This document shows positions 1 to 64,000 of a DNA stretch of 64,000 nt, piece after piece (the stretch's first letter is position 1; each line of letters begins with the position of its first letter). The notes below the pieces were generated by a model. It made no database searches, was not told the origin of the DNA, and saw nothing but the letters and a program-made list of their open reading frames with translations. The DNA is from Cyanobium sp. N.Huapi 1H5 (lineage in GTDB: Bacteria; Cyanobacteriota; Cyanobacteriia; PCC-6307; Cyanobiaceae), in assembly GCF_024345535.1 (NCBI RefSeq), contig NZ_JAGQBH010000003.1, positions 310,001-374,000 on the forward strand. The letters are read 5' to 3'. The translations under genes and the position numbers were made by a program.

Positions 1-92
1 CAATCAGGCCATGGTCCTGGACGTATTCGCCTGGTCATTCTCAATTCAGATTCTAGACGGATACTGCCATACCATCAAAGAGAGCTACGGCC

Positions 93-653
93 ATGCCCCT
101 CGTCTCCACCTTTGAAGTCCTGCTCAAGCCCCAGCTGCCTGCGACCCTGCCAGCGGGCTTCAATGATGTCAAAAACCTGGGTCGCAACGTCCTTCAGGGC
201 TACTTTCTGACCATCGCCAATATCAATCCGTATGATCTCGTTTTGTCCTTGGTCTTCACGACCCGGCTCCCCGCGGGAGTGGACTTGGATGAAGTCATTA
301 CGTTTTTCGATACGTCCGGGCTGAACACGGCGGCCCCTTTGACAGGTGTTGGGAATAAGTATCGGTTTTCCCCTCTGATCCTTCCAGCAGACGCAACGGC
401 CCTGTTCATCCTGCAGCCCAGCCCCACGGACGCGGCTCTCGCCTCTCTGGACCTGGAAGCACGCGGGTTTGTGGATCTTCAGCTCTCGTCCTTGGGAGGA
501 ACGCCACCAGCGGGGACCCAAGTCCTGGTGACCGCCGAGCAACGAGGCACCTTCTTCGATAAAGCCACCGCTCCCAACATCGCCGAGCGGGCACTGGATC
601 AGATTGCCTATGGGCTGACGGTTCAAAATGGTGGCCTGCTCACCCTCAACTAG
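93..653 (+). CDS. Hypothetical protein, 186 aa
   Basis: I do not recognise this family. The protein has no signal peptide, no membrane segment and no obvious catalytic motif. It reads as a soluble, mostly beta-type protein, with hydrophobic residues alternating with Thr, Pro and Gly. The start is the ATG at 93, with the purine-rich AAAGAGAG just upstream acting as ribosome binding site. Base composition is visibly less GC-rich than in the genes after 1.8 kb, as is also true of the next gene, so both may be later arrivals. A 116-base gap separates it from the DUF1350 gene on the same strand. No function can be assigned. Confidence 0.6.
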   Translation: MPLVSTFEVLLKPQLPATLPAGFNDVKNLGRNVLQGYFLTIANINPYDLVLSLVFTTRLPAGVDLDEVITFFDTSGLNTAAPLTGVGNKYRFSPLILPADATALFILQPSPTDAALASLDLEARGFVDLQLSSLGGTPPAGTQVLVTAEQRGTFFDKATAPNIAERALDQIAYGLTVQNGGLLTLN

Positions 654-769
654 GGCTTGACCCTCGAGGGCCAGGGGGATGGGCCAACCATCCCCCCAGA
701 ACTCTCCCTTCGTCTGCGCCATTCCTACAGGCATCACTGCCGCCACACCGTCCTTCCCGGGGAACGACC

Positions 770-1807
770 ATGGCTCCAGCCTTCAGGTTCAGACCGATCA
801 GCCATAGCTGGATTGCGATCCATCCGGAGCCCAAAGGGGTGATCCAGTTCATGGGCGGCGCCTTCTTCGGCAGCTTCCCAACCGTCTTCTATCGCTATCT
901 CCTGAGGCGATTGTTTGAGGAGGGATACACCATCATTGCCTTGCCCTTCCGATTCAGCTTTCGCCATTGGGACATTGCGATCGGCTTACTGAAGGAGCAG
1001 GATGTCCTTCGCAAGGAGCTTTCCACGATCACGGGCAACGCCTTCTATCAGGAGCAGTCCAACTTCTTCTGGCTGGGACACAGCCTCGGGTGCAAGTACA
1101 TTGCGTTACTGGAGTGCCTGAGTGGCGACCAGGGCAGGCAGGCGGTGGAACCTTGCACAGAGAAGCAGGTCTCCCAACACATCGCGGCTGCCCTCGACAA
1201 TGCGGGCCTGAATGACGCCTCGATCCTGTCCCAACCGTCGTTACTGCTGGCTCCCGACATCAGCGACACAGAAAGTGCCATTCCCATCAAAGCCTTTGCT
1301 CGCTTCCTTGATGACGTTGGACTGGGCGTGAAACCCACGAGAGGCCAGACGCAATGTCTCATCCAACGAAGTCAGCTGTTCAACCTCACCGCGGTCATCT
1401 CCTTTGACAACGACACCATTGCCGGCAGTGCTGTGAAGCCGTGCACGGGCGCCAAGGACCAGGAAGAAAGTGATGTGTTCTGGTTACTTCAGGTCTTGAG
1501 AGGTCGTCACTACCCGCTCCTGACGGACGAACTGCCTGGCAAGCACCTGGAGCCCCTGGGCGTAAAAATCGGCAACTACCTTGTCGACCTCAATCCCTTT
1601 GACAAATTCATCAAGTCGCTCACAGGGCGGAAGCTTGAGGCGGAGGCCGCGACGTTTCTGAGCCAGCTCAGGCAGCGTCAGCACGGCCTGGGGGAGCCAA
1701 CGGACACCCATCCGTCACCGCTCGCCAGTCCCTCGCCAGGGAGCCTGACTCCCTCCTCCAAGCTCACGGCGCGAGCGGATCAGGCCCAGAGCGACTCCAG
1801 GGTGTAG
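770..1807 (+). CDS. DUF1350 family alpha/beta-hydrolase-like protein
   Basis: This 345-residue protein matches the DUF1350 family found in cyanobacteria and plastids. The N-terminus has the family signature: strands around PKGVIQFMGGAFFGS (residues 21-35), then YRYLLRRLFEEGY. A nucleophile elbow GHSLGCK (Ser105) follows a central strand, as in alpha/beta hydrolases; a second conserved block LLLAPDISDTE comes later. The substrate is unknown. The last 80 residues are Ser/Pro-rich and probably disordered. Its 3' end overlaps the convergent aldo/keto reductase gene by 28 bases (1780-1807). Composition is less GC-rich than its neighbours to the right. Confidence 0.85.
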   Translation: MAPAFRFRPISHSWIAIHPEPKGVIQFMGGAFFGSFPTVFYRYLLRRLFEEGYTIIALPFRFSFRHWDIAIGLLKEQDVLRKELSTITGNAFYQEQSNFFWLGHSLGCKYIALLECLSGDQGRQAVEPCTEKQVSQHIAAALDNAGLNDASILSQPSLLLAPDISDTESAIPIKAFARFLDDVGLGVKPTRGQTQCLIQRSQLFNLTAVISFDNDTIAGSAVKPCTGAKDQEESDVFWLLQVLRGRHYPLLTDELPGKHLEPLGVKIGNYLVDLNPFDKFIKSLTGRKLEAEAATFLSQLRQRQHGLGEPTDTHPSPLASPSPGSLTPSSKLTARADQAQSDSRV

Positions 1808-2784
1808 GGGCCGCCCTCCTTCACCCAGAAGGAGCCGTCGATGAAGCGATGGCTCCGGTCGAGCCCGTCGATCGCCTCCATGTCTTCAGGAGCCAGCTCG
1901 ACCTCGGCGGCGGCGAGGTTCTCGGCCAGGCGCGCCGGTGACACCGACTTGGGGATCACGGCGGTGCCGCGCTGCAGGGCCCAGCCCAGCACCACCTGGG
2001 CCGGCGTGAGGCCGCGTTGCGTGGCGATCGCTGTGATGGTGGGGTCCTCCAGCAGCACCGGCTGGCCGGGGGGCCGCATCTGGGGCGGCAGGCCCGGGGT
2101 GCCCAGGGGCGAGTAGCCCGTGAGGTGCACGCCGTGGGCCTCGCAGAAGGCGAACAGACCCTTCTGCTGCAGGTAGGGGTGGAGCTCCACCTGGTTCATG
2201 GCCGGCCGGATGCGCGCCTGCCCCAGCAGGCTGTAGAGGGTGGCCATGCCGAAGTTGCTGACGCCGATGTGGCGGCACAGGCCACCGTCGACGGCCGCTT
2301 CCATCGCCGCCCAGGTGGCCGCGATCGGCAGGGTCTCCAGCGACACCAGGTCGCCGGCGCCCTCGGGCATCAGCACCCCCGGCCGGAAGGCCACGGGCCA
2401 GTGGATCAGATACAGATCGAGGTGGTCGAGCTGCAGATCGGCCAGGGTGCGCGCCAGTGCCGGGGCCACGTCCTCGGGGGCATGGGCGTTGTTCCAGAGC
2501 TTGGAGGTGATCCAGAGCTCCTCCCGCTTCACCAGGCCGGAGCGGATCGCCGCCGCCAGGGCCTCGCCGATCTCCGCCTCGTTGCCGTAGATGGCGGCAC
2601 AGTCGATGTGGCGGTAGCCCAGCTGCAGGGCCGCCGTCACCGCCGCACCCACCTCGCCCGGAGGGGCGTTCCAGGTGCCCAGGCCAAGCATCGGCATGGC
2701 AGCGCCGTCGTCGAAGGGGAGTGTCTTCAAGGCCTGTAACCCCAGAGGGTCCTCACTCCACCCTGGCCTTGGCACGGAAGTCAA
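1780..2784 (-). CDS. Aldo/keto reductase
   Basis: NAD(P)H-dependent (alpha/beta)8-barrel oxidoreductase that would reduce aldehydes or ketones to alcohols; about 300-334 aa depending on the start. The AKR catalytic tetrad is visible: Asp and Tyr in HIDCAAIYGNE, Lys in ITSKLWN and His in YLIHWPV. The cofactor-binding C-terminal block reads TAVIPKSV. The longest frame begins at a TTG (2784), inside the upstream gene; other starts are a GTG at 2775, a TTG at 2730 and an ATG at 2697, just before the conserved PMLGLGTW, so the N-terminus is uncertain. It follows two membrane-protein genes on the same strand and is a paralog of the reductase at 15575. Physiological substrate unknown. Confidence 0.88.
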   Translation of the reverse strand: MTSVPRPGWSEDPLGLQALKTLPFDDGAAMPMLGLGTWNAPPGEVGAAVTAALQLGYRHIDCAAIYGNEAEIGEALAAAIRSGLVKREELWITSKLWNNAHAPEDVAPALARTLADLQLDHLDLYLIHWPVAFRPGVLMPEGAGDLVSLETLPIAATWAAMEAAVDGGLCRHIGVSNFGMATLYSLLGQARIRPAMNQVELHPYLQQKGLFAFCEAHGVHLTGYSPLGTPGLPPQMRPPGQPVLLEDPTITAIATQRGLTPAQVVLGWALQRGTAVIPKSVSPARLAENLAAAEVELAPEDMEAIDGLDRSHRFIDGSFWVKEGGPYTLESLWA

Positions 2785-3340
2785 CCAACGCGAAGCTGCG
2801 GGACTGCGGCTTCGTCGATTCGATCACGAGCTGGAGCCGTTCCCCCTGCCGGCCGTTTTTGGTCTCGACCACCTTGTCGACCTCCCGGCCCTGGCCATCG
2901 AGCGCAGCGAACGTCGCCTGGATCTCGCCGCAGGGACGCTCCAGACAGGCGACCTCCATCACGTCGATGATGCCGCCGCCGTAGAGGCGGGGCTTTCGGC
3001 AGATCCCCTGGCAGCGGCGGGTGAACACCCCCTGGTCCGCTTCCACCCAGCCATCGGCGAGCAGGTCCTGGCGGCTTTCGCCCCTGCCACCGGCTGGTTG
3101 CTTCTCCGCCAGGGACGCCCGCAGGCCGGCGGCCATCCAGCCGGCACCGAAGCCCACCAGCACCAGGGCCACCATCAGCAGCCGCTGGAAGATCGGAAAC
3201 CGGGAGGGTCCTGACGCCGGTGGCAGGGCCGGCGGCGACGGGGGCCGTCCCCCGGGCGGCACCGGCTCCATCTCGACGATCAGGTCCTCAACGGTCTTCC
3301 CGCTCGCCGCGCTCCGCTCGCTCTTGCCGGTCCTTGCCAT
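2753..3340 (-). CDS. Membrane-anchored hypothetical protein, 195 aa
   Basis: The protein has a charged, proline-rich cytoplasmic N-terminus (1-48), one membrane helix at about residues 52-74 and a periplasmic domain of about 120 residues with four cysteines in two pairs (CQGIC, and CLERPC), which could form disulfides or bind a metal. No family recognised. It overlaps the upstream membrane-protein gene (3288-3800) by 53 bases and the downstream aldo/keto reductase frame by up to 32 bases, suggesting a three-gene transcript. The ATG at 3340 is the only good start. Confidence 0.65.
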   Translation of the reverse strand: MARTGKSERSAASGKTVEDLIVEMEPVPPGGRPPSPPALPPASGPSRFPIFQRLLMVALVLVGFGAGWMAAGLRASLAEKQPAGGRGESRQDLLADGWVEADQGVFTRRCQGICRKPRLYGGGIIDVMEVACLERPCGEIQATFAALDGQGREVDKVVETKNGRQGERLQLVIESTKPQSRSFALVDFRAKARVE

Positions 3341-3800
3341 CGTCGTAGGCCATCAGTGAACGGAACATCAGCCCGCCGCCGCTGCCGATCAGGGCGAACA
3401 TCGTCAGCAGGTTCCAGAGCGAGGTGGGCTGGAAGCTCATGATCAGGGTCTGGAGCACGCCCACCGCCAGGGCCGCCACCGAGGCCAGCACCAGGAACCA
3501 GCCCCAGCGCTGGTTGCGCAGGGCGAACAGCAGGCACACCCCGATCGTCAGGGGGATCAGCAGCAGGCCGAAACCGCCGCCCAGGCCCTGGGAGAGCCCG
3601 AAGCCGCCGCCCCAGCCGCCACCCCAGGCCGATCCTGCCCCGCCCCAGCCACCGGCGAAGCGCCGGCCGAAGCGGAATCCCATGCCCATCGGCACGGAAC
3701 TCACCATCACCTGGTTGAAGAACAGGAACGCTCCCATGGTGAAGAGCACGCCCCCCAGCAGGAAGCTGAAGAAGTCCCGGATCGGGTCCCTGGCGGCCAT
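3288..3800 (-). CDS. Glycine-rich multi-pass membrane protein, 170 aa
   Basis: Small integral membrane protein with about four hydrophobic segments (roughly residues 10-30, 75-93, 100-120 and 130-150). Between the first and second is a Gly/Trp/Phe-rich stretch (49-77), and the tail is highly charged (151-170, many Arg, Glu, Asp). The chosen start is the ATG at 3800, preceded by a perfect AGGAGG three bases upstream; a longer open frame continues upstream but reads like antisense of the dehydrogenase gene. It is first in a probable operon with 2753-3340 and the aldo/keto reductase. Function unknown. Confidence 0.65.
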   Translation of the reverse strand: MAARDPIRDFFSFLLGGVLFTMGAFLFFNQVMVSSVPMGMGFRFGRRFAGGWGGAGSAWGGGWGGGFGLSQGLGGGFGLLLIPLTIGVCLLFALRNQRWGWFLVLASVAALAVGVLQTLIMSFQPTSLWNLLTMFALIGSGGGLMFRSLMAYDDGKDRQERAERGEREDR

Positions 3801-3929
3801 GGCCCTCCTGCCGGCCCCGTCATGATGGCCGGCCCCCCTGGGTTTGTCTGCCGAAGCCCACGGTCCTGCGGTTGACAGCGGCCGGTGCTGCCACGAGCAT
3901 CGGCAGATGGAGGACGCCGGATCGGACGC

Positions 3930-5060
3930 ATGACTCCCGGCGCCACCACCGTCCGCAGCCTGGTGCTCCATGCCACCGAAACCGGCGATGGCGAGCAGCC
4001 ACGGCAGGCCAACCAGCGCTACAAGGATCCCCGCATCGCCCTGGAGCAGCGGCATCTCCAGCCCCTCCATCCCGGCGCGTTGCGGCTGCAGATGCTGCGG
4101 GTCGGCGTCTGCGGCACCGACCTCCACATGACCCAGCGGGATCCGCTGGGGTTCGTGCGCAGTTCCGCCCCCGCCTCGATTCCCCAGCAGGGCCGGGTGC
4201 TGGGCCATGAGGGAATCGGCCGGGTGATCGCCACCGGCTCCGATGTCACCCGCTTCCGGGTGGGCGACATCGTGGCGCCGGAGTCCGTGCTCAGCTGCGG
4301 GGCCTGCCGCTGCTGCCGCTCCGGCGCCTTCAACCAGTGCCTTGATGCCCGGCTGCTGGGCATGGAGCAGGACGGGCTGTTCGCGGCGATCGCCGATGTG
4401 CCGGCCCGATCGGCCGTGGCCATCGGCGCGCTGGCCGGGAGCGAGCGGGGCCTGCAGATGGCCGCCTGTCTGGAGCCGGCCGGGGTGGCCCTGCTGGCCT
4501 GCCGGAAAACCCAGATGGCCCCCGGCGAGCGGGTGCTGGTGTTCGGGGCCGGCCCGATCGGCTTGCTGGTCGCCATGATGGCGCGCCGGCTCCATGGCGC
4601 CGCGTTGGTGGCCGTGGTCGAGCCCTCGGCCTACCGCCGGGAGTTCGCCGCGGCCTGGGCCGACCGGGTGGCGGAATCGGCGGAGGCGCTGGAGATCCCG
4701 GACGGCGGCTGGGGCTGGGACGTGGTGGTGGAAGCCTCCGGCGTGCTGGCCAACGTTGATGCGGTGTTCCGCCAGATCGCCCCGGGAGGACGGGTGGCCC
4801 TGCTGGGCCGGGGCGGACAGGCCCTGCGGATCGGGGCCGTCGACCACATGATCACCAACGCCATCAGCGTCATGGGGCTGCGCGGCCACCTCGGCGGGGT
4901 CTACGAGCGGCTGATCGACCTGTGCCTCTCCGGGGTCCTGCCGCTGGATCGGATCGTCAGCAGCACCATGGAGGGGCTGGAGCGGCTGCGATCCGTGCTC
5001 GAGCACCCGGACGACATCGCCGGCGGCGACTGCAAGATCGTCGTCAAGCTCGCCGATTGA
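3930..5060 (+). CDS. Zinc-dependent medium-chain alcohol/polyol dehydrogenase
   Basis: A 376-residue MDR-family dehydrogenase that would oxidise an alcohol (or glucose-type polyol) with NAD(P)+. The catalytic zinc site is Cys61 (GVCGTDLH) with His93/Glu94 (GHEGIGRV). The structural zinc site is intact: Cys123, 126, 129 and 137 with the classical 2-2-7 spacing. The Rossmann motif is FGAGPIG near residue 195. The ATG at 3930 is preferred; a GTG at 3885 would add 15 residues. The CGTDLH signature resembles glucose or threonine dehydrogenases, but the substrate cannot be read from sequence. It opens a rightward run with the radical SAM gene and the fused transporter. Confidence 0.85.
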   Translation: MTPGATTVRSLVLHATETGDGEQPRQANQRYKDPRIALEQRHLQPLHPGALRLQMLRVGVCGTDLHMTQRDPLGFVRSSAPASIPQQGRVLGHEGIGRVIATGSDVTRFRVGDIVAPESVLSCGACRCCRSGAFNQCLDARLLGMEQDGLFAAIADVPARSAVAIGALAGSERGLQMAACLEPAGVALLACRKTQMAPGERVLVFGAGPIGLLVAMMARRLHGAALVAVVEPSAYRREFAAAWADRVAESAEALEIPDGGWGWDVVVEASGVLANVDAVFRQIAPGGRVALLGRGGQALRIGAVDHMITNAISVMGLRGHLGGVYERLIDLCLSGVLPLDRIVSSTMEGLERLRSVLEHPDDIAGGDCKIVVKLAD

Positions 5061-5092
5061 GCAGCTCACCGATTGAGCGGCTCGCCGATGGA
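5048..5092 (+). repeat. 16-bp tandem repeat across the dehydrogenase stop codon
   Basis: Two full units and one partial unit with a period of 16 bases: unit 1 at 5048-5063, unit 2 at 5064-5079, partial unit 3 from 5080. Core GCTCRCCGATTGAGC. The dehydrogenase TGA stop lies inside unit 1 and in-frame TGAs recur in the following copy, so the repeat probably arose by slippage. Each unit also carries GCTC...GAGC, allowing a short hairpin. Confidence 0.6.
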
Positions 5093-5122
5093 CCGTCCCC
5101 CCCAAGCCTTCTCTTCCCCCGC

Positions 5123-6313
5123 ATGGCCAACCCCTTTCCCCTGGACGGCGAAACGTTCCTCAAGATCCGCATCTCCGTGCGGATGCTGAAGTGCAACTTC
5201 AGCTGCAACTACTGCGTGGCGGCGGCGGGCCAGAGCCAGGTGAGCGGCACCGACTACAGCAGGGGCACGAAGCGCAACATGTGGGGCACCGAGCAGGGCC
5301 GGGGCATGGCGCGCACGGCCATCGAATGGGCCGCCTCCCTGCCCTATCGCATCGGCGTTCGCTACGACGTGCACGGGGAGCCCTTCCTCAACGCCGATGT
5401 GATCGAGGATCTGATCTGGCTCACCGCCCAGCCCAATGTGGCCTTCGTGGAGGTACAGACCAACGCCTCCCTGTTCAGGAAGCGGCTGCCGGAACTGGCC
5501 GGCCTCATCGAGCCCTCCAGGCTCAAACTCTTCTGCACCTTCCATCACACCGAGATCGCCCTCGACGACTTCCTCGGCAACGTCACCCTGGCCGCCGACC
5601 TGGGCTTCGATGTGGTGGTGAACACCCTGCTCGCCACCGACAACGTGGCGATCATCCGCGATGCCCTCTCGCGCTGCGCCGAGCGGGCGATCCCCACCTC
5701 CGCGGATCTGAAGTTCCCCGGCTTCGATGTGCCCCCCACCGAGGCGATGAGCGACGCCGTCGATGTGGACAAGCGGGCGCGCCATTTCCTCAGCGCGGAC
5801 CCGATCGAGGAGCTGCTGGCGGCCGGTGAACCCGGCCTGGAGGTGTTCCGCACCATGGCCGACAGCGGCCCCCTGGGCCGGGAGATCCGCTTCCTCGCCG
5901 CCCTTCTGGTGGGCCTCTACGGCGGCAAGGGGCGTCTCTGTTCCGCCGGCCACGACTACCTGATCGTCGACAACTGGGGCGATGTCTTCCCCTGCACCAG
6001 CTACGCCGACACCCGAACGGGCCGGCTGGGCTCCGTGCTGGACCCCGGCTTCGTTCCGGCCCTCCGGGAGGAGGTCTATGCCCCCTGCCAGTACGCCGAG
6101 ACCTGCCACCAGAAGGAGGAGTACGGCAACCTGCGCCTGCTGCGCGAGCACCGCGATCTCCAGGCGATGAGCCTCAACTGTGTCTGCGGCGAGGGCAAGC
6201 AGGTGGACCCCGACACCCTCTTCGACAGCCGCATGGCCCTGCTGGAGACCGCCCGCCACAACCCCCAGACCAGCCGCGTCGGACGACCCGCCGCCGCCGT
6301 CCCGGCCGGCTGA
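5123..6313 (+). CDS. Radical SAM protein with Cys-rich (SPASM-like) C-terminus
   Basis: A 396-residue radical SAM enzyme. The 4Fe-4S/SAM motif is CNFSCNYC (Cys24, 28, 31). After the barrel, the last 110 residues hold many cysteines: RLCSAGH, then VFPCTSYAD (the typical 'n-G-x-v-x-P-C' of SPASM domains), CQYAETC and CVCGEGK, consistent with auxiliary Fe-S clusters. Substrate unknown; no precursor peptide is visible next to it. The ATG at 5123 lies directly before the conserved region, whereas the longer frame from 4922 runs inside the dehydrogenase. Only three bases separate it from the fused MFS gene, so the two are probably cotranscribed. A second radical SAM gene lies at 12348-13220. Confidence 0.88.
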   Translation: MANPFPLDGETFLKIRISVRMLKCNFSCNYCVAAAGQSQVSGTDYSRGTKRNMWGTEQGRGMARTAIEWAASLPYRIGVRYDVHGEPFLNADVIEDLIWLTAQPNVAFVEVQTNASLFRKRLPELAGLIEPSRLKLFCTFHHTEIALDDFLGNVTLAADLGFDVVVNTLLATDNVAIIRDALSRCAERAIPTSADLKFPGFDVPPTEAMSDAVDVDKRARHFLSADPIEELLAAGEPGLEVFRTMADSGPLGREIRFLAALLVGLYGGKGRLCSAGHDYLIVDNWGDVFPCTSYADTRTGRLGSVLDPGFVPALREEVYAPCQYAETCHQKEEYGNLRLLREHRDLQAMSLNCVCGEGKQVDPDTLFDSRMALLETARHNPQTSRVGRPAAAVPAG

Positions 6314-6316
6314 GCG

Positions 6317-9013
6317 GTGCTACCCAGGGTCTGGATCTTCGCGCTGCTGGCCTCCCTGGGGGGCCTGCTCTTCGGCTTCAACGCCACGACCCTCGGGCTG
6401 GTGGCCGCGACGGCCGCCAGCGACTGGTCGTTGACCCTCGGCTCCCAGGTGCTGCTGAGCGGCGCCTTCTTCCTCGGCGCCATCCTCGGGGCCGTGTTCA
6501 TGGGCCGCTTCGGGGATGGCCTGAGCCGCCGCGATGTGATCACCACCAGTGCGGCCTGCTACGCCTTCTTCGGCTTTGCCTGCGCCATCTCCGAGCGCTT
6601 CGAGGAGCTGGTGGTGGCCCGCTTCTTCCTCGGGATCATCGTCGGGGTCACCTCCCTGGCGATCCCGCTGTACATCGCCGAGATCTCCCCGGCCCGGCAC
6701 CGGGGCGCCCTGGTGTCCCTCAACCAGCTGAGCATCACCCTGGGGATCGTGCTCGCCTTCGTCATCGAGACGAGGCTGGTGGACGGCCAGGACATTTCCC
6801 AGCTCTACACGATCAGCGGCATCCTTGCCGTGGGCGTCAGCGTCGGCGCGATCATCCTGCCGGATTCTCCTGCCTGGCTGATCAAGCAGGGCGATGGGGA
6901 TGCCGCCCGCGCCGTGCTGAAGCTGATCCACGGCCCCAACGTGGAGCCGGAGGTGGCCGCCATCGAGGAGAGCCTGGCGGACAACCATCCGAACGTGTGG
7001 GTGGCGCTGCTGGAGCCCTCGAACCGAAAACTGCTGGGGATCGGCATCCTGCTGTTCGCCATCCAGCAGCTGAGCGGCATCAACTTCGTGCTGCAGCTGG
7101 CGGGCGACGGCTCCCTGTTCCAGGGCTTCGATCTGGGCTGGGATCCGGTGATCGTGGTCGGCCTGGTCAATCTGTTCAGCACGCTGCTGTTCGTGTTGCT
7201 CGTCGATCGCCTCGGCCGCCGGCCCCTGCTGCTGGCGGGCCTGGCGGGCCTGGCCCTCTGCCTGGCCGGGCTGATTCTCGACGCCACCACCTCCCTGTTT
7301 CCGCCGCTGGCGGTGGCCGTCAGCCCCTTCCTGATCCTGGGTTACGTGTTCTTCTTCGCCATCGGCCTGGGGCCCCTGCCCTGGCTGTTCGTGGCCGAGA
7401 TGTATCCGCTGCCGGTGCGGGGCCTCTCGATGAGCATCCCGATCACCGTCAACTGGCTGATCAATGCCGTCATGGTGGTCGCCGCCCTCTCGGTCGACTC
7501 ACCGGCCGACACCCTGGCGGTCTACGGGGTGTCGCTGGCCACGGCCCTGGTGGCGCTGCCGCTGTGCTTCTTCCTCTACCCGGAGACCCGGCGGCTGCGC
7601 TTATCCCAGATCCGCCGCACCTGGCACCGCTCGGGGACGGCCGTTGAACGCAATGAGATCGCCGCCACCCTGGCCACCACGGTGGTGACCATCGGCGGCA
7701 TCTTCTTCGGCTACAACCTGACGATCATCGCCGGGGCGCTGCTGCAGATCCGCACGGCGTTCGCCCTCACCCCCTTCAGCAGCGGGCTGGTGGTGAGCTC
7801 GGTGCTGGTCGGGGCGATCCTGGGGTCCTTCATCAGCGGCCATCTGGCGGGGGCCTTCGGCCGGCGCTACATGCTGATGACGACGACCGTGGTGCTCATC
7901 GTCGGCACCGCCGTCTCCGGCCTCGCCGACTCGGTGCAGATCCTGGTGCTGGGTCGCCTCGTCACCGGCCTGGCCACCGGGGTGACCGCCAGCATCGTGC
8001 CGCTGTACATCACCGAAATCGCCCCGGCCCCGATCCGGGGCCGGCTGAACAACATTCAGAATCTGGCGGTGGGCATCGGCTCCCTCAGCGCCTACGGGAC
8101 CAGCACCCTGCTGATGGCCGTGCCGGAGGGATGGCGGGCGATGCTCTACCTGGGTTCCGTGCCGGCGCTGTTGCTGGGGATCGGCGCCCTGTTCCTGCCG
8201 GAATCGCCGCGCTGGCTGATGACCCAGTCCCGCTTCAGCACGGCGGAGCGGATGCTGCAGAGGCTCTGCGTCGACAACCCCAGGGAGGAGGTGGCCCAGC
8301 TCAGGGCCAGCGTCGAGCACACCCCGGCGGGCCCGGGGGCGCTGCCCCTGTTCTCAAAGACCATCCGGCCTCCCCTGCTGATCGGCCTGGCCCTGGTGTT
8401 CTTCCAGGAATGCACGGGCATCATCATCGTCACCTACTACAGCCCGACGATCTTTCAGGCCTGCGGCGTGAGCGATCCCACCACCGCCAGCCTGCTGACC
8501 ACGATCGGGGTCGGTGGCTTCGGCCTGGCCATGTCCTCCCTCTCCTTCCTGCTGGTCGACCGGCTGGGGCGCCGCACCCAGTTCCTGATCGGCATCCTCG
8601 GCATCCTCACCAGCTCGATCGGCTTCGGGCTGATCTTCGCCGTGCTGCCCCAGGGCACCCCTGCCGTTCAATATCTCGTCCTGATCTGTCTCATCCTCTT
8701 CGTCTGCTCCTTTTCCCTGGGCCTGGCCTCCGTCTGCGGGATGGTGGTGTCGGAGATCTATCCCCAGGCGGTGCGGGATCGGGCCATCGGCTTCGTGATC
8801 GCCTTCCAGCTCCTCTGCGGCATGGCGGCGTCCTTCCTGTTCCCCATGCTCGCCGATGCCCTGGGACTGGCGGTGGTGTTCTTCGTCAATGCCGGCATCG
8901 CCGCCCTGGCGCTGCCCTTCTGGGCCTTCGTGATGCCGGAGACCCGGGGCCGGAGCCTTGAGGCCATCGAAGGGCACTGGCTGGCGGGACAGCCTCCCGC
9001 CGCCCTGCGCTGA
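6317..9013 (+). CDS. Two MFS sugar-porter units fused in one polypeptide (898 aa)
   Basis: One uninterrupted frame encodes two complete 12-helix major facilitator units: residues 1 to about 445 and about 446 to 898, roughly 24 membrane helices. Both show sugar-porter landmarks: GRFGDGLSRRD, LYIAEISPARHRG and LVDRLGRRPLL in the first; LYITEIAPAPIRGR, PESPRWL, YYSPTIF, LVDRLGRR and PETRGRSLEAIE in the second. Motifs are unevenly kept. The first half has QQLSGIN but a degraded PDSPAWL; the second has PESPRWL but QECTGI instead of QQ-SG-N. The start is a GTG three bases after the radical SAM stop. Exported or imported substrate unknown; placement suggests transport of that gene set's product or precursor. 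Confidence 0.9.
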   Translation: MLPRVWIFALLASLGGLLFGFNATTLGLVAATAASDWSLTLGSQVLLSGAFFLGAILGAVFMGRFGDGLSRRDVITTSAACYAFFGFACAISERFEELVVARFFLGIIVGVTSLAIPLYIAEISPARHRGALVSLNQLSITLGIVLAFVIETRLVDGQDISQLYTISGILAVGVSVGAIILPDSPAWLIKQGDGDAARAVLKLIHGPNVEPEVAAIEESLADNHPNVWVALLEPSNRKLLGIGILLFAIQQLSGINFVLQLAGDGSLFQGFDLGWDPVIVVGLVNLFSTLLFVLLVDRLGRRPLLLAGLAGLALCLAGLILDATTSLFPPLAVAVSPFLILGYVFFFAIGLGPLPWLFVAEMYPLPVRGLSMSIPITVNWLINAVMVVAALSVDSPADTLAVYGVSLATALVALPLCFFLYPETRRLRLSQIRRTWHRSGTAVERNEIAATLATTVVTIGGIFFGYNLTIIAGALLQIRTAFALTPFSSGLVVSSVLVGAILGSFISGHLAGAFGRRYMLMTTTVVLIVGTAVSGLADSVQILVLGRLVTGLATGVTASIVPLYITEIAPAPIRGRLNNIQNLAVGIGSLSAYGTSTLLMAVPEGWRAMLYLGSVPALLLGIGALFLPESPRWLMTQSRFSTAERMLQRLCVDNPREEVAQLRASVEHTPAGPGALPLFSKTIRPPLLIGLALVFFQECTGIIIVTYYSPTIFQACGVSDPTTASLLTTIGVGGFGLAMSSLSFLLVDRLGRRTQFLIGILGILTSSIGFGLIFAVLPQGTPAVQYLVLICLILFVCSFSLGLASVCGMVVSEIYPQAVRDRAIGFVIAFQLLCGMAASFLFPMLADALGLAVVFFVNAGIAALALPFWAFVMPETRGRSLEAIEGHWLAGQPPAALR

Positions 9014-9037
9014 CCGTGGTCCCGTCGTGGCCCTGAC

Positions 9038-12000
9038 TCAGGCGGCAGCGACGCCGGCGGCAGCGACGGCGTCGGCGCAGACCTTGGCCAGGTAGGCCGC
9101 CGGGAAGCCTGCGAGCGCCTCGGCCCCCTGCTCCGCCACCTCCGGGGATGCCGCCGCCGGGACCGGGGCGGGGCGGTACGCCTCCAGCACATCGAGCAGC
9201 GACAGCGATCGCTGGGCCGCCGGCAGTCGCCGCAGGGCCGGCTCGATCCGCTCCAGCCACTCCCCGTAGCTGGCCGTCCGCTCCAGGGGAAAGCCGGCCG
9301 CCTCGATCCGCTCCACCAGGGCCTCCAGCGGCAAGGTGCCGTCGGCGGGGCCACCGAGGGTGAGTTGGCGGAAGCCCTCGGGCGCGCCATCCCCGAGGGC
9401 CACGATCGCCTGCGCCAGCTGATCCACCGGCAGGCCGCTGGCCCGGAAGCCCGCCGCCTGGCCGGTGGCATCGGTGACGCTGAAGGCCGGGGGGGCCAGG
9501 CCCGTGAGTAGCAGGCTGTGGATCAGCCGCGAGAGAATGTCGTCCGGGTTGCATTCCCCGGCCAGGTGCCGATCGGGCAACACCAGCCCCGATCGCAGGA
9601 GGCGGATCGGCAGGCCCGTGGCGGCGTGTGTGGAGCGCAGCAGCTGCTCGCAGGCCCACTTGCTGGCGAAGTAGCCGTTGGCGTAGGAGCCATCGAGACG
9701 GATGGGCTCCTTCAGCGGGGCCACACCGATGCTGGAGACCATGGCGATCGATTTGCGCCGGTGCGTCAGCGCCAGCCGCACCACCTCGGCGGTGCCGATG
9801 ACATTGGGTCGGCGGAGGTGGCGGTAGTCCAGCCGGTGATTCACCAGGGCGGCGCAGTGGACGATGGCCTCGAGGCTGTGGGCCAACCGCTCGTAGGTGG
9901 CGGCGTCCAGCCCCAGCCGCGGCTCGCCGATGTCGCCGGCCACCACTTCCAGGTGCTGCTCCGCCAGCGTGCGCCAACGCGCCCCCATGGCCGGCACGAG
10001 GTGGGCGAAGCGGGCATCGAGGCGCTCCCGGGCCGACTGGGAGCGGCTGGGCCGGACCAGGCAGACCAGCCGGCCGCCGCTGGTGGCGAGGCGCTCCAGC
10101 CAGGCCAGGGCGACGCGGCCGCCCAGAAACCCGTTCGCCCCGGTGAGCAGCACCGACCGAGCGGGCCCTGAAGCCGGTGGCAGTTGCGCCGCGGCCCGCA
10201 GCGTGGCCGTATCGATGAACGCCTCCACCCGGAAGTCGTCGGCGGCGAGCGCTTCGGCGGCCGGCTCCCGGGCGGGGCCGGAGCCGTCGGCCCGGAGCAT
10301 CCGCGCCCAGGCCGCGATCGTGCCGTCGGGCCCGAGGATCTGGCTGGCCTCGATGGCGACGCCGAACTCCGCTTCGATTCGCACCGACAGCTGAACGGCA
10401 GCGAGGGAGTCGCCGCCCAGATCGCGGAAGCAGCGATCCTGCATGGACGCCTGGTCGTGGACGCCGAGGGTGCTGCCCAGCAGCAGCCGCAGCCGCTCCT
10501 CGAGGCCCAGCGCGGCGCCGGGCAGGCGGAGGGTGGCCAGGGCCGCATCACCGAGACGGTCGTGGGCCTCGTAGAGCGCGGCCAGGGCCGCCGCATACCG
10601 CTGGCGGATGGCGGGCCGGAGCGGCTTACCCAGGGAGGACAGCAGGCCATTGGCATGGGAGAAGGGTTCGTCCGCCAGCAGGAGGTCCCGGGGAATCTCG
10701 AAGCTTTTCAGGCCCTTCTCGCCGGCCAGCTGCACCATCTCCTCACGCACCAGGGCGATCAGCTGGGCGTCATCGGTGGGGGGCCGGGGCCGCCGCGCCA
10801 AGGCCTCAGGGTCCGGCACCACAACCGCCAGCAGGTAGGAACGGCTGCTCTCGCCATGGACATGGATCTGGGCCACCGAGGCGCAGCCGTCGGCGAACAG
10901 CTGCTCCAGCGCACCGACGGCGACGTACTCCCCCTGCGACAGCTTGATGACGTTCCGGCGGCGGTCGATGAGGGCGATCTGGCCGGGCCCGCGCTCCTCG
11001 ACCACGTCCCCGGTGCAGCAGAAGCCGTCGGCATCGAACAGGGCCGCCGTCGCCTCCGGGTTCCGGAAGTACTCGCGGATGCCGAAGCGCGTCTTCACGC
11101 ACAGCTCGCCCCTCGGGTAAGGACGGTCGCTGAGGAAGTAGCCCGACTCCGGCACATCCCGCAGCCGGTAGGCGATGACGTTGGGACGGTTGAGCCGGCC
11201 GTTCATGGCCAGGCCACCGCTGGCCGTCTCGGTGCTGCTGTAGCCCTCGTGCACCGGCACCCCGAAGGTGTCCTCCATCAGGGCCCGGATGCGGGGGGCG
11301 ATCGGCGCCGAGGCCACCACGATCGACTGCAGCCGGTCGCCCAGGAAGAAACGCAGGTCGTCGGACGGGATCGATCGCAGGTGCTGATCGATCCATTCAC
11401 AGAGGCGCGGAAACAGCACCAGCCCCGTGGGTCGGGCCAGGCGGATGTCCTCGAAGACGGTGGAGAGATCCGGCTTCAGGGTGAAGCAGGCCAGGCCACC
11501 GGAATTGAGGGCGGTGACCATCGAATCCCTGCCCATCATGTGGTGGAAGGGAGCGAGCACCATCGCCACCTTCGGGTCCGGACCGGTGACCTGGTGCCAG
11601 GTGTTGACCAGAGCCGCGGCGGAGATGCAGGCCCCCTTCGGCTGACCGGTGCTGCCCGAGGTGTGGATCAGCAGGGCCATCGCCTCCGGGTCGACGGCGG
11701 CCGGGGGAGGGAGATCGGCAGCGTCGCCCTGGCCGCGGACGATGAGATCGGGCAGGAGCACCAGCGGCACCCTCGACCCGGTCGCCCGCAGCGTTCGCTC
11801 GGCCTGCTCCAGGAGATTCCGCTCGGCCGTGATCCGGGTGTCGGCATCGAAGACGATCAGCTGCCGGATGCAGGCGTGGCGCCGCACCAGATCCACCATC
11901 GCGGGCAGCTGGGCGATGGAGACGGCCAGCGCCACTGGGGTGGTCCGCTCCAGGATCGCGTCGAACTCGGCGGCCGAATGGTGACCCGACAGGGGCATCG

Positions 12001-12334
12001 GCACGGCCCCGGTGTAGGCCAGGGCCAGGTCGATGACGGCGTAGTCGATGCTCGCGAAGCCGATGATCGCCACCCGCTCGCCGCGGCGGATGACGCCATC
12101 GGGGTCGCTGTGCCAAGCCGCAGCCAGGCAGCGGATCCGATCCCGCAGGGTTCGGTAGGTGATGGGGCGGAACTCCGCCAGGATCTGGCGGTGGGTGGTT
12201 CCCGTGGCGGGGTCGGCCGCAACGACATAGGCGCGCTCGGCCAGGGCGGGGCGCTCGGGATGGGCCGCCAGAACGGTGTCGATCAGGGCCCCGTAGGCCA
12301 GGGGCGACGGCAGGGCAACGCTGGAATCGCTCAC
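9038..12334 (-). CDS. car: Carboxylic acid reductase (adenylation-carrier-thioester reductase)
   Basis: A 1098-residue, three-domain enzyme that would activate a carboxylic acid with ATP, load it on a phosphopantetheine arm and release it as an aldehyde with NADPH. The adenylation domain (about 1-610) shows IHTSGSTGQPKGA, HEGYSSTETASGG and CTGDVVEE...DRRRNVIKLSQGEYV. The carrier motif FRDLGGDSLAAVQ has its serine near residue 641. The reductase starts with LLTGANGFLGG near 730 and has the YFASK catalytic pair. The GTG start (12334) lies 13 bases after the upstream radical SAM stop; the longer frame overlaps that gene. Length fits the CAR family (about 1150). It needs a phosphopantetheinyl transferase from elsewhere. 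Unusual in cyanobacteria. Substrate unknown. Confidence 0.88.
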   Translation of the reverse strand: MSDSSVALPSPLAYGALIDTVLAAHPERPALAERAYVVAADPATGTTHRQILAEFRPITYRTLRDRIRCLAAAWHSDPDGVIRRGERVAIIGFASIDYAVIDLALAYTGAVPMPLSGHHSAAEFDAILERTTPVALAVSIAQLPAMVDLVRRHACIRQLIVFDADTRITAERNLLEQAERTLRATGSRVPLVLLPDLIVRGQGDAADLPPPAAVDPEAMALLIHTSGSTGQPKGACISAAALVNTWHQVTGPDPKVAMVLAPFHHMMGRDSMVTALNSGGLACFTLKPDLSTVFEDIRLARPTGLVLFPRLCEWIDQHLRSIPSDDLRFFLGDRLQSIVVASAPIAPRIRALMEDTFGVPVHEGYSSTETASGGLAMNGRLNRPNVIAYRLRDVPESGYFLSDRPYPRGELCVKTRFGIREYFRNPEATAALFDADGFCCTGDVVEERGPGQIALIDRRRNVIKLSQGEYVAVGALEQLFADGCASVAQIHVHGESSRSYLLAVVVPDPEALARRPRPPTDDAQLIALVREEMVQLAGEKGLKSFEIPRDLLLADEPFSHANGLLSSLGKPLRPAIRQRYAAALAALYEAHDRLGDAALATLRLPGAALGLEERLRLLLGSTLGVHDQASMQDRCFRDLGGDSLAAVQLSVRIEAEFGVAIEASQILGPDGTIAAWARMLRADGSGPAREPAAEALAADDFRVEAFIDTATLRAAAQLPPASGPARSVLLTGANGFLGGRVALAWLERLATSGGRLVCLVRPSRSQSARERLDARFAHLVPAMGARWRTLAEQHLEVVAGDIGEPRLGLDAATYERLAHSLEAIVHCAALVNHRLDYRHLRRPNVIGTAEVVRLALTHRRKSIAMVSSIGVAPLKEPIRLDGSYANGYFASKWACEQLLRSTHAATGLPIRLLRSGLVLPDRHLAGECNPDDILSRLIHSLLLTGLAPPAFSVTDATGQAAGFRASGLPVDQLAQAIVALGDGAPEGFRQLTLGGPADGTLPLEALVERIEAAGFPLERTASYGEWLERIEPALRRLPAAQRSLSLLDVLEAYRPAPVPAAASPEVAEQGAEALAGFPAAYLAKVCADAVAAAGVAAA

Positions 12335-12347
12335 GACGCCCCTGGCC

Positions 12348-13220
12348 TCAGGCCGGTGCCTGGTCGAACGCGAAGACCGGCAGGTTCGGGGGGCGCTTGA
12401 TGGCGTGGGTGCAGGTCTTGCAGAGGTCGTAACCGGGGGTGGGACGGGGGAGGACGTCGGCGAACGATTGCTCGAAGAGGTTCCCGAGCACGTGATCCAT
12501 GTGGTAGTCCTGACAGCAGAGAACAACGTCGCCGTTGGGGAGCATCACGTTGTTGTAGATGGATTCATCCCGTCCGCAGATCACGGGACCCTCATGGGAC
12601 GTGGCCACAAAGTGCTCGGTGACCCCTTCATGCTCCAGGTTGCCCGAGCGGGAGTTCATCGTCGGCAGCGACACACTGGAGGGCGGGAAGATGGCGGCGA
12701 CATCCGGGTGGATGGCATCCATCGCCATGACGGAGAAGTTCTGGATGTTGGCCGCCTTCAGGGCCTCGAGCACCTGCAGATACTCCGGCGTGACATCAAT
12801 CTTGGCCAGCCGTCTGGCGTCGGGAAGATGGATGGTGAATCCCCCATGGGGAAAGGCGCTGAACGGGATCCCCTTGATCTGCTCGACGTCCTCCAGTGAC
12901 AGGCCGACGGCCGTGGTGAAGACACACAGGGGGTGACCCTTGCGGTGGGCATGGAGGATCATCCGCGTGCAGTCCTCATTGAGGAACGGCTCGGAAAAAC
13001 CGGCAAAGATGATGATGACATCCTCCGGCATCTTGTCGAGCGCCAGACGGAAGTCGTCGAAGGCGAGCCTGCGCTTCGGGCTTCTGTACTGACTCAGGAG
13101 ACTCTTCTGGGGGCAGTAGGTGCAGTTGACCTTGCAACCCACCACCGTCGTGATCTCCATCATGCGCGTCGGGACACGCCGATCCTGCAACCTTTGGTGT
13201 GTCAGCGGATGGGCTGCCAT
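12348..13220 (-). CDS. Radical SAM/SPASM-like protein, 290 aa
   Basis: Radical SAM enzyme with CKVNCTYC (Cys29, 33, 36) followed by a barrel that includes IIFAGFSEPFLNED, a GGEP-like strand. The C-terminus has NGDVVLCCQDYHMDHVLGN and YDLCKTCTH, the cysteine pattern of a SPASM-like auxiliary cluster. Architecture resembles SAM enzymes that act on peptides or amino-sugar/nucleoside substrates; the actual substrate cannot be read. It lies 60 bases after the glycosyltransferase gene and 13 bases before the carboxylic acid reductase, all on the minus strand, making a likely operon GT - SAM - CAR. Start ATG at 13220. Confidence 0.85.
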   Translation of the reverse strand: MAAHPLTHQRLQDRRVPTRMMEITTVVGCKVNCTYCPQKSLLSQYRSPKRRLAFDDFRLALDKMPEDVIIIFAGFSEPFLNEDCTRMILHAHRKGHPLCVFTTAVGLSLEDVEQIKGIPFSAFPHGGFTIHLPDARRLAKIDVTPEYLQVLEALKAANIQNFSVMAMDAIHPDVAAIFPPSSVSLPTMNSRSGNLEHEGVTEHFVATSHEGPVICGRDESIYNNVMLPNGDVVLCCQDYHMDHVLGNLFEQSFADVLPRPTPGYDLCKTCTHAIKRPPNLPVFAFDQAPA

Positions 13221-13280
13221 GACCTACACCTGAGGAAGCCTGATTGAACCTAGCACGACATCACGAAGCGACAGAATCAT

Positions 13281-14606
13281 TTAAGGCTCGTCGATGTCGC
13301 CGGCTGCCGTGAAGTCGGCCGTGAAAGCTTCGATGAACGCCACCGCCTGCTGCAGTCCACGCTCCCGTTCGATCTGTTCCTTCATGCGCCTGAGACCCCG
13401 CTTCAATCCCGGATCCGCCATGGCCTCGCCGACCAGCTGCCGCAGCCGCTCGGCTGTGATCGATCGGGCCTCCGCCGTGAGGGCCAGCTGGTGGTGGGCC
13501 GCCCGGACGGCATTGCCCGGCTGGTCCCTGGCGCAGGGAAGGATCACCATGGGAACGTCGTTCTGAACACATTCCATGATCGAATTGAGCCCGCCATGGT
13601 GAACCATGACGGCCGCATGGCGCAGCAGCGTGAGCTGGGAAATCCAGGGCACCACCAGCAGGTTGGCGGATGACGCAAACGCGCCGATGAGGGCCGGATC
13701 GCTGATGTGGAGCACGAAGAACCACTCCGGTGCCAGGGCGCTGGCTTCCGCCACGGCCGTAAAGAACCGCCGGGCCTGCCGGTAGGCCCCCGCGCTCGTA
13801 CCCAGCGAGCAGAGGATGGTCGTCCGGCCGGAGGGATCGAACGGCAGCGGCGGCTCCTGCCGCTGAAAATCAATGAAATCGCCGCAATGGCGCCGGTCCT
13901 TCGCCCGCGGGCCCGGCAGCTGGAAGGCGGCCGGGCACAGCACAAGCTCGGGCAGGATCAAATGCGGGCCGATCTCATCCTGGAGATAGGTGACGTTGCG
14001 CCGCAGGCGGACGCCGGACCGGCGGGCCACCCACAGAAAGGTGTCGGTGAGGTGGTGCATGCGCAGCGGGGCCCGGTAGGCGCCGCGAAGCCGGGAAGCC
14101 AGGCGCTTGGTGACCAGATACCGGAGATGCATCAGCTTCCAGGCCAGGGAGATCCGCAGGGCCGAGAACATGCCCCGGCCCGGCCTGAGGGAGGTCACCG
14201 CCGGGGGGATGCGGGCGTTATCGAAGAGGAAGAGCGAGGTGGAGATCTGGATGGTCGGGATGCCCAGCCGCAGGGCCCGCAGGGACACGTACCAGAGGAA
14301 TGAATCACACAGCAGCAGGTCCGGCCGGGCCGCGAGCAGGCAGGCATCGAGAGTGCCGTCGACGATGGCGCTGCAGTAGCGGCGAAAGAGGACGTCCGCC
14401 GCCGGGGGCTCCTGCCCGTCGCCGGGCGCGGTGAAGAGGTCCTCCGCGAAGGCGATGAACGCGAAGCCCTGGTCCTCCACCAGCTTCCTCACCCGGGGAA
14501 GCCCGAGATAGGTCACCCGGTGGCCCTGGGACACCAGGGCCCTGGCCAGCCGGAACGTCCCCAGGTGATGGCCCGCCTCGCCATGCATGGAGAACAGGAC
14601 CTTCAT
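13281..14606 (-). CDS. UGT-like glycosyltransferase (GT1 family)
   Basis: A 441-residue GT-B fold transferase. The N-terminus MKVLFSMHGEAGHHLGT has the acceptor-domain signature with a His pair, and the C-terminal half holds the nucleotide-sugar motif VPWISQLTLLRHAAVMVHHGG, then MECVQNDVPMVILPCARDQPGNA, a good match to the UDP-glucuronosyl/MGT macrolide glycosyltransferase signature. It would add a sugar to a small lipophilic acceptor. No signal peptide or membrane helix. It heads the minus-strand run with the radical SAM protein and the carboxylic acid reductase, suggesting the three act on one metabolite. Confidence 0.87.
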   Translation of the reverse strand: MKVLFSMHGEAGHHLGTFRLARALVSQGHRVTYLGLPRVRKLVEDQGFAFIAFAEDLFTAPGDGQEPPAADVLFRRYCSAIVDGTLDACLLAARPDLLLCDSFLWYVSLRALRLGIPTIQISTSLFLFDNARIPPAVTSLRPGRGMFSALRISLAWKLMHLRYLVTKRLASRLRGAYRAPLRMHHLTDTFLWVARRSGVRLRRNVTYLQDEIGPHLILPELVLCPAAFQLPGPRAKDRRHCGDFIDFQRQEPPLPFDPSGRTTILCSLGTSAGAYRQARRFFTAVAEASALAPEWFFVLHISDPALIGAFASSANLLVVPWISQLTLLRHAAVMVHHGGLNSIMECVQNDVPMVILPCARDQPGNAVRAAHHQLALTAEARSITAERLRQLVGEAMADPGLKRGLRRMKEQIERERGLQQAVAFIEAFTADFTAAGDIDEP

Positions 14607-14621
14607 GCCGTTGTCACGGCC

Positions 14622-15521
14622 TCAATCGACCGGCCGGCAACCCTCGAACCACATGACGTGACGGGACGGGTCGTAATCCTTGTACTGGCCCGTCAGCTGG
14701 ATGCCCTGGCCGTTCCTCAGGGAGAGGGCATAGGCGCCCTGGCCCTTGGCGGCCAGGCAGCTGATCTGGGTGAGGAAGCGGAACTTGCCGAACTTCAGCA
14801 CCAGGTCGTTGGTGGAGCGGGGGATGTCGTAGTCGATGCGATAGGCCCCGCCGTCCTTGGCCACATGGGCCACGCGGCCCTTGATGGTGAAGGTCTTGCC
14901 CTGGTAGCGGGTGGGAATGGAGGCCGCGTTGGTGTCGGCCTCCTGGGAGATCTGCTGGGAGAGCACCAGGGCATCAATGACGACCGGGCCGGCCGAGGAC
15001 ACCGCCCCCTGGCTGCGCTCGGCGGCGGCGATGCCTTCCGGGCCACCTTTGACGGCGTTCAACATGGCGCAGAGTTCGTTGCGCGCCCCACCGGCCCCCG
15101 CCAGCATCCCCGCCGGCAGCTTCGCCTCCAGCCTCACCCGGGCGGCGGCCTGCTCGGCCTGGGCGGTGGCGATGATCGGGAAGGGCCGGGCGGCGCCGGA
15201 TCGCGGCTGCTCCAGCAGCATGCTGCCGTCGTCCGCCTCTTCGCTGAGGATGTCGTAGCCCCGGGTGGCCGCGATGCCGCGCAGCTGGCGAATCGCCACC
15301 GGCACGGTCAACGCATCGACCGTGACTTCGGCGCTGAACCGCGTACCGGAGAGGGGGTTTCCCTTCTGCGCAAAGCTCTCTTCACAGCCGCCGGCCCGGG
15401 CTGCGGAAGGCAGCGCGAGCGCAACGGCCACACCCGCCAGGGGAACGGCCAGGGGGACGAGGAGCTTCCGGGAAGGAAGAACCATCGGAGTCGTCAACGC
15501 GGCGCCGAAGAATCTACGCAT
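14622..15521 (-). CDS. Secreted hypothetical protein with possible OB-fold region
   Basis: A 299-residue exported protein. A basic N-terminus and hydrophobic stretch ending ALPSAARAGG form a signal peptide. The ATG at 15521 is chosen because GGAAGGA lies just upstream; another ATG at 15485 lacks a binding site. Mature residues include IPTRYQGKTFTIKGRVAHVAK near 200, which resembles the tRNA_anti-like OB fold found in lipid- or oligosaccharide-binding secreted proteins; this is a weak resemblance. Four cysteines in the mature part could form disulfides. It ends 16 bases before the glycosyltransferase start, so it may be in the same transcript. Function unknown. Confidence 0.7.
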   Translation of the reverse strand: MRRFFGAALTTPMVLPSRKLLVPLAVPLAGVAVALALPSAARAGGCEESFAQKGNPLSGTRFSAEVTVDALTVPVAIRQLRGIAATRGYDILSEEADDGSMLLEQPRSGAARPFPIIATAQAEQAAARVRLEAKLPAGMLAGAGGARNELCAMLNAVKGGPEGIAAAERSQGAVSSAGPVVIDALVLSQQISQEADTNAASIPTRYQGKTFTIKGRVAHVAKDGGAYRIDYDIPRSTNDLVLKFGKFRFLTQISCLAAKGQGAYALSLRNGQGIQLTGQYKDYDPSRHVMWFEGCRPVD

Positions 15522-15574
15522 GGTCCTTCCTGCCAGCAGCCGTCCTCGAAGGGGTGCGGATCGGCAACGGAGCG

Positions 15575-16525
15575 TCACGCCTCCCAGAGCGAGCTGGCGG
15601 AGTAGGGCCCGCCGGGGAACTGCAGGAAGCCGCCGTCGAACAGCCGCTCGCCGCGGTCAAGGGCGGCCAGCCGCCCCATCTCCTCCGCGCGGAGGGACAG
15701 GTCCGCAGCCGCCAGATTGTCCGCCAGCCGCTCCCGGTGCACCGATTTCGGAATCACCGCCGTGCCGCAGGCGAGCCCCCAGGCCAGCAGCACCCGGGCG
15801 GCGCTGACCCCGTGGGCCGCGGCGATCGAGGTCACGGCAGGATCCTGCAGCAGCGAGGCCAGGCCCTGACCGGGGGCCGGGGACCCCAGCGGGGCATAGG
15901 CGGTGACCAGCACGCCCCGGTCCCGGCAGAACTGGAGCAGCTCGCGCTGCTGCAGGTAGGGGTGACGCTCCACCTGGTTCAGGGCCGGCGGCAGGCGGGC
16001 GTGCTCCAGCAGCGCCGCGAGCTTCGGCGCCGTGACATTCGACACGCCGATCCGCCGCACCAGCCCCGCCTCCACGAGCGCCTCCATCGCACCCCAGGTG
16101 GCCGCCAGCGGCATCTCCTCGAGCGGGATCAGATCCTGGGGACCGGAAGGGAGCGTCACGCCCGGACGATGGGCCGCCGGCCAGTGGATCAGGTAGAGAT
16201 CGAGATGGTCCACCTGCAGGTTCCGGAGGCTGCGCTCCAGCGCCGGACGTACGTGCTGGGGGGCATGGCAGTCGTTCCAGAGCTTGGAGGTGATCCAGAG
16301 CTGGTCGCGGCGCACCACCCCGGCGGCAATGGACTGGCGAATGGCGGTTCCGATCTCCCCTTCGTTGCCGTAGAGCGAGGCGCAGTCGAGATGGCGGTAG
16401 CCCAACGCGAGGGCGGTGCGAACCACGGCCGCCCCATCGACCCTCGTGGGGTGGCAACTGCCGAGGCCGATGGCCGGCATCCTGTCGCCACCGGGGAAGA
16501 TGAGGTGGGGGGTGCGCTCGGGCAT
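15575..16525 (-). CDS. Aldo/keto reductase (paralog of the one at 1780)
   Basis: A 316-residue NAD(P)H-dependent reductase. The tetrad residues are all present: HLDCASLYGNE (Asp, Tyr), ITSKLWND (Lys) and YLIHWPA (His). The C-terminal cofactor motif is TAVIPKSVHRERLADN. It is closely alike in sequence and in its GPY-x3-SLW end to the reductase at 1780, so the two are paralogs. The ATG at 16525 has a weak GGATGGA upstream; a GTG at 16546 would add seven residues. It is divergent from the dioxygenase gene, with only 38 bases between starts. Substrate unknown. Confidence 0.87.
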   Translation of the reverse strand: MPERTPHLIFPGGDRMPAIGLGSCHPTRVDGAAVVRTALALGYRHLDCASLYGNEGEIGTAIRQSIAAGVVRRDQLWITSKLWNDCHAPQHVRPALERSLRNLQVDHLDLYLIHWPAAHRPGVTLPSGPQDLIPLEEMPLAATWGAMEALVEAGLVRRIGVSNVTAPKLAALLEHARLPPALNQVERHPYLQQRELLQFCRDRGVLVTAYAPLGSPAPGQGLASLLQDPAVTSIAAAHGVSAARVLLAWGLACGTAVIPKSVHRERLADNLAAADLSLRAEEMGRLAALDRGERLFDGGFLQFPGGPYSASSLWEA

Positions 16526-16563
16526 GGCGGATCCATCCGTTTTCACGGGATCGCCAGGTGATC

Positions 16564-17340
16564 ATGGATCCAGGGCCCGGGGGCGTTTCGAAGATGGCGC
16601 ACCTTCCGACTGCTGCATCCGGCCCCACGGCCGAGGGGCTGGCGGCCGTCCTGGCCGCCGAAGGCTGGGTGGTCCTGCCCGAACGACTGCCGATCGAGCT
16701 GGTCTCCGCCCTCAGGGAAGGGTTTCTCCCCCTCCTGGAGCGCCACGTGTCCGAGCGGCAGCCCCATGAAGGAGGGCCGAATCGGGGAGTGGAGCGCTAC
16801 GGGGTGTTCGTGCCCTTCCGGCCACCGTTCGACGATCCCCGTCTGGTGGAGAACCCGATGGTGCTCGATGTGCTGGAGAACGTTCTGGGCCCTGATCTGG
16901 AGTGCTCCTATTTCGGGTCCGACACGCCGTTCCCCGGGGCGGAGTTCCAGCCGGTCCATCAGGACGGCGAACCGCTGTTCCCCGAGTGGAACGCGCACCT
17001 GCCGCCCTATGCCGTGATCCTGAACGTGTGCCTGGTCGATGTCTACCGTCACCGAGGTCCGCTGGAACTCTTCCCCGGGCCTGGCGTACCTGCCCCCGGG
17101 GCGGACCCCGTGCCCTTCCTCGGCCCCGCAGGCACCCTTCTGCTGCGGGACATCCGGCTGTGGCATCGCGGCTCTCCCAACCGCAGCGACCGTGCCAGGC
17201 CCATGCTCTCCCTGCTCTACAACCGGCCCTGGTTCCGCTTCGGGATCGGCCGGCCGACCATGAACCGGAGCCATTACGAAGCCCTCTCCCAACGGGGCCG
17301 GACCCTTTTCCGGAATGCGTGCGTCACCCCGGCGGGGTGA
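16564..17340 (+). CDS. Phytanoyl-CoA dioxygenase-like Fe(II)/2-oxoglutarate oxygenase
   Basis: A 258-residue protein of the PhyH-like family. The facial triad fits His132-x-Asp134 (PVHQDGE) and His201 (RLWHRGSPNRS), with an Arg at 210 or 212 to hold 2-oxoglutarate. Such enzymes hydroxylate, desaturate or halogenate small molecules; HxD here argues for hydroxylation rather than halogenation. ATG 16564 is chosen because AGGTGA lies four bases upstream; a GTG at 16558 and an ATG at 16594 are alternatives. No membrane segment. It closes the accessory metabolic block and is convergent with the next gene. Confidence 0.8.
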   Translation: MDPGPGGVSKMAHLPTAASGPTAEGLAAVLAAEGWVVLPERLPIELVSALREGFLPLLERHVSERQPHEGGPNRGVERYGVFVPFRPPFDDPRLVENPMVLDVLENVLGPDLECSYFGSDTPFPGAEFQPVHQDGEPLFPEWNAHLPPYAVILNVCLVDVYRHRGPLELFPGPGVPAPGADPVPFLGPAGTLLLRDIRLWHRGSPNRSDRARPMLSLLYNRPWFRFGIGRPTMNRSHYEALSQRGRTLFRNACVTPAG

Positions 17341-17719
17341 CGCGGCCAGGGTCCGCCGGCCGCCCCTCCCAGGCCCCCGGATCCAGGTAGGTCGCCGCCG
17401 GCAGCGGTGCCGCCAGGAGCCGCTCGTCGCTGGGGTTGAGGGGGCCGGCCAGCAGCTCGGCCGCCGCGATGCGGGCCGACGCCGGCAGGGCCGGCTGGTC
17501 GGGGTCGAAGGCGGTGGGGTGGGTGACGCTGCTGGAGAAGCCGCGGAAGATCAGCAGCTCAAAGGGTTCCTCACCCGCCCCGGCGGGATCCGGCTCCGGC
17601 AGCGGCAGGGTGCCCACCAGGCGCAGCACCCGGTCGGGGCGCTGGCGGCTGATCTCTTCCAGCGCCGCCAGCAGGGCCACAACGGAGGGGAGAGCGGCGG
17701 CGGGCGTGGTGTCGGTCAT
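17324..17719 (-). CDS. Small conserved cyanobacterial protein, 131 aa (DUF7734-like)
   Basis: Soluble protein with a conserved centre ELLIFRGFSSSVTHPTAFDPD followed by LPASARI. I recall this FRGFSSS-x-THPT block from cyanobacterial and plastid proteins of unknown function (DUF7734), but the family assignment is from memory. The ATG at 17719 is preferred over the longer frame, which overlaps the DUF3177 gene. It overlaps the dioxygenase 3' end by 17 bases and lies 23 bases downstream of the DUF3177 gene on the same strand, so both are probably cotranscribed. Confidence 0.7.
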   Translation of the reverse strand: MTDTTPAAALPSVVALLAALEEISRQRPDRVLRLVGTLPLPEPDPAGAGEEPFELLIFRGFSSSVTHPTAFDPDQPALPASARIAAAELLAGPLNPSDERLLAAPLPAATYLDPGAWEGRPADPGRVTPPG

Positions 17720-17742
17720 GGGGGACAGCACCGAAGAACAGC

Positions 17743-18360
17743 TCAGAACTCGCCGGCCACCCGGCCCAGGCGCGGCAGGCGCACCACCAGCCACTGGAGC
17801 AGGCCCACCACGTAGGCCACCAGGGCCGCGTAGCCCACGAAGGCCGCCACCCCGGTCGTCCACTCCCCGCCGAACACGAAGGCGAACACCCGGGCCACCA
17901 CGCCGTGGAGCCCCTCGGGGGCCTCCAGCCAGGCCCGGCAGAGGCGAAGACCGGCACCGGCGCCGCCCATGCAGGGCAGGGCGGTGATGGCCAGGCTCGC
18001 TCCGCCCAGCGACAGCAGGGTCAGGCTCCAGCGCCAGATGCGCAGGGTGAGCGGCAGGGCCCGCCAGGGGGGCATGTCGGCCAGCTCCTCATTGAGATCC
18101 ACCCAGAACCACAGGCTGGCCACCACCATCAGCGGCGCCACCACCAGCAGCAGGAAGCCGGTGGGGCGGTTGCCCGTGAGCAGCAGCAGGGCGATCAGCT
18201 GCAGGCTCGCCACCTTCCAGTAGAGGCCCATCAGCCGCACCAGGGCCTGCTCCCTGCGGAGCGCCGCCCAGACGAGCAGCACCAGCGGCAGCCCAACGGC
18301 GAACAGCATTCCCAGCCGCACGTCGAGCCAGACCAGGGAGCGATAGAGCTGTTCCGGCAC
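17743..18360 (-). CDS. DUF3177 family membrane protein
   Basis: About 205 residues with five or six membrane helices and the start LYRSLVWLDVRLGMLFAVGLPL typical of the cyanobacterial DUF3177 family. It has no known function. The start is taken as the GTG at 18360, because the longer open frame is antisense of the FIST gene. The divergent FIST gene begins 60 bases away, so the promoters of both lie in 18361-18420. Confidence 0.8.
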   Translation of the reverse strand: MPEQLYRSLVWLDVRLGMLFAVGLPLVLLVWAALRREQALVRLMGLYWKVASLQLIALLLLTGNRPTGFLLLVVAPLMVVASLWFWVDLNEELADMPPWRALPLTLRIWRWSLTLLSLGGASLAITALPCMGGAGAGLRLCRAWLEAPEGLHGVVARVFAFVFGGEWTTGVAAFVGYAALVAYVVGLLQWLVVRLPRLGRVAGEF

Positions 18361-18420
18361 GTCCGCTCGGTTCGGTAAGGCGCCATTATCCGTGTGCCCC
18401 CCAGGCGATAGGGTCCGTCC

Positions 18421-19749
18421 ATGGGTTCCCTCCCCTCCTTTCCCTGGCTGCAGCGTCGCCCCGGCGGCCCCTGGTGCCGCACTGCCCTCGGCCGGGATCC
18501 CTCGCTCCAGGAAGCCGTCAACCAGGTGTTTGAGCAGCTCCGGGGTGCCCCGGAGGCCGACCTGGCGCTCGTGTTCGCCTCCGCCAGCTACGCCAGCGAC
18601 CTGCCCCGCCTGCTGCCCCTGCTGCAGCAGAAGCTCAATGCCGCCCACTGGCTGGGCTGCGTCGGCGGCGGCGTGGTGGGCACCGATCCGGCGGGAGCCC
18701 CCCATGAGATCGAGCACCAGCCCGCCCTGGCCGTCACCCTGCTGCGGCTCCCCGGCGCCCGGCTGCGCCCCTTCGCCATCGACACCACCTCCCTGCCCGA
18801 CCTCGATGGTCCGGCCGAGCCCTGGCGCGAGCTGGTGGGGGCCGAGCTGGAGGAGGGCCAGTCGATGCTGCTGCTGCTCGACCCCACCGGCACCGCCATC
18901 AATGACCTGATCAGCGGCCTCGATTACGCCTATCCCAACACCACCAAGGTGGGGGGCATCGCCGGCCCCCACAGCGCTGCCCACGGCTCCCTGCTCTTCG
19001 GCAGCGGTGGCGGCAGCGCCGCTGGCGACCGCGACCCCGCCGACACGGTCCGCAACGGGGCGGTGGGCTGTCTGATCGAGGGCGCCTGGCGGCTCGATCC
19101 GCTGGTGGCCCAGGGCTGCCGGCCCATCGGCCCGGTGCTGGAGGTGGAGCAGGCCCAGCGCAACGTGGTCATCGAGGTGAGCTGCGGCAGCACCCGCAAC
19201 AGCCCCGTGGCCGCCCTGCAGTCGATCCTCGTCGACCTCACCCCCGCCGAGCGGGAGCAGGTGAAGCATTCCCTGTTCCTCGGCGTCGGCCGCAGCGACT
19301 TCAGCCTCCCCAGCGCCGACCTCACCCCGGTGGCCGAGGTTCCCGGCTCCTTCCTGGTGCGCAACCTCATCGGCGTCGACCCCCGCAACGGGGCGGTGGC
19401 GGTGGGCGAACGGATGCGGGTGGGCCAGAAGGTGCAGTTCCAGCTGCGCGATGCCGATGCCTCCCGGGACGAATCCCGCCAGCTGCTGGCCGGCCAGGCC
19501 CGGCGCCGCAGCGAGCCCCTGGCCGCCTTCCTGTTCGCCTGCCTGGGCCGGGGCGAAGGCCTCTACGGCGAGGCCGACGGAGACGTGAGCCTCTGCCGCG
19601 AGGTGTTCGGCACCGTGCCGATCGCCGGCCTGTTCTGCAACGGCGAGATCGGGCCGGTGGGGGGCACCACCCACCTGCACGGTTACACCGCCAGCTGGGG
19701 GTTCCTGGTGCCCAACGAGCCGCCCGAGGGCACCGCCACACCGCTCTGA
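18421..19749 (+). CDS. FIST domain sensory protein
   Basis: A 442-residue soluble protein with FIST_N and FIST_C regions. Typical blocks are LVFASASYASDLPRLLPLL near residues 44-62, LGCVGGGVVGTD near 78, the KVGGIAGP strand, and the C-terminal LGRGEGLYGEADGD...FGTVPIAGLFCNGEIGPVGG with its conserved Cys-Asn-Gly. FIST domains are thought to bind small ligands such as amino acids and often feed signalling proteins, but no output domain is fused here. Its TGA overlaps the trmB ATG by one base, tying the two together translationally. Confidence 0.88.
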   Translation: MGSLPSFPWLQRRPGGPWCRTALGRDPSLQEAVNQVFEQLRGAPEADLALVFASASYASDLPRLLPLLQQKLNAAHWLGCVGGGVVGTDPAGAPHEIEHQPALAVTLLRLPGARLRPFAIDTTSLPDLDGPAEPWRELVGAELEEGQSMLLLLDPTGTAINDLISGLDYAYPNTTKVGGIAGPHSAAHGSLLFGSGGGSAAGDRDPADTVRNGAVGCLIEGAWRLDPLVAQGCRPIGPVLEVEQAQRNVVIEVSCGSTRNSPVAALQSILVDLTPAEREQVKHSLFLGVGRSDFSLPSADLTPVAEVPGSFLVRNLIGVDPRNGAVAVGERMRVGQKVQFQLRDADASRDESRQLLAGQARRRSEPLAAFLFACLGRGEGLYGEADGDVSLCREVFGTVPIAGLFCNGEIGPVGGTTHLHGYTASWGFLVPNEPPEGTATPL

Positions 19750-20465
19750 TGGTGCGCCAGCACGTCAACCCGCTCAGCCGGATCCACCAGCTGGCGCGGC
19801 CCCTGCCGCCGCTGATCGAGCTGTTCGCCGATCCCTCCCTGCCCCTCCACCTCGACATCGGTTCGGCCCGGGGCCGCTTCCTGCTGGCCATGGCGCCCCT
19901 GGCGCCGCAGCGCAACCACCTCGGCCTGGAGATCCGCCGGCCCCTAGTGGAGGCCGCCGAGGACGACCGCCGCCGGGACGGGCTCGCCAACCTGCGCTTT
20001 CTCTACGGCAACGCCAACGTCAACCTGCCGGAGTGGCTGCCGCTGCTGAGCGCCGGGCAGCTGGAGCTGGTCACCCTGCAGTTCCCCGACCCCTGGTTCA
20101 AACTGCGCCACCGCAAGCGCAGGGTGCTCCAGCCCGCCCTGCTGCTGGCGATCGCCGCGGCCCTCGCCCCCGGCCGGACCCTGTTCCTGCAGAGCGATGT
20201 GGAGGCGCTGATCGCCCCGATGCGCCAGCTGGTGGAGGCCAGCGGCGCCTTCGAGCTGGCCGGGCCGGAGGAATGCGGGCCCACGCTGAATCCCCTGCCG
20301 GTGGCCACCGAACGGGAAGGCCAGGTGCTGGCCGAGGGCAAGCCGGTCCACCGCAGCCTCTACCGCCGCAACAGCGCCCCCCTGCCGCCACTGGCCGATC
20401 TGGAAGCCCACCTGGAACCCACCACCCGTGGCGTCGATAATCGCCTCGACGCTGCAGCGGATTGA
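19749..20465 (+). CDS. trmB: tRNA (guanine-N7-)-methyltransferase
   Basis: A 238-residue SAM-dependent enzyme that methylates G46 in tRNA variable loops. The SAM-binding motif LDIGSARGRFLLAMA lies at residues 34-48, and the family signature TLQFPDPWFKLRHRKRR at about 113-129 holds the catalytic Asp and tRNA-contacting basic residues. The length is normal for bacterial TrmB, with a slightly extended C-terminus. It overlaps the FIST gene by TGATG and the ictB gene by TGATG, so the three are one operon. Confidence 0.93.
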   Translation: MVRQHVNPLSRIHQLARPLPPLIELFADPSLPLHLDIGSARGRFLLAMAPLAPQRNHLGLEIRRPLVEAAEDDRRRDGLANLRFLYGNANVNLPEWLPLLSAGQLELVTLQFPDPWFKLRHRKRRVLQPALLLAIAAALAPGRTLFLQSDVEALIAPMRQLVEASGAFELAGPEECGPTLNPLPVATEREGQVLAEGKPVHRSLYRRNSAPLPPLADLEAHLEPTTRGVDNRLDAAAD

Positions 20466-21802
20466 TGGTGCCAGCCCCAGCTCCCGTGCCCCTGCTGCTG
20501 CGCTGGCAGGGGCTGCTGGCCGGCCTGCCCGCAGGCCGGCTCGGCGCCCATCTGCCCCTGCTGGCGGGCTGGATCCTCTGCGCCCTGATGGCCGGCCTGC
20601 CCCTGGTGACCCGGGCGGGCCTGAGCCTGCTGATCGCCGCCTCCGCCCTGCTCTGGGTGGTCTGGGCCCTGCGCACCCCGCCGGGTCGCCTCGGCACCAT
20701 CAACACCTGGCTGCTGCTGGTGATCGCGGTGGCCGTGGTGGCCACAGGCTTCTCGCCCGTGCCCAAGGCCGCCCTGGTGGGCCTGTTCAAGCTGCTCAGC
20801 TACCTGAGCGTCTACGCCCTGATGCGCCAGCTGCTGGCCTCCGCCCCGGCCTGGTGGGACCGGCTCGTCGGCGCCCTGCTGGCCGGTGAGCTGGTCACCA
20901 GCGTGATCGGCATCCGCCAGCTCTACGAGGCCCCCGGGGCCCTGGCCCGCTGGTCGGACAACAACTCCGTGGCCGAAGGCACGGTGCGCATCTACAGCAC
21001 CCTGGAGAACCCCAACCTGCTGGGGGGTTACCTGCTGCCGATCCTGCCCCTGGCCGTGGTGGCCCTGCTGCGCTGGCGGGGACGGGGCCGGCGCCTGTTC
21101 GCCCTGGCCAGCCTGGTGCTGGGCCTGGTGGCCCTGGTGCTCACCTACAGCCGCGGCGCCTGGATGGGGATGGTGGCCTCCCTGGGCCTGCTGGGTCTGC
21201 TGCTGGTGCTGCGTCAGACCCGCGACTGGCCGCCCCTGTGGCGGCGCCTGTTCCCCCTGCTGCTGCTGGCCGGCGCCACCGTGGCGCTGGTGCTGCTGGT
21301 CACCCAGGTGGAGCCGCTGCGGGTGCGGGTGATGAGCCTGGTGGCGGGCCGGGAGGACAGCTCCAACAACTTCCGCATGAACGTCTGGACCTCGGCCCTG
21401 GCGATGATTCAGGACCGCCCCTGGATCGGCATCGGCCCCGGCAACAGCGCCTTCAACCTCATCTATCCGCTGTATCAGCAGCCCAAGTTCAACGCCCTCA
21501 GCGCCTATTCGATCCCCCTGGAGCTGCTGGTGGAAGCCGGCATCCCGGGGCTGCTGGCGGGGCTGGGCCTGCTGCTGAGCGCCGTCAAGGTGGGCCTGGG
21601 CCAGTGGCGCAGCAGCGCCCCCCTGGCCCTGCCGTGCCTGGCGGCGGTGGCCGTGTTCGCCGGGCTGGGGGTGCAGGGCCTCACCGACACGATCTTCTTC
21701 CGGCCGGAGGTGCAGCTGATCGCCCTGTTCAGCCTCGCCACCCTCGCCGCGGCGGCGGCGGCCCCGGTCTCCCCTGAGCCCGAACCCGTGCCATGCGACT
21801 GA
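20465..21802 (+). CDS. ictB: IctB-type O-antigen ligase family membrane protein
   Basis: A polytopic protein of 445 residues with about 10-12 membrane helices and a Wzy/O-antigen ligase C-terminal region. The cyanobacterial IctB signature YSTLENPNLLGGYLLP is present near residue 178, with the RPWIGIGPGNSAFN loop later. IctB was named for an effect on inorganic carbon accumulation, but the fold belongs to the O-antigen ligase superfamily and the true activity is debated. The ATG at 20465 overlaps the trmB stop by one base; it overlaps the downstream kinase gene by 10 bases. Confidence 0.88.
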   Translation: MVPAPAPVPLLLRWQGLLAGLPAGRLGAHLPLLAGWILCALMAGLPLVTRAGLSLLIAASALLWVVWALRTPPGRLGTINTWLLLVIAVAVVATGFSPVPKAALVGLFKLLSYLSVYALMRQLLASAPAWWDRLVGALLAGELVTSVIGIRQLYEAPGALARWSDNNSVAEGTVRIYSTLENPNLLGGYLLPILPLAVVALLRWRGRGRRLFALASLVLGLVALVLTYSRGAWMGMVASLGLLGLLLVLRQTRDWPPLWRRLFPLLLLAGATVALVLLVTQVEPLRVRVMSLVAGREDSSNNFRMNVWTSALAMIQDRPWIGIGPGNSAFNLIYPLYQQPKFNALSAYSIPLELLVEAGIPGLLAGLGLLLSAVKVGLGQWRSSAPLALPCLAAVAVFAGLGVQGLTDTIFFRPEVQLIALFSLATLAAAAAAPVSPEPEPVPCD

Positions 21803-22767
21803 TCGCCGGCTTCGACGCCGGTCAGACCCACACCACCTGCCGCCTGGCCCAGGTGAGGGATGGCATCGCGCCGGGGCTGGGCCCGGTGGTCGGGGAAGGG
21901 GACGGCCCCGGCGTCTGCCACCTGGCCGCCCCCGAGGGTCCCGAGCGCTTCGGGGCCGCCCTGCGCGAGAGCCTGCGCCAGGCCATGGCGCCCCTGGCCG
22001 CTGAAGGCGACGCCGTGCTGGTGGCGGCCGCCGTGGGGGCCAGCGGCATCGAGCAGGGCACGGCGGTGCAGGGGCAGGGACGGACCCTGGCGGCCGCCGC
22101 CCTGGGGCTGGCCCCGGAGCGGATGGCGGTCACCGGCGACGAGCGCACCGCCCTGCGCGGGGCGTTCGCAGAGGGCGCCGGCATCGTGGTGATCAGCGGC
22201 ACCGGCACCATCGCCGTGGGCCGCGACGGCACCGGCCGCGAGCACCGCTGCGCCGGCTGGGGCTGGCTGCTGGATGGGGCGGGCTCTGCCATGGACATCG
22301 GCCGGGACGGCCTGGCCCTGAGCCTGCAGATGGCCGATGGGCGGCTCCCCGAAACCCCCCTGCGGCGGGCCCTGTGGGAAGCCCTCGATCTGGACCCCGA
22401 CGACCCGGGATCACCCCAGCGGCTCAAGGCGCTGGTGGTGGCCGACTGTTTCGGCCCCGCCGGCTTTGCCCGGCTGGCGCCGGTGCTCGACCGGCTGGCC
22501 GCCGCCGGCGATCCCCGGGCCCTCGCCGTGATGGAGCACAACGCAGGGGCGCTGGCGGCGATGGCGGCAGGGGTGGCCCGGTGCCTGGATCTGGTGGCTC
22601 CGGCGGTGTGCCCGATGGGCGGGGCCCTCGGCCACCTCGAGCAGCTGCGGCTCCCCTTCGCTTCCCGGCTTGCGGTGGAGCTGCCCGGCAGCCGGTTGAC
22701 GGCGGCGGCCGGTGATGCCTGCCAGGGAGCCCTGGAGATGGCGGCGGATCTGACCGTTCAGCGCTGA
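21793..22767 (+). CDS. BadF/BadG/NagK-type sugar kinase family ATPase
   Basis: A 324-residue ASKHA-fold protein. The N-terminal phosphate-binding loop is GFDAGQTHTTCRL, and the adenosine/second phosphate motif VVISGTGTIAVG lies near 133-144, followed by GWGWLLDGAGSAMDIG. This pattern is shared by N-acetylglucosamine kinases and the BadF/BcrA ATPase family. The absence of an activatase Fe-S cysteine pair favours a sugar kinase (for example GlcNAc, muramic acid or glucosamine). It overlaps ictB by 10 bases and ends the FIST-trmB-ictB transcript. Confidence 0.8.
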   Translation: MRLIAGFDAGQTHTTCRLAQVRDGIAPGLGPVVGEGDGPGVCHLAAPEGPERFGAALRESLRQAMAPLAAEGDAVLVAAAVGASGIEQGTAVQGQGRTLAAAALGLAPERMAVTGDERTALRGAFAEGAGIVVISGTGTIAVGRDGTGREHRCAGWGWLLDGAGSAMDIGRDGLALSLQMADGRLPETPLRRALWEALDLDPDDPGSPQRLKALVVADCFGPAGFARLAPVLDRLAAAGDPRALAVMEHNAGALAAMAAGVARCLDLVAPAVCPMGGALGHLEQLRLPFASRLAVELPGSRLTAAAGDACQGALEMAADLTVQR

Positions 22768-22825
22768 AGCAGAAGCCCAGAACCTTCATGCAAAACTCGG
22801 GGCCCATGAAGACTCTTCAGGCGGA

Positions 22826-24841
22826 ATGGCAAGTGCCAGGACGATGTCCCTGACAGAAGGGAAAACCGCCAGCCGTTACCGACCGGACATCGATGGCCTG
22901 AGGGCCGTGGCGATCGTCGCCGTGATCATCAACCACTTCAACGAGCGATTACTGCCGAGCGGTTATCTGGGCGTCGATATCTTCTTCGTGATCTCAGGAT
23001 TTGTGATCACCTCCTCCCTGTCCACCCATGCCAAGGATTCCTTTGCCGACTTCATCCTGGGGTTCTATGCCAGGAGGGTGAAGAGGCTGCTGCCTGCACT
23101 GATCGTCTTCGTGCTCATCAGCGCCTTTCTGATCTGTCTTTTCGATCCGGATCCCGGCGTTTCTCTGCGGACCGGCACGGCATCACTGTTTGGCCTGTCC
23201 AACCTCTTTCTGCTGCAACAAGCCGTCGATTACTTCGCCGAATCCACCGAGCTCAACATCTTCACCCACACCTGGTCGCTTGGCGTGGAGGAGCAGTTCT
23301 ACCTGGTGTTTCCCTTCCTCATCTGGCTCAGCGGCTTCGGCAGGGCCCGGATCGGGGGCCAACGGAAGCTGTTCCTGCTCATCGCCCCGCTGGCCCTGAT
23401 CTCCTGGCTGGCGTTCCAGTGGCTGAACGGCCACGAACAGCCGGCCAGCGCCTTCTTCCTGATGCCCGCCCGCTTCTGGGAACTCGCCGCCGGCTGCCTG
23501 ATCGTTCTGCTGCTGCAGCGTGCTCGCCTGAAGGCCCTGCTCCAACGCCTCCCCCCCTTGCCCGTGCTGGGCCTCTTGGTGGCGACCCTGTTCAGCTCCC
23601 ACCTCCCCTACACCACCGTGCGGGTCACCACGCTGGTGGTGCTGCTGACCAGCCTGCTGATCGCCAGCCTGCGCGCCGGCACGGCCGGCCAGGCCCTGCT
23701 CTGCCGGCCGGCGATGGTGAGCCTGGGCTTGATCTCCTACTCGCTCTACCTCTGGCACTGGACGGTCCTCTGCCTGAGCCGATGGACCATCGGGATCCAC
23801 CTCTGGACGGCCCCCTTCCAGGTGGCCCTGATGCTGGCCCTGGCGATCGCCAGCCATCGTTGGCTGGAGGGGCCCCTGCGCCGTGCACGCTGGTCGAAGC
23901 TGGCCTGGAGGACCATCGCCTATGGCGGTGTTGCCCTGCTGGGGGCTACCGGGCTGATGGCTGGCATGGCCAAGGCGGCGGGATTCCTCTCTCTGGATCG
24001 CCGCTATTCGCCCGCGCTGTTCACCGACAACCGCGACACAGTCGACGCCCAACCGGGCCAGGACAGACAGTCCCTGTGCTCAGCCGGAAACCGGGTGACG
24101 CAGGACCTGTTCGATCGCTGCCTAGGGAGCGGAGCCGGCAGCAGCGTGAAGCCGAAGGTGATCATCCTGGGCGACTCCCATGCCGGGCACTACGTCAATG
24201 CGATCGTCAAGGCCCTTCCCGACATGGATGTCAGGAACTTCAATGTGGGCTGGGCCTGCGGCGTGATCGACAAGCGCGATATCGGCATTCATGAACTCTC
24301 TGGCCTTGTCAACTGCGCCGACTACATCGACCTGGTCGATGGGATGCTTGCCAAGGTTGTGCAGGCGGGTGATCTGTTGATCGTTGGCCATCGCTGGCAG
24401 GAGAAGCGACGTTTTCCCCATCAGGCCGAGGCGCTCGAACGCCTGGCCCTGAAGACGGCACAGCGGCAGGCCCATCTCATCCTTCTGGATGACGTCGGAG
24501 AACTCAAGACCACCAATCCCCTGTTCTGTGTCCGAAGCCCCTGGAGACCCTTCCCTCCCGCCTCCTGTGATCGAACTCTCGCCAGCATCCACAGGGAGCA
24601 GGCCGAACTGGACAGAATCTCCAGGAAAGCCGTTGGAATCAATCCCAACGGCTTCTATCTTTCACTGCGAACGTTGTACTGCGAAACAACAGCGTCGTGT
24701 GGTGCCTATCTCGGCAAACAACTTGTCTATGCGGATGGCAATCATCTGACGTATCAAGCCAGCCAGATCGGGGCCAGCGCCATCGCCGCCCGTGTCAGAG
24801 GCATGCTTGCCCATCCAAAGCCCTGGCCATCATCCCCATGA
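22826..24841 (+). CDS. Acyltransferase-3 / SGNH fusion protein (OafA-like)
   Basis: A 671-residue membrane enzyme that would O-acetylate a cell-surface polysaccharide. The N-terminal acyltransferase-3 region has 10-11 membrane helices, the start RPDIDGLRAVAI and the conserved THTWSLGVEEQFYLVFP. The last 240 residues form a periplasmic SGNH domain: block I GDSHAGH near 451 and the catalytic Asp/His in ADGNHLTY near the C-terminus. The SGNH half has lower GC than surrounding genes, hinting at transfer. The ATG at 22826 is used; an ATG at 22844 is possible. The acceptor glycan is unknown. Confidence 0.88.
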   Translation: MASARTMSLTEGKTASRYRPDIDGLRAVAIVAVIINHFNERLLPSGYLGVDIFFVISGFVITSSLSTHAKDSFADFILGFYARRVKRLLPALIVFVLISAFLICLFDPDPGVSLRTGTASLFGLSNLFLLQQAVDYFAESTELNIFTHTWSLGVEEQFYLVFPFLIWLSGFGRARIGGQRKLFLLIAPLALISWLAFQWLNGHEQPASAFFLMPARFWELAAGCLIVLLLQRARLKALLQRLPPLPVLGLLVATLFSSHLPYTTVRVTTLVVLLTSLLIASLRAGTAGQALLCRPAMVSLGLISYSLYLWHWTVLCLSRWTIGIHLWTAPFQVALMLALAIASHRWLEGPLRRARWSKLAWRTIAYGGVALLGATGLMAGMAKAAGFLSLDRRYSPALFTDNRDTVDAQPGQDRQSLCSAGNRVTQDLFDRCLGSGAGSSVKPKVIILGDSHAGHYVNAIVKALPDMDVRNFNVGWACGVIDKRDIGIHELSGLVNCADYIDLVDGMLAKVVQAGDLLIVGHRWQEKRRFPHQAEALERLALKTAQRQAHLILLDDVGELKTTNPLFCVRSPWRPFPPASCDRTLASIHREQAELDRISRKAVGINPNGFYLSLRTLYCETTASCGAYLGKQLVYADGNHLTYQASQIGASAIAARVRGMLAHPKPWPSSP

Positions 24842-24845
24842 GAAT

Positions 24846-24890
24846 GAATGGGCCCAGGTCAAGGAATGGGCCCAGGACAAATGAATGGGC
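24846..24890. repeat. Short direct repeats after the acyltransferase gene
   Basis: Two near-identical 17-18 bp copies carrying AATGGGCCCAGG-x-CAA, followed by a third partial ATGAATGGGC, lie between the acyltransferase stop (24841) and the HupE stop (24903). They are followed by GGGCGAAGCCC, a small stem that could end either convergent transcript. Confidence 0.5.
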
Positions 24891-24902
24891 GAAGCCCTTC
24901 CC

Positions 24903-25511
24903 TTAACGGGCCAGAACACCCATGGGCGCCAGGGCCAGGGCGCCGCCGAGCACGGCAAGCAGCAGGGCCAGGCGGGTGGTCCAGACCAGGGGAAGGCGAC
25001 GCATCAGCAGGAAGGAACCGCCGCTGACCAGCACCGAGGCCGCCAGGGCACCGGCCCACCAGCCGAAGGCCGAGGCATCGGCCGGGGCCTCACCGCCGTG
25101 CAGGGCGCCGTGCAGGGCCACCGCCGCGGCCACCAGGCCGCCACCGAAGGCCAGGCCGGGGCTGCGGCCGTCGCGGTGGGACTTCAGCGTCAGCAGCGCC
25201 ACCGCCGAGATCGCCAGGGCGGCGAGCACCTCGGCGAAGGGCATCGTGAAGCCCATGACCCCGGCCAGGCCCCCCAGCACCGCACCGGCCAGGCCCCAGA
25301 GCAGCAGCTGGGCCGACATATAGGAGGCGGCGGCGCCGACACCGATCAGCAGCAGCAGGTGGTCGACCCCGGTGATCGGGTGGAGGAAGCCGTAGCCGAG
25401 GCCGCCGTGGGCCAGGCCATGGGCCTGGGCCGGCTGGCCGACGAGCACGAAACCGAGGGCGGCGGCGCCCCCCAGCAGGGTCCAGGAGCGCAGACGGGAG
25501 AAGTGGGTCAT
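24903..25511 (-). CDS. HupE/UreJ family metal transporter, cobalamin-riboswitch controlled
   Basis: A 202-residue membrane protein with an N-terminal signal segment ending QPAQAHG and about six further helices. The family signature is present as GFLHPITGVDHLLLLIG (His-Pro-x2-Gly-x-Asp-His). HupE/UreJ proteins move nickel or cobalt; control by a B12 riboswitch favours cobalt. The ATG at 25511 is preceded by the riboswitch at 25546-25667 on the same strand. A related but different copy is divergently transcribed at 25934. Confidence 0.85.
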   Translation of the reverse strand: MTHFSRLRSWTLLGGAAALGFVLVGQPAQAHGLAHGGLGYGFLHPITGVDHLLLLIGVGAAASYMSAQLLLWGLAGAVLGGLAGVMGFTMPFAEVLAALAISAVALLTLKSHRDGRSPGLAFGGGLVAAAVALHGALHGGEAPADASAFGWWAGALAASVLVSGGSFLLMRRLPLVWTTRLALLLAVLGGALALAPMGVLAR

Positions 25512-25545
25512 CGAGGTTCCCGGTCCGCGCCGGGATGGAAGGAAC

Positions 25546-25667
25546 GGTTCACGGCGAGCGTTCTGGCTGAGGGTGACCCCATCACAGCTGCGGGACAGCG
25601 CCGGAATGATGGAAGGGAGAACCCTGCCGTGCACCGGACTTTCCTCGTTTCCTCCCGGAGGTGAACC
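25546..25667 (-). ncRNA. Cobalamin riboswitch (minus strand)
   Basis: On the minus strand the sequence runs from GGTTCAC (25667-25661) through GAGGAAAGTCCGGTGC, the core GGCGCTGTCCCGCAGCTGTGATGG and the B12 box CAGCCAGAACGCTCGCC, to GTGAACC (25552-25546). The two ends pair perfectly over seven bases to make P1. All conserved cobalamin elements are in order and at normal spacing. It ends about 35 bases before the HupE start, so B12 binding probably blocks translation or promotes early termination. Confidence 0.9.
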
Positions 25668-25740
25668 CCGGGAACCGTCCACCCATTGTGCCCGCAGCCC
25701 GTGACGTTGCCGCCCGATGACCGCAGCTTCTGACCGGTAA
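25668..25740. promoter_or_regulatory. Divergent promoter interval between two B12 riboswitches
   Basis: Only 73 bases lie between the 5' ends of the two oppositely oriented riboswitches, so both promoters must sit here or overlap the aptamers. I see no clear -35/-10 pair in it. Confidence 0.4.
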
Positions 25741-25896
25741 GGGGGGAGGATGGCCCGCAGGAGGTTCCTCCCCTTCACGGGGAGGACGCAAGGAGGAAAG
25801 GCGGTGCGGGGTGACCCAAGTCCGCCGCTGTCCCGCAGCTGTGATGGACACCGTGGCCCCCCGCCCCGGCGTCCTCAGTCAGAACGCTCACCCCCA
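25741..25896 (+). ncRNA. Cobalamin riboswitch (plus strand)
   Basis: The order of elements matches the cobalamin family: GGAGGAAAGGCGGTGC near 25793-25808, the core CCGCTGTCCCGCAGCTGTGATGG at about 25829-25851, and the B12 box CAGTCAGAACGCTCACC near 25876-25892. P1 is less certain than in the opposite copy; GGGGG at 25741 with CCCCC at 25891 is the best pairing I can find. A strong internal hairpin TCCTCCCC-TTCAC-GGGGAGGA precedes the core. It ends about 38 bases before the second HupE start. Confidence 0.87.
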
Positions 25897-25933
25897 CGAC
25901 AACTTTCCTGCCGGCGAGGACCGGAGATCATTC

Positions 25934-26557
25934 ATGAACCTGCCTTCCCTGGCCAAGCGGCGCGGCGTCCTGCCCATCGGCCTGATCGCTGTGTGCGCCC
26001 TGCCCCTGCTGCTGGCCGCCCCGGCCTCGGCGCACCACCTGATGGATCTCACCGGCATGAAGCCGGGCGTCCTCACCGGCCTGCTGAGCGGCCTGGCCCA
26101 CCCGATCCTGGGCCCCGACCACCTGCTGTTCCTGCTGGCCATCGGCCTGGTGGGCATCGTCCAGCCCTTCCGCTGGGTGCTGGCCCTGCTGGGCTGCGGA
26201 CTGGTGGGCAACGCCCTGGGGCTGGCCCTGCCGGGCTTCCCCTGGATCGAACCGCTGGTGGCCCTCTCGGTGGCCCTCACCGGCCTGGTGCTGGCCCGGC
26301 GCCTGCCCCCTGCCGTGCTGGTGCCCGCCTTCCTGCTGCACGGCTACGCCCTCAGCGGCGCCGTCCTCGGCTGGGAACCGACCCCGATCGGCTTCTACCT
26401 GGTGGGTCTGCTGGTGAGTCAGAGCCTGCTGCTGCTGGTGGCCCTCACGGCCGTCCGGCGCTGGCGCCGCACAGCCTCCAGCGGTGCGGTCAACATCACC
26501 GCCGGTCTGCTGATGGGCATCGGCCTGGCCTTCACCTGGTCGGCCCTGGTGGCCTGA
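25934..26557 (+). CDS. HupE/UreJ family metal transporter (second copy)
   Basis: A 207-residue membrane protein with a signal segment ending PASAHHL and about six helices. The signature HPILGPDHLLFLLAIG matches the HupE/UreJ family. It lies downstream of a B12 riboswitch, which points to cobalt uptake for (pseudo)cobalamin synthesis. It differs from the divergent copy in signature and loops (GPDHLLF versus GVDHLLL), so the two are old paralogs rather than a recent duplication. ATG 25934 follows a GGAG. The convergent Nit1C flavoprotein ends four bases after it. Confidence 0.86.
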   Translation: MNLPSLAKRRGVLPIGLIAVCALPLLLAAPASAHHLMDLTGMKPGVLTGLLSGLAHPILGPDHLLFLLAIGLVGIVQPFRWVLALLGCGLVGNALGLALPGFPWIEPLVALSVALTGLVLARRLPPAVLVPAFLLHGYALSGAVLGWEPTPIGFYLVGLLVSQSLLLLVALTAVRRWRRTASSGAVNITAGLLMGIGLAFTWSALVA

Positions 26558-26561
26558 GGCC

Positions 26562-27860
26562 TCAGGTGCCCAGCAGGGCGGTGCACTCCAGCCGCTCCTG
26601 GCTGGCGGCCCGGTACGTGGCCCGCAGGCGGATCGCCTCGGCCAGGTACTCGGCATCGTCAGCGACGCCGCAGAAGCGGGCCGATCCCCAGGTGTGCAGC
26701 CAGGGCAGGCCCAGGACGTAAAACCCCGGCACCCGGGTGAGGCCCCGCTCGTGGACCGGATGGCCGGCGCCGTCGAACACGGGCACCTCCACCCAGGAGA
26801 AATCGGGGCTGTAGCCCGTGCACCAGATCACCGCCGCCAGCGGCTCGGCCGCCAGGTCGAGGGGCTCGGACGGGCCGGGGGGCGGCGTCCAGCAGGGGAC
26901 GTAGGGCGCTTCCTCGGGCGCATCGAGGCCCTCTTTGGCGATGTGGTCGTCGATGCTGCGGCAGATGCGGCTGTAGACGGCATCAGCACCGTCGAGGTTG
27001 GCGGCCAGATCGCCGGCGAACTGGATGCGGTCGTGGCCCAGGTCGGCCAGGCGGCCGTGCAGCACCATCCCCTCGAGGGCGCGGCGGCGCAGGTCGATCT
27101 CCCGACCGCCGTCGCGGCCGGTGAGGTAGTGGTTGGTCTTGCCCCGCACCGCCTTGGGATCGGCGTGCTGGTGGATCGGCATGGCGTAGTAGCCCATGCG
27201 ATCGAGCCAGTCGACCACGTCGCGGCCGCGGTAGCGGCGGGGGGAGCGGGGGGCGCTGCCGACGCTCAGGTGCACCCGGCGGCCGGCCAGGTGCAGGTCT
27301 TCGGCGATCTGGCAGCCCGACTGGCCACTGCCCACCACCAGCACCGGGCCAGCGGGCAGCGACTCAGGGCTGGTGTAGTCGCGGGCATCGATCTGCAGGA
27401 TCCCCTCCGGCAGGCGGGCGGCGAGGGGGTGGCGCTTGGGGCGGTGGTAGCCGCCGGTGGCGATCACCACCTGCTCCGCCTCGATGGGGCCCTCATCGGT
27501 GGAAAGCAGGAAGCCCGTACCCCTGGCCTCCAGGCGATTGACCGCCACGCCCTCGCGCACGGGCACCTGGATGTGGTCGGCGAACCGCTGCACGTAGCGG
27601 ACGATCTCCTCGCGGCCCATGAAGCCCTCGGGGTCGTCGCCGTCGTAGGGGAAGTCGGGCAGGCGGCACTGCCAGTTGGGCGTGACCAGGCAGAAGGAGT
27701 CCCAGCGCTGGCGGGCCCAGGCATGGCCGATGCGGTGGCGCTCCAGCACCAAGGGCCGCACCCCCCGCTTCTGCAGGCAGTGGGCGACCGACAGGCCCGC
27801 CTGACCGCCGCCCACCACCACCACCGGGTGCCGCTGCACCGACTCCGAACCCCCAGCCAC
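26562..27860 (-). CDS. MSMEG_0569-type flavin-dependent oxidoreductase (Nit1C)
   Basis: About 432 residues, related to flavin monooxygenases/Trk-type flavoproteins. The FAD-binding motif VVVVGGGQAGLS is at the N-terminus and the second Rossmann motif VLVVGSGQSGCQ lies near 170. The late block AAVIWCTGYSPDF is the conserved ATG-like strand. It is the flavoprotein member of the Nit1C cluster and is transcribed away from the other genes. The start is a GTG; 27860 is used, 27839 is an alternative, and the longer open frame is antisense of the Nit1C genes. The reaction is unknown. Confidence 0.87.
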   Translation of the reverse strand: MAGGSESVQRHPVVVVGGGQAGLSVAHCLQKRGVRPLVLERHRIGHAWARQRWDSFCLVTPNWQCRLPDFPYDGDDPEGFMGREEIVRYVQRFADHIQVPVREGVAVNRLEARGTGFLLSTDEGPIEAEQVVIATGGYHRPKRHPLAARLPEGILQIDARDYTSPESLPAGPVLVVGSGQSGCQIAEDLHLAGRRVHLSVGSAPRSPRRYRGRDVVDWLDRMGYYAMPIHQHADPKAVRGKTNHYLTGRDGGREIDLRRRALEGMVLHGRLADLGHDRIQFAGDLAANLDGADAVYSRICRSIDDHIAKEGLDAPEEAPYVPCWTPPPGPSEPLDLAAEPLAAVIWCTGYSPDFSWVEVPVFDGAGHPVHERGLTRVPGFYVLGLPWLHTWGSARFCGVADDAEYLAEAIRLRATYRAASQERLECTALLGT

Positions 27861-27916
27861 AGCCAACCCCGGCAGCAGACGAAAGCCGATGCTGGCCGCC
27901 CCTGGCGATACCTCCT

Positions 27917-27930
27917 GTAACGACCGGCAC
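27917..27930. promoter_or_regulatory. NtcA-like half-conserved box
   Basis: GTA-N8-CAC, one base off the NtcA consensus GTA-N8-TAC, lies between the divergent flavoprotein and MSMEG_0572-like genes. Nitrogen control of the cluster is expected from the family name, but a one-off match in a single gap is weak evidence. Confidence 0.25.
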
Positions 27931-28046
27931 GGATCGCCCGTCCCCTGCTGTCGGCGGGAGGCGGAATTCGGTGGCATCGGCGACACAGAACAAAAGTTCA
28001 TCCGTGGCACGGTCCCCCATGCCGATTCCATCGACTGCACGTCCCC

Positions 28047-28529
28047 ATGCCCCAGGTCAGCCGTCCCGCCAACCAGACGGGTGAATTCCTCGTCGACTAC
28101 GAGGAGAAGGTCTTTCCCGACGTCAAGGCCGAACCCGGTGAGAAGGCCCTGGTCACCTTCCACACCGTGGCCTTCGAAGGCTCCATCGGCCTGGTGAACC
28201 TCCTGCAGGCCAGCCGCCTGATCAACAAGGGCTTCGAGACCTCGATCCTGCTCTACGGCCCCGGCGTGACCCTGGGTCTGCAGCGGGGCTTCCCCAAGCT
28301 GGGCGACGCCGCCTTCGACGGCCACCTCAACTTCGGCGCCCGCATCCAGAAGTTCATGGACCAGGGCGGCAAGGTCTACGCCTGCCGCTTCGCCCTCCAG
28401 GCCCTCTACGGCCACGGCGAAGGCGCCCTGATCCCGGGGATCACCCCGGTCAACCCCCTCGATGTGCTCGACATCGTGCTGCTGCACCGCAAGGAAGGCG
28501 CCTTCATCCTCGACACCTGGACGCTCTGA
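28047..28529 (+). CDS. MSMEG_0572/Sll0783 family nitrogen starvation response protein
   Basis: A 160-residue soluble protein. The pattern [23 protein letters not shown], then [16 protein letters not shown] and the C-terminal [17 protein letters not shown], is the Sll0783 family, related to DsrE-type folds. In Synechocystis the homolog is strongly induced by nitrogen starvation. It is the first gene of the rightward Nit1C transcript; its stop is directly followed by the nitrilase ATG (28530), with no gap. Confidence 0.92.
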
Positions 28530-29519
28530 ATGCCAGCCACGGTCACCGTCGCCGCCGCCCAGATCCGTCCGGTGCTCTACAGCCTGGAGGGATCGGTGGC
28601 GCGGGTGGTGGCGGCCATGGAGGAGGCCGCGGCGGCCGGGGTGCAGCTGATCGTCTTCCCCGAGACGTTCCTGCCTTACTACCCCTACTTCTCCTTCGTG
28701 GAGCCGCCGGTGCTGATGGGGAAGTCGCACCTGAAGCTCTACGAGCAGGCGGTGACGGTGCCCGGCCCGGCCCTGGGCCGGATCGCTGCCGCCGCCCGCC
28801 AGCTCGGCCTGCACGTGCTGCTGGGCATCAACGAGCGCGATGGGGGCAGCCTCTACAACGCCCAGCTGCTGATCGATGCGGCCGGTGAGCTGGTGCTCAA
28901 GCGCCGCAAGCTCACCCCCACGTATCACGAGCGGATGGTGTGGGGCCAGGGGGACGGGGCCGGCCTCCAGGTGGTGCCCACCCCCCTCGGCCGCATCGGC
29001 GCCCTGGCCTGCTGGGAGCACTACAACCCCCTGGCCCGCTTCTGCCTGATGGCCCAGGGCGAGGAGATCCACTGCGCCCAGTTCCCCGGCTCGCTGGTGG
29101 GGCCGATCTTCACCGAGCAGACCGCCGTCACCCTGCGCCACCACGCCCTCGAGGCCGGCTGCTTCGTGGTGTCCTCCACCGCCTGGCTGGAGCCGGAGGA
29201 CATCGAGCGGATCACGCCCGATCCGGTGCTGCAGAAGGCCTGCCAGGGGGGCTGCCACACGGCGGTGATCAGCCCGGAGGGCCGCTACCTGGCCGGGCCG
29301 CTGCCCGATGGCGAGGGGCTGGCCATCGCCGAACTCGACCTGACCCTGATCACCAAACGCAAACGCATGATGGACAGCGTCGGCCACTACAGCCGCCCCG
29401 ACCTGCTGGGGCTGCTGATCGACCGCAGCCCCGCCCGCCAGCTGCATGAGCGGTCCCCCGAGCCCCCCGGCGAGACGGCTCCGGGCCTGCCGCTGCTGGA
29501 GGAGCTGCACCATGGCTGA
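28530..29519 (+). CDS. Nit1 subfamily nitrilase
   Basis: A 329-residue carbon-nitrogen hydrolase that would turn a nitrile into its acid and ammonia. The triad is Glu45 ([11 protein letters not shown]), Lys127 ([11 protein letters not shown]) and Cys161 ([12 protein letters not shown]), with the extra structural Glu134. This is the nitrilase of the Nit1C cluster, related to the Synechocystis Nit6803 enzyme; Nit1C clusters have been linked to cyanide assimilation in Pseudomonas. The frame overlaps the radical SAM gene by eight bases. Confidence 0.95.
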
Positions 29520-30672
29520 GCACGATCGCCGCGCCCTGGGCCGGCGGCTCACCGAACTGCAGGTGCACGGGGTGGTCGACCCGGCGGTGCCCGGCAACCC
29601 CGGCCGCCGGGGCGGTGCCGGCCCCTCCGATCACCGTGCCCTCAGCATCGACGGCACCACGGTGATGGTGCCCGTCTACAACGCCCTGGCCGGCAGCTCG
29701 CCCTACCGGCTGGACACCACGGCCGCAGGCGGCCTCCAGGTGAGCAACGCCGCGGCGGCCGCCCCCGCCGGCGGCCTGAAGGTGAGCGGCCCGGCAGCTG
29801 CCCTGGCCGTCGAGACCCCGCCCGAGCCGCGCTTCTACGGCCTGGCCACCGCCGAGGGCATCCCCTACCGCTCCATCGCCCTGCTGCACGGCCGGGACGT
29901 GCTGGCCACCACCCTCCTGCAGACCTGCATCCGCTTCCGCGACCGCACCCAGTCGTGCCAGTTCTGCGCCATCGAGCAGTCGCTGGAGGATGGCCGCACC
30001 CTCGTGCGAAAGACGCCGGCCCAGGTGGCGGAGGTGGCCGAGGCGGCGGTGCGTCTTGATGGGGTGCGCCAGCTGGTGCTCACCACCGGCACCCCCAACA
30101 GCGACGACCGGGGCGCCAGGCTGATGGCCGAGACCGCCGCCGCCGTCAAGGCCCGGGTGGACCTGCCGATCCAGGCCCAGTGCGAGCCCCCCGAAGACCC
30201 GGCCTGGTACCGGCGCATGAAGGACGCCGGCGTCGACAGCCTCGGCATGCACCTGGAGGTGGTGGAAGAGGAGGTGCGGCGCCGGATCCTGCCGGGCAAA
30301 TCCGAACTGGGACTGGAGCGCTACATGGAGGCCTTCGCCGAGGCCGTGGCGGTGTTCGGCCGCGGCCAGGTGTCCACCTACCTGCTGGCCGGCCTGGGGG
30401 ACAGCGCCGACTCGATCGTGGCGGTGAGCGAGCGGCTGATCGCCCTGGGGGTCTACCCCTTCGTGGTGCCCTTCGTGCCGATCGCCGGCACCCCCCTGGA
30501 GACCCATCCCGCCCCCACCACCGACTTCATGGTGGCGGTCTACACGGCCGTGGGCGACCGGTTGCGGGCCTCCGACCTCAGGTCCGAGGCCATGGCGGCC
30601 GGCTGCGCCAAGTGCGGCGCCTGCTCGGCCCTGTCCCTGTTCGAAGCCGGCCCGGAGCCGGGTACCCCCTGA
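29512..30672 (+). CDS. MSMEG_0568 family radical SAM protein (Nit1C)
   Basis: A 386-residue radical SAM enzyme related to biotin synthase-like proteins. Its cluster cysteines are Cys139, 149 and 152, a C-x9-C-x2-C spacing rather than the usual C-x3-C-x2-C. A last cysteine cluster CAKCGAC lies near 364-370. A Gly/Ala-rich stretch at 72-98 contains a near duplication (GGLQVSN... GGLKVSG), probably a lineage-specific insertion. The ATG at 29512 overlaps the nitrilase end; a longer frame from 29446 is inside the nitrilase. The reaction is unknown. It is followed by the GNAT gene after eight bases. Confidence 0.92.
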
Positions 30673-30680
30673 GCGCGGCC

Positions 30681-31340
30681 ATGTTCTTCATCGACCCCTC
30701 CAGCCACGACATCGGGCGCAGCGCCAGCTCGGCGCCGGCCGCCTTCACCCCCTCGGTGCGGCGGGGAGTGGCGATCGAGGCCGAGGACTTCCGCCTCTCC
30801 CCCACGGCCAGCTCCCAGCGCTTCTCCTTCCATCTGCTGCGGCGCGGCACGCCCCTGGAGGAGGGCTACTGGCAGCTGCGCAGCGCCATCTTCTGCCAGG
30901 AGCAGCATCTGTTCGAAGACTCCGACCGGGATGAGAAGGATGGCCATGCCTATCCCATCGCCGCCCTTGATCACGGCGCCGGCAGCGGCAGCGGCGTGGT
31001 GGGGGTGGTGCGGATCCTGGAGGAGCGGCCCCGCCTCTGGTATGGCGGCCGGCTGGGGGTGCACGGCGACCACCGCCGCCACAACCAGATCGGCAAGGGC
31101 CTGATCTGGAAGGCGGTGACGACAGCCAACGGCTGGGGCTGCGACCGCTTCCTGGCCACGGTGCAGCTCCAGAACGTGCGGTTCTTCCAGCGCCTGCACT
31201 GGACGTCGATCGACACCCTGGAGATCCGCGGCCTGCCCCACCACCTGATGGAGGCCGACCTCGCCTACTACCAGCCCGGCCACGAACGGCGCCCCCTGGT
31301 GGCGAGCGAGACGTCGGTGGGCGAGGTGGCGGCGGCGTGA
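30681..31340 (+). CDS. MSMEG_0567/Sll0786 family N-acetyltransferase (Nit1C)
   Basis: A 219-residue GNAT-fold protein. The N-terminal part includes LEEGYWQLRSAIFCQEQHLFEDSDRDE, and the acetyl-CoA loop region is RLGVHGDHRRHNQIGKGLIWKAV. It ends with a GTGA overlap with the AIR-synthase-like gene. It belongs to the Nit1C operon; the acceptor is unknown. The ATG at 30681 directly follows the SAM gene. Confidence 0.92.
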   Translation: MFFIDPSSHDIGRSASSAPAAFTPSVRRGVAIEAEDFRLSPTASSQRFSFHLLRRGTPLEEGYWQLRSAIFCQEQHLFEDSDRDEKDGHAYPIAALDHGAGSGSGVVGVVRILEERPRLWYGGRLGVHGDHRRHNQIGKGLIWKAVTTANGWGCDRFLATVQLQNVRFFQRLHWTSIDTLEIRGLPHHLMEADLAYYQPGHERRPLVASETSVGEVAAA

Positions 31341-32335
31341 GTCGCCCCGGGCCGCAGGATCCTGATCTGGCGGCCCTGGCCGCCCGGCTGCGCCAGCTCC
31401 GCGGCCTCACCGGCAAAACCGACATCCAGCCCCCGGCGGCCACCTTCCCCCACCAGCCCTTCCCAGCCCTGGGGCCCGCCGCCGCCCTCGGCGACGACGC
31501 CGCCCTGCTGCCGGCGGTGGCCACCCCGCTGCTGCTCGCCAGTGAGGGCATCGATCCGTCCCTGGTGGCCGCCGACCCCTGGTTCGCCGGCTGGTGCGGG
31601 GTGCTGGTGAACCTCAGCGACATCGCCGCCATGGGCGGCACCCCGATCGCGGTGGTGAACAGCCTCTGGTGCCGCAGCCCCGCCCAGGCGGAACCGATCC
31701 TGGCGGGTCTGCGCCGGGCCTCGGAGGTGTTCGGGGTGCCGGTGGTGGGGGGCCACACCAACCTGCACAGCCCCTACGACGCCCTGGCGGTGGCGGTGCT
31801 GGGCACGGCCGCCGGCCCGGTGCTCTCGGCTCGCGCCGCCCGTCCCGGCGACCACTGCCACCTGCTGATCGACCCCAACGGCGGCTTCCGCGGCGACTCC
31901 CTCTGCTGGGATGCGGCCACCGATGCCGAGCCCGCCCGGCTGCGCCGCCAGCTGGCCCTGATGGCGGATCTGGCGGCCGATGGGAGCGTCCATGCCGCCA
32001 AGGACATCAGCATGGGCGGCCTGGTGGGCACCGCCGCCATGCTCTGCGAGGCGGCCGGCTGCGGCCTGACCCTGGATCTGGCGGCGATCCAGCCCCCCGA
32101 GGGGGTGGCGCTGGAGTCCTGGCTCACCTGCTTCCCCAGCTTCGGCTTCCTGCTGGCCGCCCGGCCCGATCAGGAGGGCCGGCTGGCGGAGCGGGTGGCC
32201 GCCTGCGGCGGGCTGCTGCTGGCGCGGATCGGCACGTTCAGCGCCGAGCGCCAGCTGGTGCTGGAGGCGGGGGGCCGGCAGGAGGAGATCTGGCGCGGGG
32301 AGGCGCCGCTCACCGGTTTCGGCGTGCTGTCGTGA
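31337..32335 (+). CDS. Sll0787 family AIR synthase-like protein (Nit1C)
   Basis: A 332-residue PurM-superfamily ATP-binding protein. Signatures include ALGDDAALLP, VNLSDIAAMGGTPIAVVNS, VVGGHTNLHSP and AAKDISMGGLVGTAAML, matching the AIR synthase/thiamine-monophosphate kinase/selenophosphate synthetase fold. It probably phosphorylates or activates a substrate of the Nit1C pathway. GTG start at 31337 overlaps the GNAT stop (GTGA). Confidence 0.92.
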   Translation: MSRPGPQDPDLAALAARLRQLRGLTGKTDIQPPAATFPHQPFPALGPAAALGDDAALLPAVATPLLLASEGIDPSLVAADPWFAGWCGVLVNLSDIAAMGGTPIAVVNSLWCRSPAQAEPILAGLRRASEVFGVPVVGGHTNLHSPYDALAVAVLGTAAGPVLSARAARPGDHCHLLIDPNGGFRGDSLCWDAATDAEPARLRRQLALMADLAADGSVHAAKDISMGGLVGTAAMLCEAAGCGLTLDLAAIQPPEGVALESWLTCFPSFGFLLAARPDQEGRLAERVAACGGLLLARIGTFSAERQLVLEAGGRQEEIWRGEAPLTGFGVLS

Positions 32336-32396
32336 TCGCCACCACAACCAGCGCGGCCCCGGCCCACAATCCTGCCAATGGGTGGTGGGGGGCGCC

Positions 32397-32672
32397 ATGC
32401 CGGAAGTGGAGCTGACGCTGGAATGGCCGGATGGGGGCAGGAGCCGCCTCTATTCGCCGTCCACGGTGATCCTTGAGCACCTCGCCCCGGGCCAGACCAT
32501 GACGGTGGCGGAGCTGCGCAGCAAGGGCACCCTGGCGCTGCGGCAGGCCTCCGAGCGGGTGCGGGCCCGCTACGGCTTCGCCTGCACCCGGGCCGACGAG
32601 GAGGAACGGCGCCTGCTGGAGCAGGCGGCAGCCTTCGCCGCCGAAGAGCTCGTGAGCGTCCAGGCCGCCTAG
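32397..32672 (+). CDS. MSMEG_0570 family nitrogen starvation response protein (Nit1C)
   Basis: A 91-residue soluble protein with MPEVELTLEWPDG at the start and the SPSTVILEHL and SERVRARYGFACTRADEE blocks, matching the MSMEG_0570 family. It is the last gene of the cluster. A frame from 32382 would add five residues, but the ATG at 32397 begins the conserved region. No glycosyltransferase of the MSMEG_0565 type follows, so this is the seven-gene form (0569, 0572, nitrilase, 0568, 0567, AIR-like, 0570). Confidence 0.9.
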   Translation: MPEVELTLEWPDGGRSRLYSPSTVILEHLAPGQTMTVAELRSKGTLALRQASERVRARYGFACTRADEEERRLLEQAAAFAAEELVSVQAA

Positions 32673-32685
32673 TTGGCCGGACCGG

Positions 32686-33261
32686 CTAGTCGGACAGCAC
32701 CCGCTCGATGCGGCGATCGGGGACCAGCCACATCAGGGCCACCAGCGCGTAGATCGCCTGGGCAACGGCCGGCGAGCGCAGGCTGGCCAGCATCGCCACC
32801 AGATAGAGGCTCAGGGAGGTGTGCCCCTTCCAGTCGCGGCCCACGGCCCGGCGCAGCAGGGAGTCGGGGCCCTGGCTGGCGATGATCCGGCCCTGAAGGA
32901 TGAAGTAGGCCATGGCCGCCATCACCATCACGGCGCCATAGAGGAAGGCAGGAGCGATCGCCCGGTGGTTCTGGCCCATCCAGCCGGTGGCGAAGGGCAC
33001 CAGCGACAACCAGAACAGCAGATGGAGGTTGGCCAGCAGCACCGGGCCGCTGACGCGCTCCAGGGTGTGCAGCATGTGGTGGTGGTTGTTCCAGTAGATG
33101 CCGATATAGATGAAGCTCAGGAGATAGCTCAGGAAGACGGGGATCAGGGGCACCAGGGCCGACGGTTGGGTGTCGTGGGGCACCTTGATCTCCAGCACCA
33201 TGATCGTGATGACGATGGCCAGCACACCGTCGCTGAAGGCCTCCAGGCGGGTGGTGTTCAT
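32686..33261 (-). CDS. TMEM175-type (DUF1211) potassium channel-like protein
   Basis: A 191-residue protein with six membrane helices. The first helix carries RLEAFSDGVLAIVITIMVLEIKVP, containing the RxxxFSDG signature of TMEM175/DUF1211 channels, in which the helix-1 residues form the K+ gate. Loop HHHMLHTLER and the FATGW strand match the family. Bacterial relatives form tetrameric K+ channels. The ATG at 33261 is used; the longer frame begins in unrelated sequence. It lies convergent with the Nit1C operon, 13 bases away. Confidence 0.85.
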   Translation of the reverse strand: MNTTRLEAFSDGVLAIVITIMVLEIKVPHDTQPSALVPLIPVFLSYLLSFIYIGIYWNNHHHMLHTLERVSGPVLLANLHLLFWLSLVPFATGWMGQNHRAIAPAFLYGAVMVMAAMAYFILQGRIIASQGPDSLLRRAVGRDWKGHTSLSLYLVAMLASLRSPAVAQAIYALVALMWLVPDRRIERVLSD

Positions 33262-33470
33262 GGCGGCCTGTGAGTTGATCTGGCTGCTTATGGCAGAAAC
33301 GACGCAGAGTGCTGCAGAAAGGACATGAATCGCTACAAAGCCCAGACAGACTGACACCACTGCCCAGGTGCGGGACGCCGCCGCTTTTGGTCCCGGATGG
33401 CGAGAAACGAAATCTTCGCGGGGCACCGCACTCCATAGAGAAGGGGTGGACCACCTCAACGCAAGATCCG

Positions 33471-33824
33471 ATGAGAATTCGCATCCGCAAACGCCTGTTC
33501 ACGCTGGCCTCCATGGCCGCCCTGGTTGTCTCCCTGATGATCCAGTGGCCCGCCATGGCCATGGCCAGCCATGCCCCCTCCCTCACCCCCATCGCTATCG
33601 CCACCATGTCCAACAAAGTGAACGCCAAAGCCAAGGAAGCCGAAGGCAAGATGCAATCCGCCTATGGCGAAGTCACCGGCGATACAGGCCAACAGATCAA
33701 GGGCAAGGCCAAGCAGGTTCAGGCCTCCGCCATGAACACGGCCGAAGCCGTCAAGGACGGCACCAAGGCCGCGGCCCGCAAGGCCAGTGATGCCGCCGAC
33801 AAACTGGCCGACAAGATCAAGTAA
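33471..33824 (+). CDS. CsbD-like stress protein with N-terminal export signal
   Basis: A 117-residue protein. Residues 1-33 form a signal-type segment (basic start RIRIRKR, hydrophobic stretch, then AMAMASHA). The rest resembles the CsbD family: MSNKVNAKAKEAEGKMQSAYGEVTGD, then Lys/Ala-rich helices ending AADKLADKIK. Most CsbD proteins are cytoplasmic, general-stress induced and small; an exported form is less usual. It begins a small cluster of stress-type genes. The ATG at 33471 starts the signal. Confidence 0.8.
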   Translation: MRIRIRKRLFTLASMAALVVSLMIQWPAMAMASHAPSLTPIAIATMSNKVNAKAKEAEGKMQSAYGEVTGDTGQQIKGKAKQVQASAMNTAEAVKDGTKAAARKASDAADKLADKIK

Positions 33825-33893
33825 CCGACCTATCCGATAGCCGACCCATCAACCCACGCGTCATTAACGCATCACCATCGAAAGGAGGACCCC

Positions 33894-34040
33894 ATGCTGG
33901 AATCAATCGCCGTCATTCTGGTGATTCTCTGGCTGCTCGGATTGGTGACGTCCTACACCTTGGGCGGCCTGATCCATCTGCTTCTGGTCATTGCCCTGAT
34001 CGTGATAGTGGCCCGACTGATCAGTGGTCGGACCGTATGA
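33894..34040 (+). CDS. Lmo0937-like tiny membrane protein, 48 aa
   Basis: A 48-residue protein of two hydrophobic helices: MLESIAVILVILWLLGLVTS, a short turn TLGGLIHLL, and LVIALIVIVARLISG. This matches the lmo0937/DUF5670 family of small stress-type membrane proteins. It has an excellent ribosome binding site, AAAGGAGG, eight bases before the ATG. It lies 69 bases after the CsbD-like gene and 19 bases before the convergent sigma factor gene. Confidence 0.85.
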   Translation: MLESIAVILVILWLLGLVTSYTLGGLIHLLLVIALIVIVARLISGRTV

Positions 34041-34059
34041 CAGGCCCTCGGCGCGCGTA

Positions 34060-34890
34060 TCAGGGTTCCTCAGCCAGGCATCGCCGCAGCTTCAACAGCG
34101 CCTTTCGTTCCACATGTTGCACCTTGTGCTTGGACAGACCGATGCCCTCGCCGATCTTCGCCAGCGACGGGGAATCGGCTCCGGCATAGCGAAGACGCAG
34201 CACCCGGCGCTCCAGGGGGGACAGCTGGATCAGGGCCCGATGCAGCCACAGGTAATCCTCCTGCAGGCCGGGCTCCCTGGGATCGCCGATCAGATCCGTC
34301 AGACTCACTTCCCCGTCGGTGCTCCCCAGGGCCTGATCGAGGGAGAGGGTCTGCAGGTCGTGGGAGGCCTGAAGCACGGTTTCCAGCCGTCGCGGGCTCT
34401 CCCCCAGCTGGGCACCGATCGCCGCCAGCGTCAGGGGCTCCGGGGAGGCCTGGCGCAGGGCATGCACCTTGCGGGCCAGGGCCGCCATCTGGGGCGGCAC
34501 CCGGATCAGACCATTGGTTTCCTGGAGATGGCGGTGCACCGCCTGGCGGATCCACCAGGAGCCGTAGGTGGAGAACCGGTAGCCGCGCTCGGGCAGGAAT
34601 CGCTCCACCGCATGGATCAGGCCGAGGTTGCCGGCTTGCACCAGATCCATCGGATCCAGATGCATCTGCCGGATGCGGTTGTGTTGCTGCTTGCAGATCG
34701 ACACCACCAGGCGCAGGTTGCCCGTGACCATGCGGGCAAAGGCGCGGCGGCCTCGCCGTTCCTCGTCGGAGGCCGGGGCCGGTTGGGAGCGCCAGTCCTG
34801 CACCAGGGTGCCAAGGTGTAGCTCCTCGGCAGGCGTCAGCAGGGGGATACGACCGATGCTGCGCAAATAGTCCCCAAAACAATCTGACAT
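34060..34890 (-). CDS. Group 2 (RpoD-like) alternative sigma factor
   Basis: A 276-residue sigma-70 protein. Region 1.2 is YLRSIGRIPLLTPAEELHLG; region 2 is DLVQAGNLGLIHAVERF...RFSTYGSWWIRQAVHR, the -10 recognising part; region 3 is around GLIRVPPQMAALARKV; region 4.2 is SLAKIGEGIGLSKHKVQHVERKALLKLRR, a helix-turn-helix for the -35. The absence of region 1.1 and the shorter length indicate a non-essential group 2 factor. The gene sits between small membrane-protein genes typical of stress responses, which suggests a stress role; no regulon evidence is visible. Confidence 0.92.
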   Translation of the reverse strand: MSDCFGDYLRSIGRIPLLTPAEELHLGTLVQDWRSQPAPASDEERRGRRAFARMVTGNLRLVVSICKQQHNRIRQMHLDPMDLVQAGNLGLIHAVERFLPERGYRFSTYGSWWIRQAVHRHLQETNGLIRVPPQMAALARKVHALRQASPEPLTLAAIGAQLGESPRRLETVLQASHDLQTLSLDQALGSTDGEVSLTDLIGDPREPGLQEDYLWLHRALIQLSPLERRVLRLRYAGADSPSLAKIGEGIGLSKHKVQHVERKALLKLRRCLAEEP

Positions 34891-35049
34891 GGTGACCAGA
34901 AAAGAGGGGCGACTACGAGTTTAGGAATGGCAGAGACATCGCCACGATCCACATACGGTTCTGCGGCAGATCTGCAGCATCCAGATGCACAAAGCGATCG
35001 AGGCGTAGCCTAGTTTTTGTATCCGTTACAACCCACAGGAGAAGACATC

Positions 35050-35241
35050 ATGTCGCTGATTTCGCTCATCATCACCCTGATCGTCGTCGGGGTTCTGCTG
35101 TGGCTTGTCAACAACTACATCCCCATGGACGGGAAGATCAAACGCATCCTGAACATTGTCGTGGTGGTCGCCGTTGTGGTGTGGCTCCTCAACATCCTTG
35201 GCCTGATGGATTCACTGCGCACCATCCGCATCGGCCGCTGA
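35050..35241 (+). CDS. Thivi_2564-like small membrane protein, 63 aa
   Basis: Two membrane helices (residues about 3-20 and 34-53) separated by the conserved NNYIPMDGKIKRILN, the hallmark of the Thivi_2564 family of unknown function. The start is the ATG at 35050, with CAGGAGAA nine bases upstream. It is divergent from the sigma factor gene; the 159 bases between hold a 10-bp palindrome GCAGATCTGC at 34966-34975. Confidence 0.85.
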   Translation: MSLISLIITLIVVGVLLWLVNNYIPMDGKIKRILNIVVVVAVVVWLLNILGLMDSLRTIRIGR

Positions 35242-35263
35242 TGAACGGCCGCCAGCGACGGCC

Positions 35264-35791
35264 TCAGCCGCCGGCCACGGCGCTGGGCACCGCGTGCAGC
35301 GCCTGGGTCTCCTCCGGGCCCAGCACCAGCTCCGTCGATGCCTCTCCCGCCAGGGGCAGGCTGAGGACCAGGGGCAGGGCGTCGCTGGGGCGGGGCAGCA
35401 GGTCCGCCATGTCGAACTGGGCCGAGCTCTCCGGCAGGGCCCCAGCCCCGGCCGCCACCAGCTCCTCGCTGCGGTTGGCCAGGGTCCAGGAGCCGCCGAC
35501 GCCGTCGCTGAGCAGCAGGGGCCGGCTGTGGTCGACGGCGATCCCCGGGGTGAGGGCACTGAGGCGCAGGCGCTCGCCGCTGGGGTAGGCGGGATCGGGC
35601 TGCTCGAAGATCCGCAGCGACCAGCGGTTGTCGTCCCGGTCGCGCAGGCTCCAGCGCTGGCCGTCGTCAGCCCGGGCCAGGCCGGGCGCCAGGGTCAGCA
35701 GCAGCACCAGCAGCAGGGCCACCAGCGACGCCGCCCAGGGCCGGACGCCGCTGGCGGGGGAGCCCGGAACAGGTTGAGCAGAAGCACGCAT
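35264..35791 (-). CDS. DUF3122-like secreted cyanobacterial protein
   Basis: A 175-residue protein with a signal peptide (hydrophobic segment [21 protein letters not shown], about 25-45). The mature part begins [23 protein letters not shown] and continues [21 protein letters not shown], the DUF3122 pattern. Function unknown; location periplasm or lumen. The ATG at 35791 is the start; divergent from psbA with 127 bases between. Confidence 0.78.
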
Positions 35792-35918
35792 GGGGAGCAG
35801 CCCCGGCACGGGGTCATTCAACGTTATCGTTTTATCGTCCGGCAGCGGCAGGCGACATGGTCGCAAGGCGGTGTCGCCACCCGTCGCTCCCGGTCTGTCC
35901 ATCTTCGGATGTCCTGCC

Positions 35919-36998
35919 ATGACTCTCACCACCCTGTCGCGTTCCGGGGGCCATCCCTGGGATCGCTTCAAGAACTGGGTCACCAGCACCGAGAACCGCC
36001 TCTACGTGGGCTGGTTCGGCGTGCTGATGATCCCCACCCTGCTCACGGCCACCGCCTGCTTCGTCATCGCCTTCATCGGCGCCCCGCCCGTCGACATTGA
36101 CGGCATCCGGGAGCCCGTCTCCGGCGGCCTGCTCTACGGCAACAACATCATCACCGCCGCCGTCGTGCCATCGAGCAACGCCATCGGCCTGCACTTCTAC
36201 CCCATCTGGGAAGCCGCCAGCCTCGACGAGTGGCTCTACAACGGCGGCCCCTACCAGCTGATCATCTTCCACTTCCTGATCGGCATCTTCTGCTGGATGG
36301 GCCGGGAGTGGGAACTCAGCTACCGGCTGGGGATGCGCCCCTGGATCGCCGTGGCCTACTCCGCCCCGGTGGCCGCCGCCACCGCCGTGCTGCTGATCTA
36401 TGCGATCGGCCAGGGCTCCTTCTCCGATGCCATGCCCCTGGGCATCTCCGGCACCTTCAACTTCATGCTGGTGCTGCAGGCGGAGCACAACGTGCTCATG
36501 CACCCCTTCCACATGCTCGGGGTGGTGGGGATCTTCGGCGGCGCCCTGTTCTCCGCCATGCACGGCTCGCTCGTCACCAGCTCCCTGGTGCGGGAGACCA
36601 CCGAAACCGAGTCCCAGAACCGGGGCTACAAGTTCGGCCAGGAGGAGGAGACCTACAACATCGTGGCCGCCCACGGCTACTTCGGCCGGCTGATCTTCCA
36701 GTACGCCTCCTTCAACAACAGTCGCAGCCTGCATTTCCTTCTGGCCGCCTGGCCGGTGGTGGGGATCTGGTTCGCGGCTCTTGCGGTGGTGAGCTTCTCG
36801 TTCAACCTCAACGGGCTGAACTTCAACCACTCGATCCTGGATCACCAGGGCCGCGTGGTCGACACCTGGGCCGACATCCTCAACCGCGGCGGCCTGGGCA
36901 TCGAGGCGATGCACGAGCGCAACGTGCACAACTTCCCCCTCGATCTGGCGGCCGCCGCCAGCACCCCCGTGGCTCTCACGGCGCCGCCGATCGGTTAG
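35919..36998 (+). CDS. psbA: Photosystem II D1 protein, D1' (low-oxygen) variant
   Basis: A 359-residue D1 reaction-centre protein with five helices and standard numbering. Cofactor residues are intact: Tyr161, Asp170, Glu189, His190, His198, His215, His272, His332, Glu333, His337, Asp342 and Ala344. It carries Ala80, Leu158 and Ala286, the three replacements (G80A, F158L, T286A) reported to define D1' proteins, which are induced under low oxygen. Other changes from ordinary D1 are P162A, G171A, F186L, C144A, Y126W and Y235R; Glu130 is of the high-light type. The C-terminal extension after Ala344 is present and would be cut off by CtpA. ATG 35919 gives the canonical length; a strong terminator follows. 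Confidence 0.95.
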
Positions 36999-37044
36999 TG
37001 GGGCTTTGAACCCCGCCCAGCCGACAGCACGCTGAGCCCCTGCC

Positions 37045-37070
37045 GGGCCCGGAGACATCCGGGCCCTTTT
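37045..37070 (+). terminator. Rho-independent terminator after psbA
   Basis: Nine-base perfect stem GGGCCCGGA (37045-37053), four-base loop GACA, TCCGGGCCC (37058-37066), then TTTT. Located 46 bases after the psbA stop. Confidence 0.9.
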
Positions 37071-37106
37071 GCCGTGACACGCTATGGATCTCCGCCGGCT
37101 GACGCG

Positions 37107-37640
37107 ATGGCCCGCCCCCCCTACCAACCCTCCCTGCTGCGGCTGACCCATGGCGTCACGGCGTTGCTGGTGCTGGCCGCCTGGCTGAGCGGGCTGATCG
37201 TCTACAGCCGCTACGACGGCCGCTGGGGGCGGCTGCCGTTCACCCCGCCCGGCAGCTGGATCGACCTGCACGGCCAGGCGGGATTCCTGCTGCTGCCCCT
37301 GGGCCTGGTCTTCGCCGCCTACGCCCTCACCCTGGGCCGGGCACGCCTGAAGCGCAACACCAACGCCATGGCCCTGGGGGCCCTGGTGCTGGCGGTGGCC
37401 ACCGGCAAGCTGATGCAGGAGGACTGGCTGCGGGACGGCCAGCTGCACCACCTGGCCTACAGCCTGCACCTGGTGGCCTGGCTGCTGATCGGCCTGGCCG
37501 TGGTGCTGCACGTGGGCGACAGCCTGCGGCTGGGGGGCACGCCGCTGCTGGCCTCGATGGCCAGCACGACCCTGCGGCCGGGCGATCGGCCTGGCGACTG
37601 GCCGGGGCAGGTGCGGCGGTTTCTGAAGCGGGGGGGCTGA
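37107..37640 (+). CDS. Cytochrome b561-like membrane protein
   Basis: A 177-residue protein with four membrane helices. Candidate haem-ligand histidines lie in RLTHGV (helix 1), DLHGQAG (helix 2), LHHLAYSLHLV (helix 3) and VLHVGD (helix 4), as in b561/b6-type two-haem proteins. It would move electrons across the membrane; partner unknown. The ATG at 37107 is used; a frame from 37074 starts inside the terminator. Placed after the D1' gene but separated by the terminator, so probably transcribed alone. Confidence 0.82.
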   Translation: MARPPYQPSLLRLTHGVTALLVLAAWLSGLIVYSRYDGRWGRLPFTPPGSWIDLHGQAGFLLLPLGLVFAAYALTLGRARLKRNTNAMALGALVLAVATGKLMQEDWLRDGQLHHLAYSLHLVAWLLIGLAVVLHVGDSLRLGGTPLLASMASTTLRPGDRPGDWPGQVRRFLKRGG

Positions 37641-37716
37641 AGGACCGGCCCCGAGGACGTGCCTCAGCTGGCCGTGGGCGTGCTCGGCCGTCCCTTCCAC
37701 TTCCGGTCAAGGCCAA

Positions 37717-37749
37717 CTGAATTACGATGACTCAACAGCAGTAATTCAG
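37717..37749. promoter_or_regulatory. Perfect palindrome before the AbrB/PIN module
   Basis: CTGAATTAC (37717-37725), a 15-base spacer, then GTAATTCAG (37741-37749): a perfect 9-bp inverted repeat ending three bases before the antitoxin ATG. It is the expected place for autoregulation by the AbrB-fold antitoxin. Confidence 0.7.
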
Positions 37750-37752
37750 GCG

Positions 37753-37983
37753 ATGCGCAGCACCATCACCGCCCGCGGCCAGACGGTGGTTCCGGCCCCG
37801 ATCCGCGAACGCTTCCAGCTGGGTCCATCGACGCGGCTGGAATGGATCGTGGAGGGCGACGGGACCATCCGTGTGGTTCCCGTTGCCCTGGATCCCATCA
37901 CCGCCTTCCGCGGCTCCGGCGCCGGAGGCGCCACCACCCGTCTGCTCGCCGATCGCCGCCACGATCGCCAGCAGGAGGCCTGA
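37753..37983 (+). CDS. vapB: AbrB/MazE-fold antitoxin (VapB type)
   Basis: A 76-residue protein. The N-terminal swapped-hairpin domain is STITARGQTVVPAPIRERFQLGPSTRL, typical of AbrB/SpoVT antitoxins; the C-terminal tail, rich in Arg and Asp, would bind and block the toxin. It overlaps the PIN toxin start by one base (TGATG). Expected to bind the palindrome at 37717-37749 and repress its own operon. Confidence 0.9.
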   Translation: MRSTITARGQTVVPAPIRERFQLGPSTRLEWIVEGDGTIRVVPVALDPITAFRGSGAGGATTRLLADRRHDRQQEA

Positions 37984-38384
37984 TGGCCGGCCGCTGGCTG
38001 CTCGACACCTCCGCCCTGCTGGCCCTGCGCGACAACGAAACCGGCGCGGAGCGCGTCGCGGAACTGCTGCAGCGCTCCCAGGCCCGCCAGGGCAGCTGCC
38101 TGGTGTGCTTCATGAGCCGCATGGAGTTGCTCTACCGGGTGTGGAAGGACGAAGACGAACGGGCCGCCCGCCTCGCCGATGCCCAGCTGCGATCCCTGCC
38201 CCTGGATTGGGTGGCGGCCAGTGACGCTCTGCTGGACCGGGCGGCGGCCATCAAGGCCACCCATCCCCTCTCCGTGGCCGATGCCTGGATCGCCGCCGCC
38301 GCTGAGCAGGAGGGGGCGGTGCTGGTGCACAAGGATCCTGAGTTCCGCTCCCTGGCCCACCTTCCCCAGGACTGGCTGGGCTGA
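37983..38384 (+). CDS. vapC: VapC-type PIN-domain ribonuclease toxin
   Basis: A 133-residue PIN protein. The four acidic residues that bind Mg2+ are visible: Asp8 (LLDTSALL), Glu in SRMELLYRV, Asp in SVADAWIAAA and Asp in LVHKDPEF. VapC toxins cut tRNA or rRNA when freed from the antitoxin. The ATG overlaps the antitoxin stop. Length normal; no frameshift, so the toxin should be active. Confidence 0.9.
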   Translation: MAGRWLLDTSALLALRDNETGAERVAELLQRSQARQGSCLVCFMSRMELLYRVWKDEDERAARLADAQLRSLPLDWVAASDALLDRAAAIKATHPLSVADAWIAAAAEQEGAVLVHKDPEFRSLAHLPQDWLG

Positions 38385-38435
38385 TAGGGCCTGCTGGGAC
38401 TGGCCCCAGCAGGTGCGGCGCTTCTGGAAGCGGGG

Positions 38436-38690
38436 TTAATAGTGATACCGCAGCTGGGCCAGCAGGAGAGCGTCACCGTCGACCTTGTAGACCATGCGGT
38501 GCTCGTCGTTGATGCGGCGTGACCAGTAGCCAGCGAGCGCGTGTTTCAGCGCTTCCGGCTTGCCTGTGCCTGAAAACGGCGTCCGAGACGCTTCCATGAT
38601 CAGTGCGTTGATGCGCTTGAGCAGGACCTTGTCGGTGGCTTGCCAGTGGAGGTAATCCTCCCAGGCCTGCTCAGCGAAGATCAGCCTCAT
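38436..38690 (-). CDS. yoeB: YoeB/Txe family mRNA interferase toxin
   Basis: An 84-residue RelE-superfamily toxin that would cut mRNA in the ribosome. The YoeB active-site set is intact: Glu in KPEALKH, Arg in WSRRINDEHRMVY, and the C-terminal His-Tyr of RYHY. It overlaps the antitoxin gene by four bases. Length and ends match the family exactly. Confidence 0.93.
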   Translation of the reverse strand: MRLIFAEQAWEDYLHWQATDKVLLKRINALIMEASRTPFSGTGKPEALKHALAGYWSRRINDEHRMVYKVDGDALLLAQLRYHY

Positions 38691-38938
38691 TCGCTGAGGC
38701 TCCGCTCCTGGCCCTGGCCCGCGTCCAGGCTGGCCGTCGCCTGCAGCAGACGCCTGGCATTCTCAGGGACCCGCAGCAGATAGGCGGTTTCCTCGAGGGC
38801 TTTGAAGTCCTCCAGGGACATCATCACCACTGATTTCTGCCCATTGCGGGTAATGATCAGCGGCTCATGGTCGGCGCAGACCCGGTTCATGGTCTGCGCC
38901 AGGTTGGCGCGGGCCGCTGTGTAGGTGATGGCGTCCAT
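38687..38938 (-). CDS. yefM: YefM/Phd family antitoxin
   Basis: An 83-residue antitoxin beginning MDAITYTAARANLAQTMNRV and continuing PLIITRNGQKSVVMMSLEDFKALEET, the classic YefM pattern. The C-terminal 25 residues, Gln/Glu-rich, would wrap the toxin. The ATG at 38938 gives the family start; a second ATG at 38956 would add six residues. Two GTAC motifs 12 bases apart lie just upstream. Confidence 0.93.
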   Translation of the reverse strand: MDAITYTAARANLAQTMNRVCADHEPLIITRNGQKSVVMMSLEDFKALEETAYLLRVPENARRLLQATASLDAGQGQERSLSE

Positions 38939-38956
38939 CGGCAGACCGTCCGTCAT

Positions 38957-38972
38957 GTACGCGTTACTGTAC
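38957..38972. promoter_or_regulatory. YefM operator-like repeat
   Basis: TGTAC motifs with GTAC at 38957-38960 and 38969-38972 are spaced 12 bases centre to centre. This is the spacing known for YefM-YoeB operators in E. coli. Confidence 0.55.
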
Positions 38973-39071
38973 GGCTGGCCGATTGCGAAAGCGGATCCTC
39001 CTGACGCTTGGGGGAGGTTCAAGTGCCACCGTTTCGGTTGCAGAATGGTTGCCGCTGCTCCGGCAACGGCC

Positions 39072-39320
39072 ATGGCCAGGAGCCTCACCCTCAAGAATCT
39101 CCCCGACGACCTCTACGGCCGCCTCAAGCAAGCGGCCAGGCAGCATCGCCGCAGCCTCAACAACGAAGCGATCGTGTGCCTGGAAGCGGCCCTTCCGCCC
39201 CAGGCCATTACGGCCGCCGAGCGACTGGAGCAGATCCGGGCCCTGCGTCACAGCCTGCCGACGGAAACGGCGTTCACGCCTGACCAGATCGAAGCCTTCA
39301 AGCGCGAGGGCCGCCCGTGA
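39072..39320 (+). CDS. FitA-like ribbon-helix-helix antitoxin
   Basis: An 82-residue protein. The N-terminal ribbon-helix-helix reads SLTLKNLPDDLYGRLKQAARQ followed by HRRSLNNEAIVCLEAAL, as in FitA/Arc-type antitoxins. The C-terminal ETAFTPDQIEAFKREGRP would cover the toxin. It overlaps the PIN toxin by four bases (GTGA). The longer frame from 38925 runs through the YefM promoter region. Confidence 0.88.
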   Translation: MARSLTLKNLPDDLYGRLKQAARQHRRSLNNEAIVCLEAALPPQAITAAERLEQIRALRHSLPTETAFTPDQIEAFKREGRP

Positions 39321-39718
39321 TCGTGGTGGACACCAACGTGGTGGCCTACCTGTTGCTCCCAGGCCCCCAGACCGGGAAGGCCGAGGCACTGCTGCTTCAC
39401 GACCCTGAATGGGCCGCTCCAGTGCTCTGGCGCAGCGAGCTGCGCAACGTGCTCAGCGGTTACCTGCGACGCGGGCAGCTGGATCACCAGCAGGTGCTGA
39501 GGCTCCAGGGCCAGGCGGAAGCCTTGTTGCAAGGCTCGGAAGTAGCGGTGGATTCCGCCGACGTGTTCCGGCTGGTGGAGGCGAGCGGCTGCAGCGCCTA
39601 CGACTGTGAGTTCGTGGCGGCCGCCCTGGCACTCCAGACCCGCCTGATCACCTCCGATCGCCAACTGCTGCGGACTTTCCCCACCCTTGCCAGCCCGTTG
39701 GAGCACGCCGTGCCCTGA
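39317..39718 (+). CDS. PIN-domain toxin (VapC/FitB type)
   Basis: A 133-residue PIN protein with Asp5 (VVDTNVVAYL), Glu in WRSELRNVL, Asp in AYDCEFVAAA and Asp in ITSDRQLL: all four metal ligands are present. GTG start within the antitoxin stop. Different subfamily from the PIN toxin at 37983, so it arose by separate acquisition. Confidence 0.88.
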   Translation: MIVVDTNVVAYLLLPGPQTGKAEALLLHDPEWAAPVLWRSELRNVLSGYLRRGQLDHQQVLRLQGQAEALLQGSEVAVDSADVFRLVEASGCSAYDCEFVAAALALQTRLITSDRQLLRTFPTLASPLEHAVP

Positions 39719-39736
39719 CACAGGCTCAACAACGGC

Positions 39737-40105
39737 TCACGGCGGATCCCCGGGCAAAAAGCGCCGGATGAACAGCTCCAGGGCCATGGGCCCGCAGCGG
39801 GGCTGCCAGGTGGTGCCGCCCGGCAGTCGCCGCCAGGCCTGCACCTGGAGCGCGCCGCCGCCGGCCAGCAGCTGCACCCGGTAGCGGTACTCGGCATCGG
39901 CGGCCTGGGCGGGGGCGGCCAGGGGTTCGGCGCCGGGCTGGCTGGCCAGGAACGCCGCAGCAAAGGCCTCCGGCTCCGGCCGCTGGCGCAGGGCCGTGGC
40001 GAAGCGCCAGGCGGCGCCGGTGGGGTAGCCGTCGTGGTGGAGATAGAGGTGGCGCTCCGGCACGCCGGGGAAACCGGTGAACGAATAGACGGCGCGGGTG
40101 GCCAA
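39737..40105 (-). CDS. Hypothetical protein with DGYPTGAA motif, 122 aa
   Basis: The N-terminus AVYSFTGFPGVPERHLYLHHDGYPTGAAWRF is a pattern I know from uncharacterised bacterial and phage proteins. The start is a TTG (40105); no ATG or GTG is available upstream before a stop. No membrane segment. It sits among toxin-antitoxin modules, which would fit a mobile-type gene. Function unknown. Confidence 0.55.
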   Translation of the reverse strand: MATRAVYSFTGFPGVPERHLYLHHDGYPTGAAWRFATALRQRPEPEAFAAAFLASQPGAEPLAAPAQAADAEYRYRVQLLAGGGALQVQAWRRLPGGTTWQPRCGPMALELFIRRFLPGDPP

Positions 40106-40157
40106 GGGGTTTGGGCGGCTGCACAGGGAAGTGCCACCGGTGTCTCACACTCAGGCG

Positions 40158-40355
40158 TCACTGAGCCGTTCCACCTTGGGTTTGGGCGATTAAGAGGCTG
40201 GACATGTTCTGCGAGTTCAGCTCGCCGTCGTCGCCCTGCTGCAGGGCCTGCAGGCGTTCACGGCGTTCTGCGGCGCTGAGCTTCTTCTGGGTGGAACCCT
40301 TCGCAGCGCTGCCGGTGTTGCTGCGGCTGTCCACGCCAGCCGGCCTCCCTGCCAC
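40158..40355 (-). CDS. Small polar hypothetical protein, 65 aa
   Basis: A Gln/Ser/Arg-rich peptide with SAAERRERLQALQQGDDGELN in the middle. The start is a GTG within the left arm of the palindrome at 40348-40384. Composition looks like a real protein rather than a shadow frame, but no family is recognised and no other support exists. Confidence 0.35.
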   Translation of the reverse strand: MAGRPAGVDSRSNTGSAAKGSTQKKLSAAERRERLQALQQGDDGELNSQNMSSLLIAQTQGGTAQ

Positions 40356-40384
40356 CTGTGCCAGGATCTGGCACAGGTGGCAGG
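40348..40384. promoter_or_regulatory. Perfect 16-bp inverted repeat upstream of the CopG/PIN module
   Basis: CCTGCCACCTGTGCCA (40348-40363), spacer GGATC, TGGCACAGGTGGCAGG (40369-40384): a perfect 37-base palindrome ending six bases before the RHH antitoxin ATG (40391). No T-run follows, so an operator is more likely than a terminator. It also overlaps the start of the small divergent frame. Confidence 0.72.
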
Positions 40385-40390
40385 TGTTGC

Positions 40391-40609
40391 ATGCGGGAAA
40401 GCATTTCCATCAGCCTGCCGGCGGATCTCAAGGACGAGCTCGACCAGGCCACGGCCGCCGAGGGGATCTCTCGCAGCGATCTGGTCCGCGACGCCCTGCG
40501 GGCCTACCTCCTGGCACTCCGCTTCAGGGCCTTGCGGGCCACCATGCGTCCGTACGCAGAGGCCCAGGGGGTCTTCACCGATGAAGACGTCTTCCGCCTG
40601 GTGTCGTGA
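40391..40609 (+). CDS. CopG-type ribbon-helix-helix antitoxin
   Basis: A 72-residue protein beginning MRESISISLPADLKDELDQ, then ISRSDLVRDALRAYL, a clean CopG/MetJ-like ribbon-helix-helix. It overlaps the PIN toxin start by four bases. The adjoining palindrome at 40348 is the likely binding site. Confidence 0.88.
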   Translation: MRESISISLPADLKDELDQATAAEGISRSDLVRDALRAYLLALRFRALRATMRPYAEAQGVFTDEDVFRLVS

Positions 40610-41019
40610 GGCTGGTGCTCGACACCAATGTGCTGCTGGCCGCCTTTCTGTCCCGTGGCGCTTGCCACGATCTGCTCGAGCATGCCCAGCAGCACCATCA
40701 GATCGTGCTGTCCGCCTTCATTCTTGAGGAGTTCAGCTCCAAGCTGGCCGGCAAATTTCGTGTGCCAGGGCCTGTCATCGACTCCGCAACCCAGCTGCTG
40801 ACGGCGACGGCGGAACTCGTTGTGCCCGTGCCTCTGGCTGCACCCGTCTGCCGCGATCCGGACGACGACTGGATTCTGGCCACGGCCCTGGCTGGTGGCT
40901 GTGGCTGTCTCGTTACCGGTGACAAGGATCTCCTCGCCATCGAGGAGCACGCCGGCTGCAGGATCCTCGCCCCAGCGGCGTTCTGGCGCTTCGAGGCCGA
41001 TCAGTCAGAAGGTCGATGA
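40606..41019 (+). CDS. PIN-family toxin (COG1569 type)
   Basis: A 137-residue PIN protein. Asp6 ([16 protein letters not shown]), Glu in LEEFSSKL, Asp in [12 protein letters not shown] and Asp in VTGDKDLL form the acidic site. The [13 protein letters not shown] block is typical of the COG1569 group. GTG start at 40606 overlaps the antitoxin stop; its own stop overlaps pdxH by ATGA, which is odd since pdxH is a housekeeping gene. Confidence 0.88.
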
Positions 41020-41663
41020 GCGTGCCCCCCACCGATCCCGCCCAGCTGCGCCGCGACTACCGGCGCCAGGACCTGCGGCGGGGCGATCTGGCGGCCGATC
41101 CGGTGGAGCAGTTCCGCCACTGGTTCGATCAGGCGGTGGCCGCCGCCCTCGACGAGCCCAACGCCATGGTGCTGGGCACCAGCGATGGCGTGCGCCCCAG
41201 CGCCCGCACCGTGCTGCTCAAGGCCTTCGACGAACGGGGCTTTGTCTTCTTCACCCACTACGAAAGCCGCAAGGCCGCCGAGATCGGCGCCCACCCGGAG
41301 GTGAGCCTGCTGTTTCCCTGGTACGGGCTGGAGCGGCAGGTGGCCATCCTGGGCCGGGCCGAGCGGATCAGCGCCGCCGAATCGCTGGCCTACTTCCTGT
41401 CGCGCCCGGTCGGCAGCCGGCTGGGGGCCTGGGTGTCGCAGCAGAGCGCCGTGATCGGCTCCCGCTCGATCCTGGAGATGCAGTGGGACGCCATGAAGCG
41501 CCGCTTCGCCGATGGCGAGGTGCCGCTGCCGCCGGCCTGGGGCGGCCTGCGGGTGGTGCCGTTCGAGTTCGAGTTCTGGCAGGGCCGCAGCAACCGCCTG
41601 CACGATCGCTTCCGCTACCGGCCCGACGGCGAGGCCTGGACCATCGAGCGGCTGGCGCCCTGA
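41016..41663 (+). CDS. pdxH: Pyridoxamine 5'-phosphate oxidase
   Basis: A 215-residue FMN enzyme that makes pyridoxal 5'-phosphate from PNP or PMP. FMN and substrate motifs include [45 protein letters not shown] and the C-terminal [18 protein letters not shown]. Length is normal. It begins inside the stop of the PIN toxin, so it may share that promoter, making vitamin B6 synthesis partly read through from a toxin operon. Confidence 0.94.
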
Positions 41664-41667
41664 GGCA

Positions 41668-41687
41668 TTATGCGGCTATGCTCATAA
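41668..41687. promoter_or_regulatory. Short inverted repeat before the persulfide dioxygenase gene
   Basis: TTATG (41668-41672) and CATAA (41683-41687) form a 5-bp inverted repeat around GGCTATGC, within the only AT-rich stretch before the gene at 41708. It could be an operator or -10 region; weak. Confidence 0.3.
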
Positions 41688-41707
41688 CACTTGATGTCTG
41701 AGCACCC

Positions 41708-42829
41708 ATGGCCGTTGCGCCTGCGCCCTCCCTCTGCCTCGCCGCCGCCGCAGGGGGCAACCCGCTGCTGTTCCGCCAGCTGTTCGACGCCGACACCGGC
41801 ACCTTCACCTACCTGCTGGTCGATGTGGCCAGCCACAAGGCCCTGCTGATCGATTCAGTCTTCGAGCAGCACGATCGCGACCTGGCGCTGATCCGGGAAC
41901 TGGGCCTCGAGCTGGTGGCCGCGATCGACACCCACGCCCATGCCGACCACGTGACCGGCAGCTGGCTGATGCACGAGGCCACCGGCTGCGCCATCGGCCT
42001 GGCGGCCAGCGTCGGCGCCGAGAACGTCACCCGCCCCCTGAAGCACGGCGATCGCGTCCTCTTCGGCGGCCGCCATGTGGACGTGCGCGCCACCCCCGGC
42101 CACACCGACGGCTGCCTCACCTTCGTCCTCGACGACCACACGATGGCCTTCACCGGCGACGCCCTGCTGGTGCGCGGCTGCGGCCGCTGCGACTTCCAGC
42201 AGGGCAACGCCCACACCCTCTGGGCCTCGATCACCGGCCAGATCCTGACCCTGCCGGATCACTGCCTGCTCTATCCCGGCCACGACTACACCGGCCGCAG
42301 CGTCACCTCCGTCACCGAGGAGAAGGCCTTCAACGCCCGCCTCGGCGGCAATGCCACCGAGCGGGACTTCGTGGGCCACATGGAGAACATGCGGCTGCCC
42401 CATCCCCACCGGATCGCCCAGGCCCTGCCGGGCAACATGCGCTCCGGCAAGCCCCGCGACGCCAGCACCGCCCCGGCCTGGGCGCCCATGGCCCGCAGCT
42501 ATGCCGGACTGCCCGAACTCAGCCCCGCCTGGGTGGCCGCCCACCGCGGCGATGTCACCGTGCTGGATGTGCGATCCGCCGAGGAGTTCGACGGTCCCGA
42601 CGGGCACGTGGCCGGCAGCCTGCTGATCCCCCTGCCGGAGCTGGAGAGCCGCACCGGCGAGATCCCCGCTGATCGCCCGCTGGTGGTGGTCTGCCATTCG
42701 GGCAGCCGCTCGGCCCTGGCCACCCAGCAGCTGCTCAAAGCCGGCCGTACCCAGGTGGCCAACCTCCACGGCGGCCTGAGCCGCTGGGCCGCCGAGGGCT
42801 TCCCCCTCGAGGGAGTCGTGCAGGCCTGA
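41708..42829 (+). CDS. Persulfide dioxygenase-rhodanese fusion (MBL fold)
   Basis: A 373-residue protein. The metallo-beta-lactamase half (about 20-240) is of the ETHE1/persulfide dioxygenase type with HAHADH (His76, His78, Asp80, His81), TPGHTDG and YPGHDYTG metal sites. The rhodanese half (about 275-373) has the catalytic cysteine in VVVCHSGSRSA. It would oxidise glutathione persulfide to sulfite and shuttle the sulfane sulfur. It is followed by a second rhodanese gene, making a sulfide/persulfide detoxification pair. No ArsR-type regulator lies nearby. Confidence 0.9.
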   Translation: MAVAPAPSLCLAAAAGGNPLLFRQLFDADTGTFTYLLVDVASHKALLIDSVFEQHDRDLALIRELGLELVAAIDTHAHADHVTGSWLMHEATGCAIGLAASVGAENVTRPLKHGDRVLFGGRHVDVRATPGHTDGCLTFVLDDHTMAFTGDALLVRGCGRCDFQQGNAHTLWASITGQILTLPDHCLLYPGHDYTGRSVTSVTEEKAFNARLGGNATERDFVGHMENMRLPHPHRIAQALPGNMRSGKPRDASTAPAWAPMARSYAGLPELSPAWVAAHRGDVTVLDVRSAEEFDGPDGHVAGSLLIPLPELESRTGEIPADRPLVVVCHSGSRSALATQQLLKAGRTQVANLHGGLSRWAAEGFPLEGVVQA

Positions 42830-42870
42830 AGCGCTGCCAAGTGAATTCCATCCCATTCGTTCCTCTCTCC

Positions 42871-43437
42871 ATGACCACCACAACCATGAAAGGCACAACC
42901 GTCACCACCCCCAGCCGCCTGGGCGCCCACGACCTGGCCGAACGGCTGGCGGCCGGCGAGGTCACCGTGATCGATGTGCGCGAGCCGATGGAGTTCGCCA
43001 CCGGCCACATCGCCGGCAGCCTCAACGTGCCCCTCTCCCGCCTGGCCCAGGCCGACCTGCCCCGCGGCCCGCTGGTGCTGGTCTGCCAGAGCGGCAACCG
43101 CAGCGCCAAAGGCCTCGCCCAGCTGCTCCAGCAGGGCCACCCCCACCCGGTGGCCGACCTGCTCGGTGGCGTGCCCGCCTGGCGGCAGGCCGGCTTCCCG
43201 GTGCGCCAGCTCAAGGGGGCGCCGCTGCCGCTGATGCGCCAGGTGCAGATCGTCGCCGGAAGCCTGGTGCTGCTGGGGTTGATCCTGTCGCAGGCCGTGG
43301 CCCCCGGCTGGATCTGGCTGAGCGGCTTCGTGGGGGCCGGGCTCACCTTCGCGGGCATCTCCGGCTTCTGCGGCATGGCCCGCCTGCTGGCCGTGATGCC
43401 CTGGAACCGGGTGTCGCTCGGCTCAGCCCGGGGCTGA
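42871..43437 (+). CDS. Rhodanese-DUF2892 membrane protein (YgaP-like)
   Basis: A 188-residue protein with a rhodanese domain (about 15-110; catalytic Cys in LVLVCQSGNRSAKG) and two membrane helices in a DUF2892 tail (MRQVQIVAGSLVLLGLILS; WLSGFVGAGLTFAGISG), as in E. coli YgaP. It would pass sulfane sulfur at the inner membrane. Start uncertain: GTG 42841, ATG 42871 or ATG 42886, none with a good binding site. Overlaps the convergent methyltransferase by 15 bases. Confidence 0.87.
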   Translation: MTTTTMKGTTVTTPSRLGAHDLAERLAAGEVTVIDVREPMEFATGHIAGSLNVPLSRLAQADLPRGPLVLVCQSGNRSAKGLAQLLQQGHPHPVADLLGGVPAWRQAGFPVRQLKGAPLPLMRQVQIVAGSLVLLGLILSQAVAPGWIWLSGFVGAGLTFAGISGFCGMARLLAVMPWNRVSLGSARG

Positions 43438-44091
43438 GCCGCCGGCTCCGGGCGAAATCGGCCGGCGCCACAGCCCCAGCCATTCGTCCGGGCGCTGGTC
43501 CACCGAACCGGTGGCCGGCTCCCAGAGCTCGGCCAACAGGCCGGCCCGGCCCAGCTGGGCGGCCACCACCTCGGGGTCGCTGCCCCAGGGCGGACCGCCC
43601 GGGTTGCCGTGGCACCAGAACAGCCCCAGCAGCCAGCCGCCCGGCGCCAGCAGCCGGCAGACGCTGGCAATGTAGTCGTCGCGGCGGCCCGGATCGATGG
43701 CGCAGAAGCAGGTGTGCTCCACGACCCCCGTGAGGCTGCCGGGCGCCAGACCCGCCGCCTCCAGGGCGGGCCCGTCGAACAGGTCGGCCTGCAGCCAGCG
43801 CAGGCCGGGGCGCTCCGGGCCATGGAGGCCGCGGGCTTCTGCAAGGGCCTCGCTGCTGAAATCCAGGCCGATAGCCGCGAAGCCGAGCTGCTCGAGCAGG
43901 GCGGCCTCATGGCCGCGGCCGCAGCCCGGCACCAGCACCGGGCCCGGGGGCCGGGGGGCCAGCGGATGGCTGCGCAGGAACCGCTCCAGGGGCGGAGCCG
44001 GCCGGCCCAGTTCCCAGCCGTCGGTGCCCTGCCGGTAGCGCTGGTCCCAGTGGCCTGGCTCAGCGGTGGAGGCCGGCGTGGAGGGGTTCAT
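43423..44091 (-). CDS. Thiopurine/thiol methyltransferase-like enzyme
   Basis: A 222-residue SAM-dependent methyltransferase. Motif I is VLVPGCGRGHEAALLEQ; the N-terminal HWDQRYRQGTDGWELGRPAPPL is the TPMT-family opening, and GVVEHTCFCAIDPGRRDDY is the typical post-IV block. These enzymes methylate thiols, selenium, halides or arsenic species. Location beside persulfide-handling genes would fit thiol or sulfide methylation, but this is inference. ATG at 44091. Confidence 0.87.
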   Translation of the reverse strand: MNPSTPASTAEPGHWDQRYRQGTDGWELGRPAPPLERFLRSHPLAPRPPGPVLVPGCGRGHEAALLEQLGFAAIGLDFSSEALAEARGLHGPERPGLRWLQADLFDGPALEAAGLAPGSLTGVVEHTCFCAIDPGRRDDYIASVCRLLAPGGWLLGLFWCHGNPGGPPWGSDPEVVAAQLGRAGLLAELWEPATGSVDQRPDEWLGLWRRPISPGAGGSAPG

Positions 44092-44138
44092 CGCTCCAGC
44101 ATGGCCCCCCGCGCCGGGTGTCTCTCTAGCCTGGCCGA

Positions 44139-45302
44139 ATGCGCCTGCTGCACACCTCCGACTGGCACCTGGGCCGCAGTTTTCACGGCGCCTCGCTGCT
44201 GGAGGAGCAGGAGGCGGCGATCGGGCGGATCGCCCAACTGGCCCGCGAGCATGCCGTCGATGCGGTGCTGATCGCCGGCGACCTCTACGACCGGGCCATC
44301 CCGCCGGCCGAGGCGGTGGAGCTGTTCAACAGGGCCCTGGCCCAGCTGAGCCGGGGTGGCACCGCCGTGGTGGCCATCGCCGGCAACCACGATTCCCATG
44401 TGCGGGTGTCGGTGTATGACCCGCTGCTCTCGGCCTTCGGGGTGACGGTGCGGGGCGACGTGGGCCGGGCCAGCGAGCCGGTGCTGGTGACACCCCGGGA
44501 CGGGGGCGCGCCGGTGGCCATTTATCCCCTGCCCTACCTGGAGCCGGCGGTGGTCGGGCCGGCCCTGGCCGGGGCACCGGTGCGCCTGCGCCACGAGGAG
44601 GTGACCCGGCTGGCCATCGAGCGGATCCACGCCAACCGCCGCGAACGGCCGCCGCACCGTGCGGTGCTGGTGGCCCACACCTTCGTGGCCGGCGGCGAAA
44701 CGTCGGAGTCGGAGCGGGAACTCACCATCGGCAACGTCGACCGGGTGAGCGTGGCGGCCTTCGAGGGCTTCGATTACGTGGCCCTCGGCCACCTGCACGC
44801 CTCCCAGCAGCTGGACGGCGCCCGGGTGGCCTATTCGGGCACCCCCCTGGCCTATTCCTTTTCCGAGGAGCGGCAGGTCAAGTCGGTGCGGATCGTGGAG
44901 CTGGCCGCCGACGGCACGCCCAGCGTCCAGGTGGTGCCCCTGGGGGTGGGCCGGCGCCTGTGCACCCTGCGGGGCCCCATCGACGAGCTCTGCTCAGACC
45001 CGGCCCACGCCGGCGCCAGTGAGGCACGGGTGCGGGCGATCCTCACCGACGACACCCTGCCCCTGCAGGCCATGGCCCGGCTGCGGGCCCGCTTTCCCCA
45101 CATCGCCGAGCTGCGCCACGAGCCCCCCGAGGTGGCCCGCGCCGGCGAGGCCGAGCGCCACCGCCAGGTGCGCCAGGCCCGTTCGCCGCTGGAGCTGGCC
45201 ACCGCCTTCTTCACCGACCAGCAGGGCCAGCCCCCAGGCGAGCCGGAGGCCGAGCTGCTGCGGGCGGCCCTGGCGGCGGCGGAACGGGGAGGGGAGCGGT
45301 GA
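44139..45302 (+). CDS. sbcD: Exonuclease SbcCD, nuclease subunit D
   Basis: A 387-residue Mre11-type metallophosphoesterase. Metal ligands appear in HTSDWHLGR (Asp8, His10), GDLYDR, GNHDSH and GHLHAS. With SbcC it would cut hairpins and process double-strand breaks. The sbcC GTG overlaps its stop (GTGA). Length normal. Confidence 0.95.
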   Translation: MRLLHTSDWHLGRSFHGASLLEEQEAAIGRIAQLAREHAVDAVLIAGDLYDRAIPPAEAVELFNRALAQLSRGGTAVVAIAGNHDSHVRVSVYDPLLSAFGVTVRGDVGRASEPVLVTPRDGGAPVAIYPLPYLEPAVVGPALAGAPVRLRHEEVTRLAIERIHANRRERPPHRAVLVAHTFVAGGETSESERELTIGNVDRVSVAAFEGFDYVALGHLHASQQLDGARVAYSGTPLAYSFSEERQVKSVRIVELAADGTPSVQVVPLGVGRRLCTLRGPIDELCSDPAHAGASEARVRAILTDDTLPLQAMARLRARFPHIAELRHEPPEVARAGEAERHRQVRQARSPLELATAFFTDQQGQPPGEPEAELLRAALAAAERGGER

Positions 45303-48300
45303 AGCCGCACCGGCTGGCGATCGAGGCCTTCGGGCCCTATGCCGATCCGGTGGCGATCGACTTCGACGGGCTGGCCGCCGAAGGGCTGTTCCTGATCCAC
45401 GGCACCACCGGCGCCGGCAAGACCTTCCTGCTCGATGCCCTCTGCTTCGCCCTCTACGGCGAGGTGTCCGGCGACCGCAGCGTCAAGGGGCTGCGCTCCG
45501 ACCACGCCGCCCCCGGCGCCGTGCCCCGGGTGCGCCTGGAGTTCTCCTGCGGCACCGCCCGCTACCGGGTGGAGCGCACCCCCGCCCACACCGCCCCGAA
45601 GGCCAGGGGCCAGGGCACCGTCGAGAAAGCGCCCCAGGCGGTCCTGTTCCGGCTGGACGCCGGGGCACCGGAGCAGGCCGTGGCGGCGAAGACCACCGAG
45701 GTGACCCGGGAGGTGGAAGGCCTGGTGGGGCTCAGCGCCGCCCAGTTCCGCCAGGTGATCCTGCTGCCCCAGGGACGCTTCGCCGAGGTGCTGCGGGCCA
45801 AGGCCGAGGAGCGCGAAGCCCTGCTCAAGACCCTCTTCGAGACGGAGATCTATGAGCGGGCCGGCTGGTGGCTGGAGGACCAGGCCCGCGCGGCGCGGAA
45901 CCTGGCGCTGGACCAGGCCCGGGAGCAGGAGGTGCTGCGGCGCCGGGCGGCCGACGCCTGGGCCCCCCACGCCCCCGAGCCGCCGGAGGGGGCCGAACCG
46001 CCGCCGCCACCCGTTGACCAGGGGGGCCTTGAAGCGCTGGTGGCGGCGATCGGCGTCGTGGTGCAGGGCACTGAGGCCGCCCTTCGGTCGGCCTCCGCCA
46101 GCCTGACGGCGGCCCAGGCGGCCCAGGCGGGCCTCGATGCGCTGGCCGACCGTTGGGACCGGCGCGCCGCCGCCGCCGCCCGGCTGGGTGAACTGGAGGG
46201 GAAACGGGAGACGGTGGAGGCCTACCGCCGGAGGCTCGAGCGGGCGGAGCGGGCCGAAACCCTGCGCCCCAGCCTGGAGGCGGCCCACGCGGCCCGGGGC
46301 GCCCTCGCCCGGCTGGCCCAGGGGCTCCAGGAGCAACTGCGGACAGCCCAGCGGGCCCGGGACGGCGCACGGGCGCTGCCGGCCTCGCTGCGGCAGCTCG
46401 ATCTGGCCGTCCTCCCCGGCGCCGAAGTCCTGGCCGCCGCCGGCGCCGACCTGGCCGCCAGGGGCGCCCAGGTGCGCGAGCTGGCCCGCAGGGCCGAGGA
46501 GGCAGCAACGGCAAGGGGGACGGCGGCCGAAGCCGCCCGGCGCGCCGCCGAGGCCGAAGCCGGGCGGGCCGAGGCCCTCGCCCGGCAGGAGACGCTGGCG
46601 GCGGAGCAGGAGCGGGAGCTGGCCCTGGCGCTCCGGGCCCGCAGCGCCGGCGACCAGCTGGAGGGCCTGCGGCGGGCTGCTCTGGAGGCCGCCGAACGGG
46701 CCGGGGCCGCCGAGTCCATCGCCCCGGCCCGGGAGCGGTGCAGCGCGGCCGAGGTCGCCAGGAACGCCGCCGATCGCCGCGTCAACACGGAGGCCGCTGG
46801 CCTCAACGACCTGCGGCGCCGCCAGATCGAGGGCATGGCCGCCCGGCTGGCCGGAGGCCTGGCCGCCGGTGACCCCTGCCCGGTATGCGGCGCCACCGAC
46901 CATCCGGCGCCGGCCCACGCCTCGGCCGACGCGGTCGATGACGGGGCGATCGCCGCCGCCGAGCGGGCGCTGCGGGAGGCCACCACCGCAGCCCAGGACG
47001 CCGCCGTGGCCCTGGCCAACGCCCAGGCCGCCCTCGCCGCCGTGCTGGAGAAGGCGGGCGAGGGCCCCGATCCGCTCGCCGCCCGCCAGGCTGCGGTCGC
47101 AGCCGCCGAAGCCCTGAAGGCGGCCCAGGCCCTGGCCGCCGGCCTGCCGGAGCTGGAGCGGCGGACCGCCGAGCGGGAGCGGCAGCGCCAGCAGCTGGGC
47201 AAGGAGATCGAGGCGGCCGGCACGGCGATCGTCCTGGCCCAGCGCCAGGCGACGGAGGAGCACCAGCGCGCCCAGGCCAAGGCGGCCGAGGTGGAGCGGG
47301 AGCTGGGGGAAGGCCTGGAGCCTGCCGCCGTGCTGCGGGCCTTCGCACCGCTGGAGGCCGCCCTCAAGGCCCTGCTGGCCAGCGCCGCCGGCCACACCCG
47401 GGCCGCCAGCCAGCTGGAGCAGGCGGAACGCCGCCTCGGCCAGGACCTGGCCGGCTCCCCCTTCGCCAGCGCCGAGGCCGCGGCCGCCGAGCTCCAGGAG
47501 GACAGCTGGCGCCAGGAGGTGAATCGCCGCATCGAGACCTACGAGAAGGACGTCATCGAGCTGCGGGCGATTCTGGCCGCCCCCGACCTGGCCGATCTGC
47601 CCGAAGCACGGCCCGACACCACCGCCGCCCGCGAGGCCGTGGCGCACTCCGATGCGGCCCGCACCCGGGCCGTGGAGCGCCACAGCGAAGCCCGGGCCGC
47701 CCAGCGGGAGATCACCCGCCTCAGCGCGGAACACCGGGCCGGCGCCAGCGCTCTGGCCCAGAAGCAGGTGCGGGCCGAGCGCCTGGGCGCCGTGGCCAAC
47801 CGCTGCCAGGGCAAGGCGGCTCCCTACATCTCCCTGCAGCGCTGGGTGCTCTCGGCCTACCTCGCCGACATCTGCGGCTTCGCCAACCAGCGGCTCACCC
47901 TGATGACCTCCGGCCGCTACCAGCTGCGACTCACCGACGAGGGCGGCCACGGGGGCCGCAAGGCCGGCCTGGGCCTGCGGGTGCTGGATGCCTACACCGG
48001 CGAGGAGCGGGAGGTGAGCAGCCTCTCGGGCGGGGAGACCTTCCAGGCCTCCCTGGCCCTGGCCCTGGGGGTGGCCGACACGGTGCAGGCCCATGCCGGC
48101 GGCGTGCCCCTGGAGGCCCTGTTCATCGACGAGGGCTTCGGCAGCCTCGACCCCGACAACCTGCAGCTGGCCATGGACGAACTCGACCGCCTGCGGGAGG
48201 GGGGCCGCATGATCGGCCTGATCAGCCACGTCGGCGCCCTGCGGGAGCGCATCCGCGGCGGCATCGAGGTGATCGCGGGCGAGCGCGGCTCGAGCCTGCG

Positions 48301-48319
48301 GGTGGGGGTCACGGCCTGA
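45299..48319 (+). CDS. sbcC: Exonuclease SbcCD, ATPase subunit C
   Basis: A 1006-residue Rad50-type SMC-like ATPase. The Walker A motif HGTTGAGKTFLLDAL lies near residue 40, then long coiled coils rich in Ala/Glu/Arg with a zinc hook CPVCG near residue 527, and at the C-terminus the ABC signature SLSGGETFQAS and Walker B ALFIDEGFGSLD. Extremely GC-rich in the coiled coil. GTG start overlapping sbcD. Works with SbcD in DNA end processing. Confidence 0.95.
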   Translation: MKPHRLAIEAFGPYADPVAIDFDGLAAEGLFLIHGTTGAGKTFLLDALCFALYGEVSGDRSVKGLRSDHAAPGAVPRVRLEFSCGTARYRVERTPAHTAPKARGQGTVEKAPQAVLFRLDAGAPEQAVAAKTTEVTREVEGLVGLSAAQFRQVILLPQGRFAEVLRAKAEEREALLKTLFETEIYERAGWWLEDQARAARNLALDQAREQEVLRRRAADAWAPHAPEPPEGAEPPPPPVDQGGLEALVAAIGVVVQGTEAALRSASASLTAAQAAQAGLDALADRWDRRAAAAARLGELEGKRETVEAYRRRLERAERAETLRPSLEAAHAARGALARLAQGLQEQLRTAQRARDGARALPASLRQLDLAVLPGAEVLAAAGADLAARGAQVRELARRAEEAATARGTAAEAARRAAEAEAGRAEALARQETLAAEQERELALALRARSAGDQLEGLRRAALEAAERAGAAESIAPARERCSAAEVARNAADRRVNTEAAGLNDLRRRQIEGMAARLAGGLAAGDPCPVCGATDHPAPAHASADAVDDGAIAAAERALREATTAAQDAAVALANAQAALAAVLEKAGEGPDPLAARQAAVAAAEALKAAQALAAGLPELERRTAERERQRQQLGKEIEAAGTAIVLAQRQATEEHQRAQAKAAEVERELGEGLEPAAVLRAFAPLEAALKALLASAAGHTRAASQLEQAERRLGQDLAGSPFASAEAAAAELQEDSWRQEVNRRIETYEKDVIELRAILAAPDLADLPEARPDTTAAREAVAHSDAARTRAVERHSEARAAQREITRLSAEHRAGASALAQKQVRAERLGAVANRCQGKAAPYISLQRWVLSAYLADICGFANQRLTLMTSGRYQLRLTDEGGHGGRKAGLGLRVLDAYTGEEREVSSLSGGETFQASLALALGVADTVQAHAGGVPLEALFIDEGFGSLDPDNLQLAMDELDRLREGGRMIGLISHVGALRERIRGGIEVIAGERGSSLRVGVTA

Positions 48320-48329
48320 CGCGACCTGC

Positions 48330-48989
48330 CTAAAGCAACCCCCGATGGCGCACGAACAGCTGCACCATCGCCCAGGAGCCCAGGGTCACCTTGACGGCCA
48401 CCAGCACGTTCAGGAGCGGGATCCAGCTCCCCGAGGCCAGGGTGCCGAAGGTTCCGGCCGGCAGGGGGACCCCAGCGAGGGCGAAGGCGGAGAGGACCAC
48501 GAAGGCGATCACGGCGGCCTTCTCCCAGAGGTCGGCCCGCCAGCGGCGGTAGAGGCGATCGGAGAGCCGGGCCGAGCCGCTGATCAGCACCAGGCCGATG
48601 GCCGTGCCGCCGGCCACGCCCGCCGCGAAGCCGCCCCCCGGAGACAGGTGGCCGCGCAGGGCCAGCTCCACCCCGATCAGGGCGGCCATGGTGGCGCCCA
48701 GCTGGCAGAGCACCACCGAGGGCGCGTCCTCGATGGCCCGGATGCTCGTCTTGGTGGGCTCCCCCGCCAGCAGGAAGCGCACCCCGATCGAGGCCAGGGT
48801 GAACACCACCACCTCGGCGATGGTGTCGTAGAGGCGGGTGTGCAGGATCACCCCCGACACCAGATTGGGCACGTCGGTCATCGCCGCCAGGGAGGCGATC
48901 ACCGGGCCGATGGGGGGCGCCGGCGGCAGGGCCGCGGCCAGCGGAGCCAGGCACAGGGCGGTGGCGGCCAGCAGATAGAGCCAAGTCAT
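48330..48989 (-). CDS. mnhB: Mrp-type antiporter subunit B (MnhB)
   Basis: A 219-residue membrane protein. The first part (SGVILHTRLYDTIAEVVVFTLASIG) is MbhE-like and the rest, from VRFLL to LSPGGGFAAGVAGGTA, is the MnhB domain. Last gene of a seven-gene operon; 4-base overlap with the DUF4040 gene. Acts with the others as a Na+/H+ or related antiporter. Confidence 0.85.
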   Translation of the reverse strand: MTWLYLLAATALCLAPLAAALPPAPPIGPVIASLAAMTDVPNLVSGVILHTRLYDTIAEVVVFTLASIGVRFLLAGEPTKTSIRAIEDAPSVVLCQLGATMAALIGVELALRGHLSPGGGFAAGVAGGTAIGLVLISGSARLSDRLYRRWRADLWEKAAVIAFVVLSAFALAGVPLPAGTFGTLASGSWIPLLNVLVAVKVTLGSWAMVQLFVRHRGLL

Positions 48990-49510
48990 GGCTCCTCCGA
49001 CAGCAGCAGTTCACCGCCGCTGCTCTGCCAGCGACGGAAGCCCTCGAGAGCCTTGAGTCGCTCCGCCAGCCGGGGGTTGGCGAGCTCCAGCCGCAGGCCC
49101 GGGCCGAGCTGGCCGTGGCTCGCGTCGGCCTCGCCGGGCTCCTCCGGCTCCGGCGGCACCAGCCGCAGCCGCAGCGACAGGGGCTCCAGCCATTCGCGCA
49201 GCAGCGCCTGGCTGGCCTCGCTCGGGGGGGCGTGGGCCGGATAGGACAACCGCAGCGCCATCGAGGACCGCAGCGCCACCGCATAGAGCGTGGTGGAGAG
49301 CAGGGTGCCCACCAAGGCCTCGGTGATCGCCACGTCCGGAGCGCCCAGCAGGGCGTAGATCAGGGTGGAGACCGAGCCCAGGATGCCCCGCAGCACCAGG
49401 GTCTGGTACGGATTCGACTGGCTCACCAGCAGCACGGCGGTGAGGGGCAGCAGGGCGGTGATCGGCAGGAGCAGATCCAGCTCCCCCACCAGGGATACGG
49501 TGCCGCTCAT
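48986..49510 (-). CDS. DUF4040/MbhD-like Mrp subunit (split MrpA remnant)
   Basis: A 174-residue protein. Helices with LLPLTAVLLVSQSNPYQTLVLRG and LIYALLGAPDVAITEALVG match the MbhD/DUF4040 domain that ends MrpA in other bacteria; the remaining 85 residues form a cytoplasmic extension rich in charged residues, which is not usual for the domain. This suggests the cyanobacterial arrangement in which only the end of MrpA is kept as a separate gene. Confidence 0.8.
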   Translation of the reverse strand: MSGTVSLVGELDLLLPITALLPLTAVLLVSQSNPYQTLVLRGILGSVSTLIYALLGAPDVAITEALVGTLLSTTLYAVALRSSMALRLSYPAHAPPSEASQALLREWLEPLSLRLRLVPPEPEEPGEADASHGQLGPGLRLELANPRLAERLKALEGFRRWQSSGGELLLSEEP

Positions 49511-49806
49511 GGCTCCGGCTCCCGGCGGGAGGCCAGCGAGCAGTTGGCCAGCACGTAGCCGAAGATCGTGTTCCAGAGGATCAGCGCCAGAAGGGCCAGC
49601 ACCAGCAGGGGCCACTGGCCGGGGATCCGCAGCAGCAGGCCCAGCAGCATCAGCGCCGAGCCGAGGGTGTCGGCCACCGAGAGGGCATGGAGCTTGCTCA
49701 GGTAACTGCGGCTCTCCAGCAGGGGCCAGGTGCCCCAGAACCAGAACAGCAGTCCGGCCCCGAGCAGCAGCAGGCTGGCGTGATCGGCCAGGGCGGCGAG
49801 GGTCAT
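49507..49806 (-). CDS. mnhG: Mrp-type antiporter subunit G
   Basis: A 99-residue protein with three helices. The conserved RSYLSKLHALSVADTLGSALMLLG is the MnhG signature. Overlaps both neighbours by four bases. Confidence 0.87.
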   Translation of the reverse strand: MTLAALADHASLLLLGAGLLFWFWGTWPLLESRSYLSKLHALSVADTLGSALMLLGLLLRIPGQWPLLVLALLALILWNTIFGYVLANCSLASRREPEP

Positions 49807-50051
49807 CGCTCCGTCCCCCGCAGCAGGTTGGCCAGCAGCAGCAGGCCGGCATTGCCGGCGCACAGGACGATCACGCCGGCCAGGCCAAGCATCCGGTCGC
49901 CCCGCACCGCCGACACCACCAGGATGATCAGGGCCACCTTGCTGGCGACGCTGGAGAAGGCCGCCAGGCGGTGCCAGACATCCGACGGCCGGCAGGCCAC
50001 CGCGATCGGGATCAGCAGGGCCAGCACCATGCCCCAGAGCAGCACCGTCAT
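49803..50051 (-). CDS. mnhF: Mrp-type antiporter subunit F
   Basis: An 82-residue protein with three helices. PSDVWHRLAAFSSVASKVALIILV matches the MnhF family, with the usual acidic residue in the first loop. Overlaps mnhE and mnhG by four bases. Confidence 0.87.
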   Translation of the reverse strand: MTVLLWGMVLALLIPIAVACRPSDVWHRLAAFSSVASKVALIILVVSAVRGDRMLGLAGVIVLCAGNAGLLLLANLLRGTER

Positions 50052-50485
50052 GGGGTCGGCCCTCCGGCCAGGGGCCCGACGGCCGGCGCTCGATGGGGCG
50101 TGAGGGCGTGGATCCGGTAGCGGCGTCCGCCGTCCTCCAGGCCGAGGACGATCGTGAAGGGGGTGAGGGTGATGCGGAACACGTCCAGGAACACGAGCAG
50201 GGGGATGGTGCCGTCGGTGGTGGCCTCGCTGAACTCCCCCTCCACCGGCTCGCGGCCGACGATCAGCCGCAGGGCCTCCAGGTAGGCCTGGGGCACGGCC
50301 AGCAGGCTGCGCCCCAGGGCCCGCAGCAGGGCACGGAGCGGCAGGGGCCTGGAGTGGGCGCGGGGCAGCAGCAGGGCCACCACCAGCCCGATCAGCAGAT
50401 TGAGCCGGCTCAGGTCGGCGGTCAGCAGGCACCAGACCGCCAGCCGGAAGCCGGTGGTGAGCAGCAGGGGCAGCAGGCGTCTCAT
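50048..50485 (-). CDS. mnhE: Mrp-type antiporter subunit E
   Basis: A 145-residue protein. Two helices are followed by LLAVPQAYLEALRLIVGREPVEGEF and DVFRITLTPFTIVLGLED, the MnhE pattern. Overlaps mnhD and mnhF by four bases. Confidence 0.87.
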   Translation of the reverse strand: MRRLLPLLLTTGFRLAVWCLLTADLSRLNLLIGLVVALLLPRAHSRPLPLRALLRALGRSLLAVPQAYLEALRLIVGREPVEGEFSEATTDGTIPLLVFLDVFRITLTPFTIVLGLEDGGRRYRIHALTPHRAPAVGPLAGGPTP

Positions 50486-51966
50486 CGGATCCACACCAGC
50501 AGGCCGGCCCCCACCACCCCGATCCCGCCCACCAGATCGGGAAAGCCCTCCAGGTCGGGCAGCCGGAACCAGGGGCGGCGCCGCAGGGGCTGCAGCAGCC
50601 GGTGCAGCCCCACCCCGGCCGCCAGCACCAGGGCCGCCTTGGCGGCCGCCGGCAGCAGCGCCGGGCTCCAGGTGCGGGTGGCCTCGGTGGCGCCGAGCAG
50701 CACGAGGGCCAGCAGCAGCAGCAGCACGCCGGGCGACCAGGCCGGCTCCGGCGGGGTCATGGCCGCCGCGGGCGATGCAGGGGCCTCGGCCAGCAGGGGG
50801 GCGCCCCAGAGACGGGCGTAGACCGCCGCGGTGCCCACCGTCAGCAGGCTGAGCAGCAGGCCCATGGGCCCCGGCAGGGCGCGATCCAGCCCCGACTTGG
50901 CGAAGAAACCCAGCAGCGGCGGCACCCCCACGATCGAGAGGGAGCCGATCCACAGCGGGACCCACACGCCGGCGGCCAGGGGCCGGCCGGCCCAGCCGGC
51001 CAGGTCGCGGCCGGGGAAGCGGCGGGCCACCAGGAACAGGGCGGCCTTGGCCAGCCCGTGGCCGAGGGCATAGAGCCCTCCGGCGGCGGGCGCCAGCACC
51101 ACCAGGCCCATCTGGGAGAGGGTGCTCCAGGCCAGCAGCCGCTTGGCATCGGCCTCCGCCAGGGCGAACAGCAGCCCCAGGCCGGCGCTGGCCACCCCGA
51201 TCAGGGGCAGCACCGCCGCCAGGGCGGGCACGACACTGCTCAGCCGCAGCAGGGGAACGACCCCGGCGGCAACCACCACCCCGGAAAGCAGGGCGGAGAC
51301 CTCCGCCGGCGCCTCGGCATGGGTGCGGGGCAGCCACAGGCCTGAGAGGAACAGCCCGGCCTTGGTGAGCAGCCCGACCAGCAGCAGGGCCAGGGCGGCG
51401 GCACCGGCTCCGGCGACGGCCTCGAGCCGGAAACTGCCCTGGGTCAGATAGACGACGGCGGCACCCACCAGATAGAGGGTCATCACCGTGTTGCCGATCA
51501 GCAGGTAACGCAGGGACAGCCAGAGGGTGCGCTCCGAGCGGCTGGCCAGGATCAGCAGAAAAGCGGCGATCCCCACCACTTCGAGGGTCACGTAGAGGCT
51601 GACCAGATCCACCGCCACGAAGGCGGAGGCCAGGCCCCCGTGGAGCACCATCAGCAGCAGCAGGAAGGGGCCGGGCAGCGTCCGTCGCCAGCCGTCGAGC
51701 ACCACCGCGCCGCAGACCAGGGCATCGAGGAGCAGGAACGGCGCCGCCAGGCCATCGGGCTGCAGCTCCACCCCATAGGGGCCGAGCAGGCTGAGGCTCG
51801 CCGGCAGGACGCCGGCCTGGATCGCCACCGCCACCGCGCCGGTGGCCAGGCAGCAGACCAGGGCCAGCCAGCGGGCCAGGGGGGGCAGCAGGGCCGCCAG
51901 AAACGCGGCCGCGTAGGGCAGCAGCAGCCAGCCGATCAGGAGGGTCTGGCCGGTGAGGGGCGCCAT
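50482..51966 (-). CDS. mnhD: Mrp-type antiporter subunit D (proton-translocating)
   Basis: A 494-residue NuoN/MrpD-like channel with about 14 helices. The key Glu is in LYVTLEVVGIAAF and the Lys in LLVGLLTKAGLFLSGLWLPRTHAEAP, with the HGLAKAALFLVAR helix later. It is the only large antiporter-type subunit here; other cyanobacterial mrp operons usually carry two D-type genes. Overlaps mnhC by one base and mnhE by four. Confidence 0.9.
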   Translation of the reverse strand: MAPLTGQTLLIGWLLLPYAAAFLAALLPPLARWLALVCCLATGAVAVAIQAGVLPASLSLLGPYGVELQPDGLAAPFLLLDALVCGAVVLDGWRRTLPGPFLLLLMVLHGGLASAFVAVDLVSLYVTLEVVGIAAFLLILASRSERTLWLSLRYLLIGNTVMTLYLVGAAVVYLTQGSFRLEAVAGAGAAALALLLVGLLTKAGLFLSGLWLPRTHAEAPAEVSALLSGVVVAAGVVPLLRLSSVVPALAAVLPLIGVASAGLGLLFALAEADAKRLLAWSTLSQMGLVVLAPAAGGLYALGHGLAKAALFLVARRFPGRDLAGWAGRPLAAGVWVPLWIGSLSIVGVPPLLGFFAKSGLDRALPGPMGLLLSLLTVGTAAVYARLWGAPLLAEAPASPAAAMTPPEPAWSPGVLLLLLALVLLGATEATRTWSPALLPAAAKAALVLAAGVGLHRLLQPLRRRPWFRLPDLEGFPDLVGGIGVVGAGLLVWIR

Positions 51967-52352
51967 CAGCGCCGCCCTCCCCGATCGAGGCGACCGGCAT
52001 CGAAGCTGGCCAGATCAAGGCTGGGGTCAATGCGGGCCAGGCGGGTGATCACCACCAGCAGCAGGGCCTGGATCGAGAGGCCGATCACGATCGCCGTGAG
52101 GATCACCGCCTGGGGGATCGGGTCGGCCATGGGGACGGGGGCCGCGACGGCCCCGGGGGCGAGGGGCGCCGTCAGGATCGGACTCTGCAGGCCGGAGCGT
52201 GCGGCGACGAGCACGAACAGGGCCACCACGGCGGACCCCATCACGTCCATGGCCAGCACCTTGAGAAACAGGTTGCGGCTCAGCAGCAGGCCGACGAATC
52301 CGACCAGCACCGCCACCAGGATCAGGAGCTCAAGCAGGCGAAAAGCATCCAT
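51966..52352 (-). CDS. mnhC: Mrp-type antiporter subunit C
   Basis: A 128-residue NuoK-like protein with three helices: FLKVLAMDVMGSAVVALFVLVAA and DPIPQAVILTAIVIGLSIQALLL are diagnostic. It begins the mnhCDEFG-DUF4040-B operon. An 88-base gap separates it from the gene to its right. ATG at 52352. Confidence 0.88.
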   Translation of the reverse strand: MDAFRLLELLILVAVLVGFVGLLLSRNLFLKVLAMDVMGSAVVALFVLVAARSGLQSPILTAPLAPGAVAAPVPMADPIPQAVILTAIVIGLSIQALLLVVITRLARIDPSLDLASFDAGRLDRGGRR

Positions 52353-52441
52353 CGGGCCTGGCGTCCGGGAGGACGGCCGGAACACGGAGCGGGATGGTAG
52401 CCGTTGCTTCCAGGCGCCGACTGGCGGCGCCCGGTCACGCC

Positions 52442-53029
52442 TCAGACGGAGGTGTGGAACTGGTCCGCCAGCAGGCGGCGCTGGTACTCCACCGACAGGG
52501 CCTCCAGGTGGGAGCGGGCCTGCTCCTGCATCGCCGGATCCAGTTGATCGAGCACCAGGCCCCGGGGCACCCGCATGCGCATCACCAGCGCCAGGGCATC
52601 GAAGATCCGCACCTGGTCACCCTGCCATCCCTGGTACTCGGCGGCGAGGGCCATCAGGGCTTCACCCGAGGCCTGGCCCTGCATGACCCGGGGCCGCAGA
52701 TCCTGCACCTGGGCGAGGCGATCCGAGCTCACCAGGGCATGGGCCGCGCCCAGGGCCGCCAGGGAGTCGGCCGCCTCGCGCTTGAGCACGGTCATGTCGC
52801 GGCTGAGCACGGCGGCCTCCACCGACAGGGGCTCCCGCACACCGGGGCAGAGGGCGGCGACCCGATCGGCCGGTGGAGCCGGCGGAACGGGCGGGCGTAC
52901 CGGCGCCGGGGCCAGGGGCGGGCTGCTGACGGCCAGCGGGGGCAGCGATGGCTCCTGCCACAGGGCGGCGGCTGCCACCCGCAGGCACCGTGCCAGCCAT
53001 TGTCTGACTCGTCCGACCTGTCCAGCCAT
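52442..53029 (-). CDS. Hypothetical protein, 195 aa, Pro/Ala-rich linker
   Basis: No family recognised. The N-terminus (VRQWLARCLRVAAAALW) is amphipathic or a weak export signal, followed by a proline-rich linker (about 35-55) and an alpha-helical domain of about 130 residues. The ATG at 53029 is the chosen start; a longer frame from 53149 exists. It is on the same strand as the mnh operon but 88 bases upstream, so it may be separately transcribed. Confidence 0.5.
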   Translation of the reverse strand: MAGQVGRVRQWLARCLRVAAAALWQEPSLPPLAVSSPPLAPAPVRPPVPPAPPADRVAALCPGVREPLSVEAAVLSRDMTVLKREAADSLAALGAAHALVSSDRLAQVQDLRPRVMQGQASGEALMALAAEYQGWQGDQVRIFDALALVMRMRVPRGLVLDQLDPAMQEQARSHLEALSVEYQRRLLADQFHTSV

Positions 53030-53283
53030 GGTGCGCGGGGGATTGGTTTCCCCAATGTGGCCGCTCCAGCCTTGGGGGCATGGCGGCAAACTCCCCAGCC
53101 GGGCAGTCGGATAGCCGGCCATGGCCAGGCCAGCGAACTGGGACCACACGGGAGCCCGACGATGAACGCCGGGGAAAGAGACAAATCTTTGACAGAATTA
53201 TCTCTCGTTTACTTCAGCATTAGTGCCTAACTTTCCGGCTTTGAGCATAACTACACCTAGCCTTCGGGATAGCAACCCTTTCC

Positions 53284-54273
53284 ATGGAGCCAGGCATGAC
53301 GATCACCACGAAAGGAAAAGTCAAGGAGTGCGACGACGACGGTCAGGAGGATCGTCCCCTTTCTTTTGAACAGGCGCGGGAACGCTTCTGCCGCAACGCC
53401 GAGGGCGAGATTCCCGCCGATCTGCGCAAGCTGCTGCGGCCCGAACTGAAGCCCTACACCCTGCAAGCCATCGAAGCCCGGGAGGAGCAATTCGACAGTC
53501 GACGACTGGATCCGATGATCCCGAAATGGTTCGGGATGGCCAGCCAGCCGCTCAAGTCCCGCCTGCCCCGCAGGCCCCGGGTCCTGATGAACGGACGCGA
53601 CCTGAATCCCCTGACCCTGTTCGCGCCGGAGGACCGCCGCACCTACAACGACATCCGTTATCCATGGGGCACGATCTGCCGGGTGATCACGGCAGCCGGG
53701 GCGGGCTCGGGGGTGATCGTGGGCCCCCGGCACGTGCTCACCGCCAGTCACGTGGTCGACTGGGCCGGCAACAGCGGCGGCACGGTGGAAGTGCACCGGG
53801 TGGCCGGATCGGTCCGGGCCTCCACGAGCATCACGAGAGTCTGGTACTACACCCAGGTGACCGGCAGCGTCGACTGGTTCGAGAACGACGAGGACTATGC
53901 GCTGCTGGTCACAGAGAGCCGGATCGGGGACCTGTTCGGCTGGATGGGCACCCGCACCTACAACAGCTCCTGGGATGGGGAGCCGTGGTGGTGGAACATC
54001 GGCTACCCCGGCAGCATCGCCAATGGCCTGCGCCCCACCTTCCAGAACCGCAAGGAACTCGATGAGCCCTGGTACGACCTCGGCCCGGCCCGCTCGATGA
54101 GCACCAATGCCGACCTGACCCCCGGCAACTCCGGCGGCCCGATGTTCGCCTTCTGGAACGACGGCCCCTACGTGGTCTCGGTCGTGTCGAGCGAGGACAG
54201 CGACGCCAACTGGTGCTCCGGCGGCTCCTGGCTCACCAACCTGGTGCGCCACGGCCGCCAGGCCGATCCCTGA
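53284..54273 (+). CDS. Trypsin-like serine protease with N-terminal prodomain
   Basis: A 329-residue S1/V8-like protease. The catalytic residues are His156 (LTASHVVDW), Asp204 (NDEDYALL) and Ser283 (LTPGNSGGPMF). Residues 1-115 look like a prodomain ending in EDRRTYNDIRYPWGT, where such proteases are normally cut. There is no signal peptide, so the enzyme should be cytoplasmic unless exported in another way. ATG 53284 is used; ATG 53296 is an alternative. The 254-base gap upstream is AT-rich and contains TTGACA at 53189-53194, a possible -35, without a clear -10. Confidence 0.85.
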   Translation: MEPGMTITTKGKVKECDDDGQEDRPLSFEQARERFCRNAEGEIPADLRKLLRPELKPYTLQAIEAREEQFDSRRLDPMIPKWFGMASQPLKSRLPRRPRVLMNGRDLNPLTLFAPEDRRTYNDIRYPWGTICRVITAAGAGSGVIVGPRHVLTASHVVDWAGNSGGTVEVHRVAGSVRASTSITRVWYYTQVTGSVDWFENDEDYALLVTESRIGDLFGWMGTRTYNSSWDGEPWWWNIGYPGSIANGLRPTFQNRKELDEPWYDLGPARSMSTNADLTPGNSGGPMFAFWNDGPYVVSVVSSEDSDANWCSGGSWLTNLVRHGRQADP

Positions 54274-54396
54274 GCCCTCCGGGCCCCGGCTCAGCGGAGG
54301 AGCACCCTGGCGCCGGTGATCAGCAGGACCGACCGCCCGCGCGGTGCATCGGCTTTTCAGTTGCCAGAGTCGGCGCAGAGTGACGCCGCGCCGCCG

Positions 54397-56148
54397 ATGA
54401 CCCGAGCCCAGCGACCCGTCCTCCGCTGGCGGCGGGTCCTGGCCCTCCCGGTGGCGCTGATGCTGGTCGTGGCTCTGGCCTTGGGCATGGGCGACCACCG
54501 GCCGGCGGCCGCGCTGGCGGGCACCGCCGCGGCCGAGGCACCGGCCCGGAGCGTGGCCGGCCCCACCTCGGGTGAAACCGGCAACACCGGCAACGCCGGC
54601 AGCTTCCGCCTCGGCACGGTGCGGATCCTGGGGGTGCCCGTCATCACCGTGGCCTCATCGGCGGTGGGTTCCGGCAGTGACAGCGGACCGGAGGCCGCCG
54701 AACGGGCCCGGGTGATCGAGGGCAACCTGAGCCAGCTCTACGAACCCAGCAATCCCTGCACGCCGGGGGAACGGCTCGGTGAGGCGCTGCTGGATCATCT
54801 CAGCGTCGAGGGGACCAAGGCCGCCTGTGACCCCAACCATCTGGGGCTGCAGGGTCCACCGCAGGCCCTGCGGGTGGTGGTGCTCCAGGAGCCCGGTGGC
54901 GGGCAGCGACTGGCCGCGCTGGTGCCCGGCCGCACCAGCCCCTTCCCCCTGCTCACGGTCACCGAGCAGGACGCCGCGTTCAACGGCCTGCCCGCCGATG
55001 CGCTGGCCAAACAGTGGCGCGGTCTGCTGGAACGCCGCCTGCGCAGCGCCCGGGGGGTGTTCAGCGAGGAGCAGCTCGACGGGCGCCTGCGGACCGCCCT
55101 GGTGTCCCTGGCCGGACTGGCCCTGCTGATGGCCCTGGCGGTGGCGTTGTGGCGCTTCAGCCAGCGCTCGCTGCCCCGCCTGCAACGGCGCGTCGCCGAG
55201 CGGTCGGGACGCTTTGATCGCCTGCTGCTCCAGCTCACCCACACCGTCAGCCGGCTGCTGACGGCGTTGGTGCTGCTGCTGGGGGTGGCGATGGGCGCCG
55301 TGCTGCTGCTGGCCTGGCCCGGCCAGATCCCGGCCGCCATCGATGTGCTGCTGCAGCCCGTGGTGGTGCTGATGAAAGCGCTGGCGCTGGCGGCCGTTGC
55401 CGTGGTGGCACGGGCACTGGTGGGGCTGCTGCTGACCCAGTGGGCCAGCCATCTGGCCGTGAACCCCGACCACCGGGCCCGACGCCGGCAGCGCTACCTG
55501 AGCCTGCTGCGGGTGCTGGGCCGGCTGGTGAACCTGGTCTGCCTGCTGCTGTTCGCGATCTGGACGGTGCTCGGGATCCCCGTGTTGCGGGATCTCTCCA
55601 GCAATGCCGTCCTGGCCAGTGGGGCCGTGCTCGGTGCCCTGGCGCTGGTGTTCCAGGGGTTACTGCGGGATTTCGTCGCCGGGCTGGTGCTGCTGCTCGA
55701 CGACCGCTACGCCATCGGCGATGTGGTGGAGATCGGTGGTCGCTCCGGCGAGGTGGTGGATGTGGGGGTGCTGAGCACGGAGCTGCGCTGCGCCGATCAG
55801 CGGATGGTGGTGGTGCCCAACAGCCACTGCGAGCAGGTGGTGAACCACACCAAGCTGCGCTCGGGGGCGGAGGTGACCGTGCTGCTGTCGCGCGGCCTCA
55901 CCGATCTGGCGGGCGCCATGGCCCTGATCGCCGAGGAACTGACCGCCTTCGGCGCCGATCCGCGCTGGGCCCCGAAGCTGCTGGAGCCACCCCGCCTGCT
56001 GGGCATCGACGCGATGACGGAGGACGACCTGCAGGTGAAGGCCCTGCTGATCACCGAGGCGGGTCAGCAGGGTCCGGCCCGGCGGGAACTGCTGGGGCGG
56101 TTGGTGCAGCGCCTGGAGGGCTGGCCGCAGCAGCAGGGCAAGCCCTGA
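54397..56148 (+). CDS. MscS-family mechanosensitive channel
   Basis: A 583-residue protein. A signal-like helix (WRRVLALPVALMLVVALALG) precedes a periplasmic domain of about 200 residues, then four to five helices and the MscS core: NAVLASGAVLGALALVFQGLLRDFVAGLV (pore helix) and DDRYAIGDVVEIGGRSGEVVDVGVLSTELR (beta domain). Larger than E. coli MscS (286 aa). It would release solutes on hypo-osmotic shock. The ATG at 54397 is preferred over the GTG at 54316. Confidence 0.87.
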   Translation: MTRAQRPVLRWRRVLALPVALMLVVALALGMGDHRPAAALAGTAAAEAPARSVAGPTSGETGNTGNAGSFRLGTVRILGVPVITVASSAVGSGSDSGPEAAERARVIEGNLSQLYEPSNPCTPGERLGEALLDHLSVEGTKAACDPNHLGLQGPPQALRVVVLQEPGGGQRLAALVPGRTSPFPLLTVTEQDAAFNGLPADALAKQWRGLLERRLRSARGVFSEEQLDGRLRTALVSLAGLALLMALAVALWRFSQRSLPRLQRRVAERSGRFDRLLLQLTHTVSRLLTALVLLLGVAMGAVLLLAWPGQIPAAIDVLLQPVVVLMKALALAAVAVVARALVGLLLTQWASHLAVNPDHRARRRQRYLSLLRVLGRLVNLVCLLLFAIWTVLGIPVLRDLSSNAVLASGAVLGALALVFQGLLRDFVAGLVLLLDDRYAIGDVVEIGGRSGEVVDVGVLSTELRCADQRMVVVPNSHCEQVVNHTKLRSGAEVTVLLSRGLTDLAGAMALIAEELTAFGADPRWAPKLLEPPRLLGIDAMTEDDLQVKALLITEAGQQGPARRELLGRLVQRLEGWPQQQGKP

Positions 56149-56202
56149 AGGATCCCGTTTCTAGGATCGTGATCAGGTATTCGCCCGATCGGGCCCTTTG
56201 CC

Positions 56203-57063
56203 ATGGCCCCGTTCTCTTCTCTTCCCGGCTCGGATCTCCGCCTCGGCCGCCGGCAGCTGCTGCTCGGCAGCGCGGCCGCCGGCTTCGCTCTGGCGGTGCG
56301 GCCGGTGGCGGCGTCCACCGTCACCACCTCCACCCAGGGGCTGACGGCCGGCTGGGTGGAGGTGCCGGCGGCGGGTGGCGCCGTGAAGGCCTACCGGGCC
56401 CGCCCCGCCAAGGGTTCGGGCTTCCCGGTGGTGCTGGTGGTGCAGGAGATCTTCGGCATCCACACCTACATCCAGGACGTCTGCAAGCGCCTGGCCCAGC
56501 TGGGCTACCTGGCCATCGCCCCGAGCCTGTTTGATCGCCAGGGCGATGTGACCGTGCTGCCCGACATCCCCTCGATCCTGCCGCTGGTGGCCACGGTGCC
56601 CGACGCCCAGGTGATGGCTGATCTGGATGCCACCGCCGCCTGGGCGGCCGCCAGCGGCGAAGGGGACGTGGCACGGCTCGGCATCACCGGGTTCTGCTGG
56701 GGCGGGCGGATCACCTGGCTCTATGCCGCCCACAACCCGAAGCTGAAGGCCGGGGTGGCCTGGTACGGGCGGCTGGTGGGCACCGCCAACGATCTCCAGC
56801 CTCTCTATCCGATTGACGTGATTCCCAGGCTCAAGGCGCCGGTGCTGGGGCTCTATGCCGGCGAGGACGACGGCATTCCGATGGCGTCGGTGGAGCGGAT
56901 GCAGGCGGCCCTGAAGGCGGCCGGCAGCCCCAGCCGCATCGAGGTGTTCCCGGGCATGCCCCACGGCTTCCACGCCGACTACCGCCCCACCTACCGCGCC
57001 GCCGCCGCCGCCGCCGGCTGGACCCAGATGCGGGCCTGGTTCCGCGCCAACGGCGTGGTGTGA
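56203..57063 (+). CDS. Dienelactone hydrolase family protein with Tat-like signal
   Basis: A 286-residue alpha/beta hydrolase. The DLH catalytic set is visible: Glu in VQEIFGIHTY, Cys nucleophile in GFCWGGR, Asp in GEDDGIP and His in MPHGFHAD. The N-terminus LRLGRRQLLLGSAAAGFALAV is a twin-arginine signal, suggesting folded export to the periplasm. Substrate unknown. Ends 18 bases from the convergent glmM. Confidence 0.88.
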   Translation: MAPFSSLPGSDLRLGRRQLLLGSAAAGFALAVRPVAASTVTTSTQGLTAGWVEVPAAGGAVKAYRARPAKGSGFPVVLVVQEIFGIHTYIQDVCKRLAQLGYLAIAPSLFDRQGDVTVLPDIPSILPLVATVPDAQVMADLDATAAWAAASGEGDVARLGITGFCWGGRITWLYAAHNPKLKAGVAWYGRLVGTANDLQPLYPIDVIPRLKAPVLGLYAGEDDGIPMASVERMQAALKAAGSPSRIEVFPGMPHGFHADYRPTYRAAAAAAGWTQMRAWFRANGVV

Positions 57064-57081
57064 GGGCAGGCGGCCGAGGGC

Positions 57082-58482
57082 TCAGGCCCGGTTGAGGTGC
57101 TCCTCGGCGGCGGCCGCCAGGCTCTCACTCCAGTGGTCGACCTGGCTCTGCTCGGCCGCCTCCACCATCACCCGCAGCAGCGGTTCGGTGCCGCTGGCCC
57201 GCACCAGCACCCGGCCGTGGCCCTCCATGGCCGCCTCCGCCTCGGCCACCGCCAGCCGCAGCGGTTCGCACTCCTGCCACTGCTGGCGCCGCTGCCGGTC
57301 GGGCACGGTGACGTTGACCAGCCGCTGGGGGTAGGGCTGGAAGCTGCCGTCCATCCACTCGGCCAGCTTCAGGCCGCCACCGTGGATCAGGGTGGCCACC
57401 TGCAGGGCGGTGAGCAGGCCGTCGCCGCTCATGCCGTGGCGCGCCGAGAGGATGTGCCCCGACTGCTCGCCCCCCAGGCCGGCCCCCAGGGCCTCCATGG
57501 CGGCGTGCACGTGCTGATCGCCCACGTCGGTGCGCTCCAGCACCCCGCCGCTGGCCTGCCAGGCCCGCTCGAAGCCCAGGTTCGACATCACCGTCGCCAC
57601 CAGGCGGTCGTCGGGCAGCTGGCCCTCGCGGCGCAGGGCGGAGCCCCACAGATAGAGGGTGTGGTCGCCGTCCACCACCCGGCCGCGGCCGTCCACCGCC
57701 AGCATCCGGTCGGCGTCGCCGTCAAAGGCGAAACCCATGTCGGCGCCGCTCTCCAGCACCGCCCGCTTCAGGGGCTCCAGGTGGGTGCTGCCGCAGCCCT
57801 GGTTGATGCGTTCGCCATCCGGCTCGCCGTGCAGCACCAGCACCTCCGCCCCCAGGGAGCGGAACAGCTCCTCGCCGCAGGCGGTGGCCGACCCCCAGCA
57901 GAGGTCGAGCACGACGCGGCAGCTGTCGAGGCGCTGGCCGCCGGTGCTGGCCCGCAGCGAAGCGACGTAGGCCGCCAGCAGGTCGGGCCGCATCACCTCC
58001 CGTCCGCCGCCGTGCAGCGGCGGCAGGGCGGTGCGGCCCTGGAGTCCGGCCTCGATCGCCTGCTGGCGGGCGGCCACAAGCTTGGCGCCGCTGGCGCCGA
58101 ACACCTTGATGCCGTTGTCGTGGGGGGGGTTGTGGCTGGCCGACACCATCAGGCCGCCGGCGGCCCCCTGGCGGCGGATCGTGCCCGGCACGGCGGGCGT
58201 GGGGCACAGCCCCAGCTGCCACACCTCGCGGCCGGCGGCCATCAGGCCGGCGCTGAGGGCCGCCACCAGCATCGGCCCGCTGCGGCGCGAGTCGGTGCCG
58301 ATCACCACCGGCCCGTCGGCCTGGAGCACCACGCCGGTCCAGTAGCCCACCTGCAGGGCCAGGGCGGGGGTGACGCTGGTGCCGACGCGGCCGCGGATGC
58401 CGTCGGTGCCGAAGCGGGCCATGCCATCGGCCAGGGGGGCCCCGAGGGGGAACCCCGCCGGATGCGAAGCCGCTTCTCCCAT
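57082..58482 (-). CDS. glmM: Phosphoglucosamine mutase
   Basis: A 466-residue alpha-D-phosphohexomutase that converts glucosamine-6-P to glucosamine-1-P for peptidoglycan. The phosphoserine loop GLMVSASHNPPHDNGIK is near residue 113, the metal-binding loop FDGDADRML near 250, the sugar loop GGEQSGH near 335 and the phosphate loop RASGTEPLLR near 425. An N-terminal extension of about 22 residues precedes RFGTDGIRG. Essential enzyme, normal length. Confidence 0.94.
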   Translation of the reverse strand: MGEAASHPAGFPLGAPLADGMARFGTDGIRGRVGTSVTPALALQVGYWTGVVLQADGPVVIGTDSRRSGPMLVAALSAGLMAAGREVWQLGLCPTPAVPGTIRRQGAAGGLMVSASHNPPHDNGIKVFGASGAKLVAARQQAIEAGLQGRTALPPLHGGGREVMRPDLLAAYVASLRASTGGQRLDSCRVVLDLCWGSATACGEELFRSLGAEVLVLHGEPDGERINQGCGSTHLEPLKRAVLESGADMGFAFDGDADRMLAVDGRGRVVDGDHTLYLWGSALRREGQLPDDRLVATVMSNLGFERAWQASGGVLERTDVGDQHVHAAMEALGAGLGGEQSGHILSARHGMSGDGLLTALQVATLIHGGGLKLAEWMDGSFQPYPQRLVNVTVPDRQRRQQWQECEPLRLAVAEAEAAMEGHGRVLVRASGTEPLLRVMVEAAEQSQVDHWSESLAAAAEEHLNRA

Positions 58483-58530
58483 GCCGCTGCCATCACTGGG
58501 GAGCAGGCTACGTGCCGTGCCAGGAGGGGC

Positions 58531-58755
58531 TCAGCGCCAGCGGGGCGGCCACCAGCGCCAGCGCAGCAGTTCGGCGGTGGCCCAGAGCAGCAGCAGGCCC
58601 AGGCACCAGCCCGGCAGCAGCCGGACGGGCCAGAGCGGCCGCAGCAGCAGGGCGAGCAGGGCCACGGCGCTCACCACCACGGCGCGGCGGCGCTGGCCCG
58701 CCCCGGGCAGGCGGTCGAACAGCGGTGGCAGGGCGGGGAGGGAGGGCAGTCGCAC
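58531..58755 (-). CDS. Small membrane protein next to glmM, 74 aa
   Basis: Two hydrophobic helices (AVVVSAVALLALLLRP and LPGWCLGLLLLWATAELLRW) with a basic end RWRWWPPRWR. Start taken as the GTG at 58755; no strong binding site. It lies upstream of glmM on the same strand, and overlaps no other gene. No family recognised; moderate support from its hydrophobic pattern only. Confidence 0.45.
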   Translation of the reverse strand: MRLPSLPALPPLFDRLPGAGQRRRAVVVSAVALLALLLRPLWPVRLLPGWCLGLLLLWATAELLRWRWWPPRWR

Positions 58756-58808
58756 CGGGGACGGCGCAGGCGGATGCCCAGAATGCCCCGGACGCCGTCC
58801 CCCGGCCA

Positions 58809-60833
58809 TTGGCCCGACTCCCGCTGCTGCTGTCCCTCTCCTGCCTGGGCACCGGCCTGGCACTGGTGGGGGGCCGGGCCCTGCTGGCGCGCCAGCCGGC
58901 GCCCACCCCCGCCACCACCACCGACCGGCTGGAGTGGCTGCAGCACTGGGATGCCGATCCCTGGCGGCGCCGGGAGGCCAGCCTGCTGCTGGCGGCCCGC
59001 AGCAAGGATCCCCAGGCGCAGCGCCAGTGGCTGCGGGGCCAGGGCTGGGGTCCCGATCCCCTGGCCGCCCTGGTGCTGAAGCAGGACGCCCTCGCCGCCG
59101 CGGCCCTCGGACGCCCCGAAACGGCCCTGGCCCTGTGGCGCCAGCTGCAGCGGCGCTTCCCCGGTGATCCGGCCAGCGCCGATGCCCTCTACGCCCTCGG
59201 CGGCGACGATCCGGACAAGCGCCGGCAACTGCTGCAGCGCTTCCCGGCCCACCCCGCGGCCCTGGCCGCCGCCCTGGCCGCCGGCCCGGAGGCGGCCGAA
59301 CGCCGCCGCGGCGCCCTGCACCTGGCCCGCTGGGGCGCCCGCTGGCCCGGCGCCGAGGCCCGCCTGCGGCAGGTCTGCAAGGAGGACCGCCCGGACCTGA
59401 GCGCCCGGCAGCGGGGGCAGCTGGCGGAGGGCCTGGCCGAGCTGGGCGATGCCGAAGGCGCCCTGGGCTGCCTGGGCTCCAGCCTCAACGGCCTGGGGGC
59501 CAGCGGCCGGCTCAGCCTGGGCCGGGCCCTGCTGGCGGGGAACGAGCAGCAGCAGGGCCAGGCGGAGCGGCTGCTGCTGGATCTGGTCCGCAGCGCCCCC
59601 ACCACGCCCGAGGCCGAGGCGGCCGTGCGCCTGCTGGCCCAGCAGGGCAGCCCCGGCGCCGCCGCGTCCCTGGCCCGACTGCCGCCCCGCTGGCGTGACA
59701 GCGCCCCGGTGCTGGCCCGGCGGATCCAGGAGGCCGAACCCAAGGGGGACGGCCCCCATCCCGCCACCGACGCCGCCGCCCTCGACGTGCTGCGCCGCTG
59801 GCCCCGCGATCCCGCCAGCCGCACGCTGCAGTGGGATCTCGTGCGGGAGCGGCTGCTGGCCGGCCGCTGGCGGGCGGCCATGGCCCTGCTGGAGGCCATC
59901 CCGACCAACCAGCTGCCGCCGCCCCTGGCCGCCCGCCAGAGCTTCTGGATCGGCTTCATTCAGCAAAAGCTCGGGGACGGCGCCGCCGCCAGGGCCACCT
60001 GGGAGGCGCTGCTGCGACGCCATCCCGGCGGCTATTACGGCTGGCGCGCCGCCGTGCGCCTGGGCCAGGGGGATCTGCAGTTGAGCGCCGGGCCCCACAC
60101 CCCGGACACGGGCGGCAGCGGCTGGCGGCCCCTGGCCAGCGGCGATCCGACCCTCGATCGGCTCTGGCGGCTCGACCAGCGCACCGAGGCCTGGGAGACC
60201 TGGCGCCACCGCCGCGGGCGCCGCGCCCCGGAGGGCAGCCGGGAGCTGCTGCTGGAGGGGCGGCTGCGCCAGGGGGTCGGCGACGACTGGACCGGCTTCG
60301 GCCTGCTGGAGCAGGCCAGCCTGAAGCTCGACGGCGACCAGTGCGCCCTGGAGCGGGAACTGGAGCGCAGCCTGCATCCGCTGCGGTTCGAGGCGGCCTT
60401 CCGGGCCGCCGCCAGCCAGGGCGGGCTGCCGATGGAGCTGCTGCTGGGGGTGGCCAAGCAGGAGTCGCGCTTCACCCCGGCGGTGCGCTCGCCGGTGGGG
60501 GCCACGGGCCTGATGCAGCTGATGCCGGAGACCGCCGCCGAGCTGGCCGGCGGGCCGGTGCCGGAGTCGGTGCTGGAGGACCCGGCCGGCAACGCCAGCC
60601 TCGGCAGCCGCTACCTGGCCAAGATGCTGCGCCAGTGGAACGGCGACCCCCTGCTGGCGGTGGCCAGCTACAACGCCGGGCCAGGCGCCGTGGCCGGCTG
60701 GTTGAACCCCCAGCTGCGCAGCGACCCGGAACTGTGGGTGGAGGCGATCCCCTACCCCGAAACCCGTCTGTACGTGAAGAAGGTGCTGGGCAACGTCTGG
60801 AGCTACCAGCAGGGCAGCGAACCGGGCTGCTGA
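58809..60833 (+). CDS. slt: Soluble-type lytic transglycosylase
   Basis: About 674 residues. After a signal-like segment (LLLSLSCLGTGLALVGG) comes a long helical superhelix of TPR-like Ala/Leu/Arg repeats (about 50-530), then the SLT catalytic domain with Glu near 550 (VAKQESRFTPAVRSPVGATG), LMQLMPETAAELA and SYNAGPGAVAGWL. It would cleave murein to 1,6-anhydro products. The start is a TTG at 58809; no ATG is found in the right region and the longer frame overlaps the small glmM-side gene. Confidence 0.9.
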   Translation: MARLPLLLSLSCLGTGLALVGGRALLARQPAPTPATTTDRLEWLQHWDADPWRRREASLLLAARSKDPQAQRQWLRGQGWGPDPLAALVLKQDALAAAALGRPETALALWRQLQRRFPGDPASADALYALGGDDPDKRRQLLQRFPAHPAALAAALAAGPEAAERRRGALHLARWGARWPGAEARLRQVCKEDRPDLSARQRGQLAEGLAELGDAEGALGCLGSSLNGLGASGRLSLGRALLAGNEQQQGQAERLLLDLVRSAPTTPEAEAAVRLLAQQGSPGAAASLARLPPRWRDSAPVLARRIQEAEPKGDGPHPATDAAALDVLRRWPRDPASRTLQWDLVRERLLAGRWRAAMALLEAIPTNQLPPPLAARQSFWIGFIQQKLGDGAAARATWEALLRRHPGGYYGWRAAVRLGQGDLQLSAGPHTPDTGGSGWRPLASGDPTLDRLWRLDQRTEAWETWRHRRGRRAPEGSRELLLEGRLRQGVGDDWTGFGLLEQASLKLDGDQCALERELERSLHPLRFEAAFRAAASQGGLPMELLLGVAKQESRFTPAVRSPVGATGLMQLMPETAAELAGGPVPESVLEDPAGNASLGSRYLAKMLRQWNGDPLLAVASYNAGPGAVAGWLNPQLRSDPELWVEAIPYPETRLYVKKVLGNVWSYQQGSEPGC

Positions 60834-60834
60834 T

Positions 60835-61302
60835 TCAGCGCACCAGCAGGCGGCCGAAGTTGGCGCCGCCCAGCACCAGCAGGGTGAGCACCCCGGCCAG
60901 CACCAGCGGCGGCGGCACCACCCGCACCCGCAGCAGGTCGAGCCGGGCCAGCAGCACCGCCGAGCCCATGATCAGGACGTTGGCCAGCACGTTGAGGTGC
61001 AGCAGGTAGAGGCCGCCGACGGTGACCAGCAGCAGGGTGACCACCAGGCTCACCACCCGGCTGGCGGCCATCACGATCGACAGCTGCCGGATCACCAGGT
61101 CGGGCATGGTGCAGACGAACACGATCAACATCGCCTGCAGACACTCGGCCGACCAGATCAGGGTGGTGAGTTCCTGCATCTGGGTGCCGCCGGTCTCGAG
61201 GGCATGGCTCCAGTGCATGCCCTGGTAGGTGCTGACCCCCATCAGCACCAGCAGCATCGGCGCCTGGAGCGGCAGCAGCATCAGCCGGAAGATGTCCCTC
61301 AT
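60835..61302 (-). CDS. Four-helix membrane protein paired with a ferredoxin
   Basis: A 155-residue protein with about four membrane helices and no cofactor motif I recognise. It overlaps the upstream NIL-ferredoxin gene by four bases (61299-61302), so the two are cotranscribed, and ends one base after the convergent transglycosylase stop. Function unknown; partnership with an Fe-S protein could mean membrane electron transfer. Confidence 0.65.
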   Translation of the reverse strand: MRDIFRLMLLPLQAPMLLVLMGVSTYQGMHWSHALETGGTQMQELTTLIWSAECLQAMLIVFVCTMPDLVIRQLSIVMAASRVVSLVVTLLLVTVGGLYLLHLNVLANVLIMGSAVLLARLDLLRVRVVPPPLVLAGVLTLLVLGGANFGRLLVR

Positions 61303-61709
61303 GGCTCCAGCACCAGGGTGATGGCCTCCAGCGGGCAGCTGGGGATGCACTGTTCGCACACCAGGCAGCGGGAGGCCTCGAAATGGAGCCGCTGGGTTGC
61401 CGGGGTGTAGTGGAGGGCGCCGCTGGGGCAGACGCTGGAGCAGATGCCGCAGTCGACGCAGCGCTCCGGATCGATGCGGATCTCACCGGGGGCGCGGTTG
61501 AGCCCCAGCCCCTGGCCCTCCAGCCAGTCTTCGGCCGCATCGAGCTCGTCGATGTCGCCGGAGAGCTCCACCACCATGGTGCCGCTCTGGTTGGGGGCGA
61601 TCTGGGCCCGCAGAATCTTGGCGGCGATGTCGAAGTCGACCGCGAGGCGGTAGGTGATCGGCTGGTGCACCGCCTCGGAGGGGAAATGGAGAGTGAGGCG
61701 CCGTTTCAC
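61299..61709 (-). CDS. NIL domain plus 2x[4Fe-4S] ferredoxin
   Basis: A 136-residue protein: a NIL domain (about 1-75, FPSEAVHQPITYRLAVDFDI...VELSGDIDELDAAEDWL) and a bacterial 2[4Fe-4S] ferredoxin with CVDCGICSSVCPSGAL and CLVCEQCIPSCPLEAI. Common in cyanobacteria; NIL domains elsewhere bind methionine. Probably a regulated electron carrier. Divergent from the thioredoxin-like gene with 94 bases between starts. Confidence 0.92.
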   Translation of the reverse strand: MKRRLTLHFPSEAVHQPITYRLAVDFDIAAKILRAQIAPNQSGTMVVELSGDIDELDAAEDWLEGQGLGLNRAPGEIRIDPERCVDCGICSSVCPSGALHYTPATQRLHFEASRCLVCEQCIPSCPLEAITLVLEP

Positions 61710-61803
61710 CGCTCCGGGCCGGGAAAGCTGACGCTAGCAACGATGTCCGGAGCCAGCCCCCCGCTGACGCTGCCAGAGTGGGCGCCGTTCCGTGTCGCCG
61801 CCC

Positions 61804-62391
61804 ATGGCCCCGTCGGGCAGTTCCCCCCCCTCCGCCCTCGGCCGCACCGAGCGCATGGTGCTGGCGGCCGTGGCGGCCGTGCTGGTGGTGCTGATGGTGT
61901 GGCTGCGGGGCGGCCTGCACCCGGAAGCGCCCCTGGAGCGCCTTGCCCGCCAGTCGCCCGATTTCAACGCGGCCCTGGCCGATGGCAGGCCCACCCTGGT
62001 GGAGTTCTACGCCGACTGGTGCGAGGCCTGCCGTTCGATGGCGCCGGCGATGGAGCGGATCGAGCGCCAGCAGCACGGCCGGATGGATGTGGTGCTGCTC
62101 AATGTCGACAATCCCCGCTGGCAGCCGGAGCTGGAGCGCTACGACGTCAACGGCATCCCCCAGCTGGAGTTCTTCGACGCCGCCGGCGGCTCCGTGGGGC
62201 GCTCGATCGGCGCCCGCAGCGGCCCCGAGCTCGAGGCCCTCACCACCGCCCTGGTCGACGGCCAGCCCCTGCCCCTGTTGGCGGGGGTGGGGGCGGTGAG
62301 CAGCCTGCCGGAGGCGGCCGGGACCGACGGCGCCGCTTCTCCGGCCGCCGCCCTGCCCAGCCCCCAGGCCGGTCCCCGCAGCCACGGCTGA
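61804..62391 (+). CDS. txlA: Membrane-anchored thioredoxin-like protein (TxlA/HCF164 type)
   Basis: A 195-residue protein: one membrane helix (about 20-38), a thioredoxin domain with active site YADWCEACRSMAP near residue 74 (WCEAC; HCF164 proteins have WCEVC) and a conserved cis-Pro region NGIPQLEFFD. The tail is Ala/Pro-rich. It would carry reducing power across the thylakoid membrane for cytochrome b6f assembly. ATG 61804 is used; GTG 61792 is an alternative. Confidence 0.88.
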   Translation: MAPSGSSPPSALGRTERMVLAAVAAVLVVLMVWLRGGLHPEAPLERLARQSPDFNAALADGRPTLVEFYADWCEACRSMAPAMERIERQQHGRMDVVLLNVDNPRWQPELERYDVNGIPQLEFFDAAGGSVGRSIGARSGPELEALTTALVDGQPLPLLAGVGAVSSLPEAAGTDGAASPAAALPSPQAGPRSHG

Positions 62392-62423
62392 ACCCGCCAC
62401 CTCCCTTCCCCCGCACCACGCCC

Positions 62424-63149
62424 ATGGATCCACGCTTCCGGGTCGAGCTGATCGCCGCCACGCCGAACCCGCAGCAGTGCGTCTACGCCGGGATGCACCA
62501 GGACTACAGCGAGGGGTTCGTGGCCGCCGACCGGGCCGAGTGGCCCGACGAGCGCAAGGCCGGTGAGATCTGCGTCAAGCGGCTGCTGGCCGGCGAACGC
62601 GGCCACTACGGACCCCTGGAGCACGCCCAGATCGTGCTCAACGTGGGCTGGTTCCCCCATTCGGTGATGCAGCAGGCCCGCACCCACCGGGTGGGGGTGA
62701 GCTTCGATGTGCAGTCGATGCGCTACACGGGCGACCGCATCCGCCGGGCCGCCAACGGCGAACTGGAGCTGGAGGAGGTGTTCTACCTGCGGCCGGTGGG
62801 TCCCTACAGCGACCGCCAGGGCAAGAAGTACCTCTACGACGAAGGCCAGCGGGCCATCGATCTGGAGCTCTGCCGGGCGGCGGCGGAGCGCTACCGCGAT
62901 CTGCTCGATGCCGGCTACGCCGAGGAGCACGCCCGCGGCATCCTGCCCTTCGACTACCGCCAGCACTTCGTGGTGAGCTTCACCCTGCGGGCGTTCCTGC
63001 ACTTCCTCGACCTGCGGGCCAAGCTCGATGCCCAGCAGGAGATCCGCGAGCTCTGCGACCTGATGTGGCCCCACCTGCAGCAGTGGGTGCCGGAATTCGC
63101 CGACTGGTACGAGAAGAGCCGGCTTCACAAGGCCAGGCTGGCGCCCTGA
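62424..63149 (+). CDS. thyX: Flavin-dependent thymidylate synthase
   Basis: A 241-residue ThyX that makes dTMP from dUMP using FAD, NADPH and methylene-THF. The ThyX motif is RTHRVGVSFDVQSMRYTGDR (His and Arg residues for substrate), which differs from the usual RHRxxSxNxxSxRY by a two-residue-longer spacing seen in picocyanobacterial proteins. QHFVVSFTLRAFLHFLDLR is the FAD-binding helix. Its stop overlaps the next start by one base (TGATG). Confidence 0.94.
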   Translation: MDPRFRVELIAATPNPQQCVYAGMHQDYSEGFVAADRAEWPDERKAGEICVKRLLAGERGHYGPLEHAQIVLNVGWFPHSVMQQARTHRVGVSFDVQSMRYTGDRIRRAANGELELEEVFYLRPVGPYSDRQGKKYLYDEGQRAIDLELCRAAAERYRDLLDAGYAEEHARGILPFDYRQHFVVSFTLRAFLHFLDLRAKLDAQQEIRELCDLMWPHLQQWVPEFADWYEKSRLHKARLAP

Positions 63150-64000
63150 TGCAACGCCGCACCTGGGCCCTGGCCCCCTGCCTCGCCCTCGCCCTGGCCA
63201 TCGCCCTGCCGGGTGCGGCGGTGGCGGAACCAGTCCTGCGGGTGGGCCTGGTGGATGGCTCGCCGCCCTGCAGCTACCGGGAGGCGGGGGTCTGGCGGGG
63301 GCTGGGCGTCGACCTGTGGAACCGGGTGGCCACGCTGGAGGAGATCCCCTACGTCGTCTCCCAGTGGCCCTCGGTGCGGCAGATGCTGGAGGCCAGCCGC
63401 GAGGGCAAGGTGGATGTGGCGGTGGGCTGCATCAACGTCTCCCCCGACCGCCTGAAGCGCTACCGCTTCAGCCTCCCCTTCCAGGAGGACGGCCTGGCGG
63501 TGATGGTGGTGAAGAGCCGGCTGGACCTGGGACGCTCCTTCCTGGCGGCCCTGTTGACGCCGACCCTGCTGCAGCTGCTGGGCGGCTACCTGCTGGCGAT
63601 TGCCGTGCTCACCGGGATCACCCTGCGCCTTGAGGTCCGGCACCATCCCGCGACGAACGGCCGGCGAAACTCCCTGCGCCACTGCAGCAAGGTGTTCCAG
63701 GTGCTGGCCACCGGGCCGGGCAGCAACACGATCGTGACCACCACCCGCGGCAACGGGATCGTGATCCTGGCCTACCTGGTGCGGATCGTCTCGGCGTCGC
63801 TGCTGGTGGGCTACCTCACCGTGAACGTGGCCGGGGAGATCCAGGACAGGGCCAGCGGCGACATCCGCTCGCCGGCGGATCTGCGCGGCCGGCGGGTGGG
63901 GGTGCGCAGCGGCACCGTCAGCGAGTCACTGCTGAAGGAGCTCAACGCCACCAGCCCCGGCCCCAGGGCCACGATCGTGCCGCTGAAGAGCATCAGCGAG
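63149..64000 (+). CDS. GluR0-like receptor/channel, partial at window end
   Basis: 284 residues are visible and the frame is open at the right edge. A signal peptide (LALALAIALPGAAVA) is followed by the first lobe of a solute-binding domain (LRVGLVDGSPPCSYREA, WRGLGVDLWNRVA, VDVAVGCINVSPDR), then a membrane helix (about 130-160), a re-entrant segment, a second helix (GIVILAYLVRIVSASLLVGYL) and the start of the second lobe (ADLRGRRVGVRSGTVSESLL). This interrupted order is that of prokaryotic glutamate-receptor channels. The pore reads LATGPGSNT, unlike TVGYG of GluR0. Ligand unknown. Cotranscribed with thyX. Confidence 0.8.
   Translation, partial: MQRRTWALAPCLALALAIALPGAAVAEPVLRVGLVDGSPPCSYREAGVWRGLGVDLWNRVATLEEIPYVVSQWPSVRQMLEASREGKVDVAVGCINVSPDRLKRYRFSLPFQEDGLAVMVVKSRLDLGRSFLAALLTPTLLQLLGGYLLAIAVLTGITLRLEVRHHPATNGRRNSLRHCSKVFQVLATGPGSNTIVTTTRGNGIVILAYLVRIVSASLLVGYLTVNVAGEIQDRASGDIRSPADLRGRRVGVRSGTVSESLLKELNATSPGPRATIVPLKSISE

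Follow-up and report, generated by a model that had tools for sequence, protein, structure and literature searches.

The window examined here, the whole 64,000-nucleotide stretch of Cyanobium sp. N.Huapi 1H5 DNA, holds a psbA gene that had been predicted from its letters to encode D1′. The locus raises two questions: which form of the photosystem II (PSII) core subunit the gene makes, and what condition would call for it. The significance of D1′ is described as still unclear in the text consulted of PMC4582080. D1′ itself is known. In the open-licence literature, we found no report of the ArsR/acsF gene set, the W126 lineage, D1′ in Cyanobium or the Cyanobiaceae arrangement, in which the operator is another one and the switch possibly of ArsR type.

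Table 1. Features around the D1′ gene, in window coordinates.
Feature	Position	Strand	Basis and remarks
psbA encoding D1′ (359 aa)	35919..36998	+	Reading frame with TAG stop; TIGR01151 match; residues
Palindrome TTCAACGTTATCGTTTTA, putative operator	35817..35834	.	Common to relatives' D1′ promoters and a heme oxygenase–hemN promoter on another contig
DUF3122 protein gene (175 aa)	35264..35791	-	PF11320, 46.1 bits; divergent from psbA across the palindrome
Cytochrome b561-like gene	37107..37640	+	PF01292, 43.4 bits; downstream of psbA

Residues and genomic copies of the window psbA

In a profile search, the psbA equivalog TIGR01151 scored the window gene at 718.3 bits against a cut-off of 596. 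Canonical numbering places D59, D61, Y161, D170, E189, H190, H198 and H215, and likewise S264, H272, H332, E333, H337, D342 and A344; the Mn, TyrZ, P680 and QB residue sets are all complete. The residue table thus agrees with the original prediction that D59, D61, Y161 and the other functional residues fall in place and that the Mn ligands are kept. A80, L158 and A286, also foreseen there, are all present in the alignment, and this triad is what we take as the definition of D1′.

The host genome (3.14 Mb, 99.92% complete) contains four full-length psbA genes, the window copy included. The three others are 80–83% identical to it, two of them encoding identical proteins, and all carry G80/F158/T286 with P162, G171, F186, Y126 and Y235. 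Around P680, TyrZ and PheoD1, the window protein departs from the other host D1 proteins at a fixed set of positions. The psbA alignment had been proposed as a comparison that would overturn the assignment, should A80/L158/A286 turn up in the main copies; because the other three copies are G/F/T, that objection fails in the host genome at the sequence level. Rogue D1 (ChlF), reported in PMC4582080 to have changed water-oxidising-complex and QB surroundings and ~65% identity to D1, was rejected on the complete ligands and the 80–83% identity to the other host D1 copies.

Compared with seven relatives, the window gene has a dN/dS of 0.06–0.20, and on this measure it looks maintained. A low dN/dS by itself does little to prove use, because frameshifted D1′ copies also have low values past their insert (0.09 and 0.14). 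These belong to a group of three genus genomes whose D1′ (L116 in G011, L117 in G001 and L119 in G002) is thrown out of frame by 23 bp inserted after codon 47, the same place in each; G002 additionally has a large deletion, and in the other two the frame beyond the insert stays open and dN/dS is low. Together with an extra copy in another genome that has two in-frame TAG codons, and with a window that has no Tll0287-like neighbour, they would fit a gene that is rarely used and decaying. The window copy, however, is intact, with low dN/dS, complete ligands and an exact palindrome, and we consider decay highly unlikely here.

The D1′ class among cyanobacteria

A psbA set was assembled from named contigs (80 loci out of more than 585 matches) and from genus and family genomes. 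Once exact DNA duplicates had been removed, 52 A/L/A copies (49 from Cyanobiaceae, 3 from others), 73 G/F/T copies and 5 other copies were left, frameshifted D1′ copies not being counted in the 52 and 73. Among these collected loci, A/L/A and G/F/T form two clean classes, and the 5 other copies belong to neither. The 73 standard and 52 D1′ genes are split without exception by positions 186 (Phe/Leu), 192 (Ile/Val) and 293 (Met/Phe).

Pro162 is found in 73/73 standard genes and replaced in 52/52 D1′ genes (30 Ala, 19 Ser, 3 Gly); F186L occurs in all 52 D1′ genes, and Arg235 in 43 of them, at a position that is Tyr in 71 standard genes and Ala in 2. Loss of P162, F186L and, mostly, Y235R are fixed or nearly fixed in D1′ and are therefore class traits. 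The original prediction had listed P162A, G171A, F186L, Y126W and Y235R as changes added to the D1′ pattern: all five are real, but P162A, F186L and Y235R are not additions to the class. Judging by their distribution in the alignment, Y126W (Trp126 in 38/52 D1′ versus 1/73 standard genes) and G171A (Ala171 in 17/52 D1′) are marks of sub-lineages. Because Y126 is a hydrogen-bond partner of PheoD1 and is reported in PMC12107152 as invariant among the three Thermosynechococcus isoforms, Y126W is the most unusual residue of the window lineage.

In a quick maximum-likelihood tree of 97 rows, a branch with SH-aLRT 95 parts all 42 A/L/A rows from all 51 standard rows. Among the A/L/A rows are those of Pseudanabaena, Arthrospira and Synechocystis salina; the standard side also includes T. 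elongatus PsbA2 and a single row with A80/F158/T286. The tree separates D1′ from standard D1, a single D1′ clade being neither shown nor excluded by a tree of this quick kind. Residues, tree and the contrast with the other host copies agree on D1′ as the identity of the window product.

To judge from these alignments, single positions are not diagnostic of D1′. Ala286 is carried by T. vulcanus PsbA1 (PMC12107152), and two filamentous cyanobacteria (L048, L059) combine A80 with F158/T286. A80 alone was rejected as a D1′ mark, since L048, L059, L181 and L184 have it without A286. L181 (G049) and L184 (G130) are odd long-branch psbA genes with A80, P162, L186, R235, A264 and S286, and L181 also carries Glu at the Mn-ligand position 170. 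In the D1′ gene of Synechococcus sp. ATX 2A4 (L013, psbA 1478-2554), Tyr takes the place of the Mn ligand His332, either a real change or a sequence error.

Among 400 family genomes, an A80 pattern matched 49, all of at least 2.1 Mb, and gave no match in the small-genome groups g10, g17 and g56. As a count of D1′ genomes this 49/400 is a lower bound, because the pattern missed the D1′ of G005, G026, G035 and G039.

One residue could point to another condition. The window protein has E130, reported as a residue of high-light D1 forms (PMC4582080), and the gene might accordingly be read as a high-light rather than a low-oxygen D1. E130 is present in 51/52 D1′ genes but also in 48/73 standard genes, two host standard copies among them, and being this common in standard genes it is not diagnostic of high-light D1. 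The promoter partner of the window gene, moreover, is a heme oxygenase–hemN pair and not stress genes, which makes a high-light form very improbable.

Gene neighbourhood of D1′

A divergent DUF3122 gene lies within 1 kb of D1′ at 40/47 Cyanobiaceae loci, versus 0/66 standard psbA loci, and a Tll0287-like gene (PF11845) follows within ~4.5 kb at 26/38 D1′ loci, versus 0/59 standard loci. Neither neighbour was found at three D1′ loci outside the Cyanobiaceae. In close relatives of the window (L007, L088, L091-L093, L188 and L191) the order is DUF3122, D1′, Tll0287-like, cytochrome b561. The window has no Tll0287-like gene, including between D1′ and the cytochrome b561-like gene; a Pfam search of the host genome for the Tll0287 type also gave no match, but the search controls gave none either. 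A heme protein that seemed to copurify with T. elongatus PsbA2-PSII was identified as Tll0287 (PMC4582080), an association that by analogy would be an independent link of the Tll0287-like gene to D1′.

Further from psbA, about 5–8 kb after it, window positions 41708-44091 encode a metallo-beta-lactamase/rhodanese protein, a rhodanese with a YgaP-like membrane part and a methyltransferase. A similar rhodanese-type block, with an ArsR-type gene, follows D1′ at a g9 locus (L182, 7283-10029); such blocks are possibly related to sulfide or persulfide. Inspection of the open reading frame list by eye also picked out several small toxin–antitoxin-like gene pairs after the cytochrome b561 gene (37753-39718) and a run of nitrilase, radical-SAM and AIR-synthase-like genes resembling a Nit1-type cluster (28047-32672).

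A palindrome common to the D1′ and heme oxygenase promoters

The upstream regions of 54 D1′-type genes contain a conserved palindrome ~60–140 bp before the start codon, with the consensus TTCAACGNTANYGTTNTA; its inner TA hardly varies, the two letters being kept in 42 and 43 of 43 aligned sites. A conserved upstream TTGAG...CAT block, considered as a -35 element, turned out to be where the coding sequence of the divergent DUF3122 gene begins.

Among Cyanobiaceae D1′ upstream regions of sufficient length, 33/48 match at least 12 of the 15 fixed motif positions, versus 0/71 for standard psbA, and 15/48 score below 12/15; at a threshold of 11/15 the counts are 40/48 versus 4/71. None of three D1′ genes outside the Cyanobiaceae reaches 12/15.

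The exact pattern AACRNTANYGTTNTA occurs once in the window, at the palindrome site, and in none of 100 shuffles; in the host genome it occurs twice, where 0.002 sites are expected under a first-order model trained on the window. With such counts, a general promoter element is unlikely. The R in AACRNTANYGTTNTA was admitted to fit the heme oxygenase site after this had been seen, and the 16-mer CAACGNTANCGTTNTA was derived from D1′ promoters alone. At up to one mismatch, CAACGNTANCGTTNTA is found at only two places in the host genome (0.045 expected under a first-order model), one in the D1′ promoter and the other 52 bp upstream of a heme oxygenase–hemN pair.

This host pair, a heme oxygenase gene (PF01126) followed by hemN (TIGR00538), is on a contig other than the window's. 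We take the heme oxygenase to be the presumed ho2 isoform because hemN adjoins it. Three further genes start within 4 kb upstream of it: acsF (TIGR02029), one for L-lactate dehydrogenase (TIGR01771) and one resembling aldehyde-deformylating oxygenase, whose match is below the cut-off.

The exact pattern was also searched for in 44 hand-chosen genomes, most of them with D1′, yielding 36 sites in 25 genomes compared with 6 for the reversed control; 19/44 had no exact site, D1′-bearing ones among them. Of the 36 sites, 35 precede D1′ (19, including a few genes that are broken or partial) or heme oxygenase (16), as assigned by reading 29 loci and by coordinates for 6; the remaining site is at a contig end (G185:C45:99). 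Since the pattern was learned in part from the D1′ sites, the cleaner, independent test is given by the other genomes' 15 heme oxygenase sites; and because the genomes are related, counts across them are not independent. Within the genus, 20/28 heme oxygenase upstream regions hold a site matching at least 10/11 positions; the other 8 include one that was not located and one where the gene is cut.

D1′ and these genes are also physically linked in some genomes. At 11/40 loci, from five genera, D1′ lies within ~5 kb of acsF, ado, heme oxygenase or hemN, the 40 loci including two non-D1′ copies and some partial genes; none of five ten-kb loci of the window's genus has such linkage. Two g9 loci (L180, L182) have the order heme oxygenase, hemN, DUF3122 on the opposite strand, D1′, Tll0287-like. 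In three genomes the heme oxygenase gene has an in-frame TGA (L220 in G026, L222 in G024, L223 in G036).

Candidate regulators of the palindrome

Between a pentapeptide-repeat gene and acsF, and divergent from acsF, the host genome encodes a 101-aa ArsR-type protein (PF01022; G000:C11:66213-66515). Its position beside acsF makes it a candidate regulator of the palindrome, a hypothesis that draws on gene order and co-occurrence. All 35 homologues read are without Cys, and lacking Cys the protein has no evident oxygen-sensing chemistry.

Upstream of arsR is a related, weaker motif near ATCACGNTGNCGTTATG. All of eight arsR/acsF regions score 8–10 of 12 motif positions, in a scoring run without a control. 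Among 30 regulator loci, no start was obtained for 2 and the upstream sequence of 1 was 18 bp long, which left 27 for a shuffle test; 8 of these 27 were not below 5% in their own test, and L283 had no motif at all.

Searches of the 400 family genomes found the regulator in 102, the heme oxygenase in 83 and the A80 pattern in 49; among these 49, 43 carry the regulator and 44 the heme oxygenase. G049 and G130, the two genomes with odd A80 copies, have no regulator, heme oxygenase match or exact palindrome. For a second count these two (Ser286, Pro162) were removed and G005, G026, G035 and G039 added, giving 51 D1′ genomes. The regulator then occurs in 47/51 D1′ genomes versus 55/349 others (Fisher p ~8e-28, uncorrected for ancestry), and the heme oxygenase in 48/51 versus 35/349 (p ~1e-35, likewise uncorrected). 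As the 55/349 shows, many genomes in which no D1′ was detected also have the regulator.

The same low-oxygen gene set might instead be controlled by SufR or another Fe–S regulator binding the palindrome. The SufR box is given as CAAC-N6-GTTG in PMC13421787, and several D1′ sites fit it exactly, such as CAACGCTAGTGTTG in L123 and CAACGCTATCGTTG in L016, with the window palindrome (CAAC-GTTATC-GTTT) matching 7/8 positions. The host genome has sufR, whose Fe–S cluster would account for oxygen sensing. The box, however, does not require the palindrome's nearly constant inner TA. In the 4 kb around host sufR we found neither an exact SufR box nor a D1′-type site, and the palindrome upstream of that gene is a different one, GAAAC-N6-GTTTC. 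The ArsR-type gene, moreover, co-occurs with D1′ and adjoins acsF. We regard control by SufR or a similar protein as unlikely, although with a better claim than the decay and high-light readings.

ChlR offers a precedent from Synechocystis 6803, where it activates chlAII-ho2-hemN and its active variant binds the psbA1 promoter (PMC4500134), and it could in principle control the window gene in the same manner. The ChlR box (TTMCC-N3/4-GGWAA, up to one mismatch) is absent, however, from the host D1′, heme oxygenase and arsR/acsF upstream regions, and among the 54 D1′-type upstream regions it was found in one, that of Synechocystis salina. The best MarR match in the host shows no Cys-x4-6-Cys-Pro by eye. 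ChlR control of the window gene is extremely improbable, the least probable of the alternatives we weighed.

Proposed role and comparison with known systems

Probably, the window psbA makes D1′, the low-oxygen isoform of the PSII core subunit, and is one of a set of low-oxygen genes. This role, which the original prediction had drawn by analogy from other cyanobacteria, is independently supported at the level of sequence by the palindrome held in common with heme oxygenase–hemN, by the linkage in other genera and by the Tll0287-type neighbour of relatives. Low oxygen would be the cue, upon which a regulator acting on the palindrome may turn D1′ on with low-oxygen heme, bilin and chlorophyll enzymes. 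That regulator could be the 101-aa ArsR-type protein divergent from acsF, serving hypothetically as a repressor in air or an activator at low oxygen. PSII made in hypoxic cells would then contain D1′ in place of D1 and would still oxidise water, with altered energetics. Oxygen evolution is expected because the ligands are complete. For PsbA2, PMC9709244 reports that steps of TyrZ oxidation are slower and that Ala286 is unable to form a hydrogen bond with PD1; by analogy, retuned electron transfer with oxygen evolution kept would be expected here.

Tentatively, and with slightly less than even confidence, we propose a picocyanobacterial low-oxygen programme of D1′, heme oxygenase, HemN and AcsF, together with DUF3122 and often a Tll0287-type heme protein, that has its own switch, a Cys-free ArsR-type regulator acting on AACRNTANYGTTNTA and replacing ChlR with its Fe–S cluster. 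The proposal extends to Trp126, found in much of the lineage where T. elongatus has the Tyr that hydrogen-bonds PheoD1: with it, low-oxygen PSII may have acceptor-side energetics unseen in studied D1′. A rare palindrome at D1′ and heme oxygenase–hemN in many genomes would tie D1′ to oxygen limitation in an abundant group from the DNA alone, and it suggests one gene set under different switches in different cyanobacteria. The operator, the 101-aa regulator and the partner genes (DUF3122 and the Tll0287-like heme protein) are concrete objects for testing, and the residue set and promoter mark could be used to find hypoxia-ready picocyanobacteria in metagenomes.

A close counterpart is in Synechocystis 6803, where psbA1 (D1′) and chlAII-ho2-hemN are described as low-oxygen genes (PMC4500134). 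Its ChlR regulon, chlAII-ho2-hemN with psbA1, is similar in content to the acsF, heme oxygenase, hemN and D1′ set here. There the regulator is a MarR-type protein with an Fe–S cluster, whereas here the candidate is an ArsR-type protein without Cys; with a similar gene set and the ChlR box absent from the host promoters, the operator differs. The D1′ of Synechocystis salina (L074) resembles the window protein in A80, L158, A286, L186, V336, complete ligands and the loss of Pro162 (S162 in S. salina), and differs in having Q130, C144 and Q235 for E130, A144 and R235; its upstream region has a ChlR box where the window has the palindrome.

T. elongatus PsbA2 (PDB 7yq2) has A80, L158, A286 and E130 like the window protein, and its partner Tll0287 (PMC4582080) has a counterpart in the Tll0287-like gene downstream of D1′ in relatives of the window. 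Unlike the window protein, PsbA2 keeps P162, F186 and Y235, has M173 and P144, and falls on the standard side of the tree. Group 3 psbA genes of Geitlerinema sp. PCC 9228 and others are reported for microaerobic use, sometimes near sqr (PMC5061849); their likeness to the window psbA is drawn from this published description.

The best PDB match of the window D1′, at 706.5 bits, is the D1′ of Arthrospira (L017; PDB 8wql chain AD), with A80, L158, S162, L186, R235, A286 and V336. It differs from the window in Y126 and G171, and in the stretch read has no palindrome, DUF3122 or Tll0287-like neighbour. The D1 of 8wql is identical to the D1′ product of Arthrospira PCC 9108 (L017 5001-6077), so that this PSII model either carries D1′ or was given its sequence.
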